Assembly: GCA_015065505.1 (NCBI GenBank)
Contig: SVQE01000023.1
Span: forward strand, 1-36,930
Reading direction: 5' to 3'
DNA: 36,930 nucleotides
DNA from: Oscillospiraceae bacterium
GTDB lineage: Bacteria > Bacillota > Clostridia > Oscillospirales > Acutalibacteraceae
Shown here: positions 1 to 36,930 of the stretch, in pieces
Layout: every line of letters begins with the position of its first letter
Position numbering within the stretch: the stretch's first letter is position 1
Made by a program: the position numbers and the translations under genes
The notes under the pieces: generated by a model
The model's database searches: none
What the model was told of the DNA's origin: nothing
Seen by the model: the letters and a program-made list of their open reading frames with translations, nothing else

Positions 1-2899
1 CGTCACCGCCGAAGATGAACTGATACTTCTTAGCAGCGTAGTCTGCATCCTTGAGGAAGTCCTCAGCAGCAGCCTTAGCGTCGCCTTCAAGATTTGCATT
101 TTCGATAGCTGCGATAAGAGCCTTAGCATCTGCTTCGTTCTTAGCGCCGTCTTCATAAGTTGCAAGCCAAGCGTCTGCCTCTGCAATGCCTGCTTCTGAA
201 AGTGTTGCAGCGTCTGCAGCAAGTCTTTCACGAATCTGCTTCTGAGCAAGATACATACCGTAACCGAACTCAGCGTTATCCTCGAAGAGTGAGTTAGACC
301 AAGCAGGACCGTGACCGTTCTTATCTACAGTGTAAGGAGTTGAAGGAGCAGAACCACCCCAGATTGATGAACAACCTGTTGCGTTTGCAATATACATCTT
401 GTCGCCGTAGAGCTGAGTAACAAGCTTAGCATAAGGAGTTTCGCCGCAGCCTGCGCATGCGCCTGAGAACTCAAGATAGGGCTTCTTGTACTGAACGCCG
501 ATAAGAGTGTTCATAGCAACATTTGCCTTAACAGGTGTGTCAACAAGTGCATCGAATGCCTTCTGTGAGTCAAGCTGTGAAGCGATGGGCTTCATTGTGA
601 GCGACTTAGTGGGGCAAACATGCGCGCAAGAGCCGCAGCCTGTGCAGTCAAGTGCTGAAATAATAAGTGAATATTTGAAACCTGTGTTCTTCGGAACCTT
701 AAGGTCTACCATCTTTGTTCCTTCGGGAGCTGCAGCAGCCTCTGCCTCGTCAAGAGCAACGGGACGGATAACAGCGTGAGGACAAACCATTGAACATCTG
801 TTACACTGAGCGCACTTCTCTGCTTCCCATTCGGGAACATTGATTGCAACGCCTCTCTTCTCGAATGCAGCAGAACCCTGAGGATAAACGCCGTCAGCGC
901 TGTCAAGGAATGCAGAAACGGGAAGGTCGTCACCGTGAAGTCTGCCAACGGGATCAAGAATGTTCTTAACGAACTTCTTCATCTCTTCTCTGTCTGTATT
1001 AATTTCAAGCTCAGCAGCATCGTCAACAGCATCCTTCCATGAAGCAGGAACGTCGATTTTAACAACTTCCTTAGAACCTCTGTCGATACCGTTGCAGTTA
1101 GAGTTAACGATTGCCTCGCCCTTCTTAGAGAACTTTGCAACAACCTTTTCCTTCATATAGCCGATTGCTTCGTCAACGGGAAGAATTCCGCTGATGGTGA
1201 AGAATGCAGACTGAAGAATTGTTGAAGCACGGCCGGGAAGACCAACCTCTTCAGCAATCTTGATACCGTTGATAGTATAAAGATTGATATCGTTTTCAGC
1301 AATGTATCTCTTCATCTTAGCAGGAAGGTTTGCATCGAGCTCTTCGGGGCTCCAGATGCAGTTAAGAAGGAAGGTTCCGCCGGGAAGAAGGTCCTGAACC
1401 ATATCATACTTATTAACGTATGAAGGATTGTGGCAAGCTACAAAGTTTGCCTTATTGATAAGGTAGGTTGATGTAATCGGTGATGAACCGAAACGAAGGT
1501 GAGAAACAGTGATACCGCCCGATTTCTTTGAGTCATAGAAGAAATAACCCTGAGCGTACATATCAGTGTGGTCACCGATAATCTTGATTGAGTCTTTGTT
1601 AGCACCAACTGTACCGTCCGAGCCAAGACCCCAGAACTTACAGGAGGTTGTTCCTGCAGGTGTTGTGTCGGGAGTTTCGGTAATCGGAAGTGAAAGATTT
1701 GTAACGTCATCCTCGATTGAAAGAACGAATTCCTTCTTCGGCTCGGGAGCATTCATATTAGCATAAACTGCGATAACATGAGCAGGAAGAGTATCCTTTG
1801 AACCAAGACCGTAACGTCCGCCGAAAACGGGAACCTGGTCGAACTTTGTTCCTCTGAGAGCTGCAACAACATCAAGGTAAAGCGGCTCGCCGAGTGAACC
1901 GGGCTCTTTAGTTCTGTCGATAACAGAAATGCTCTTAACTGTTTCGGGAATTGCGTTAACAAGGTGAGAAGCTGAGAACGGTCTGTAAAGATGAACGCAA
2001 ACCATACCAACCTTTTCGCCTCTTGCATTGAGGAAGTCAACAGTTTCTTTAATTGTGTCGCAAACAGAACCCATAGCGATGATAACTCTGTCTGCATCAG
2101 CAACTCCGTAGTAGTTGAAGAGCTGATAGTTTGTTCCGAGTTTCTCGTTTACTTTGCCGAGATACATTTCGGTTGCTGCAACAGCATCGTTATAATATCT
2201 GTTACAAGCTTCTCTGTGCTGGAAGAAGATGTCTGAGTTTTCAGCAGAACCGCGAAGAACGGGGCGCTCGGGATTGAGTGCTCTCTTTCTGAAATCAGCA
2301 ACATCCTGCATATCGATTAACTCTCTGAGGTCTTCATAATCCCATGTTTCAATCTTCTGAACTTCGTGAGAAGTACGGAAACCGTCGAAGAAATGAAGGA
2401 AGGGAACTCTGCTCTTAAGAGTTGCAAGGTGTGAAACAGCACCGAGGTCCATAACCTCCTGAACGTTTGCAGAACACATCATTGCATAACCTGTCTGACG
2501 GCAAGCCATAACGTCTGAATGGTCGCCGAAGATGTTAAGCGCATGAGTTGAAACGCAACGAGCGGAAACATGGATAACACTGGGAATAAGCTCACCGGCA
2601 ATCTTATACATATTGGGAATCATAAGTAAAAGACCCTGTGAAGCGGTGTATGTTGTGGTTAATGCACCAGCTGAAAGTGAACCGTGAACAGCACCTGCTG
2701 CACCTGCTTCAGATTCAAGCTCTGCAACCTTAACGGTTTGTCCGAAAAGGTTCTTTACTCCCTTAGCTGCCATAGCGTCTGTTTCTTCAGCCATGGGTGA
2801 CGAAGGAGTAATAGGATAGATAGCAGCAACTTCGGTAAACGCATAGCTCACGTGAGCCGCAGCACTGTTACCATCCATGGTTTTCTTTGTTCTAGCCAT
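1..2899 (-). CDS. nifJ: Pyruvate:ferredoxin (flavodoxin) oxidoreductase, 3' end cut by window edge
   Basis: This cytosolic enzyme oxidatively decarboxylates pyruvate to acetyl-CoA and CO2 and passes electrons to ferredoxin or flavodoxin. The ORF track misses it because the frame runs off the left edge without a stop. I read about 966 codons in frame from MARTKKTMDGN; family members are usually near 1,170-1,190 residues, so roughly 200 C-terminal residues are outside. Visible in order are the N-terminal pyrimidine-binding domain (AIYPITPSSPMAE), the GxGSDGTVGANK segment of the gamma domain, two [4Fe-4S] motifs (CAQCNRCSMVCP and CTGCGSCAHVCP) and the start of the TPP-binding domain (GACAGCGETPY, then NATGCSSIWGG). 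AGGAGG lies just upstream of the ATG and a good sigma-A promoter lies further up. Strong expression is likely for this central anaerobic enzyme. Confidence 0.96.
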   Translation of the reverse strand, partial: MARTKKTMDGNSAAAHVSYAFTEVAAIYPITPSSPMAEETDAMAAKGVKNLFGQTVKVAELESEAGAAGAVHGSLSAGALTTTYTASQGLLLMIPNMYKIAGELIPSVIHVSARCVSTHALNIFGDHSDVMACRQTGYAMMCSANVQEVMDLGAVSHLATLKSRVPFLHFFDGFRTSHEVQKIETWDYEDLRELIDMQDVADFRKRALNPERPVLRGSAENSDIFFQHREACNRYYNDAVAATEMYLGKVNEKLGTNYQLFNYYGVADADRVIIAMGSVCDTIKETVDFLNARGEKVGMVCVHLYRPFSASHLVNAIPETVKSISVIDRTKEPGSLGEPLYLDVVAALRGTKFDQVPVFGGRYGLGSKDTLPAHVIAVYANMNAPEPKKEFVLSIEDDVTNLSLPITETPDTTPAGTTSCKFWGLGSDGTVGANKDSIKIIGDHTDMYAQGYFFYDSKKSGGITVSHLRFGSSPITSTYLINKANFVACHNPSYVNKYDMVQDLLPGGTFLLNCIWSPEELDANLPAKMKRYIAENDINLYTINGIKIAEEVGLPGRASTILQSAFFTISGILPVDEAIGYMKEKVVAKFSKKGEAIVNSNCNGIDRGSKEVVKIDVPASWKDAVDDAAELEINTDREEMKKFVKNILDPVGRLHGDDLPVSAFLDSADGVYPQGSAAFEKRGVAINVPEWEAEKCAQCNRCSMVCPHAVIRPVALDEAEAAAAPEGTKMVDLKVPKNTGFKYSLIISALDCTGCGSCAHVCPTKSLTMKPIASQLDSQKAFDALVDTPVKANVAMNTLIGVQYKKPYLEFSGACAGCGETPYAKLVTQLYGDKMYIANATGCSSIWGGSAPSTPYTVDKNGHGPAWSNSLFEDNAEFGYGMYLAQKQIRERLAADAATLSEAGIAEADAWLATYEDGAKNEADAKALIAAIENANLEGDAKAAAEDFLKDADYAAKKYQFIFGGD

Positions 2900-2969
2900 T
2901 GGATTTTTCCTCCTGTGAAAAAATGTAAAAAATAACGTTATTAGTACATTTCCCAATATACCGTTTAGT

Positions 2970-2998
2970 ATTATAACAAATAAGAGCAGTAATTTCAA
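2970..2998 (-). promoter_or_regulatory. Sigma-A promoter of nifJ
   Basis: On the minus strand, TTGAAA and TATAAT are separated by exactly 17 bases. The promoter lies about 70 bases upstream of the nifJ start codon, which has an AGGAGG ribosome binding site. Confidence 0.75.
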
Positions 2999-3075
2999 TA
3001 AAAAAATATGTAAATAAGCATATTAAATAAAAAGGCTGAATAAAATGAGAAGTCTATTCATTCACCGAAAATATA

Positions 3076-3127
3076 ATTGGAGCGAAGCGACCCGAAATTC
3101 GTAATTCGTAATTCCTAATTCGTAATT
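3076..3127. repeat. Modular intergenic repeat: GCGAAGC linker plus AATTCGT heptamer array
   Basis: The linker ATTGGAGCGAAGCGACCCGA is followed by about four tandem copies of the heptamer AATTCGT, one of them AATTCCT. The same linker recurs at 8630, 10806 and 20091, and in reverse near 26525. The block sits between the htrA terminator and the nifJ promoter and looks non-coding. Confidence 0.8.
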
Positions 3128-3131
3128 AAAA

Positions 3132-3156
3132 ACGCGGTTGGAATAACCAACCGCGT
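3132..3156 (-). terminator. Rho-independent terminator after htrA
   Basis: A perfect 10-bp stem, ACGCGGTTGG/CCAACCGCGT, encloses a 5-base loop. On the minus strand it is followed by TTTTAATTA, just past the htrA stop codon. Confidence 0.8.
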
Positions 3157-3163
3157 CTTTGTT

Positions 3164-4708
3164 TTATTCTTTGCTTTCAATAAGCTTGCATTTAACTTCA
3201 AATATCTTAAGTGAATTGTTTTCAATTCTCGCAATAGAAAGTGTAACGGTGTCGCCCGGGTCTTTCTTTGAAAGAGCCGAGGTCATAACATCGGTTGATG
3301 TTAAGGTTTTTCCGTCAACTGCAACAATCATATCATACTGTTTAACATTCTTGGATGCGAGGTCGGATTCGCTCTCGATGGTCTGAATAACCATTGTTCC
3401 CTCTGCATTCTTAAAGCCCTTATCTGCAAGTGCATCAAGAATTGCCGAAGCGCTGTTGTAGTTTGCAAGAGTGTTATACTCAATGCCTATCTTAGCTCTT
3501 CCTGCAACATAGCCGTTTTTAATCAGTGAGTTTGCAGTGCTTACAGCTGTTTTGCTCGGAACTGCAAAGCCCATTCCCTCATAATCGGTTGAAGCGATTT
3601 TTGAAGAATTTATTCCGATAACCTGACCCTGCATATTGAAAAGCGCACCGCCCGAGTTACCGGGGTTGATTGCAGCGTCTACCTGAATACATTCGGTGCT
3701 GTAGCCGATTTGCGATGAAACAGGAACATCAAGAGCCGAAACAATGCCCTTTGTTACGCTGTTTTTGAAGGTAAGTCCGCCGGGGCAGCCGATTGCAATG
3801 CATTCCTCGCCCACTTCAATATCCTCGCTGTCGCCGAATTCTGCAACATTGAGTCCGCTTGCATTGATAACAAGTACGCCGATATCGGTCTGGCTGTCGA
3901 AGCCAACCATCTCTGCTTCGTATTCATCGTCATTATCAAGGGTTACGGTGAATGCATCGCCGTCAGAAATAACGTGAGCGCAGGTCATAATGTAGGTTTT
4001 GCCGTTTGATTCGCTCATTATAACGCCCGAGCCCTCGCCCGAAGCAACCTTTTCATCGGAGCCCGAAGCTGAGCCGTAGTTATAGAAATAGCTGTATGAA
4101 TTCTGCTGTGTGTAAACGGTTATTCCCACGCAGGAGCTCTTTGTTTTTTCAACAACGCCTGCTACTGTTAAATTGCCGTTACTGTCCTCTTTTTCAGCCT
4201 CTTCGCTGCCAACAATCTCGGCTACCGCATCGCCGTTTGATGAGTTGCTGCTATTATCGTCCTCATCATCAGAACTGCTCTGCGACTGACTTGAGCTGCT
4301 GCTGTTTGAATCATCCTTATCAAGATTTCCGCTTGATGCAATCATTACGCCTAAAACACCAACAATGGCACACACGATAACAAGACCTATTATCCATGCT
4401 AAAGCATTGTTCTTTTTCGGCGGTTTCTCAGATTTCTGAGGCGAAGTTATCTGGGGCTCAACAAAAACCTGTGGCTGCGGCGGCTGAACCGGCGGTCTCT
4501 GCGGCGGCTGAGGCGGCTGAAAAGGCGGTCTCTGTTGCTGCTGAGGCTGTGCCTGAACAGGTGTTGGCTGAGGAGGCGGAGTCTGATTGCCCGAAGGGGC
4601 AAATCTCTGCGGCTCGCCCGGCTGTGTCGGCGGAACATAAAAACCGCCAACAGGTGTGTTGTTATTCTGTTCATTGTTGCCGTTAATATTGTTATTAAAA
4701 TCGTCCAT
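3164..4708 (-). CDS. htrA: Membrane-anchored HtrA/DegP-type S1C serine protease with PDZ domain
   Basis: A 514-residue envelope quality-control protease. Residues 1-100 are a cytoplasmic, Pro/Gln/Asn-rich low-complexity tail. One membrane segment follows at about 103-125, then a Ser/Asp-rich linker at about 133-160. The trypsin-like domain has the full triad: His245 in MTCAHVISDG, Asp275 in DSQTDIGV and Ser352 in NPGNSGGAL. A single PDZ domain fills roughly 395-505. The fold and topology match Gram-positive HtrA proteins. The gene starts 43 bp downstream of a histidine kinase that follows its response regulator, and has its own terminator, so the three look like one transcript. In Bacillus subtilis, CssRS controls htrA in response to secretion stress; a similar role here is an inference from layout. 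Confidence 0.93.
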   Translation of the reverse strand: MDDFNNNINGNNEQNNNTPVGGFYVPPTQPGEPQRFAPSGNQTPPPQPTPVQAQPQQQQRPPFQPPQPPQRPPVQPPQPQVFVEPQITSPQKSEKPPKKNNALAWIIGLVIVCAIVGVLGVMIASSGNLDKDDSNSSSSSQSQSSSDDEDDNSSNSSNGDAVAEIVGSEEAEKEDSNGNLTVAGVVEKTKSSCVGITVYTQQNSYSYFYNYGSASGSDEKVASGEGSGVIMSESNGKTYIMTCAHVISDGDAFTVTLDNDDEYEAEMVGFDSQTDIGVLVINASGLNVAEFGDSEDIEVGEECIAIGCPGGLTFKNSVTKGIVSALDVPVSSQIGYSTECIQVDAAINPGNSGGALFNMQGQVIGINSSKIASTDYEGMGFAVPSKTAVSTANSLIKNGYVAGRAKIGIEYNTLANYNSASAILDALADKGFKNAEGTMVIQTIESESDLASKNVKQYDMIVAVDGKTLTSTDVMTSALSKKDPGDTVTLSIARIENNSLKIFEVKCKLIESKE

Positions 4709-4751
4709 ATTATGTTCTCCTTATAGTCTGTTAGTCTGTCACGGCTTGTAA

Positions 4752-6254
4752 CTATTTTGCTTTAGGAAGTGTGAAAACAAATTCAGCTTCGTTCGGATTA
4801 TCCGATTTAGCATAAATTCTTCCGCCGTGCATTTCAACTATCATTTTTACTATATAAAGCCCTAAGCCTGCGCCTTTTGCGTCGAGACTTCTGGATTTAT
4901 CAACCTTGTAAAATCTTTCAAATACTCTTGAAAGCTCGGATTCATCAATTCCCTCTCCGCTGTTTTTAATTGTTACCTGAACAAAATCGCCGCTATCCAG
5001 CAGAGAAATATCAATATATCCGTTTTCATTTGTGAATTTAACCGCATTATCAAATATATTGTATATAACCTGATAAATCATATCCGTATCAGCATTAACA
5101 CGGTGCGGTTTTGCATCATCAAGCCCTCTTATTTCAATATTCTTTTTTTCTATTTTCTGCTCGAAGGTTAAAAGAATATGAATTATCTGGTCTGTGATGT
5201 TATAATTTTTCGGTTTCATCTCAAAATCGCCCGATTCCATCTTGCTCATATTGAGCATTGCAACAACCAGACGCGAAAGGCGCCTAACCTCATCGCTTAC
5301 GATTTTAAGATAATAATCCTGCTTATCCTTCGGAATAGTGCCGTCAAGCATTCCGTCGATGAAGCCAGCTATTGATGTCATCGGTGTTTTAAGCTCGTGC
5401 GAAACATTCGCAACGAAGGAACGCCTTGAATTTTCAAGCTTATCGAGCGCATCCGCCATCTCGTTGAAGGCGTAGCCCAAATCCGCAAGCTCATCGTTGC
5501 TGTTGATTTTAACTCTGTAGGAAAAATCGCCGACTGCAAACTGCTTTGCCGCAGCGCTCATCTGCTGAAGCGGCGTTACCATTCGCTTTGTTAAAATCCA
5601 AATCATTATAAATCCTGCAAGCAGGCAGACAACCGCAACGCTTACAAAGATTTTTAAAACAGTGCTTACGATTTCGCTTGTGCCCGATTCAACCGTTGCA
5701 AAAACAGAGCCGATAATATCGCTTGTTCCGTGAGCATAGGTCGGGGCGTATATCGCGGTGCCAACAACATAGTGCTCTTTATCGTCTATGTTGATAACCG
5801 CCATTGCCTCGCCGTCCTCATAAACGCGCTGAATAAGGTTATCATCAACCTTAAAGCTTGAATGCTCGGTGCAAACCATTGATGCATCGTAGTAGGGCGA
5901 AATTCCGACCTGCTCTTTGCAGAGAATTATTTTGCCCTCGTTATCGCAAACAAAAACATCGGATTCAATGCAGTTTGAAACAACCAGAAGCGATTCGCAT
6001 ATAACCTCTTTTTCATATGAATAGCTTGCATTCATATTATTAACAATCAGGGTTGAGGAAACGCTGTTTGCAATGGACTGCGTGTTTTCTTTGAGCAGCT
6101 TTGTTTTTTCGTCAACCGAATACTTGTTAACGAAAATCAGAAGCGCTGTTCCGAGCACGGCAAAGGTTATAAGAAAAATAGAAGCAAACATTATGAAATA
6201 ACTGACAAAAATGTTGCTTCTTTTCCTCTTTCTTTTCAATCCGGAAATAGCCAT
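4752..6254 (-). CDS. Two-component sensor histidine kinase (HAMP, HisKA, HATPase)
   Basis: A 500-residue membrane kinase. Two transmembrane segments (about 15-42 and 197-222) flank an extracytoplasmic sensor region of about 150 residues. A HAMP linker (about 222-275) leads to the dimerisation/phosphoacceptor helix with His286 in VSHELKTPMTSIAGF. The ATP-binding domain follows, with N-box NIFDNAVKFT and G-boxes GEGIDESE and GAGLGLYIVK. The response regulator ends 20 bp upstream and an HtrA protease starts 43 bp downstream, which suggests sensing of envelope or secretion stress. The domain order is also that of PhoR-like kinases, so phosphate or another envelope cue cannot be excluded. Confidence 0.93.
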   Translation of the reverse strand: MAISGLKRKRKRSNIFVSYFIMFASIFLITFAVLGTALLIFVNKYSVDEKTKLLKENTQSIANSVSSTLIVNNMNASYSYEKEVICESLLVVSNCIESDVFVCDNEGKIILCKEQVGISPYYDASMVCTEHSSFKVDDNLIQRVYEDGEAMAVINIDDKEHYVVGTAIYAPTYAHGTSDIIGSVFATVESGTSEIVSTVLKIFVSVAVVCLLAGFIMIWILTKRMVTPLQQMSAAAKQFAVGDFSYRVKINSNDELADLGYAFNEMADALDKLENSRRSFVANVSHELKTPMTSIAGFIDGMLDGTIPKDKQDYYLKIVSDEVRRLSRLVVAMLNMSKMESGDFEMKPKNYNITDQIIHILLTFEQKIEKKNIEIRGLDDAKPHRVNADTDMIYQVIYNIFDNAVKFTNENGYIDISLLDSGDFVQVTIKNSGEGIDESELSRVFERFYKVDKSRSLDAKGAGLGLYIVKMIVEMHGGRIYAKSDNPNEAEFVFTLPKAK

Positions 6255-6274
6255 TTTACACTGTTATTCCTCAA

Positions 6275-6970
6275 TTAGTCTTTTGTTTCAAACTTATATC
6301 CAACGCCCCAAACGGTTTTGAGCGCCCACTTATCCGAAACGCCCTCAAGCTTTTCACGAAGGCGCTTAACATGAACGTCAACCGTTCTTGAATCGCCGTA
6401 GTAATCAAAGCCCCAAACCTCGTCAAGAAGCTGGTCACGGGTATAAACTCTGTTCGGATTTGATGCGAAATGATAGATGAGCTCAAGCTCTTTGGGAGGT
6501 GTGTCAACTGCAACACCCTTAACCTTCATTTCATAGTTTGTGATATTTATTTCAAGATTATCGTAAATAACAACCTTCTTTTCGGTTTCCTTGCTGTCGC
6601 TGTCGTCCTTCGTTCTTCTTAAAACGGCTTTAATTCTTGCCATAACCTCTTTTGCATCAAAGGGCTTAACAACATAGTCGTCTGCGCCGAGCTCAAGACC
6701 GAGAACCTTATCAAAGGTTTCGCCCTTTGCAGTGAGCATAATAATGGGTGTTGAAGAGGTTTTTCTGATTTCTCTGCAAACCTGCCAGCCGTCCATTTTA
6801 GGAAGCATAATATCAAGCAAAACCAAATCGGGGGTTTTGCCGAGGAAGGTGTTAACAGCCTCCTGACCGTCGTTAGCTATAAAAACTGTATAGCCTTCGT
6901 TTTCAAGATATAATTTCAGCAATTCACATATGTTGAGGTCGTCGTCTACAACAAGTATTTTATCTGCCAT
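6275..6970 (-). CDS. OmpR/PhoB-family response regulator
   Basis: DNA-binding partner of the adjacent histidine kinase, 231 residues from the start chosen here. The ORF track begins at 7039, but MADKILVVDDD at 6970 is the natural start: it begins the receiver fold directly and has GAAAGGATG upstream. The receiver domain has the acidic pocket DDD, phosphoacceptor Asp53 in LVLLDIMLP, the conserved Thr in IMLTAKGE and Lys in VVKPFDAKE. The C-terminal winged helix carries the typical TPPKELELI and RTVDVHVKRLREKL motifs, ending with the beta-hairpin WGVGYKFE. It is probably co-transcribed with the kinase and htrA. Autoregulation is common in this family but no binding site was identified. Confidence 0.94.
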   Translation of the reverse strand: MADKILVVDDDLNICELLKLYLENEGYTVFIANDGQEAVNTFLGKTPDLVLLDIMLPKMDGWQVCREIRKTSSTPIIMLTAKGETFDKVLGLELGADDYVVKPFDAKEVMARIKAVLRRTKDDSDSKETEKKVVIYDNLEINITNYEMKVKGVAVDTPPKELELIYHFASNPNRVYTRDQLLDEVWGFDYYGDSRTVDVHVKRLREKLEGVSDKWALKTVWGVGYKFETKD

Positions 6971-7082
6971 TGGTTTTTCATCCTTTCTTTTTGCTATTAT
7001 CAAAAGGCTTGCGCCCTGATTTTTGATGTATTCTATCACCTGTTTTTGAACGGGTGATTAATAGACAATTATTTTTCTTTAA

Positions 7083-8303
7083 CTAATCTTTTACCATTTT
7101 TTTGCTTGATTCAAGATAGTCGATATACTGCTTTGCACAGCGCGGCGAGCGTCCGCCCCTGCGCCTTGCCCATTGCTCCGCGCCGCTTAGCAAATCCTCT
7201 TCATCAAAGGAAAAGCTCCTGTCCTGCGCGATTTTTAAAACAATATCAAGATAGTCGTTTTTATCGGGATTCATAAAGTTTATCGCAAGCCCGAATCTGT
7301 CTGAAAGCGAAAGTTCCTCCTGAATTGTGTCGCTCATATGAACATCGTTTTCCCTGTCTGTGAAATTTTCTTTAACAAGGTGGCGCCTGTTTGAGGTTGC
7401 ATAGATAACCGCGTTTTCCTCTCTTTTTGAAAGAGTTCCCTCAAGCGCCGCTTTAAGCTCTGAAAAAGAATCCTCTTTTTTGTCGAAGCTTAAATCATCA
7501 ATGAATATGATAAACTTCATCGGGTTATCAAAAAGCTTATCCCTTATCAGAGTTAAATCGCTGATGTCGCCCTTTGATATTTCAACAATTCTCAGTCCCC
7601 TGCTCTTATATTCATTCAGTATGGCGTGAACGGTTGAGCTTTTGCCCGTTCCCCTGTCGCCGTAAAGAAGAACATTGTTTGCAGGGAAGCCTGCAAGAAA
7701 CGCCAGCGTGTTTTCAACAACCTGCTCCCTCTGCCTGTCGTAATTCTTCAAATCGGTAAGCCTGATTTTATCAACCGAGGCAATCGGTGAAAAATCGCCG
7801 TTTTTCCACGAGAAAGCCGAGTATTTTGCAAAAACGCCCCAGCCGTTTTCCTCGTGATAGGAAATAAGCGCGTCAACGCTGTTTTTCCAGCTTGATTCAA
7901 GCGGATAAATCGCCTTGCCCGTTTCCCAGTCGGGAAGTGAACTCAGGATTTCGCGGTTTGAATCGGTCAGAAAATCGCTCTTTCTGATTTCGCTTACGGC
8001 TTCAAGCTTTTCAAGGTCGCTTTCGGCGCATCTGATTAAAACCTCCGAAACGCCGCCGTTTTTATTTGACGCTGCGGCTCTCGTGAAAGCGTTATCGTTA
8101 AAAACTATGAGCTCGCTGATATAATGCTTAAGCGAATCGCCGTTTTTAGTCAAAGCATTGATGAACTCTGCACAGCACTTGAAAACCTCTTCATTTCCGG
8201 CATTTTCAAGCAGGCAGCGCAGCTTTGAAACAACCTCATCCTCTTTAACATTATACACGCAAAGTGAATCGATATAAAATTTCAGCTTTTTTATTTTATC
8301 CAT
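7083..8303 (-). CDS. DUF815-type AAA+ ATPase
   Basis: A 406-residue predicted cytoplasmic ATPase. The N-terminal 150 residues are helical and Asp/Glu/Lys-rich. Then comes a typical DUF815 core: DLKNYDRQREQVVENT, Walker A LLYGDRGTGKSSTVHA, Walker B FIIFIDDLSF, a sensor-like YATSNRRHLV, and a C-terminal arginine-rich RRGGRSPRCAKQYIDYL. The family is widespread in Firmicutes and its role is not established; ATPase activity is inferred from the motifs. It ends 112 bp upstream of the response regulator and may be co-transcribed with it or only be a neighbour. No membrane segment or signal peptide is visible. Confidence 0.85.
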   Translation of the reverse strand: MDKIKKLKFYIDSLCVYNVKEDEVVSKLRCLLENAGNEEVFKCCAEFINALTKNGDSLKHYISELIVFNDNAFTRAAASNKNGGVSEVLIRCAESDLEKLEAVSEIRKSDFLTDSNREILSSLPDWETGKAIYPLESSWKNSVDALISYHEENGWGVFAKYSAFSWKNGDFSPIASVDKIRLTDLKNYDRQREQVVENTLAFLAGFPANNVLLYGDRGTGKSSTVHAILNEYKSRGLRIVEISKGDISDLTLIRDKLFDNPMKFIIFIDDLSFDKKEDSFSELKAALEGTLSKREENAVIYATSNRRHLVKENFTDRENDVHMSDTIQEELSLSDRFGLAINFMNPDKNDYLDIVLKIAQDRSFSFDEEDLLSGAEQWARRRGGRSPRCAKQYIDYLESSKKMVKD

Positions 8304-8522
8304 AACAAAACCTTTTTTTCAGCCGTTTAAGCCAAATCGGCGCTTTGGGCTGTTTTTAAATTACTTTGCCATAGTGTAATTTTATACCATTTGTTCACAA
8401 TTTACAATACAAAAATAGAATTCTTATATTAAATGAAGATTAAATACCGCAAATTACACAAATTTTAGTTATTTCTAATCAATTTCCCAATCAATTTTTT
8501 TACATTTTGTTGCAAATAACAC

Positions 8523-8551
8523 TTGCAATATAATGTTAAGAGAATTATAAT
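8523..8551 (+). promoter_or_regulatory. Sigma-A promoter of ilvC
   Basis: TTGCAA and TATAAT are separated by 17 bases, about 150 bases before the ilvC start. A second TATAAT at 8529 gives a weaker overlapping option. The rest of 8304-8522, the divergent spacer toward the DUF815 gene, is AT-rich and shows no other recognisable feature. Confidence 0.7.
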
Positions 8552-8568
8552 ATTACACGTTCAAATAA

Positions 8569-9715
<1,147 letters not shown>

Positions 9716-9717
<2 letters not shown>

Positions 9718-9753
9718 AAAAATTCTTCCGACTCGCAAGAGTCGGAATTTTTT
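9716..9753 (+). terminator. Rho-independent terminator of ilvC
   Basis: The stem TTCCGACTC/GAGTCGGAA closes a GCAA tetraloop and is followed by a run of seven T, right after the ilvC stop codon. Confidence 0.9.
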
Positions 9754-9765
9754 TATTTCTCTGCA

Positions 9766-9935
9766 AATTGTGATTTGTCGAGCCCTTTGGGCTCGCAAAT
9801 CACAATTAAGTGGTCAGTGGTCGGTGGTCAGTGGTCAGTATTTGGTGCTGCGCACGGCAACTATATAACTGGGCACTGTCCACTGGTCACTGGTCACTAA
9901 ATTATGATTTATCGCCTCAGCGATAAATCATAATT
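9766..9935. repeat. Composite repeat, version with AGTGGTC core
   Basis: The left hairpin (9766-9807) pairs AATTGTGATTTG-T-CGAGCCC with GGGCTCGCAAATCACAATT around TTT. The right hairpin (9900-9935) is a perfect 16-bp stem, AATTATGATTTATCGC, with loop CTCA. The outer arms of both hairpins fit AATTRTGATTTRTCG. Between them lie four AGTGGTC heptamers, a linker containing ACTATATAACTGG, and CACTGGT heptamers. The same end hairpins bound the elements at 19984-20182 and 26444-26640, but with a different core. Confidence 0.85.
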
Positions 9936-9952
9936 TATATATTTGTCTAATA

Positions 9953-9981
9953 TTGACATTAAAACCACTCTGTTATATAAT
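9953..9981 (+). promoter_or_regulatory. Consensus sigma-A promoter of larB
   Basis: A perfect TTGACA, 17 bases, perfect TATAAT. The transcript would start about 25 bases before the larB ATG, immediately downstream of the composite repeat. Confidence 0.85.
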
Positions 9982-10013
9982 TTTATCATATTATATATGT
10001 TTCGGTGGTTTTT

Positions 10014-10757
10014 ATGGAAAACGAAATTAAGGTTCTGCTTGAAGGTGTTAAAAACGGAAGCGTTTCGGTTGACGAAGCGTTGCTTAAAATCAAGGCGCAG
10101 CCGTTTGAGGATATAGATTTTGCAAAGATTGATTTTCACAGAAGCGCCCGTCAGGGCACGGGTGAAATTATCTATTGCGAGAGCAAAACAGCCGCTCAGA
10201 TTAATGCCATTATTGAAGCAATGCTTAAAAACAATCAACAAAGAATTCTTTTAACAAGGCTGAGCGCGGATAAGGCAAACGAGCTGAAATGCGAATTTGA
10301 AACAAAATATTATCCCGAGGCGGGAATCGGCATTATCGGCGGTTTTCCCGAGGTTAAAAGCGAGGGAAAAATTCTTGTTGCAACGGGCGGAACAAGCGAT
10401 GTTCCCGTTGCCGAGGAAGCGGCTTTAACCGCAGAATTCTTAGGTAATGATGTAATCAGGCTCTACGATGTCGGCGTTGCAGGGCTTCACAGACTGCTTT
10501 CCCACCTTGATGAAATTATGAGTGCATCGGTTATTATTGCAATAGCAGGAATGGAAGGCGCGCTTGCAAGCGTTATCGGCGGACTTGCAGACTGCCCCGT
10601 TATCGCAGTTCCGACAAGCGTTGGCTACGGCTCATCGTTTGAAGGGCTGTCGGCTCTGCTTTCAATGCTTAATTCCTGTGCAAGCGGCGTTTCGGTTGTT
10701 AATATTGATAACGGCTTCGGCGCAGGATATATATCTAATATGATAAATAAACATTAA
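10014..10757 (+). CDS. larB: LarB, pyridinium-3,5-biscarboxylic acid mononucleotide synthase
   Basis: LarB makes the first committed intermediate of the nickel-pincer nucleotide (NPN) cofactor by carboxylating and hydrolysing nicotinic acid adenine dinucleotide. The protein is 247 residues from this start. The N-terminal part (VLLEGVKNGSVSVDEALLKI, FHRSARQGTGEIIYCESKT) is LarB-specific. The C-terminal half is the PurE-like domain, with VATGGTSDVPVAEEAA, ALASVIGGLADCPVIAVPTSVGYG and a terminal NIDNGFGAGY. The track starts at a GTG (10005), but GGTGG upstream best serves the ATG at 10014. It has its own consensus promoter. larC follows only after a 410-bp repeat-rich gap, unlike the tighter spacing usual in lar operons. 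Confidence 0.93.
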   Translation: MENEIKVLLEGVKNGSVSVDEALLKIKAQPFEDIDFAKIDFHRSARQGTGEIIYCESKTAAQINAIIEAMLKNNQQRILLTRLSADKANELKCEFETKYYPEAGIGIIGGFPEVKSEGKILVATGGTSDVPVAEEAALTAEFLGNDVIRLYDVGVAGLHRLLSHLDEIMSASVIIAIAGMEGALASVIGGLADCPVIAVPTSVGYGSSFEGLSALLSMLNSCASGVSVVNIDNGFGAGYISNMINKH

Positions 10758-10860
10758 TTACTAATGACTAATGACGAATTTCGGGGCTTGCAGCCGGCTA
10801 TTATAATCGGAGCGAAGCGACCCGACAACTTGGAGCTCGGCACTCGGAACTCGAAACTTC
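10754..10860. repeat. Modular repeat downstream of larB (same block as 8573-8692)
   Basis: The block begins in the larB stop region with heptamers ATTACTA/ATGACTA/ATGACGA. It continues with GGGGCTTGCAGCCGGCTAT, the linker ATCGGAGCGAAGCGACCCGA, and a CTCGGCACTCGGAACTCGAAACTT heptamer run. It is colinear with the ilvC-leader block with only scattered substitutions. Confidence 0.85.
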
Positions 10861-11158
10861 ACTAACCACTTATTAACAAGAGAAGAGTTCGTTTCATTCA
10901 TCCGCTATTGTAACAACGGCGTTATTGCAACGGCGCGTCGAGGGCGTCGCGCCCTACAAATTTGTAATTCAAAGCCTCACACCTTCCCCTTGAGGGGAAG
11001 GGGGACCGCTTGCGGTGGATGAGGTGTGTTGCCTTAACAGCACAGTATAAGATTGTTCGCCGAAACGGAACTATATAATAGCCGACCGCAGGTCCCGAAA
11101 TTCGTAATTCGTAATTAACTATTCACTATCCACTACCCACTAACCACTTATTAACAAG
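10861..11158. repeat. Nested palindromic repeats bounded by a 20-bp direct repeat
   Basis: ACTAACCACTTATTAACAAG occurs identically at 10861-10880 and 11139-11158; the second copy leads into the larC ribosome binding site. Between them lie a GGGCG/CGCCC hairpin (10942-10954) and a structured unit (10975-11028). In that unit an outer stem CACACC/GGTGTG encloses CCTTCCCCT/AGGGGAAGG and ACCGC/GCGGT hairpins. A linker TATATAATAGCCGACCGCAG (also near 13388) and AATTCGT and CACTACC heptamers follow. No coding sequence was recognised, and the DNA would be transcribed as part of the larB-larC mRNA. Confidence 0.7.
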
Positions 11159-11167
11159 GTGAATATT

Positions 11168-12361
11168 ATGAAAACATTATATTTTGAATGCTCGATGGGC
11201 GCTGCAGGCGATATGCTTTCGGCTTCCCTGCTTGAGCTGATTCCGAACAGCAATTCTTTTTTTGAAAAACTGAATAAGATATTTGCTCCCGAGATAAAAT
11301 TTGAAAGAGAAATTGTTTCAAAGCACGGCATTACGGGAACGCATCTTCATGTTGTTATAAACGGCGAAGAAGAGGGCGAAGAGCATCACCACGAGCATCA
11401 CCATGAGCATCACTCTCACCACCATCACCACCACAACACTCCGCTTGATATAAAAAACATTGTTAACAAGCTTGATATAAGCGAAAAGGTTAAAGGCGAT
11501 GTTTTATCGGTTTATGATATTATTGCCGAGGCTGAAAGCGAGGTTCACGGCGAGCCCGTTTCGCAGATTCATTTTCACGAGGTTGGCGCGCTTGATGCGG
11601 TTGCGGATATAACCGCATTCTGCCTGCTTATTGATGAAATTGGCGCTGAAAACATCTGCGTTTCACCGATTAACACAGGCAAGGGCGGCGTTAAATGCGC
11701 TCACGGCATACTTCCCGTGCCTGCGCCTGCAACGTCAAAAATAATTAAGGGCTTAACCGTTTTCAACGACGATATAACGGGCGAGCTCTGCACCCCGACG
11801 GGTGCGGCGCTTCTGAAGAAATTTGCCTGCCCTGTTTCGTCACTTCCTGCAATGAAGCTTGAAGGCACGGGCTACGGCTTCGGCAAAAAGGATTTTGAAA
11901 GACCTAACTGCGTTCGCGCCTTTCTCGGTGAAAGCGAAGAAAAGAGCGAAATAATTTACGAGCTCACCTGCAATATAGACGATATGACGGGCGAAGAAAT
12001 TGCTTTCGCGGCAGAAAAGCTGCTTGAAGGCGGCGCAAGGGATGTTTACACCCTGCCGATAGGAATGAAAAAATCGCGCCCCGGTGTTCAGATAAATGTG
12101 CTTTGCGATGACGGCAAAAAGGACGCGCTGCTTCACCTTTTATTCAAGCATACAACAACTCTCGGCGTGCGTGAAAGCGTTTTTTCAAGATTCGCGCTTG
12201 AGCGTGAATTTGAAACGGTTTCAACGCCCTACGGCGATGTTAAAATCAAGAAATCAAGCGGTTTTTCGGTTACAAGAACCAAAGCCGAATACGAGGATTT
12301 AGCAAGGCTTGCAAGCGAAAATAATGCAAGCATAAGGGAAATAAAAGACTCTATCAAATAA
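11168..12361 (+). CDS. larC: LarC, nickel-inserting cyclometallase (unsplit)
   Basis: LarC inserts nickel into the dithiolated pyridinium mononucleotide to complete the NPN cofactor, with CTP. The protein is 397 residues in one frame. It has the N-terminal YFECSMGAAGDMLSASLLEL, a very His-rich loop at about 72-90 (runs such as HHHEHHHEHHSHHHHHH) likely to bind nickel, and the conserved segments IHFHEVGALDAVADI, LPVPAPAT and GELCTPTGAALL. The C-terminal larC2-like domain includes NIDDMTGEEI and MKKSRPGVQI. In Lactobacillus plantarum, LarC is made from two overlapping frames by ribosomal frameshifting; here no shift is needed. The ATG at 11168 is preferred over the upstream GTG because AAGGTG is then spaced 7 bases away. 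larE starts one base after the stop. Confidence 0.95.
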   Translation: MKTLYFECSMGAAGDMLSASLLELIPNSNSFFEKLNKIFAPEIKFEREIVSKHGITGTHLHVVINGEEEGEEHHHEHHHEHHSHHHHHHNTPLDIKNIVNKLDISEKVKGDVLSVYDIIAEAESEVHGEPVSQIHFHEVGALDAVADITAFCLLIDEIGAENICVSPINTGKGGVKCAHGILPVPAPATSKIIKGLTVFNDDITGELCTPTGAALLKKFACPVSSLPAMKLEGTGYGFGKKDFERPNCVRAFLGESEEKSEIIYELTCNIDDMTGEEIAFAAEKLLEGGARDVYTLPIGMKKSRPGVQINVLCDDGKKDALLHLLFKHTTTLGVRESVFSRFALEREFETVSTPYGDVKIKKSSGFSVTRTKAEYEDLARLASENNASIREIKDSIK

Positions 12362-12362
12362 T

Positions 12363-13160
12363 ATGGAAGAATTAAAAAGCAAACAAAAAGAGCTTGAAAA
12401 AAGAATAGCAGAGCTCGGCAGAGTAGCCGTTGCATTTTCTTCGGGCGTTGATTCAACCTTTCTGTTAAAAACGGCGCACGATATTCTCGGCGGCAATGCC
12501 GTTGCGATAACCGCAAAGGCACCCTGCTTTATGAAGAGCGAAACCGAAGAAGCAATCGCCTTCTGCAAAAAGGAAGGCATAAAGCAGATTGTTGTTGACT
12601 TCAATCCGCTTGCGGTTGATGAATTCAAAAGCAATGTTAAAAACAGATGCTATTTTTGCAAAAAGGCGCTGTTCACCGAGGTTAAAAGAGTTGCTGCCGA
12701 GAATGATATTTCCTGCATATTTGACGGCACGAATGCTGACGACACAAACGACTTCCGCCCCGGTATGAAGGCGCTTGAAGAGCTTGGAATAATCAGTCCC
12801 CTGCTTGATGCAAAGCTCACTAAAAGTGATATAAGAGCTTTATCGCAGGAAACGGGGCTTTCAACCTTCAGCAAGCCCTCCTACGCCTGCCTTGCATCAC
12901 GCATTGCATACAACGAAGAAATAACCGAAAAAAAGCTTAAAATGGTTGAAAGTGCGGAAGAAATGCTGCATTCCCTCGGCTTTATTCAGGCAAGAGTTCG
13001 TATGCACGGCAAGCTTGCAAGAATTGAGGTTGAAAAAGATTGCTTTATGAACCTGCTTGGGCACGCTGATGAAATAAACGATTATCTCAAATCCCTCGGT
13101 TTCACCTTTGTTTCAATGGATTTAGGGGGCTTTAAAAGCGGAAGCATGAACGTATTATAA
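12363..13160 (+). CDS. larE: LarE, sulfur transferase for the nickel-pincer cofactor
   Basis: LarE adenylates the carboxylates of pyridinium-3,5-biscarboxylic acid mononucleotide and installs sulfur to give the thioacids that hold nickel. The protein has 265 residues. The PP-loop FSSGVDSTFLL is at 25-35. Cys176 in KPSYACLASRI occupies the same number as the sacrificial Cys176 of Lactobacillus plantarum LarE. A CxxC at Cys96/Cys99 (NRCYFCKKALF) adds two more conserved-looking cysteines. LarE homologues with three active-site cysteines have been reported to use an iron-sulfur cluster instead of sacrificing cysteine, so this one may be catalytic. It is tightly coupled to larC. No larA (lactate racemase) is in the window. 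Confidence 0.94.
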   Translation: MEELKSKQKELEKRIAELGRVAVAFSSGVDSTFLLKTAHDILGGNAVAITAKAPCFMKSETEEAIAFCKKEGIKQIVVDFNPLAVDEFKSNVKNRCYFCKKALFTEVKRVAAENDISCIFDGTNADDTNDFRPGMKALEELGIISPLLDAKLTKSDIRALSQETGLSTFSKPSYACLASRIAYNEEITEKKLKMVESAEEMLHSLGFIQARVRMHGKLARIEVEKDCFMNLLGHADEINDYLKSLGFTFVSMDLGGFKSGSMNVL

Positions 13161-13161
13161 G

Positions 13162-13447
13162 GCATAGTGCATAGTGCATAGTGCACAGAGCATAGTTATA
13201 ATGTATACAGGGGTCTGACCCCTGTATACATAGCGATATATTGCGCGAGGCGCAATGCGATATTTTGAACTTTATTCAAAGCGATATTGTTTGCTTTGCA
13301 AACAGCGATATTTTTTGCTGTTCACAAAAAGTTTATATAATAACGAGCCGCAAGGATTTTAATTGTAGGGCGCCGAAACGAATTATATAATAGCCGACCG
13401 CAGGTCCCGAAATTCGTAATTAACTACCCACTACCCACTATCCACTG
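13162..13447. repeat. Repeat cluster after larE: heptamers, palindrome, 24-bp array, linker
   Basis: In order: five GCATAGT-type heptamers (13162-13196), a 29-bp palindrome TGTATACAGGGGTC/GACCCCTGTATACA (13202-13230), the GCGATAT array described separately, the linker TATATAATAGCCGACCGCAG shared with 11070-11090, one AATTCGT unit, and CCACTAC/CCACTAT heptamers ending just before the terminator. The stretch is non-coding and would be transcribed with larE. Confidence 0.8.
13233..13330. repeat. 24-bp-period GCGATAT array with palindromic 17-bp spacers
   Basis: GCGATAT starts at 13233, 13257, 13281 and 13305, an exact 24-bp period. The first three 17-bp spacers are each a different inverted repeat: ATTGCGCGAGGCGCAAT, TTTGAACTTTATTCAAA and TGTTTGCTTTGCAAACA. 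A fourth palindrome, TTTTTGCTGTTCACAAAAA, follows the last unit and runs slightly past the 17-bp register. The spacers share no sequence with one another, only the palindromic form. There are no cas genes and the constant part is too short for CRISPR. Confidence 0.85.
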
Positions 13448-13448
13448 A

Positions 13449-13478
13449 AAAAAGCAGCAAGTTCGCTTGCTGCTTTTT
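13449..13478 (+). terminator. Rho-independent terminator of the lar genes
   Basis: A perfect 13-bp stem AAAAAGCAGCAAG/CTTGCTGCTTTTT with a TTCG tetraloop. Its symmetric A and T runs could stop transcription from both sides. Confidence 0.93.
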
Positions 13479-13551
13479 GTTATATTAGACAAAATAATTT
13501 AAATAGTCTATCATCCATCTATTAATATTAGATTAACTTTTATTGATATTA

Positions 13552-13580
13552 TTGTTTTTATAATATTATAGTAGTATAAT
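13552..13580 (+). promoter_or_regulatory. Sigma-A promoter of the ymdB-recG operon
   Basis: TTGTTT and TATAAT are spaced by 17 bases, about 50 bases before the ymdB-like start codon. Confidence 0.6.
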
Positions 13581-13633
13581 ATACGGGAATTTTGGGCGGG
13601 CATATTCATATGCCCTCATAGAAACGGTGAAAT

Positions 13634-14407
13634 ATGAAAATTTTAGCCATAGGCGACGTTGTTTCAAAGCAGGGATGCGAATACCTCAGAACAACGCTTC
13701 CGAAACTCAAAAAAGACTACGGGGCAGACATAGTTATAGTTAACGGCGAAAACTCAGCCGTTGGCAACGGCATAACGCCAAAAAGCGCTGAATATATTTT
13801 CAACTGCGGTGCGGATGTTATAACTCTCGGCAACCACACCTTAAGGCGTCCCGAAATTGCGGATTATCTTGATGAAAACGAATTCATAATCCGCCCCGAA
13901 AACTATCATAAAAGCGCGCCCGGCAAGGGATACACAATTATTGATAAGGGCTATGCACGCGTTTTGGTTGCAAGCCTGCAGGGTGCGGTTTATCTTGATA
14001 ATATTGAAAATCCCTTTGACGCGGCAGACAGAATTCTGCAAATTGCAAAGGAAGAAAATATTAATATAATCATTATTGATTTTCACGCCGAGGCAAGCAG
14101 CGAAAAAAGGGCTATGGGCTTTTATCTCGACGGGCAAATATCCGTTTTATTCGGAACGCACACCCATGTTCAGACCTCAGACGAACAGATTCTTCCCTGC
14201 GGAACAGGATATATAACCGATTTGGGAATGACGGGGCCGTATTATTCTGTTCTCGGCATTGCGCCCGAAATCGCAATAAGAAAAATGCAGACCAATATGC
14301 CCGTTAAATTCAGGGTTGACGACGGAATCTGCACCGTTGAAGGCTGCTTCTTTGAAATTGATAACAAAACAGGAAAAACCGTTTCAACAGAAAGGTTCAG
14401 ACGATGA
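13634..14407 (+). CDS. ymdB: YmdB-family metallophosphoesterase
   Basis: A 257-residue cytosolic phosphodiesterase. Bacillus subtilis YmdB hydrolyses 2',3'-cyclic nucleotides and affects biofilm/motility decisions. The family metal ligands are visible at the expected positions: Asp8 (IGDVVSKQG), Glu39 and Asn40 (VNGENSAVG), Asn67-His68 (LGNHTLRR), a His in IIIDFHAEASSEK, and the pair GTHTHVQTSD. The distal motif is GTGYITDLGMTGP. Most relatives have GNHTWD or GNHIWD where this one has GNHTLRR, a local deviation next to the ligand. The stop codon overlaps the start of the solute-binding protein by 4 bp (ATGA), so translation of the two is probably coupled. Confidence 0.92.
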   Translation: MKILAIGDVVSKQGCEYLRTTLPKLKKDYGADIVIVNGENSAVGNGITPKSAEYIFNCGADVITLGNHTLRRPEIADYLDENEFIIRPENYHKSAPGKGYTIIDKGYARVLVASLQGAVYLDNIENPFDAADRILQIAKEENINIIIIDFHAEASSEKRAMGFYLDGQISVLFGTHTHVQTSDEQILPCGTGYITDLGMTGPYYSVLGIAPEIAIRKMQTNMPVKFRVDDGICTVEGCFFEIDNKTGKTVSTERFRR

Positions 14408-15900
14408 GCAAAAAAATATATGCCATAATTCTTGCGGCAATTATTTTAATCTGCTCGCTGAGCGCGTGTTCTTCATCAAACAAGAATCAGAATAATCACG
14501 AGCTCGTTACGCAGGCAACAACTGAATATGTAACCGATGAAACGGGATTCAAGCTAAGCTACACACAATCCGATTCCCTCAACCCCTATGAATCAGACAC
14601 GCTGAATAATCAGGTTGTTCAGAATCTTGTTTTTGAATCGCTTTTCGTGCTTGATGAGGCATATGAGGCGCAGCCGCTTCTGGCGTCGGGTTATTCTTAT
14701 ACCGACAGCAAAACGCTAAGCGTAACCGTATCGGGCGGCAACACCTTTTCAGACGGCACGCTGATTGACGCCGAAAGCATTATTTACGCCTTCAATCAGG
14801 CAAAGGATTCCTATCGCTGGAAAAATTCCTTGAAGTGCATTGAAAGCATAAGCGCGCCGAGCTCAACGGTTGTTGATTTCAAGCTGAAATATGCAAACCC
14901 CAACGCCCACAAGCTTTTAACCTTTGCAATAGCTAAGAGCGAAAACGATGAAAACGGCTATCCCATCGGCTCGGGCAGATATAAATTCGGCGAAGGCGGC
15001 GGAACGGTTTACCTTGAGGTTAACCCGAACAAAAAGGACTTTAATCCCCATTTCACAAAAATTCCGCTTGTTAATATCGCATCCGCCGAATCGATAGAAA
15101 ACGCAATCAACATCGGCAACATCAGCTTTGCATTCCGCGATTTATCGGAAATCAGCAACATAAAAATTCAGAGTAATAAAAAAGCGGTTAATCTGAATAA
15201 TCTTGTTTATATAGGAATAAATAACAAGGTTGGCATAACAAAAAACGAAAACATCAGGCGCGCCGTTTCACTTGCGACGGACAGGGACGCACTTGTTAAA
15301 AGCGCATATCAGGGATATGCAAAAAGCGCAGCCTCAATTTTCAACAGCTCGTGCTCGCTCGGCAAGCAAACAGTTGTTTTTGATAAAACTGCCGACACCG
15401 CTGCCGCAAAGCAGGCAATAACTCAAAGCGGCTATGACGAAAAGGATTTAAAGCTTGATATTCTTGTTAATTCCAATTCAAACCGCCGAGCTGCAGCAAA
15501 GCTCATAAAGCAGCAGCTTGAAGCAGTCGGCTTCAAGGTTACAATTAACGAGGAAAGCGACAAGGCTTATAAAAACAAGGTTGAAAGCGGAGCTTTTGAT
15601 TTATATATCGGCGAAACAAAGCTTCCGGCAGATATGAATTTAAACAGCTTTTTCACCGCAAAGGGCGCAACGCTATACGGAATAGATGTTAAGAAAAGCG
15701 ATAGCGCAAAGGCATATCAGGGTTATCTTAATTCCGAAAACGAAATAGGAAGCTTCGTTCTGAGCTTCACTCAAGAAATGCCCTTTGTTCCCCTGTTATA
15801 CAGGCAGGGAATGATTTGTTATTCAAAATCACTGCACGGTGATATGCAGGGATATGTTGATAATTATTTTTCAAATATTCAAGATTGGTATTATAACTGA
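14404..15900 (+). CDS. ABC transporter solute-binding lipoprotein, family 5 (oligopeptide type)
   Basis: A 498-residue extracytoplasmic binding protein. The signal peptide MSKKIYAIILAAIILICSLSAC ends in a lipobox (LSAC), so the mature protein starts at Cys22 and is lipid-anchored. The body is a DppA/OppA fold: ESLFVLDEAYEAQPLLASGY, then NTFSDGTLIDAESIIYAFNQ, and a C-terminal half with NIRRAVSLATDRDALV and LLYRQGMICYS. These proteins bring peptides, nickel chelates or similar solutes to a permease. No permease or ATPase gene is adjacent, so it may serve a transporter elsewhere. It overlaps the ymdB-like gene by 4 bp and precedes yloU by 15 bp, an unusual operon position for a binding protein. 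Confidence 0.9.
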   Translation: MSKKIYAIILAAIILICSLSACSSSNKNQNNHELVTQATTEYVTDETGFKLSYTQSDSLNPYESDTLNNQVVQNLVFESLFVLDEAYEAQPLLASGYSYTDSKTLSVTVSGGNTFSDGTLIDAESIIYAFNQAKDSYRWKNSLKCIESISAPSSTVVDFKLKYANPNAHKLLTFAIAKSENDENGYPIGSGRYKFGEGGGTVYLEVNPNKKDFNPHFTKIPLVNIASAESIENAINIGNISFAFRDLSEISNIKIQSNKKAVNLNNLVYIGINNKVGITKNENIRRAVSLATDRDALVKSAYQGYAKSAASIFNSSCSLGKQTVVFDKTADTAAAKQAITQSGYDEKDLKLDILVNSNSNRRAAAKLIKQQLEAVGFKVTINEESDKAYKNKVESGAFDLYIGETKLPADMNLNSFFTAKGATLYGIDVKKSDSAKAYQGYLNSENEIGSFVLSFTQEMPFVPLLYRQGMICYSKSLHGDMQGYVDNYFSNIQDWYYN

Positions 15901-15915
15901 TAACAGGAGGATATT

Positions 15916-16272
15916 ATGATTAAATTTGAAAATCCCCAAGGATACATTGAAATCACCAACAACTATTTTGCACGCCTTGTAGGCAACACAGCGCAGAGCT
16001 GTTTCGGCGTTACAAGAATGGTTAATCCCAACCCCTATCGCTGGGCAAAGTCGGTAATCAAAAACAAGGCATCGCTTGATAATTCAAATCAGGGCGTTAT
16101 AGTTAAAAGCATTAACGGCGCTCTTGTTATAGATTTGCACATTGCCGTTTCCTACGGCGTTAACATCTCAACAATAACCGACAGCATTGTTAATAAGGTG
16201 CGCTACACTGTTGAATCCGCAACAGGTCTTAAGGTATCAAAAGTCAATGTTCATGTTGATGCGTTAAATTAA
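15916..16272 (+). CDS. yloU: Asp23/Gls24 family protein (YloU-like)
   Basis: A 118-residue member of the Asp23/Gls24 family, small proteins linked in Gram-positives to envelope homeostasis. Recognisable segments are GYIEITNNYFARLVGNTAQ at the N-terminus, IVKSINGALVIDLHIAVSYG in the middle and VSKVNVHVDALN at the end. An AGGAGG site lies 7-8 bases before the ATG. It precedes fakA by 30 bp, the same yloU-yloV order as in Bacillus subtilis. It probably interacts with envelope or membrane partners; there is no signal peptide or membrane segment. Confidence 0.93.
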   Translation: MIKFENPQGYIEITNNYFARLVGNTAQSCFGVTRMVNPNPYRWAKSVIKNKASLDNSNQGVIVKSINGALVIDLHIAVSYGVNISTITDSIVNKVRYTVESATGLKVSKVNVHVDALN

Positions 16273-16302
16273 AGAAAAGGCATACTATCTCGGAGGTTGA
16301 CT

Positions 16303-17961
16303 ATGATTACAGGACAAATGTTTCGCGACGGCATTATTTCGGGTGCTAACAACATCACGAACAGCCGTCAGGCAGTTGATGCCTTAAATATATTCCCCGT
16401 TCCCGACGGCGATACGGGAACAAATATGAGTATGACCATCAGCGCCGCTTCAAAAGAGGTTTCATCCCTTGCGGACGACGAGCCCATTTCAGAGGTTTCA
16501 AGGCGTTGCGCTTCGGCACTCTTAAGAGGTGCGCGCGGAAACTCGGGCGTTATTCTCTCGCTGATTTTCAGAGGCTTTTCAAAAGCCTTTAAGGATATTG
16601 ATGAAGCAAATTCAAAGGATATTGCGCGCGCATTCCGCTACGGCTGTGAATCCGCATATAAGGCAGTTATGAAGCCAACCGAGGGAACAATTCTCACGGT
16701 TGTAAGAAAAGCAGCTGAGGCTGCAGAAGAGTCATCACTTACGGAAGAGGAACCGCTTGAGGTTTGTTTTGCGGCACTTCAGGCAGCAAAAGAGGCGCTT
16801 GCCACAACGCCCGAACTGCTTCCCGTTTTAAAGAAAGCAGGTGTTGTTGACGCAGGCGGACAGGGCTTCATTCTTATTCTCGAGGGCTTCCAGAGCGTTT
16901 TTGAAAACGGCGCCATTGTTCAGAGCGTTGACGGCGGAGTTAAGCCCGTTGAAACGCCTTCAAAATCAATCGTCGGTGCTGCAAGCGGAGATATTGAATT
17001 CGGCTACTGCTCGGAATTCCTTATCGAAAAAGCAGACGATGCAAAGGAAAAAGACCCGATTAAGCTTCGCGCTTATCTTGAATCCATCGGCGACTGCGTT
17101 GTTGTTGTTGACGACGACAGCATTATCAAGGTTCATGTTCATTCAAACTGCCCCGGAACCGTTATTCAGTCGGCTCTGAAATACGGACAGCTTATTAATA
17201 TCAAAATTGATAATATGCGCTATCAGCACAGAAATGCGGAAGTCGGCGTTAAAGAAGGCAGCCAGCCCGTTGAGCCGACAATTTCCGAGCCTGAAAACAA
17301 TTACGGCTTTGTTGCCGTTTGTGCAGGCAAGGGCGTTGAGGATTTATTCATAGACCTCGGCTGCGATTCAATAGTCAGCGGCGGTCAGACAATGAATCCC
17401 TCAACCGACGATATATTAAACGCAATTATGCAAACCCCTGCAAAAACCGTTTATGTTCTGCCCAACAACAAAAACATAATTATGGCTGCCGAGCAGGCAA
17501 TTCCTCTTGCAAAGGACAGAGAGGTTCGCGTGCTTCAGACCAAAACAATTCCTCAGGGAATTTCGGCAATGCTTGCCTTTGACGAATCAGTTGACGCTGA
17601 CGAAAACCAGATGGTTATGATGGAAATGGCAGGCGCTGTTGAAACAGGGCTTGTAACCTTTGCCGCAAGAGACAGCGAAATCGACGGCAAGCCGATTACT
17701 CAGGGTCAGATTATGGGAATGACCAACGGCAAAATCAAGTTTATCGGCGACGACAGAGAGGATATTGCCTTCAAAACCGTTGACAAGCTTTTCAAGCGCA
17801 ACACCCATTCAATGGTTACTCTTATCTTCGGCGAGGATGTAAGCGAGGAAGAGGCTTCAAGGGTTGAAGAAAGACTCAGCGAAAAATATAAAAACGATAT
17901 TGAGATAAGTGTTATAAACGGTGCTCAGCCTGTTTACTACTATATAATTTCGGTAGAATAA
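16303..17961 (+). CDS. fakA: Fatty-acid kinase subunit FakA (DAK2/YloV)
   Basis: The ATP-binding subunit of fatty-acid kinase. It phosphorylates fatty acids carried by a FakB (DegV-family) partner so that exogenous fatty acids can enter phospholipids. The protein is 552 residues. The N-terminal DhaL-like domain has the Mg/ATP motif FPVPDGDTGTNMSMT and GARGNSGVILS; a middle and C-terminal DegV-like region follow (GYCSEFLIEKAD, VHVHSNCPGTVIQSA, ending HSMVTLIFGEDVSEEEA). The start is the ATG at 16303, six bases after GGAGG, not the TTG at 16297 used by the track. It overlaps recG by one base (TAATG). No fakB gene is present in the window. Confidence 0.94.
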   Translation: MITGQMFRDGIISGANNITNSRQAVDALNIFPVPDGDTGTNMSMTISAASKEVSSLADDEPISEVSRRCASALLRGARGNSGVILSLIFRGFSKAFKDIDEANSKDIARAFRYGCESAYKAVMKPTEGTILTVVRKAAEAAEESSLTEEEPLEVCFAALQAAKEALATTPELLPVLKKAGVVDAGGQGFILILEGFQSVFENGAIVQSVDGGVKPVETPSKSIVGAASGDIEFGYCSEFLIEKADDAKEKDPIKLRAYLESIGDCVVVVDDDSIIKVHVHSNCPGTVIQSALKYGQLINIKIDNMRYQHRNAEVGVKEGSQPVEPTISEPENNYGFVAVCAGKGVEDLFIDLGCDSIVSGGQTMNPSTDDILNAIMQTPAKTVYVLPNNKNIIMAAEQAIPLAKDREVRVLQTKTIPQGISAMLAFDESVDADENQMVMMEMAGAVETGLVTFAARDSEIDGKPITQGQIMGMTNGKIKFIGDDREDIAFKTVDKLFKRNTHSMVTLIFGEDVSEEEASRVEERLSEKYKNDIEISVINGAQPVYYYIISVE

Positions 17962-19982
17962 TGGAAAATTACAGCGAATTTAATATTCAATATATAAAAG
18001 GTGTTGGAGAAAAAAGAGCCCGGCTTTTCAACAAGCTGGGCATTTTTTCCGTTGCGGATTTAATTCACTTCTATCCGAGAAAATATCAGGACTGGAATAA
18101 CTGCGAAACCGTTTTATCCGCGCCCGAAAACGAAAATGTTGCAATAAAGGCAACAATGATAACCCCCGTTAAAGAGCATCTTATAAGAAAGGGTATGACC
18201 CTTTATAAATGCAATTTTTCAGACGGACAAACGGTTATTCATGTAACCATTTTCAACAACAAATATCTTGCAAAGGCGCTCAGAACCTTTGATGAATACA
18301 TTCTTTTCGGCAAGGTTGAAAAAAGCTTTACAAGCGCTTCGATGAGTTCACCGCAAATAGAATGCGCCGAAACAGCTCAGGGCATTCACCCCATATACAG
18401 CGCAACCGAAAATCTCAATTCAAAGGCTATTGCAAAAACAGTTAAAACAGCCCTTGAAAAATTTGAATATTTTGAAGATACCCTTGATGGCGAAATCAGG
18501 GATAAATATAATCTTTGCTCGCTTGATTTCGCACTCAGGCAGATTCATTTTCCGAGTGATGAAAAAAACATTGAAATCGCGCGCAGAAGGCTGATTTTTG
18601 AAGAGCTTTTAACCCTGCAGCTCGGTCTGTTAAAGCTAAAAGATAAAAAAGACACTAAGAATAATTTTCCACTTGAAAAAGACTTCACCGAGGAATTTTT
18701 ATCCCTTTTGCCCTTCACCTTAACAAACGCTCAGAGCAGTGCAATTAAGGACTGCATAAACGATATGCAAAGCAGCAAAACAATGAACAGGCTTATTCAG
18801 GGTGATGTTGGCTCGGGCAAAACGGCTGTTGCGGCTGCTGCTATGTTCAGCGCAATTAAAAACGGCTATCAGGCTGCTATGATGGCGCCCACCGAAATTC
18901 TTGCAAGCCAGCATTTTGAATCGCTTTCAAGGCTGTTTGAAAACACAGATATAAATATTGCCCTGCTCACAGGCTCAACCAAGGCAAAGGAAAAGCGCGA
19001 AATAAAAGAAGCGCTTATGAGCGGTGAAATTGACTTAATCGTCGGCACTCACGCGCTTATTCAGAACGATGTTGAATTTAAGGAGCTTGCCCTTGTTATA
19101 ACCGACGAGCAGCACCGTTTCGGCGTTGAGCAAAGGGCTTCCCTTGCAATGAAAAGCGCCTCACCCCACCTCATGGTTATGAGCGCAACCCCGATTCCGA
19201 GAACGCTCGGGCTTATTATCTACGGCGACCTTGATATAAGCATTTTAAACGAGCTTCCTGCAGGCAGAAAGAAAATAAGAACGGATGTTGTTGACACATC
19301 CTATCATCAGAGAATATATAATTTCATCAAAAAAACCGTTGATGAAGGGCATCAGGCATATATCGTCTGCCCCCTTGTTGAAGAGAGCGAAAGCGATTTA
19401 ATCTCGGCAACGGAATACGCAAATGAGCTTAGCGTTAAATATTTTCAGGGATATAACCTTGCGCTGCTTCACGGAAAAATGAAGGCAAAGGATAAGGACA
19501 GAGTTATGCAGTCCTTTGCAAATAAGGAAACGGATGTGCTTGTTTCAACAACGGTTGTTGAGGTTGGCGTTGATGTTCCAAACGCAACCGTTATGCTTAT
19601 TGAAAACGCCGAGCGCTTCGGGCTTTCACAGCTTCATCAGCTCAGAGGAAGAGTTGGCAGAGGCAGCGAGCAGAGCTACTGCATTCTTGTTTCCGACAGC
19701 AAGGGCGAAGCCTCAAAGGAGCGCCTTGCAATTATGAAGGAAACCAACGACGGCTTTAAGATTGCCGATTATGACTTGAAAACAAGGGGTCCCGGCGACT
19801 TCTTCGGAAAGCGTCAGCACGGACTGCCCAACCTCGTTATTGCAGATATGCTTGAGGATATGGAAACGCTGATGGAATGTCAGGAATGTGCAAAGCAGAT
19901 GATTAAAGAGGATGAAAACCTCGATAATTATCCCCTGCTCTGCGAGCAAATCAGCGATATGTTCCGCAAGGCGGAATACTAA
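17961..19982 (+). CDS. recG: ATP-dependent DNA helicase RecG
   Basis: RecG remodels stalled replication forks and Holliday junctions. The protein is 673 residues, full length. The N-terminal wedge/OB region begins with NIQYIKGVGEKRARLFNKLGI and VADLIHFYPRKYQDW. Helicase motifs follow: Walker A LIQGDVGSGKTAVAAAA, MAPTEILASQHF, DEQH-type ITDEQHRFGVEQR, MSATPIPRTLGL, and the C-terminal lobe with VSTTVVEVGVDVPNATVMLI and QLRGRVGRG. The RecG-specific tail DYDLKTRGPGDFFGKRQHG is intact. Translation is coupled to fakA by a one-base overlap. The stop codon is followed within 2 bases by the left hairpin of a composite repeat. Confidence 0.97.
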   Translation: MENYSEFNIQYIKGVGEKRARLFNKLGIFSVADLIHFYPRKYQDWNNCETVLSAPENENVAIKATMITPVKEHLIRKGMTLYKCNFSDGQTVIHVTIFNNKYLAKALRTFDEYILFGKVEKSFTSASMSSPQIECAETAQGIHPIYSATENLNSKAIAKTVKTALEKFEYFEDTLDGEIRDKYNLCSLDFALRQIHFPSDEKNIEIARRRLIFEELLTLQLGLLKLKDKKDTKNNFPLEKDFTEEFLSLLPFTLTNAQSSAIKDCINDMQSSKTMNRLIQGDVGSGKTAVAAAAMFSAIKNGYQAAMMAPTEILASQHFESLSRLFENTDINIALLTGSTKAKEKREIKEALMSGEIDLIVGTHALIQNDVEFKELALVITDEQHRFGVEQRASLAMKSASPHLMVMSATPIPRTLGLIIYGDLDISILNELPAGRKKIRTDVVDTSYHQRIYNFIKKTVDEGHQAYIVCPLVEESESDLISATEYANELSVKYFQGYNLALLHGKMKAKDKDRVMQSFANKETDVLVSTTVVEVGVDVPNATVMLIENAERFGLSQLHQLRGRVGRGSEQSYCILVSDSKGEASKERLAIMKETNDGFKIADYDLKTRGPGDFFGKRQHGLPNLVIADMLEDMETLMECQECAKQMIKEDENLDNYPLLCEQISDMFRKAEY

Positions 19983-19983
19983 A

Positions 19984-20182
19984 AATAATGATTTATCGCT
20001 GAGGCGATAAATCATTATTTGAGTTGCTGGTTGCGAGTGCCAAGTTCCGAGTTCAGGTTACTCGCTGCGCTCAAACAATAATAAAATCGGAGCGAAGCGA
20101 CCCGACAACTCGGAGCTCGGGGCTCGGTACTTGAAACTTTAATTGTGATTTGCGAGCCCAAAGGGCTCGTCAAATCACAATT
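19984..20182. repeat. Composite modular element, copy 1
   Basis: The left hairpin (19984-20019) is a perfect 16-bp stem, AATAATGATTTATCGC, with loop TGAG. The core has GAGTTGC-type heptamers, a TTACTCGCTGCGCTCAAACA segment, the linker ATCGGAGCGAAGCGACCCGA and CTCGGAG/CTCGGGG/CTCGGTA heptamers. The right hairpin (20141-20182) is AATTGTGATTTG-CGAGCCC paired with its bulged complement. The reverse complement of 26444-26640 matches this copy nearly base for base, with about 10 differences by eye. It fills the gap between convergent recG and the PrsW-like gene. Confidence 0.9.
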
Positions 20183-20210
20183 AAAAAACACGGCTTTTGC
20201 CGTGTTTTTT
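20183..20210. terminator. Bidirectional terminator between recG and the PrsW-like gene
   Basis: A perfect 12-bp stem AAAAAACACGGC/GCCGTGTTTTTT with loop TTTT, placed between two convergent genes and directly abutting the composite repeat. Confidence 0.93.
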
Positions 20211-20218
20211 AATTGTTT

Positions 20219-20668
20219 CTATCTGTATGTATAATTGTTTTGATTCTGATATTGATTCGTGTTTTGATACGGTGCGGGGTTGGGGTTGGGATAGGAATTA
20301 TAATATGCAATATAATTTGCCTGCTGCACCTGCCTAATTCTGTCATAAAGATAGGGATAGCGCTTATAAAGCACGCTTGCAATCATATTTGCCTCGTGGT
20401 TATCGAACTTTGAAACAAGCCTTATTCTTCTGAAACAAATAATATAAAGCGCGATAAGAAAAACAAGGAACAGAATTGTTGCAATAGCGCTTCCGTATGA
20501 GCAGAGGAAATCATATGTACCGTGCGCCGCAATCGGAACAAAGAGCGCAAACAAAAGCAACAATAATGAAAACGGCTCTTTGTCTACCTTGTCTTTTTTA
20601 TAAATATAAATCAGCAAAACCACCGACGGCAGGCACGCTGTTATCAGTATAATTGAAACAGCCGACAT
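20219..20668 (-). CDS. Minimal PrsW-like membrane protein lacking the catalytic core
   Basis: A 149-residue membrane protein. The first 40 residues (ACLPSVVLLIYIYKKDKVDKEPFSLL) match the start of PrsW intramembrane proteases. The stretch PIAAHGTYDFLCSYGSAIAT and the following membrane helix match the PrsW C-terminus (HGSYDF in Bacillus subtilis, from memory). The 120 or so residues that normally lie between, including the EExxK motif, are missing, yet the frame is open and AAGGAGAGAG precedes the ATG. A soluble tail (about 105-149) rich in Asn, Tyr, Gln and Pro has been added. It probably cannot cleave substrates as PrsW does. It starts 24 bp after a flavodoxin gene and likely shares its transcript. 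The family assignment is by eye. Confidence 0.65.
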   Translation of the reverse strand: MSAVSIILITACLPSVVLLIYIYKKDKVDKEPFSLLLLLFALFVPIAAHGTYDFLCSYGSAIATILFLVFLIALYIICFRRIRLVSKFDNHEANMIASVLYKRYPYLYDRIRQVQQANYIAYYNSYPNPNPAPYQNTNQYQNQNNYTYR

Positions 20669-20692
20669 ATTCTCTCTCCTTCAAATAAACGC

Positions 20693-21163
20693 TTAATAAG
20701 CTTCGGTTATATATTTTAATTCCCCTGCTGAGCTGACTTCATTAAGCATTGCGCCCTCGATTACCTCGGCGCCCTTTGCATAATCCTTAATAAAATCAAC
20801 AGCCTTTTTGAAATCACTGCCGCCCGAGGTTGCAAAAATAACAATCTTTCTGCCCGAAAAATCATAGGCATCAAGAAAGCTTCTGATAATCAGCGGCGCT
20901 GTGAAATACCAAATCGGAAATGCGAGAAAAATAACATCATAATTCTCGATATTCGCATTGTTATCCGAAAGGGCAATTTTAGCCTTCTTTATCCATTCTC
21001 TGTTGCATCTTGCAAGCGGATTTCTCCATTTTACATCCGCTTCGGAATAAGGAACCTCGGGCTGAATTTCATAAATATCTGCGTCCGTCGCTTCTTTGAG
21101 AAGCTCTGCTTTTTTTGCAGTTGTTCCCTCTGCCGAAAAGTATGCTACTAATTTTCTGCTCAT
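20693..21163 (-). CDS. Flavodoxin-family protein
   Basis: A 156-residue cytosolic flavoprotein, probably an FMN-binding electron carrier or small reductase. The N-terminal phosphate-binding loop is YFSAEGTTAKKAELL, here with AEGTTA in place of the commoner SxTGNT pattern. Further flavin-contacting segments are FLAFPIWYFTAPLIIRSFLDAYDFSG and IFATSGGSDFKKAVD. The pattern fits the flavodoxin_4 type often found as single genes in Clostridia. An AAGGAG site lies 8 bases before the ATG. It is followed 24 bp later by the PrsW-like gene and preceded by the pseudokinase gene, which has its own terminator. Its partner enzyme is not evident. Confidence 0.88.
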   Translation of the reverse strand: MSRKLVAYFSAEGTTAKKAELLKEATDADIYEIQPEVPYSEADVKWRNPLARCNREWIKKAKIALSDNNANIENYDVIFLAFPIWYFTAPLIIRSFLDAYDFSGRKIVIFATSGGSDFKKAVDFIKDYAKGAEVIEGAMLNEVSSAGELKYITEAY

Positions 21164-21198
21164 AGTTTTACTCCTTTATCATAATCAAAAATCTTATC

Positions 21199-21229
21199 GA
21201 AAAAGGGGAAGGCGTGGAAGCCCTCCCCT
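21199..21229 (-). terminator. Probable terminator of the PASTA pseudokinase gene
   Basis: AGGGGA-A-GGC pairs with GCC-C-TCCCCT around GTGGAA, and TTTTTCG follows on the minus strand. AACCTGA heptamers at 21236-21249 lie between the stop codon and this stem, another small 7-bp-period array. Confidence 0.6.
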
Positions 21230-21256
21230 GCAACTAACCTGAAACCTGAACCTTAA

Positions 21257-22885
21257 TCAGTTATTATTTTCCGTTGTTGCCTCGGTTGTCTGAACCTCGC
21301 CGTATACCTGAAGAATTACTTCCTCGCCCACTGCTGCGTTTTCGCCTGCTGCAGGTGCCGAAGATGAGGTTGACCTTACGGTTTTCGGTGTATGAGCGCC
21401 GTCGTTATAAACCTCAACGCTTGAAACCTTGAAGCCGAGCGCTTCAAGAGTTTTTGTTGCTTCCTCAACAGTCATATTTGCAACATCGGGTATTGTCTGC
21501 GTCTGAATTCCGCGGCTGACCGTTAAAATAATATCCGAGCCCGACGGAATACTCTCGCCTGCCGAAACACTCTGCTTGAAAATAATTCCCTCTTCAACAT
21601 CGGTTGAATACTCATATTCAAATGAAATTGTGAAGCGCTCGTTCCAGGCGCCGTTGTTTTCAACATCAACCTGGGTGTAGCCGTTTGAAACGAAATCGGG
21701 CACCTCGTAATTAACGCTCTGCGTTGTTGAGGTTGTTTCTTCGGGAGCATTAACCCTGTCTTTAAGAACAACATAAACGCCTGCTGCAATCGCGCCTATA
21801 ATAAGCACAACAAGAATTATGATTATAACCCTTGATTTAACATTTGATTTGTTGTAATCGGGGTAAACATCCTCTTCAATATATTCTGCTTCCGTTTCGG
21901 TTTTTGCAGCCTTTGCAATAACCGCAGGCGCAGCGTCGAGATGCTCTCTGTATTCCGAAATGCTTTTAATTCGCTTTTCGGGATAAATCTGCATTCCGTT
22001 GCCGATTGTTTTAATAACATGCATCGGAATGGTTTCGGCTATTGAGTTGGGAATCATCAGCTTATCGTTTGCTTCCCTTGATTTTGCATCGGGCGGATTC
22101 GTTCCCGAAAGTGCTCTGTAAATACAAGCGGAAAAGCTGTAAATATCCGTTGCAGGGCACATTTTATGGCTGTTTTCATACTGCTCGATTGCGGTATAGC
22201 CGTCGCAGAAATTGAACTCAAGCTCACTTGTTATATCACAAGCCTCCTGAATTGTGAAGGGGCTGAGGCGAACCTTGCCGTCCCTGCATAAAACAAGATT
22301 ATCGGGAGTTAACGAGCCGTGAATAATTCCGTTTGAATGAAGGTTTTCAAGGGTTGTTAATATCGGCATAAACATAAGCCTTGCGTTATCCCAATGAATA
22401 TAACCGTTTTCATTCCTGAGAAGGAATTCTCTGAGTGTTATGCACTCAAGATGCTCGATTATTGCGTAAACCGTATCGTTTTCCTCAAAAACATCATAAA
22501 CAGGAACAACTGCCGAAAGCGAATGGAGCTTTTCAAGGGTTGTCCACAGCTTATAGAAGGATTTTTTATATTTTTCAACGGTTGATGTGAACTTCTGGCG
22601 AACATGAATATCGTTGCTGCCTTCAAGGCGCGAGCACATTCCCTTGGGATAAAACTCTCTGATAATAATTTTCTTATCAAGCTGAGTATCATAACCCGAA
22701 TAGGTTACAGCGTCGCTTTCGTGCTTCTGGAAAGCGCCGACAGCATACTTATTTGCAAGCATTGTTTTCTTTGCAAGATACATTGTGTCGCTCGGAGTAT
22801 CGTTATCATAACCGCATTCAGCGCAAACTGCGCCTTCGGTAAGCTCTTTAAAACAATTAAGGCAAAGATTATCTATATCTTTCAT
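21257..22885 (-). CDS. Zinc-ribbon / pseudokinase / PASTA membrane protein
   Basis: A 542-residue protein organised like a PknB/Stk1 cell-wall-sensing kinase but with a kinase domain that appears dead. Residues 1-30 hold a zinc ribbon (Cys8, 11, 21, 24: LCLNC...CAECG). The kinase-like domain spans about 40-320. In it the beta-3 Lys is Arg (IIIREFYP), the HRD motif reads HGSLTPDN so catalytic Asp is Ser, and DFG reads PFT. The GYTAIEQY and TDIYSFS landmarks remain. A membrane helix follows at about 353-375, then two PASTA repeats outside the cell (about 393-525), each ending in VSRG or VYGE type strands, and a Thr/Glu/Asn tail. PASTA domains bind muropeptides or lipid II. It starts at ATG 22885, not the upstream TTG. 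It likely acts as a sensor or scaffold. Confidence 0.88.
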   Translation of the reverse strand: MKDIDNLCLNCFKELTEGAVCAECGYDNDTPSDTMYLAKKTMLANKYAVGAFQKHESDAVTYSGYDTQLDKKIIIREFYPKGMCSRLEGSNDIHVRQKFTSTVEKYKKSFYKLWTTLEKLHSLSAVVPVYDVFEENDTVYAIIEHLECITLREFLLRNENGYIHWDNARLMFMPILTTLENLHSNGIIHGSLTPDNLVLCRDGKVRLSPFTIQEACDITSELEFNFCDGYTAIEQYENSHKMCPATDIYSFSACIYRALSGTNPPDAKSREANDKLMIPNSIAETIPMHVIKTIGNGMQIYPEKRIKSISEYREHLDAAPAVIAKAAKTETEAEYIEEDVYPDYNKSNVKSRVIIIILVVLIIGAIAAGVYVVLKDRVNAPEETTSTTQSVNYEVPDFVSNGYTQVDVENNGAWNERFTISFEYEYSTDVEEGIIFKQSVSAGESIPSGSDIILTVSRGIQTQTIPDVANMTVEEATKTLEALGFKVSSVEVYNDGAHTPKTVRSTSSSAPAAGENAAVGEEVILQVYGEVQTTEATTENNN

Positions 22886-22918
22886 CTCATCACTTCTCAA
22901 TTAAAATTAATATATAAT

Positions 22919-22947
22919 ATAATATCAACATAAAAGACCGTTGTCAA
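22919..22947 (-). promoter_or_regulatory. Sigma-A promoter of the PASTA pseudokinase
   Basis: On the minus strand, TTGACA, 17 bases, TATTAT, about 35 bases before the start codon. Confidence 0.75.
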
Positions 22948-22978
22948 GAAACGATATGTTAAAATTATTCTCAGCATA

Positions 22979-23007
22979 TTGCCAATAATTTATTAATGCG
23001 TTATAAT
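22979..23007 (+). promoter_or_regulatory. Sigma-A promoter of yhaM-prmA
   Basis: TTGCCA, 17 bases, TATAAT, followed by GGAGG six bases before the yhaM ATG. Confidence 0.75.
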
Positions 23008-23046
23008 GATAAATGTTAAATCTCAAATAAATCCCGGAGGGTTAAT

Positions 23047-24021
23047 ATGAATTTCAAATCACTTCCAAACGGGCAGAGCGAGGGCTTTGTCCGTCTGAAA
23101 AAATGCGATGAAAAAACAGCTAAAAACGGCTCAACATATCTTGATATTATTATTGCAGATAAAGACAGCGAAATGAGCGCTAAGATGTGGGATTGCAGCA
23201 GCGGAACTGCTTTTGAAGCTGAATCCATTGTTAAAATCAGAGGCAGCATCGAGCAGTACGGCGGTAAAGACCAGTTCCGCATTCTTCAAATGCGCCCTGT
23301 CAGCAGCACCGACGATTATGAAATATCAGATTTGGTTCCTTCTTCCCAGGTTGGAGGCGATGTTTTATACTATATGATAAAAACAAGAGTTGAGAGCTTT
23401 GAAAATGCCAATTTGAAAACTCTTGTTCTTGCAATTATTGAAGAAAGAAGAGAAAAGCTGGCTTCTTACCCTGCAGCGCTTAAGCTTCATCACGCAGTTG
23501 TTGGCGGACTGATGTATCACACAATGAGCATGGTTCGCATGGCTGAGGAGCTTTCAAAGGTATATAAAAATGTGAACACCGAGCTGCTGCTTTCGGGAAT
23601 AATTCTTCACGATGTTGCAAAAACCTGGGAGCTTGAAACAAACAAAACAGGGCTTGCAAAGGGCTATTCAGTTGAAGGCGAGCTTATAGGTCATCTTGTT
23701 AAGGGCGCAATGTTTGTAAGCGAAAAAGCAAAGGAGCTCGGTATTGAATGCGAAGAGGTTGCGCTTCTTGAGCATATGATAATATCCCACCACGGAATAC
23801 CCGAATACGGCAGCGCCGTTCGCCCGATGTTCCTTGAAGCGATAATTCTTTCAACGCTTGATGAGCTTGATGCAACAATTTATGAGGTCAGCGAAGCAAC
23901 CTCAAAGGTAAATCCGGGCGAATTTTCCGACAGAATCTGGGCGCTTGATAACAGAAAGCTTTATAATCACGGTCTTTCAAAGCCCGAACACAATGTTAAT
24001 CTCTATGGTGACGAGGAATAA
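23047..24021 (+). CDS. yhaM: 3'-5' exoribonuclease YhaM
   Basis: A 324-residue Gram-positive exoribonuclease that trims short single-stranded RNA 3' ends. Residues 10-90 form an OB fold (GFVRLKKCDEKTAKNGSTYL, SAKMWDCSSG, VKIRGSIEQYGGKDQFRI). The HD phosphohydrolase domain follows, with HHAVVGGLMYHTMSMVRMA, the metal-binding His-Asp pair in SGIILHDVAKTWE, and later HMIISHHGIPEYGS and LSTLDELDATIY. Length and domain order match Bacillus YhaM. GGAGG is ideally spaced from the ATG. prmA follows after 5 bp, so the two are co-transcribed. Confidence 0.94.
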   Translation: MNFKSLPNGQSEGFVRLKKCDEKTAKNGSTYLDIIIADKDSEMSAKMWDCSSGTAFEAESIVKIRGSIEQYGGKDQFRILQMRPVSSTDDYEISDLVPSSQVGGDVLYYMIKTRVESFENANLKTLVLAIIEERREKLASYPAALKLHHAVVGGLMYHTMSMVRMAEELSKVYKNVNTELLLSGIILHDVAKTWELETNKTGLAKGYSVEGELIGHLVKGAMFVSEKAKELGIECEEVALLEHMIISHHGIPEYGSAVRPMFLEAIILSTLDELDATIYEVSEATSKVNPGEFSDRIWALDNRKLYNHGLSKPEHNVNLYGDEE

Positions 24022-24026
24022 GAACA

Positions 24027-24980
24027 ATGGGAATGACAAACGCCGTAAGCGAAGATAAATGGACTGAAATAAAAATCAGCGTTAATTCAAACGATATTGA
24101 AATTGCGGGCAGCATTGCAAATATGGTTGTGCCCTACGGAATATATATTGAGGATTATTCCTCGCTTGAAGAAGAAATTCTTGAAATCGCGCACATAGAT
24201 TTAATTGAAGAAGGGCTTCTTGAAAAAAGCAGAAGCGAAGGCATAATTCATGTTTACATCAATCCCCACGAAAACCCGATGGAAGCCGTTTCTTTCATAA
24301 AGGACAGGTTCGACAGCGTTGGAATAAAGGATTATAAAATTGATATTGCCGACTGCCTTACAGAGGACTGGCAGAACAACTGGAAGCAATACTACCACCC
24401 GATGCCCATAGGCAAAAAGCTTCTTATCCGTCCGCTCTGGGAAAATGAATTCGACGCACAGGGCAGAAAGGTTTTAAATATTGAGCCGGGACTTGCCTTC
24501 GGAACGGGCTCGCACCCTACTACGAAGCTCTGCCTTGAAACGCTCGAGGACTATATAAAAGACGATTCAACCGTTCTTGATATAGGCTGCGGCAGCGGAA
24601 TTCTTTCAATCGCAAGCGTATTGCTCGGTGCAAAAAGTGCTCTCGGCGTTGATATTGATTCGCTTGCAGTTAAAACCGCTGTTAAAAACGCCGAGGAAAA
24701 CAATTATGACGAAAGCAGAATTAAATTCATCAAGGGCGACCTTTCGGACAAGGTAAGCGGAAAATTCAGCGTTGTTGTTGCAAACATCGTTGCAGATATT
24801 ATTATCAGATTCAATTCCCTTGTCGGCGATTTTATTGAGGACGGCGGAATTTATATTACGGGCGGAATCATTGAAAACAGAGAAGAAGATGTGCTTTCTT
24901 CCTTTGCAGAGAACGGCTTTGAGGTGCTTGAAAGAAGAGAAGAGAGCGGCTGGCTTGTTTTCGCGCTCACTAAAAAATAA
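24027..24980 (+). CDS. prmA: Ribosomal protein L11 methyltransferase
   Basis: PrmA trimethylates ribosomal protein L11 using S-adenosylmethionine. The protein has 317 residues. The N-terminal L11-recognition domain ends with TEDWQNNWKQYYHPMPIG, a highly typical PrmA segment. The methyltransferase core has the signature EPGLAFGTGSHPTTKLCLE, motif I VLDIGCGSGILSIAS, GVDIDSLAVKTAVKNAEEN and the NIVADIII motif IV (usually N-[IL]-x-A). A GAGG-containing site overlaps the end of yhaM. This is a housekeeping gene whose coupling to yhaM may be incidental. Confidence 0.96.
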   Translation: MGMTNAVSEDKWTEIKISVNSNDIEIAGSIANMVVPYGIYIEDYSSLEEEILEIAHIDLIEEGLLEKSRSEGIIHVYINPHENPMEAVSFIKDRFDSVGIKDYKIDIADCLTEDWQNNWKQYYHPMPIGKKLLIRPLWENEFDAQGRKVLNIEPGLAFGTGSHPTTKLCLETLEDYIKDDSTVLDIGCGSGILSIASVLLGAKSALGVDIDSLAVKTAVKNAEENNYDESRIKFIKGDLSDKVSGKFSVVVANIVADIIIRFNSLVGDFIEDGGIYITGGIIENREEDVLSSFAENGFEVLERREESGWLVFALTKK

Positions 24981-24999
24981 GCCGTTTAGTATTAGACTA

Positions 25000-25028
25000 T
25001 TGCATATTATCTCGGCTTTTGATATAAT
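25000..25028 (+). promoter_or_regulatory. Sigma-A promoter of the SDR gene
   Basis: TTGCAT, 17 bases, TATAAT, then GGAGG eight bases before the ATG at 25074. Confidence 0.7.
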
Positions 25029-25073
25029 ATTATAGGCATTAAATCAGATTTTTTCATTTCGGAGGTTATTATT

Positions 25074-25934
25074 ATGAAATATGCTCTTGTAACAGGTGCT
25101 ACAAGCGGCCTCGGTAAAGAAATAGCAAAAAGAGTTGCAGAAAGCGGTTGGTATGTTTTTGCATGCGGAAGAAACGAAAGGTCTCTTGAAGAGCTTCGCA
25201 AAACTACCTATGTTCATCCTCTTTGCGTTGATGTAACAAAGCAGGAAAGCATTGACGCGGCATTTGAAGAGGTTTCAGGGGTAACCGATAAGCTTGATGC
25301 AATAATCAATTTCTCGGGCGTTCAGCAGATGGCTTCACTTGTTGAGGGAAATATAGATATTGTTTCGGATATGCTTGAGGTTAATTTAATGGGTATGGTT
25401 CGTATGAACAAAACCTTCTTCCCTCTTATCAAGAACGCAAACGGAAGAATTATCAACTGCTCCTCCGAATGCGGCTGGATGACTCCTCAGCCCTTCAACG
25501 GACCGTATACTCTTTCAAAATATGCCGTTGAAGCATACAACGATTCACTCAGAAGAGAGCTTATGTTTGTTGATGTTCCCGTTATTAAGATTCAGCCGGG
25601 TTCATTCAAAACCGCTATGCACGGAACAACGGCAAAATCCTTTGACAGACTTTCAAACAGCACAACAATGTATAATGATGTGCTTGAAAAAATGAAGTTT
25701 ATGATGGATATTGAGCTTAAGATGGCAAACGACCCGAAATATCTTGTTGATGCGGTTATGAAGGCGCTTCAGAGCAATAATCCGAAGCAGAAATACAGAG
25801 TTAAAAACTCACCGATTCTCGGCTTCGTTGAAATCTGGCACCCCGAAATCGTTGACACAACCTATAAAAAGGTTCTCTCCTCAAAGCTCGTCGGCGAGGT
25901 TATCAACAAGGTTAAGGATAAAATTGATAAATAA
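25074..25934 (+). CDS. Short-chain dehydrogenase/reductase
   Basis: A 286-residue classical SDR oxidoreductase using NAD(P)H; the substrate is unknown. The cofactor motif TGATSGLGKEIA is at 8-19, CGRNERS follows beta-2, and NNAG is replaced by NFSG at about 80. The active site has Ser in INCSSECGWM and the Tyr-Lys pair in GPYTLSKYAVEAYNDSLRREL. The helical C-terminal extension (NPKQKYRVKNSPILGFVEIW) is typical of extended SDRs acting on lipids, steroids or retinoid-like substrates, but no more can be read from sequence. It has its own promoter and GGAGG site, and appears monocistronic. Confidence 0.9.
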   Translation: MKYALVTGATSGLGKEIAKRVAESGWYVFACGRNERSLEELRKTTYVHPLCVDVTKQESIDAAFEEVSGVTDKLDAIINFSGVQQMASLVEGNIDIVSDMLEVNLMGMVRMNKTFFPLIKNANGRIINCSSECGWMTPQPFNGPYTLSKYAVEAYNDSLRRELMFVDVPVIKIQPGSFKTAMHGTTAKSFDRLSNSTTMYNDVLEKMKFMMDIELKMANDPKYLVDAVMKALQSNNPKQKYRVKNSPILGFVEIWHPEIVDTTYKKVLSSKLVGEVINKVKDKIDK

Positions 25935-25999
25935 TTATTCGAGGATATGTTTAACATATCCTCTTTTTGTTAATACTATCATCAAAAGGATGTGATAGT

Positions 26000-26449
26000 A
26001 TGAATGAAAAAATGAAAAAAGACGGAGACACCGTTAAGCTTCTTCGCGAATGCGACGCAGGAATAAAAATGGGAATATCCTCAATCGACGATGTTATTTA
26101 TGATGTTAAGGATAAAAGCCTGCGCGATATGCTTGATGAATGCAAACGCCGCCACGAGGTTCTCAGCATTGAAGTTGGCACTCTGCTTGACGACCATTTT
26201 GAAAGCGGAAAAAATCCGAACCCGATGGCAAAAAGTATGAGCTTCATAAAAACAAATGTTAAAATGATGGCTTCCCCGAAGGATTCAACGGTTGCAGACC
26301 TTATGACCGACGGCTGCAATATGGGCGTTAAATCACTCGGCAGATACCTTAATCAGTATAAAAACGCTGACGAAAAATCGCGTGCAATCGCAAAAAACCT
26401 GATTAATCTTGAAAGCAGCCTTGCTGTTGATTTGAGGAACTACTTGTGA
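26000..26449 (+). CDS. DUF2383-like four-helix protein
   Basis: A 149-residue, all-helical, acidic soluble protein common in Clostridia and resembling the DUF2383 group (ferritin-like four-helix bundles of unknown role). Helix-forming segments include GDTVKLLRECDAGIKMGISSIDDVI, LRDMLDECKRRHEVLSIEV and DLMTDGCNMGVKSLGRYLNQY. The track starts at a TTG (25967), but AAAGGATGTG sits 9 bases before ATG 26000 and MNEKMKKDGDTVKLL is the normal family beginning. The stop codon TGA at 26447-26449 lies inside the left hairpin of composite repeat copy 2. The protein still ends with the expected VDLRNYL, so the repeat did not visibly truncate it. Confidence 0.75.
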   Translation: MNEKMKKDGDTVKLLRECDAGIKMGISSIDDVIYDVKDKSLRDMLDECKRRHEVLSIEVGTLLDDHFESGKNPNPMAKSMSFIKTNVKMMASPKDSTVADLMTDGCNMGVKSLGRYLNQYKNADEKSRAIAKNLINLESSLAVDLRNYL

Positions 26450-26640
26450 TTTGTCGAGCCCTTTGGGCTCGCAAATCACAATTTAAGTTTCAAGTACCGA
26501 GCCCCGAGCTCCGAGTTGTCGGGTCGCTTCGCTCCGATTTTATTATTGTTTGAGCGCAGCGAGTAACCTTAACTCGGAACTTGGCACTCGCAACTCGCAA
26601 CTCAAATAATGATTTATCGCCTCAGCGATAAATCATATTT
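26444..26640. repeat. Composite modular element, copy 2 (inverted relative to copy 1)
   Basis: Left to right: the CGAGCCC/GGGCTCG hairpin (26444-26481), heptamers TACCGAG/CCCCGAG/CTCCGAG, the linker TCGGGTCGCTTCGCTCCGAT, TTGAGCGCAGCGAGTAACC, CAACTCG heptamers, and the ATGATTTATCGC hairpin (26605-26640). It is the near-identical reverse complement of 19984-20182. The right hairpin is followed by nine T, so it could also terminate transcription. It lies between a stop codon (inside its left arm) and the ddl promoter. Confidence 0.9.
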
Positions 26641-26646
26641 TTTTTA

Positions 26647-26675
26647 TGGACATTTTCCCAAAACTATACTATAAT
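26647..26675 (+). promoter_or_regulatory. Sigma-A promoter of ddl
   Basis: TGGACA, 17 bases, TATAAT, starting within 7 bases of the composite repeat end. This parallels the larB promoter at 9953 beside its repeat. Confidence 0.7.
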
Positions 26676-26705
26676 ATATTGAATGATTTTTTAGGAGATA
26701 CATAT

Positions 26706-27737
26706 ATGAACATAGTTGTTTTGGCAGGTGGCATCAGCACCGAGCGCGATGTTTCACTGATTACGGGTAAAAATGTTGTTAAGGCATTGAGAGGCGTTGG
26801 TGAAAACGCTGTTCTGCTTGATATTTTTCTCGGCTATAAGGAAGATGCAGCAACATTTTTCAACAGCGCTGACGGCAATATTAACGCAGTTAACGCAATA
26901 GGCATTGTTGACCCGAGCATTGAGGATATCAAAAAAGCAAGGGGCACTGACTCCGATTCCCTTTTCGGTGAAAATGTTCTTGAAATCTGCAAAACAGCTG
27001 ACTTCGTTTTCCTTGCGCTTCACGGCGAGGACGGCGAAAACGGAAAGGTTCAGGCAACCTTCGACCTTCTCGGAATTAAATATTCGGGTTCCGGATGTCT
27101 TGCAAGCGCAATGGCTATGAACAAATACATAACAAAGCAGATGATGGATGCAAACGGCTTAAGAAATGCAAAATACATTGTTGCAAAAAAAGACAGCTTT
27201 GATTTGAAATATGAATATCCCTGCGTTATCAAGCCTGCATCTGGCGGCTCAAGCGTTGGCATTTCAATCGTTAAAAGCGCAGATGATTTCAACAGTGCCG
27301 TTGCAACCGCTTTCAAATACGAGGATGAAATAATCATTGAAGAATATATTGAGGGCAGAGAATTTTCGGTAGGTGTTCTCGGAAACACAGTTCTTCCCCC
27401 GATTGAAATAATTCCCAAAGAGGGATTTTATGACTACAAAAACAAATATCAGGAGGGTATGACGATTGAAATCTGCCCTGCCGAGCTCAGCGAGGAGGAC
27501 ACAAAAAAGCTTCAGGCAGCAACAAAGAGCGTTTTTGATGTTTTAAACCTTGAGGTTTACGGCAGAATTGATTTCATTCTTTCAAAGGCAAACAATGAAT
27601 TCTATTGCCTTGAAGCAAACTCACTTCCCGGGCTTACCTCGCTCAGCCTGCTGCCGCAGGAAGCAAAAGCCGTTGGAATTGACTACCCCTCTCTCTGCAA
27701 AAAAATCATAGAGCTTTCACAGAAAAAATATCAATAA
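26706..27737 (+). CDS. ddl: D-alanine--D-alanine ligase
   Basis: This ATP-grasp enzyme makes the D-Ala-D-Ala end of the peptidoglycan precursor in the cytosol. From ATG 26706 it is 343 residues (MNIVVLAGGISTERDVSL); AGGAGA lies 7 bases upstream, whereas the track start at 26646 lies in the promoter. Motifs are GISTERDVSLITG, LHGEDGENGKVQ, SGSGCLASAMAMNK, the ATP-binding VIKPASGGSSVGISIV, EEYIEGREFSVGVL, and the ligand-binding EANSLPGLTSLSLLPQEA. The omega loop reads GFYDYKNKYQEG; Tyr at the KY position, rather than Phe, points to D-Ala rather than D-lactate as second substrate. Monocistronic, with its own promoter and terminator. Confidence 0.96.
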   Translation: MNIVVLAGGISTERDVSLITGKNVVKALRGVGENAVLLDIFLGYKEDAATFFNSADGNINAVNAIGIVDPSIEDIKKARGTDSDSLFGENVLEICKTADFVFLALHGEDGENGKVQATFDLLGIKYSGSGCLASAMAMNKYITKQMMDANGLRNAKYIVAKKDSFDLKYEYPCVIKPASGGSSVGISIVKSADDFNSAVATAFKYEDEIIIEEYIEGREFSVGVLGNTVLPPIEIIPKEGFYDYKNKYQEGMTIEICPAELSEEDTKKLQAATKSVFDVLNLEVYGRIDFILSKANNEFYCLEANSLPGLTSLSLLPQEAKAVGIDYPSLCKKIIELSQKKYQ

Positions 27738-27738
27738 C

Positions 27739-27774
27739 AAAACGGCTGATGAGCAATACTCATCAGCCGTTTTT
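27739..27774. terminator. Bidirectional terminator between ddl and the MreB-like gene
   Basis: A 15-bp stem AAAACGGCTGATGAG/CTCATCAGCCGTTTT with loop CAATA, between convergent genes. Confidence 0.95.
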
Positions 27775-27784
27775 CATTTAACTT

Positions 27785-28408
27785 CTAAACCTTTTCAACA
27801 TCTATAACTGCAATTTTATCAAGAAATTCCTTGGGGCTTACAACCTCGCCCATTTCAAAGAACTCGTCCATATTCATATTAAGATTGTTTACGAAAACAG
27901 GCACATCCTCATATTCAATATCAATGTGAAGCCTTTTCGCATCCTCAATAATTCCCTCTTTATCGTAGGAATTAAAGTCATAAAATCTTTTTGCGCGAAC
28001 CTCGTTATTGCAGATATACTGAAGAATAATATTTCTTGACGACTTTGAAATTGAAACATATTTAGCGTGTTCCTTTGAAATCGCCTGCCCCATAGTCATC
28101 TGGCAAACCTCCTTGCAGGCGCCGCTGTTTAAAAAGAATTCGTTGATGAAAATTGATTCAAGCGGAGTTGTGTCGTCGGGAGTTATTATTGCAAGAATGC
28201 TTTTTGAAAACTTTTTTCCGTATTCTTTTTTGATAAACTGCTTAAAATAATACTGGCACTCCGAAATCTTCTGAGCGAACAGATGATAAAACGGGATATT
28301 GCATATTTCTTCAATCCCGGGCATAACAAAGGAAACGAATTCATCGCTTTCCTTTTTCTTAACGAGTATATCCTTATTTGTTATAATCATCGGTATTGCT
28401 TTAGGCAT
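27785..28408 (-). CDS. Unknown protein resembling a degenerate MreB-like actin fold
   Basis: 207 residues, no signal peptide or membrane segment. I do not recognise a named family with confidence. The middle (SILAIITPDDTTPLESIFINEF, then SGACKEVCQMTMGQAIS) lines up by eye with the MreB stretch that reads CVPSGITAVEQRAV...AGARDAYPIEEPFAAAIGA, and the preceding helix QYYFKQFIKKEYGKKF matches the one before it. The N-terminal phosphate loop DLGTANT and the DIGGGTTEV loop are absent or unrecognisable, so ATP binding would be lost. It is a real gene: TTGAAA-17-TATAAT promoter, GAGGTG ribosome binding site, its own terminator and a normal AT-rich spacer. It could be a non-polymerising actin relative or a coincidental resemblance. 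Confidence 0.7.
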   Translation of the reverse strand: MPKAIPMIITNKDILVKKKESDEFVSFVMPGIEEICNIPFYHLFAQKISECQYYFKQFIKKEYGKKFSKSILAIITPDDTTPLESIFINEFFLNSGACKEVCQMTMGQAISKEHAKYVSISKSSRNIILQYICNNEVRAKRFYDFNSYDKEGIIEDAKRLHIDIEYEDVPVFVNNLNMNMDEFFEMGEVVSPKEFLDKIAVIDVEKV

Positions 28409-28438
28409 AATAACACCTCAAAATCTAAGTTGCTTATT

Positions 28439-28467
28439 ATTATACATCATATCTTAATTATTTTCAA
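28439..28467 (-). promoter_or_regulatory. Sigma-A promoter of the MreB-like gene
   Basis: On the minus strand, TTGAAA, 17 bases, TATAAT, about 30 bases before the start codon at 28408. Confidence 0.75.
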
Positions 28468-28511
28468 TAGTGTTACAATCGTGTAATATTTATAGATATT
28501 GTGGTGTTTTG

Positions 28512-28520
28512 TGGTATAAT
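28512..28520 (+). promoter_or_regulatory. Extended -10 promoter of the DUF3048 gene
   Basis: TGGTATAAT fits the TGnTATAAT extended -10 pattern about 60 bases before the start codon. No good -35 is visible. Confidence 0.5.
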
Positions 28521-28579
28521 TAACTGAATCTTGTATGAAAGGATAAGAAAAAAGGTTAATTCTTTTTTCGAGTTTTATT

Positions 28580-30259
28580 ATGAGTGATAAAGATATGAAC
28601 AAAATGCCCATCGGTTCCGACAGCGAAATTGACGACATTCTCAATGAAATAAAAATGCATTCCCAGCTTGAGGAAGCCGCAGCAAATGAGCCTGAAATTC
28701 AGGAAGCTGAGGAAGTTATCCCCGAAGTTCAGGAGGCTGAACCCGAAGAAGCAGACACCGTTGACGAGGTTATGAAAATAGTATCCGAAGAGGACGAGCC
28801 TGAAGCTGATGAAGAAAGCGCTGAAACTGAAGTTGCTGTTGAGGAAGAAGGCGCTGAAGAGGAAGCGCCCGAAAGCGAAGCAGAGGAAGATTTTGTTTTG
28901 GATGCACCTGCCGAAGAAGAGCAGATTGCAGAAGATGCAGAGGACGGCAAAACCAAGCAGTTTTCACTCAACGACGCTGACGCTGAAGCCGCTGATGAAG
29001 AAGCCGATGCAAATATTAATTCCGATAAAACTAAGGAATTCAGTACTGTTAAAGAAGGCGAAGCCGGTTTTGATATGATGAGCTTAACAAACGAAACGGG
29101 CAATCCCGACGACACGGAAGATTATTATGAGCCCCCCAAGAAGAAAACGGGCTTGATTATTGCAATTATTGCAGTTTTGCTTGTTGCAATCGGCGCAGGA
29201 GTTTATTTCGGATTTTTCTATAACAAGGAAGAGCCCGAGGAAACAACAACATCAACAACTCAATCAACAACCGAAGCAACAACTGCCGCACCTGTTATCG
29301 GCACTTTAAATCCGCTTACGGGCGAAGCAGGCTATAATGAAGCGGCTCTCGGCAAAAGACCCGTTGCAGTTGTAGTTGAAAACGAATATTCATCATCCCC
29401 CGTAAGACCTCAGTGGGGCTTGAATGAAGCAGATATCGTGCTTGAAGGCGAAAGCGAATATTCAACAAGACTTCTTCTTTTCTGGGCAGACTACACCAAT
29501 ATGCCCGAGCAGATTGGTCCTGCGCGTTCAGCAAGACCGCCCTTCATCCGTTTCAGCCAGCTTTTCGATTCAATATTCATTCACGCAGGTCTTTCAAAAA
29601 CCAAGGGCAACTACACAGGCGCAGACACAGTTTTTGAAACTGATAATGTAGACCACATCAATCTTCTTAAATATTCCGAAAACGGAACTTATTTCGGAAG
29701 AGATAAATCAAGAACCTCAACGATTGAGCATACAGGCTTTTTAAACGGCAAAAACACCGCAGAGCTTATAACAAAAGCGAATATCAACACTTCGCTCAAC
29801 TCTGCAAAATTCACTCAGCTTGAGTTTAACGAAACAGCTCAGCCTCTCAGCGAGCAGCAGGCAACCTCCGTTAATTATGTATGGAGCAATAGATGCCCGA
29901 AAAAAGCAAATTTCACCTACGATGCATCAACAGCGAAATACACAACAACCGATTTCGACTCAAGATTTGGAAAAGCAAATCTTGAATTTGAAAACCTCAT
30001 TTTCCTCAGGGACACAACCGAGTATATAGTTAAAGAAAACTATAAGCACGGCAAGAGCGAAACCTACTGCAACTATAAATTAGCAGGCGGCAGCGGCGCA
30101 GTTCTTTCTCAGGGAACAGCAGTAAACATCAAATGGGGCGTTACAAACGGCAAGCTCTGGATGACCGATGAAAGCGGAAATCCGATAAAGCTTAACCCCG
30201 GAAAGAGCTATATCGGCTACGGTTCATCAAATAACGGCGGTTCAATAACAATAAACTAA
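28580..30259 (+). CDS. DUF3048 (YerB-like) membrane-anchored extracytoplasmic protein
   Basis: A 559-residue protein with an unusual cytoplasmic half. Residues 1-185 are strongly acidic low-complexity sequence (Glu/Asp/Ala-rich, with two similar KTKQFSLND / KTKEFSTVK segments that look like phosphorylatable FHA-type recognition motifs). A single membrane helix follows (TGLIIAIIAVLLVAIGAGVY), then a Thr-rich linker. The C-terminal 340 residues are DUF3048: LNPLTGEAGYNEAALGKRP, VVVENEYSSSPVRPQWGLNEAD, EQIGPARSARPPFI and a distal KWGVTNGKLWMTDESGNPI. The family's function is not established; B. subtilis YerB is a lipoprotein relative, whereas this one is anchored by an internal helix. The ribosome binding site is weak. 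The twin K-T-K-[QE]-F-S motifs suggest, without proof, a Ser/Thr kinase target. Confidence 0.87.
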   Translation: MSDKDMNKMPIGSDSEIDDILNEIKMHSQLEEAAANEPEIQEAEEVIPEVQEAEPEEADTVDEVMKIVSEEDEPEADEESAETEVAVEEEGAEEEAPESEAEEDFVLDAPAEEEQIAEDAEDGKTKQFSLNDADAEAADEEADANINSDKTKEFSTVKEGEAGFDMMSLTNETGNPDDTEDYYEPPKKKTGLIIAIIAVLLVAIGAGVYFGFFYNKEEPEETTTSTTQSTTEATTAAPVIGTLNPLTGEAGYNEAALGKRPVAVVVENEYSSSPVRPQWGLNEADIVLEGESEYSTRLLLFWADYTNMPEQIGPARSARPPFIRFSQLFDSIFIHAGLSKTKGNYTGADTVFETDNVDHINLLKYSENGTYFGRDKSRTSTIEHTGFLNGKNTAELITKANINTSLNSAKFTQLEFNETAQPLSEQQATSVNYVWSNRCPKKANFTYDASTAKYTTTDFDSRFGKANLEFENLIFLRDTTEYIVKENYKHGKSETYCNYKLAGGSGAVLSQGTAVNIKWGVTNGKLWMTDESGNPIKLNPGKSYIGYGSSNNGGSITIN

Positions 30260-30267
30260 TAATATTA

Positions 30268-30319
30268 AACCAAAAAACAGGAGTGTTCCGAATTCGGAAC
30301 ACTCCTAATTCTTTTGGTT
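30268..30319. terminator. Bidirectional terminator between the DUF3048 and SASP genes
   Basis: A perfect 28-bp palindrome AGGAGTGTTCCGAA/TTCGGAACACTCCT (30279-30306), flanked by complementary AACCAAAA and TTTTGGTT, sits between convergent genes. Confidence 0.93.
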
Positions 30320-30504
30320 TATCTCATAGACTCTTCGTAAGCCTTGATCATCTTTTTAACCATCTGACCGCCGACTGAACCTGCCTGCTTAGAAGTAAGA
30401 TCGCCGTTGTAGCCCTGCTTAAGGTTAACACCAACTTCACTAGCAGCTTCCATCTTGAAACGATTGAGAGCTTCTTTAGCCTCGGGTACTGTGTTCTTTG
30501 CCAT
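30319..30504 (-). CDS. Alpha/beta-type small acid-soluble spore protein
   Basis: A 61-residue DNA-binding protein that coats and protects spore DNA and is degraded by the Gpr protease on germination. The whole family pattern is present: VPEAKEALNRFKMEAASEVGV, then NLKQGYNGDLTSKQAGSVGGQMVKKMIKAYEESM. The Gpr cleavage region reads MEAASEVGV where relatives usually have MEIASELGV. It is the clearest sign that the organism forms endospores. AGAGGTG lies upstream of the ATG. Forespore sigma-G control is expected from the family, but I could not identify a convincing sigma-G promoter in the 270-bp upstream gap. Confidence 0.95.
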   Translation of the reverse strand: MAKNTVPEAKEALNRFKMEAASEVGVNLKQGYNGDLTSKQAGSVGGQMVKKMIKAYEESMR

Positions 30505-30529
30505 TTGTATACACCTCTTTTTTAGTTAT

Positions 30530-30590
30530 TTGCAGGGCGCAAATTATGTGCCCGAACGCTTTCGCTCTGCACACAATTTTCACCTTGCAA
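30530..30590 (-). repeat. Inverted repeat in the SASP leader
   Basis: 21-bp arms TTGCAGGGCGCAAATTATGTG and CACACAATTTTCACCTTGCAA differ at four positions and surround a 19-base loop that itself contains CGAACG/CGCTTTCG-like pairing. It lies 26-86 bases upstream of the SASP start and could be a leader hairpin or an old mobile-element remnant. The rest of 30505-30660 is AT-rich with nothing recognisable. Confidence 0.6.
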
Positions 30591-30662
30591 GTTTATTGTG
30601 TGTATTTAATTCAAAATAACTAATTGAAAATTTTAGCAAAACTTTTATTTTTTCAGGTTATT

Positions 30663-30777
30663 CCATAGTGAAGACGTCGAGCATGGTTGAGTCCAGATAA
30701 TCAATTTAATCAAGCGCGTTGATAACGTGAAGTCCCGTAAAATACTGTTTTGTTACGTTTTTGAATTCAATAAGTGC
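30663..30777 (-). pseudogene. Remnant of an ABC transporter ATP-binding subunit
   Basis: Directly after the dtxR stop codon and in the same frame, the minus strand encodes ALIEFKNVTKQYFTGLHVIN, which resembles the N-terminus of FtsE/MacB-type ABC ATPases (I-x-F-K-N-V-T-K-x-Y). A TAA interrupts it after NALD, where ALDGIDL is expected, followed by IDYLDSTMLDVFTME and another stop. No Walker A follows. Only about 38 codons survive, so this is a decayed fragment if real. It may have been a metal exporter or importer gene of the dtxR operon. Confidence 0.45.
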
Positions 30778-31137
30778 CTATACTTTTTTCAATGCCGCTT
30801 TGATTTTGTTCATTGATTCGTCTGAAATAACGTGCTCTATCTTGCAGGCATCCTCGCTTGCAGTAGCTTTATCCACACCTAAAAAGAGTAAAAATTCGGT
30901 TAACACATTATGCCTTTCATATATCTTTTTGGCGTATTCAAGACCCGTTTCGGTCAGCGTTATATAGCCGTTATCGTCAACCTCAATAAAGCCGCCTTCT
31001 TTAAGAATTCTGACAGCTCGGCTGATGCTCGGCTTTGAAAAGCCCATCTCCGCCGCAATATCTATTGAGCGAACGGGCGTATTATTCTTTGATAAAACAT
31101 ATATCGTTTCAAGATACATTTCTCCTGATTCGTGCAT
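30778..31137 (-). CDS. DtxR-family metal-dependent repressor, iron type
   Basis: A 119-residue regulator that binds operator DNA when loaded with a divalent metal. It has the winged-helix domain (ETIYVLSKNNTPVRSIDIAAEMGFSKPSISRAVRIL) and the dimerisation/metal domain (ERHNVLTEFLLFLGVD, DACKIEHVISDESMNKI). It lacks the SH3-like third domain, as in MntR. The primary metal site is DtxR-like: Met in GEMYLETIY (DtxR Met10), Cys-x-x-Glu-His in CKIEH (DtxR Cys102, Glu105, His106). MntR has Asp and Glu at the Met and Cys positions, so iron sensing is more likely than manganese. A strong AGGAGG site precedes the ATG. It is the last gene of the metal cluster but is separated from it by a MITE-like element. 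Confidence 0.9.
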   Translation of the reverse strand: MHESGEMYLETIYVLSKNNTPVRSIDIAAEMGFSKPSISRAVRILKEGGFIEVDDNGYITLTETGLEYAKKIYERHNVLTEFLLFLGVDKATASEDACKIEHVISDESMNKIKAALKKV

Positions 31138-31170
31138 AACGTCCTCCTGTTTTATGAAAATAAAGTGCCA

Positions 31171-31448
31171 TAACCACTAAACTCTCGCCCGAACTCGCCT
31201 AAAATGCAGTATTTAAGCGAAATTCGGCATTTTCACTTTTGCCTTGCGCCAGCAAAGCTGCAATCTCAAATACCAAATTTCATCTTAACTCCAAGCATTT
31301 TAGGTGCGCAGCAGTTAAAAACGTGCAGATTTTTACAAGATCAAGGCACAAATTATACGGCATACTTGACGTATGGCGGATGATTTTAACGCAGAGATTG
31401 TGGAAATCCGCCGTGTTTAACCGAGTTTGAGCGAGAGTTCAGTGGTTA
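31171..31448. mobile_element. MITE-like element with 27-bp terminal inverted repeats
   Basis: The left end TAACCACTAAACTCTCGCCC... (31171-31197) and the right end (31422-31448) are inverted copies with only 3 mismatches in 27. The 278-bp interior has no convincing ORF but contains a further CCTAAAATGC/GCATTTTAGG inverted pair. Possible TA target duplication at the ends (TA...TA) would fit Tc1/IS630-type MITEs, but it coincides with the repeat ends and is uncertain. The right end overlaps the 3' end of the upstream membrane-protein gene. The element also separates that operon from dtxR and may change dtxR expression. Confidence 0.75.
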
Positions 31449-31923
31449 ACCATGCTCCTAAGAGCGATATGAAAGGAAATGCAATTAGCTTTGCAATTTG
31501 TGATTTCAGATTGAAGCCGTATTTTTCAAGGCTTTCGCAGCCCTCAATTTCCGGATAGTAATGCTGAAAGAAATGCGATTTCGTCAGCAATAGCCAGTCA
31601 AAGCAAACCATATCAAACGCCTTATAAAGATATAGCATTATTAAAAACCTTGCAAAGAACTGCCAAAACGTAAAGCCGTTTTGTATGCCGTTATACCCTG
31701 CAAAAAAGAATGCTGCGCAAATTGCAATTATGCTTATGATAATCAGCTTCCAGCCAAGCAGTCTTGCGCCCTTAAAGCGTTCGGGCTTGTCCTGAACTGC
31801 CGCCTGCACATCCTTCGGCGCGGAGCTGAAAAGCTTTTTGTTCTGCACCAGCACAACGGCTGAATAAAGCATCAGGCAAATTGATGCAATAAATACTAAT
31901 GATAACAGTATGGTTACTAACAT
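31417..31923 (-). CDS. Small four-helix membrane protein of unknown function
   Basis: 168 residues with four predicted membrane helices: about 1-26 (LLSLVFIASICLMLYSAVVLV), 57-80 (KLIIISIIAICAAFFFAGYNG), 85-112 (WQFFARFLIMLYLYKAFDMVCF) and 141-160 (AKLIAFPFISLLGAWL). No family recognised and no catalytic motif seen; Cys residues in helix 3 and CESLEKYG are noted. GAGGAG lies before the ATG. It starts 10 bp after the DUF3793 gene, so it belongs to the metal operon. The final residues TTELSLKLG and the stop codon are encoded by the right terminal repeat of the MITE-like element, so the native C-terminus was probably replaced. Confidence 0.8.
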   Translation of the reverse strand: MLVTILLSLVFIASICLMLYSAVVLVQNKKLFSSAPKDVQAAVQDKPERFKGARLLGWKLIIISIIAICAAFFFAGYNGIQNGFTFWQFFARFLIMLYLYKAFDMVCFDWLLLTKSHFFQHYYPEIEGCESLEKYGFNLKSQIAKLIAFPFISLLGAWLTTELSLKLG

Positions 31924-31933
31924 AGCATCTCCT

Positions 31934-32491
31934 CTAACATTTAACTGTTAATTGTAATATATCTCTTGAACCCTCCGCATAAAGTCTTGAATATACCTCA
32001 TGGCATTTTTTGAATTTATTGAACATTTTTATTGCCTCGCACTCGTTGCAGTAAACCTTCCAGCAACCGCTGCACAGGCAGTTTCTTGAACCCTGTTCAA
32101 TAAAGCCTTTCACATCATCAAGCGGATAACTCAGAAATATTCCGATTTCATGCGGAAAATCCGTCTGTTCTTTCAGCCGGGTTCTTAATTTGTCGATTGC
32201 ATAGTCCGTATCAGTGGAGGAGTATCCGTATGTATTCAAAAATTCCGCTACGCCGCTTTTTCTCAAATCTGCACTAAGCATTTTCTTTCGGCAAACATAA
32301 ATGAGCGCTGAATGATTTATTTTTCTCAAAACAAGCAATTCAACGCCCTTATCTCTGAGAAGCTCATTCCAGGCGGATACTGCTGTTTCAAGAGCGCTCT
32401 CATTTTCATAAGCACATGAAAACAAATTTGCCGTTTTGAGCGAAGCCAGAGTTGGCGAACAATGCTCTATCAAATAATTATCTATTGACAT
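31934..32491 (-). CDS. DUF3793 family protein
   Basis: A 185-residue soluble protein of the DUF3793 group, found in Clostridia often near iron-transport genes and flavodoxins; its biochemical role is not known. Visible segments are IEHCSPTLASLKTANLFSC, NSALIYVCRKKMLSADL, the conserved FPHEIGIFLSYPLDDVKGFI, and a Cys cluster CLCSGCWKVYCNECEA that could bind metal or a cluster. The start chosen is ATG 32491 (MSIDNYLIEHCSP), five bases after GGTGAT; the track's GTG at 32500 adds three residues. It lies 21 bp after the ATC-hydrolase gene. Confidence 0.87.
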   Translation of the reverse strand: MSIDNYLIEHCSPTLASLKTANLFSCAYENESALETAVSAWNELLRDKGVELLVLRKINHSALIYVCRKKMLSADLRKSGVAEFLNTYGYSSTDTDYAIDKLRTRLKEQTDFPHEIGIFLSYPLDDVKGFIEQGSRNCLCSGCWKVYCNECEAIKMFNKFKKCHEVYSRLYAEGSRDILQLTVKC

Positions 32492-32512
32492 ATTAATCAC
32501 CGTCTTTTTGTT

Positions 32513-33148
32513 TTATTTCGATTTCTTTTTATAACCGCAGTCGCAATAGGGGCCACCGCTTGCAAGGGTATATTCTCTGATGAAGTCGCTTGTTTCGCTC
32601 GCCTCGGTCATATTATAGTCAAGGCGGCACATTGCAGGCGTGTATTCAAACAGCCCGTATTCCTTCATCATCGTGCATATTCCGCATTTGAAAAAGCGTG
32701 CCTCGTAGCCGCTGCCGTCGGGATAAGGAAGGAACTCCATATTCCATGAATACGGATTTCTGTCCGCTGCATTCAGCTTTGCAGTTGCCTTCATACCGTC
32801 AATATCCTTTTGCGAAAACTTGCTCTTACCGCCGAGCCTGCAAAACAGAACCGTAGGTTTTGTCATCATTGATTTGGCATAGTATTCCGTAAGCTTTTCG
32901 ACGGTCGGCTTTGGCTCCATAAAGGTCAGAAACGCAATAAACACAGCGCAGTTGACAGCGTTCATCTTGAAGCGGTCTGCCTTTTCAAATTCGCGAAGCT
33001 TTGCAATAATCTCCCTGTATTTCGGCAGTGCCTTTTCGGTTACCCTTTTTGCCGTTTTCTCGTCAAAGCCGAGGACATACACCATATTCTTCTTAAATGA
33101 GTTTTTATATAACAGCCACATACCCTGCGGCATTCCTGCATATTTCAT
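32513..33148 (-). CDS. L-2-amino-thiazoline-4-carboxylate (ATC) hydrolase family protein
   Basis: A 211-residue protein of the ATC_hydro family, named for hydrolysis of the thiazoline ring to give S-carbamoyl-cysteine and then cysteine. Most genomic members are of unproven function. Recognisable are the helical N-terminal half (FDEKTAKRVTEKALPKYREII) and the Cys-containing C-terminal half, AARFFKCGICTMMKEYGLF-like sequence, TPAMCRLDYNMTE and a terminal GGPYCDCGYKKK. Four to five Cys in the last 60 residues could bind metal. It follows the ZIP gene by 6 bp. Sulfur or metal supply would fit the neighbours, but this is inference. Confidence 0.82.
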   Translation of the reverse strand: MKYAGMPQGMWLLYKNSFKKNMVYVLGFDEKTAKRVTEKALPKYREIIAKLREFEKADRFKMNAVNCAVFIAFLTFMEPKPTVEKLTEYYAKSMMTKPTVLFCRLGGKSKFSQKDIDGMKATAKLNAADRNPYSWNMEFLPYPDGSGYEARFFKCGICTMMKEYGLFEYTPAMCRLDYNMTEASETSDFIREYTLASGGPYCDCGYKKKSK

Positions 33149-33154
33149 AATTAT

Positions 33155-33925
33155 CTACCCAAAATAAACATCTAAAATCATCATTGTTACAAAGCCGACG
33201 GCAAGACCTATCGTTGCAATATTTGAATGCTTGCCGAGCTGTGAGTCGGGAATTAATTCCTCAACCACGACATATATCATTGCACCTGCCGCAAACGAGA
33301 GAAGATATGGCAGCGCCGTCAGTATTGTACTTGTAATCAGAACGGTAATAAATCCAAATACGGGTTCAACCGCGCCCGAAAGTGTGCCGAGCAAAAATGC
33401 CTTTCCTTTGGAGGCACCCTCGCTTTTCAGCGGCATAGAGATAATTGCGCCCTCGGGAAAATTCTGTATGGCAATACCTGCCGAAAGTGCCGTCGCCGCC
33501 GCTATTGTAATACCCGATTTGCTGTTCAGCGCCGCCGCAAGCGTTACGCCGACAGCCATTCCCTCGGGTATGTTGTGAAGTGTTACGGCAAGCACCATCA
33601 TAGTGGTTTTTTTCAGCTTGTTGGTCTTAATACCCTCCTGCGATTTGTCGATGTGCAAATGCGGAATTATGCTGTCAAGCACGAGCAGAAATGCAATGCC
33701 AAACAGAAAGCCGATAGCCGCAGGGAAAAACTTAAATTTATACCCCTCAGACATCTCAATTGATGGTAACAGCAGCGACCATACCGACGCCGCAATCATA
33801 ACCCCAGAGGCAAAACCGAGAAGCAGCTTTTCAAGTTTTTCGTTTATTTTGTTTTTCATCAGGAATACCATTGCCGCACCGAGCGTGGTACCGGCAAACG
33901 GTATTAACAGTTCCAATGCCAACAT
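33155..33925 (-). CDS. ZIP-family divalent metal transporter
   Basis: A 256-residue inner-membrane transporter of the ZIP family, GufA/ZupT-like, moving zinc, iron or manganese into the cell. About eight membrane helices are visible. The signature HNIPEGMAVGVTLAAAL is in helix 4 and the matching NFPEGAIISMPLKSEG in helix 5; both carry the transport-site His/Asn/Glu residues. A metal-facing loop holds IIPHLHIDKSQEG. The gene follows a methyltransferase by 15 bp. In this operon it is the only transporter, so it probably defines the cargo, which I cannot tell from sequence. Repression by the DtxR-like regulator when metal is plentiful would make sense. Confidence 0.93.
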   Translation of the reverse strand: MLALELLIPFAGTTLGAAMVFLMKNKINEKLEKLLLGFASGVMIAASVWSLLLPSIEMSEGYKFKFFPAAIGFLFGIAFLLVLDSIIPHLHIDKSQEGIKTNKLKKTTMMVLAVTLHNIPEGMAVGVTLAAALNSKSGITIAAATALSAGIAIQNFPEGAIISMPLKSEGASKGKAFLLGTLSGAVEPVFGFITVLITSTILTALPYLLSFAAGAMIYVVVEELIPDSQLGKHSNIATIGLAVGFVTMMILDVYFG

Positions 33926-33940
33926 AATAACACCTTCCTG

Positions 33941-34723
33941 TTATTTCTTTCCTACCAGTAGTTTTGAAGCGTCAAGCATTAAGAGCTTTGCCTCTTTGCT
34001 TTCAAGGAACAAGCCGTCCGTCGTGTCGAGCAGTTCGACCTTTTCATAACCCATATCGTAAAGCTTTTTGATAAACGACTCCATATCGCCGTATTTTTGT
34101 TTGCTGAATATATCATGGATGGCGAAGGTGCCGCCCTTTTTCAGTGTGCGCAGCGTTTCAAGCAAAATCGCCTGACGGTCGTTTGTCGGGATGTTGTGAT
34201 AAACATAGTTGCTCATTACCGCGTCAAAGGTTTCGTCCTCAAACGGCAGAGCGGTTGCGTCGCCCTTCCGGAATTTGATATTTTCAATGCCCTCGGCTCT
34301 TGCGTTTTCTTTGCAGAGCAGTTTTGAAAACGAAGCATATTCCTTGCCCCAGCGGTCACAGCCGATAACGTTTGCATTCGGATTTTTCTTTGCAACCGCG
34401 ATTGCAAGCGCGCCGCTGCCACAGCCAACATCAAGTGCAGCCCCGCCGTCCGGTATATCAATATATCCTGCAGTACCGTCAATGATTCGTTTGGACACCT
34501 TGCGCTTGCCGTCACACGAAAAAGCATTGTAGGCAAATACGCTCCATGCAAGATATACGCACATTAATACTGCTGCAATCGCAAATATTACGCATAAAAC
34601 TATTTTTGCAACGCCGTGCAGTACAAGTGCAAACACCACGAGCAATATAAGTGATAATGCCACGCCAATAATTCCTGCGGTAAGCATCCATTTCGGAATC
34701 CAGTTTTTATAATCGGGTTTCAT
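33941..34723 (-). CDS. Membrane-anchored class I SAM methyltransferase
   Basis: 260 residues. Two N-terminal membrane helices (about 13-35 and 38-62) anchor a cytoplasmic Rossmann-type methyltransferase. Motif I is ALDVGCGSGALAIAVAKK, acidic motif II NVIGCDRWGK, then KGDATALPFEDETFDAVMSN and the LKKGGTFAIHDIF strand. The substrate is unknown. It lies 2 bp from the second methyltransferase and 15 bp from the ZIP gene. A membrane-bound methyltransferase in a metal operon is unusual; quinone, lipid or metal-ligand methylation are all possible. Confidence 0.88.
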   Translation of the reverse strand: MKPDYKNWIPKWMLTAGIIGVALSLILLVVFALVLHGVAKIVLCVIFAIAAVLMCVYLAWSVFAYNAFSCDGKRKVSKRIIDGTAGYIDIPDGGAALDVGCGSGALAIAVAKKNPNANVIGCDRWGKEYASFSKLLCKENARAEGIENIKFRKGDATALPFEDETFDAVMSNYVYHNIPTNDRQAILLETLRTLKKGGTFAIHDIFSKQKYGDMESFIKKLYDMGYEKVELLDTTDGLFLESKEAKLLMLDASKLLVGKK

Positions 34724-34725
34724 CT

Positions 34726-35574
34726 CTATTCTCCTTTGAATTCTATTCTTACAATATCAAGCTTAATCAGCTTGTCGCACATTCTTGCCATAAGCCTGTT
34801 AAATGTGCCGAAGCGTTTATCAATTTCGCGGTAGCCGTTCATATAGCTTTTTGTTATTACCGAGGCAAATGCGTTGCTCCATAGGGCAAGCTCTGCGGAA
34901 GCGTCGCTTGTTGAAAAGTAAGCGCTGACATCTGTAATACCGACTTCCTTGAGCCACGTTTTTGTCATCATCTTTGCGCCGATTTTGTTGCAGGAATCAA
35001 AGACGAGCCTGACGCCCTTAAAATGCTTTGCCATAGCATCGAACAAAGTCTTAAGCTGCTCTGTCTTAAAGTAGTAAAACACGCCTGCTGCATAGAATAC
35101 CGCGCCCTTGCTTTCGTCAAATTCAATCTTGTCAAACCACGAAAAATCGTTGAGGTCGAACGCGATATTCCGTTCTCTTTCACTTGCGGGAAGCAGTTCG
35201 TTTCGTATGTCAATCACGTCGGGCAAATCAAGGTTGTAACCTCTGCATCTGCCGTTATCCACCCGCTTGAAAGTGGTGTCAAGTCCGCAGCCGAGATTAA
35301 CTACTGCCGCTTCGGGATGCGTTTTCAGATAATCCTCAACCTCGCATCCCAAATCGTAATATCTCTGCGCCGCTTCAAGTGCACCGAACAGTCCCGCTTT
35401 CGTTTCCATAAGCTTGCCTTTTTCGGAGAAGTCGTAATCAAGCATATCGCAAATGCACTTGGCTTCCTCGTCATTGAGCATCTCGGGATAATGATCGGCG
35501 CAAACCTTGCGCCCGTAAAGCGAAATAATCAGCGTTTCCTGAACCGTGTTCTTTTCAATATGATATTTATTCAT
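34726..35574 (-). CDS. LCMT/TcmP-like O-methyltransferase
   Basis: 282 residues, resembling the leucine-carboxyl-methyltransferase / TcmP family rather than ordinary class I enzymes. Typical segments are VQETLIISLYGRKVCADHYPEML, RYYDLGCEVEDYLKTHPEAAVVNLGCGLDTTF (motif I), NLDLPDVIDIRNELLP, and AAGVFYYFKTEQLKTLFDAMAKHF. Bacterial members methylate small-molecule hydroxyl or carboxyl groups. It is nearly contiguous with the methyltransferases on either side, so the three are probably translated together and act on a common pathway. No membrane segment. Confidence 0.87.
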   Translation of the reverse strand: MNKYHIEKNTVQETLIISLYGRKVCADHYPEMLNDEEAKCICDMLDYDFSEKGKLMETKAGLFGALEAAQRYYDLGCEVEDYLKTHPEAAVVNLGCGLDTTFKRVDNGRCRGYNLDLPDVIDIRNELLPASERERNIAFDLNDFSWFDKIEFDESKGAVFYAAGVFYYFKTEQLKTLFDAMAKHFKGVRLVFDSCNKIGAKMMTKTWLKEVGITDVSAYFSTSDASAELALWSNAFASVITKSYMNGYREIDKRFGTFNRLMARMCDKLIKLDIVRIEFKGE

Positions 35575-35576
35575 TA

Positions 35577-36200
35577 TTATGCCTTCTTTGCAGTAACGTT
35601 CAGCCAGGGCTTGTCGCCGTGCTGATGTATTTCAATATCCGTAAAGCCTGCGTTTTCAAGCAGCTTTTTCAAATCGTCGCCCGTGTAAAGATTCATTCCG
35701 TCAATGATTTGTGAAAACTTTACGGAGGTTTTATCCGTGCCCGTTGACTCGTTTGTAATGGCAAAGGTGCCGCCTTTTCTCAAAACTCTGAACATCTCGG
35801 CAAACGCCTTGTCAATCTCCTGCCAGAAGTAAACCGTTTCAAACGCAGTAACCGCGTTGAACGAATCGTTATCAAAAGGAAGTGAGCGAACATCGCACTG
35901 ATATATTTCACAGCGACCTTTTGCAATATCCGCCGCATTAACCTCTTTGGACTTTGCAACGCTTACTTCGGAATAGTCAATACCGTATGCCTTGTCGCAT
36001 TTTGAAAGCAGACGCTTTACATTTGCACCGCCGCCGCAACCGCAATCAAGGGCTGTGTCGTTACGGTTTATATCCACAAAGCTGAAGCCCCATTCGGCAA
36101 GCGTACTGTGTCCGCCGGAGTTCATACCGTTAACCATTATCTTTCCAAGAAAGCCCTCGGGTTTTCTTGTGTTGTTAAAAAACTTACTCATTAAGCTCAT
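35577..36200 (-). CDS. Class I SAM methyltransferase
   Basis: 207 residues, soluble. The N-terminus (FFNNTRKPEGFLGKIMVNGMNSGGH) is a helical lid. Motif I is ALDCGCGGGANVKRLLSK, followed by GIDYSEVSVAKSKEV, CDVRSLPFDNDSFNAVTAFETVYFW and LRKGGTFAITNE. The pattern is of the UbiE/Methyltransf_11 type; the substrate is unknown. A GGAGG-like site precedes the ATG. It is the second gene of the metal operon, 46 bp after the HMA chaperone gene and 2 bp before the LCMT-like gene. Confidence 0.88.
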   Translation of the reverse strand: MSLMSKFFNNTRKPEGFLGKIMVNGMNSGGHSTLAEWGFSFVDINRNDTALDCGCGGGANVKRLLSKCDKAYGIDYSEVSVAKSKEVNAADIAKGRCEIYQCDVRSLPFDNDSFNAVTAFETVYFWQEIDKAFAEMFRVLRKGGTFAITNESTGTDKTSVKFSQIIDGMNLYTGDDLKKLLENAGFTDIEIHQHGDKPWLNVTAKKA

Positions 36201-36246
36201 AATGTTCCTCCTAAATATAAAACGGCAGATAATTATCCGCCGTAAA

Positions 36247-36498
36247 TCACTTTCTGAAAAAGCCCTTCTTTACAAACGGCTCTGATTTTATGCCTTTGAA
36301 TTCGTATCCCGTTTCGGCTATTGCTGCCTTGAGAGCAGACTCGTCAGCCTCGCCGTCAAGCAAAAAAGTGGTTTCGCCCTTTGAGTGAGAGGAGGCGACC
36401 TTCTTTGCCCCCGGATAAACCTTTCTGATAGTATCGTTGATATGCGCCTCGCACATACCGCACATCATACCGTCAATTTTTAATGTAATCTTGTTCAT
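36247..36498 (-). CDS. HMA-domain metal chaperone (CopZ-like)
   Basis: An 83-residue cytosolic protein with one heavy-metal-associated domain: KITLKIDGMMCGMCEAHINDTI, with the CxxC metal site (GMMCGMC) in loop 1, and a beta-alpha-beta continuation ending ETGYEF. A basic, Phe-rich tail KSEPFVKKGFFRK follows. Such domains bind Cu(I), Zn or Cd and pass them to partner proteins. The ATG at 36498 with AGGAGA 7-9 bases upstream is preferred to the track's GTG at 36516. It is the first gene after the tandem operators. There is no P-type ATPase nearby, unlike usual copZ loci. Confidence 0.92.
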   Translation of the reverse strand: MNKITLKIDGMMCGMCEAHINDTIRKVYPGAKKVASSHSKGETTFLLDGEADESALKAAIAETGYEFKGIKSEPFVKKGFFRK

Positions 36499-36579
36499 AT
36501 CATTTCTCCTTATCACGGTGCGGCGGCTAACTGATAAATATGGGGAAAAGAAACAGGAATAGGAATAAGGAAGAAGTCT

Positions 36580-36666
36580 GAGTTAGATATATCTAACTCA
36601 TATGGCAAATATAAAGTTAGACACGTCTAACTCACATGGCAAATATAATAGTTAGCCACCGCTAAC
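36580..36666 (-). promoter_or_regulatory. Three tandem palindromic operators, DtxR-type
   Basis: GAGTTAGATATATCTAACTC (36580-36599) is a perfect 20-bp palindrome. AGTTAGACACGTCTAACT (36615-36632) is perfect but for the central pair, and GTTAGCCACCGCTAAC (36651-36666) is a 6-bp-arm version. Centres are 34 and 35 bp apart and the units share CTCAYATGGCAAATATA spacers. All have GTTAG..CTAAC half sites like the DtxR/IdeR box (TTAGGTTAGSCTAACCTAA). They cover roughly +1 to +87 of the predicted transcript, so a bound repressor would block the operon. Confidence 0.75.
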
Positions 36667-36673
36667 CAACTAT

Positions 36674-36701
36674 ATTATATACCATCGATTTCAAATGTCA
36701 A
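36674..36701 (-). promoter_or_regulatory. Sigma-A promoter of the metal operon
   Basis: On the minus strand, TTGACA, 16 bases, TATAAT. The predicted start falls at about 36667, right at the first operator palindrome. The remaining 36702-36908 shows nothing recognisable. Confidence 0.8.
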
Positions 36702-36908
36702 GCCCTTTTCTTGACTTTTGAATAATTCAAAATACAATATCGTCGTCAACAGTAGGTACAACCGTCATCATATTCGTTCCGCTCAATAGGTTACCGGACA
36801 CCACCTTTCAACCACAACAAGTATCACATATCGCCCTAAAGGGTGGGCAACTAAGGGATTTAATAGATTTTGAAATGCTCTTTTCCGCTATAACAGCTTC
36901 AAAACAAG

Positions 36909-36930
36909 GGTTAAGGCGCCAGCCTTAACC
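36909..36930. terminator. Hairpin at right window edge
   Basis: GGTTAAGGC/GCCTTAACC with loop GCCA, a 9-bp perfect stem cut by the window edge. It may end a gene outside the window or be another short palindromic repeat. Confidence 0.4.

What the first reader, a model, noticed from the sequence alone, without database searches (positions are those of the whole stretch)
19984..20182. Composite hairpin-ended element present in two near-identical inverted copies
The reverse complement of 26444-26640 matches 19984-20182 nearly base for base. Both copies have an ATGATTTATCGC hairpin at one end and a CGAGCCC/GGGCTCG hairpin at the other, yet lie 6.3 kb apart beside unrelated genes. High identity implies recent copying or ongoing conversion. 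The outer arms of the two end hairpins fit one consensus (AATTRTGATTTRTCG), so the element has palindromic ends that are the same read either way. Subterminal hairpins recall IS200/IS605- and REP-type single-strand mobilisation, but no transposase is nearby. Copying by a TnpA_REP-like enzyme in trans is an inference.
Basis: partly seen in the sequence, partly recalled or inferred. Interest (0 to 1): 0.75.

Follow-up and report, generated by a model that had tools for sequence, protein, structure and literature searches.

The report
REPIN-like mobile hairpin repeat with heptads

Summary
Window 19981-20183 and 26441-26643 are inverted copies, 95-96% identical, with unrelated flanks. A third full copy lies on another contig, and the genome has 67 partial or full matches. 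The element is hairpin A, heptad-repeat arm, AT-rich centre, inverted heptad arm, hairpin B.

The same A/B cap pair encloses other heptad cores in this genome (e.g. window 9765-9936). It recurs in distant Clostridia MAGs, mostly from the rumen, at 100-250 hairpins per genome in the richest. There, 26 A-to-B composites have fixed ends and no target duplication. Sister species have empty sites at both window loci, so the copies are insertions, not a segmental duplication. Stem covariation shows that the hairpin structure matters.

It behaves like a REPIN or MITE: non-autonomous, intergenic, hairpin-capped. The genome does carry four Y1 (RAYT-type) genes, but each sits between its own unrelated hairpins. 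A MAG with 45 A hairpins has no detectable Y1 gene. No transposase was found between A and B.

Verdict: a real new family of a known kind, with an unusual architecture (unlike caps, interchangeable heptad halves). The mover is unknown.

The parts
19983..20183 (+). Composite element, copy 1 (hairpin A - heptad core - hairpin B), between the recG stop codon and a terminator
   Evidence: empty site in G073
19983..20020 (+). Hairpin A of copy 1 (AAATAATGATTTATCGC...GCGATAAATCATTATTT)
   Evidence: covariance model R1, 53.8-54.1 bits
20021..20139 (+). Core of copy 1: degenerate 7-nt repeat arm (GAGTTGC...), centre with GC motifs and AT-rich loop, inverted heptad arm
   Evidence: fold; arm complementarity score 38 against 14.2+-3.3 shuffled
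20140..20183 (+). Hairpin B of copy 1 (AATTGTGATTTGCGAGCCC AAA GGGCTCGTCAAATCACAATT)
   Evidence: model R1, 34-34.7 bits
26441..26643 (-). Composite element, copy 2, inverted; its A hairpin lies just upstream of a T tract where sister species have an ordinary intrinsic terminator
26441..26484 (-). Hairpin B of copy 2; overlaps the in-frame stop of the upstream ORF (25967-26449)
26604..26640 (-). Hairpin A of copy 2
   Evidence: model R1, 41.8-42.9 bits
9765..9936 (-). Third composite in the window: same caps (B 9765-9808, A 9899-9936) around an unrelated heptad core (AGTGGTC type, 9809-9898)
   Evidence: site lacks it in G006
10745..10859 (+). Uncapped heptad element, mosaic: left half of AATTACT/AATGACG type, right half of the GAACTCG type also found in copy 1; the arms are not complementary
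8568..8682 (+). Uncapped heptad element, 86% identical to 10745-10859
   Evidence: family D2
11068..11134 (+). Uncapped heptad half-element (AATTCGT/ACTATTC type), second copy at 13380-13446
   Evidence: family D8
3070..3127 (+). Uncapped heptad half-element: GC motif shared with copy 1, then AATTCGT heptads

Best explanation
Each copy is an insertion of a small non-autonomous mobile element that works like a REPIN or hairpin-ended MITE. Two different cap hairpins, A (stem ending TCGC/GCGA) and B (stem ending TCGAGC/GCTCGA), mark the two ends. Between them lies a long imperfect palindrome built from 7-nt repeats around an AT-rich centre. In single-stranded DNA the whole unit folds into hairpin, long stem, hairpin (folding shown by prediction only). 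I infer that an ssDNA-processing enzyme acting in trans recognises the caps by structure and copies or inserts the unit into intergenic DNA, often near stop codons and at terminators, without making a target duplication. The element carries no gene. Heptad arms expand or are corrected by polymerase slippage and template switching, and halves are exchanged between elements, so one cap pair carries many cores. Shown: multi-copy, A-B pairing, fixed ends, absence of TSD, empty sites, stem covariation, mosaic halves. Inferred: the mobilisation chemistry, the identity of the enzyme, and the origin of the heptads.
For: 67 matches in the own genome, including a third full copy on another contig. Both sites, and that of 9765-9936, lack the element in sister species of the same genus: G038, G073 and G051 carry gene end plus terminator at copy 2's site, G073 recG stop plus terminator at copy 1's, and G006 no element at the third. 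In other Clostridia the two caps form close A-B units, 104-208 bp apart; 20 of 27 close pairs are strictly typed AB/BA, with one AA and no BB. 26 oriented composites have conserved ends GGNAAATTC...GAATTTNYC and TSD of 5 nt or more in 0 of 27 against 0.2 expected. REP-like abundance: 139 A/113 B, 115/99 and 80/36 exact hairpins in three MAGs, reversed-pattern control 0. Stem covariation: 43 double-change cells against 11.8+-4.1 shuffled, 0/500. 12 of 103 hairpins inside long ORFs against 80% of random positions. Period-7 runs 26 in 437 kb against 0-1 for other periods from 4 to 13, none inside an ORF. Mosaic halves.
Against: No transposition event, excision product or autonomous parent was seen. 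No enzyme gene lies between A and B in the 1-2.5 kb intervals examined. Many hairpins are solo. The exact insertion border at the window copies cannot be fixed because intergenic DNA is diverged between species. In the window's own genus the ends are less uniform than in the high-copy MAGs, and the hairpins are found in only 5 of 80 genomes.
Confidence: 0.72

Rival explanations
1. A resident TnpA_REP/RAYT (the ~250-aa Y1 proteins of this genome) moves the A/B element in trans.
For: Four RAYT-length Y1 ORFs in the genome. The three genus members with the most A/B hairpins (G000, G049, G051) are also those with the most ~250-aa Y1 genes. Hairpin ends and no TSD fit single-strand chemistry.
Against: Each such gene is flanked by its own different hairpin, GGGGTCWGACCCC or GGGGAC...-type, whereas REPtron genes sit next to the REPs they process (PMC6006769). 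No fixed 5' GTAG-like tetranucleotide at the cap foot. MAG G062 has 45 A hairpins and no Y1 hit; G066 and G067 have about 40 each with only weak Y1 hits. The genus correlation is confounded by kinship.
Confidence: 0.15
2. A MITE of a DDE-type insertion sequence whose terminal inverted repeats are the cap outer arms (GGNAAATTCTGATTTRTCG).
For: Both ends share one inverted terminal sequence.
Against: No TSD; each end is itself a full palindrome with compensatory changes, which duplex-binding TIRs do not need; no transposase gene between A and B in the intervals examined.
Confidence: 0.12
3. No transposase: copies spread by host recombination, gene conversion and replication template switching between pre-existing intergenic palindromes.
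For: Mosaic halves and cap/core reassortment; related heptad elements of different type at the same intergenic sites in sister species (G006, G038); heptad arrays fit slippage, an idea cited in PMC4679880.
Against: Fixed ends and A-B typing in 26 composites, and sites with only a terminator in three sister species, need insertion of a defined unit.
Confidence: 0.2
4. Conserved RNA elements (bidirectional terminators or mRNA 3'-end stabilisers) kept by selection rather than mobile.
For: Located in intergenic DNA, often shortly after stop codons (42 of 88 flanking stops within 60 nt); copy 2's A hairpin precedes a T tract where sisters have a terminator.
Against: Absent from the same sites in sister species; found in 5 of 80 genus members; near-identical full copies in three unrelated contexts.
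Confidence: 0.08
5. Simple segmental duplication or inversion of one locus.
For: Two inverted copies 6.3 kb apart.
Against: Flanks unrelated, third full copy on another contig, empty sites.
Confidence: 0.01

Closest known systems
REPIN / BIME (REP doublets; Bertels and Rainey 2011, PMC3116915)
   Same: Two inverted, conserved palindromic ends 100-200 bp apart; variable spacer that still pairs with itself; intergenic; hundreds of copies; singlets beside doublets; gene-free.
   Different: The two ends are different self-palindromes (A and B), not one REP inverted; no GTAG foot; no RAYT flanked by A or B; the spacer is made of 7-nt repeats.
IS200/IS605-derived single-strand elements
   Same: Subterminal hairpins at both ends that differ from each other; no target duplication; gene-free copies outnumber any parent.
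   Different: No parent element or tnpA with these ends found; the guide and target tetranucleotides that define the family were not identified.
Heptameric tandem and inverted repeats of Xanthomonas and Nostoc (PMC4692102) and TAACTGA repeats of Beggiatoaceae (PMC4679880)
   Same: Intergenic 7-nt repeats; in Xanthomonas also as convergent pairs forming inverted repeats.
   Different: Those are described as G-quadruplex or regulatory repeats and not as capped mobile units; the repeat sequences differ; in the passages read no A/B-like caps are described.
Small dispersed repeats of Nostoc punctiforme (Elhai et al. 2008, Genome Research; from my own knowledge, paper not held)
   Same: Small hairpin elements embedded in tandem heptamers, with nested insertions.
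   Different: 21-27 nt units within heptads; no fixed pair of unlike caps at the outer ends.

Membership tests
REP sequence | 20-50 nt palindrome, high copy, intergenic | tested here: met
   37-44 nt; up to 139+113 exact hairpins per genome; 12/103 inside long ORFs against 80% random; covariation
REP sequence | Conserved 5' tetranucleotide at one foot, most often GTAG | tested here: not met
   Outer foot profile is a weak symmetric GGN/NYC, no fixed tetranucleotide
REPIN | Inverted doublet of REPs over-represented as a unit | tested here: met
   20 of 27 close hairpin pairs are strictly AB/BA, one AA, no BB, 104-208 bp apart
REPIN | Both ends are the same REP sequence, inverted | tested here: not met
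   The ends are two different hairpins sharing only the outer stem
REPtron / RAYT-mobilised REP | tnpA_REP gene flanked by the same REP | tested here: not met
   Y1 genes in the own genome, genus members and other Clostridia are flanked by other hairpins; G062 has 45 A hairpins and no Y1 hit
IS200/IS605 derivative | No target-site duplication | tested here: met
   TSD >=5 nt in 0/27 composites against 0.2 expected
IS200/IS605 derivative | Ends shared with a full element that carries tnpA | tested here: inconclusive
   No transposase between A and B in the 1-2.5 kb intervals examined; MAGs are fragmented, several copies lie at contig ends
DDE-type MITE | TIRs shared with an IS, plus TSD | tested here: not met
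   No TSD; no IS found between A and B in the intervals examined
Known Rfam RNA family | Match above gathering score | tested here: not met
   No match in the window

The most novel reading that the evidence does not exclude
A distinct class of single-strand mobile element: one fixed pair of unlike cap hairpins (A and B) mobilises interchangeable cores, each an inverted array of 7-nt repeats that is re-made or swapped half by half, under an enzyme that is neither a RAYT nor a known IS transposase.
Probability: 0.2. Interest if true: 0.72.

Novelty: new variant of a known kind. Interest (0 to 1): 0.52.

Why it matters
REPs and REPINs are usually explained by a cognate RAYT. Here is a REP-scale, hairpin-capped repeat in gut Clostridia whose caps match no resident RAYT hairpin, so the mover is open and testable. 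It also joins two puzzles usually treated apart, the intergenic heptameric repeats of many bacteria and hairpin-ended mobile DNA, by showing heptad palindromes as the payload of a capped unit. In practice, these repeats lie at several contig ends in this assembly and appear to replace a terminator.

Tried and rejected
Segmental duplication: flanks unrelated, third copy elsewhere, empty sites. RAYT in trans by flank match: rejected for the genes examined. Autonomous parent between mid-range A/B pairs: host genes only. Phage carriage: no A hairpin in 2.9 million viral contigs. Rfam: none. Target-site duplication: none beyond chance. Literature on Clostridia REP families and RAYT groups gave no match to A or B in the held papers; absence there is weak evidence.

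Full report
Observation. The pair is real: 203 nt, 96% complementary, 6257 nt apart; 194/204 in a gapped alignment, with flanks no more alike than shuffled sequence. The strand folds far better than shuffles (z -13.4 as DNA). Each copy is hairpin A, a 119-nt core, hairpin B. The core is a degenerate 7-nt repeat (GAGTTGC, GAGTGCC, AAGTTCC ...), a GC motif, an AT-rich centre, and the inverted counterpart. Arm complementarity scores 38 against 14.2+-3.3 for shuffles.

Not two copies but a family. A search of the window's own assembly (2.31 Mb, 95 contigs) gives 67 matches. A third full copy is on contig C88; its core is identical to copy 1's, the differences sitting in the hairpins and at the borders. 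Other copies share the core with different or missing caps, or the caps with a different core: window 9765-9936, C84:26944-27122 and C95:25302 have A with B or B-like ends around AGTGACC- or AGTGAAG-type heptads. In 437 kb of this genome, runs of period 7 number 26, against 0-1 for every other period from 4 to 13, and none lies inside a long ORF. Several matches lie at contig ends, so copy numbers are lower bounds.

Empty sites. Eighty genomes of the genus were searched with joined flanks and the orthologous stretches were read. Copy 2: G038, G073 and G051 have the end of the upstream gene, an ordinary terminator and the downstream gene, without the element. The window's upstream ORF still ends in the homologous codons (DLRNYL-stop against DLREYL-stop), with the stop overlapping hairpin B, and the A hairpin now stands before the T tract. 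Copy 1: G073 has the recG stop, a terminator and the downstream gene, without the element. The third element's site lacks it in G006. At two of these sites sister species carry other heptad palindromes (G006 at copy 2's site, G038 at the third), so these intergenic spots are used repeatedly.

Wider distribution. The richest have 139 A/113 B, 115/99 and 80/36 exact hairpins; the reversed-pattern control found none. There the anatomy is cleaner: A and B stand 104-208 bp apart, close pairs being AB or BA in 20 of 27, with one AA and no BB and the rest having a variant hairpin. Twenty-six oriented composites share the ends GGNAAATTC...GAATTTNYC with random sequence beyond. TSDs of 5 nt or more were seen in 0 of 27 against 0.2 expected. 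The heptads between the same caps differ by genome and even within one: AGTGGCT, AGGTTTT, GAATGAG, GAGACCC, TTAGGCA. Viral contigs hold no A hairpin.

Structure under constraint. On 36 hairpins of both types, 96.2% of stem cells pair, with 43 cells changed on both sides against 11.8+-4.1 in shuffles (0/500); sliding the partner collapses it. Ninety-three A hairpins from other genomes show the same: 90/93 Watson-Crick at the most variable outer pair against 55.7 expected. The caps therefore matter as hairpins. Within the window's genus the model finds them in only 5 of 80 genomes.

Which enzyme? This genome has four RAYT-length Y1 genes and one weak Y1 match. Each of the four is flanked by its own hairpin (GGGGTCAGACCCC or GGGGTCTGACCCC with varied outer stems at three, GGGGACGTACCCC at L037), and Y1 genes in relatives by GGGGACGGTTCC-type hairpins. 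None is flanked by A or B as a pair. MAG G062 has 45 A hairpins and no Y1 match, and G066 and G067 have about 40 each with only weak ones. Against this, the three hairpin-rich members of the genus are also the three with most ~250-aa Y1 genes, but they are close relatives of one another. I keep the RAYT rival at 0.15. No transposase was found between A and B at mid range. MAG fragmentation limits this test.

Mosaic halves. Some heptad elements have arms that do not pair at all: window 10745-10859 scores 13 against 12.0+-2.2 shuffled, and G006's L175 10 against 12.4+-2.3, each joining a left half of one heptad type to a right half of another through the central motif. G038's L163 is a milder case (20 against 11.8+-2.5). 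So halves are exchangeable, which fits recombination or template switching at the centre. Heptad arrays themselves fit polymerase slippage, an idea reported in PMC4679880; that step is inference here.

Comparison. By working principle this is closest to REPINs: inverted palindromic ends, a self-pairing variable spacer, intergenic, high copy (PMC3116915). It fails two defining tests, a fixed GTAG-like foot and a RAYT gene flanked by the same hairpin (PMC6006769, PMC8266576), and its two ends are unlike. It is therefore REPIN-like, not a proven REPIN. Inverted heptad repeats are known from Xanthomonas (PMC4692102), and heptad-embedded small elements from Nostoc (Elhai et al. 2008, from memory), without this capped design as far as read.

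Verdict. A real, recently active, non-autonomous mobile repeat family with an unusual architecture. The copying enzyme and the origin of the heptads are open.

Noticed in passing
L037-L040 (G000 contigs C78, C84 twice, C5): Four ~240-250 aa Y1_Tnp genes, each flanked by a pair of its own hairpins with a GGGGTC(A/T)GACCCC core (GGGGACGTACCCC at L037) and gene-specific outer stem: a separate REPtron-like family.
   Followed up: partly
L041:103-1791 (G000 contig C3 end): A single open frame reads a tRNA nucleotidyltransferase-like protein and continues into a Y1_Tnp (RAYT-like) domain with GC-rich palindromic insertions; fusion or insertion into the 3' end of the gene.
   Followed up: no
G000:C87:41688-42223 (L005, L007, L009, L010): Four head-to-tail copies of the heptad core, each about 140 bp: a local tandem amplification of the element.
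   Followed up: no
L034 (G000:C59:6243-6554): An A-capped copy whose core is interrupted by a further ~110-bp palindromic sequence (GACCGCTCCC...), a possible nested insertion.
   Followed up: no
L055, L047 and other solo A hairpins in L042-L121: Many solo A hairpins (56 of 84 non-paired, without a neighbouring heptad run) in gut MAGs, especially RGIG5665, in intergenic DNA.
   Followed up: partly
G006:C4:38976-39533 (L237) and G038:C9 (L246): Orthologous intergenic sites carry heptad palindromes of different type in sister species, suggesting recurrent insertion or replacement at terminators.
   Followed up: partly
G049:C45 (L277): A heptad element with a cap-like hairpin sits close behind the downstream hairpin of a Y1 gene; the only close neighbour of this sort seen.
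   Followed up: no
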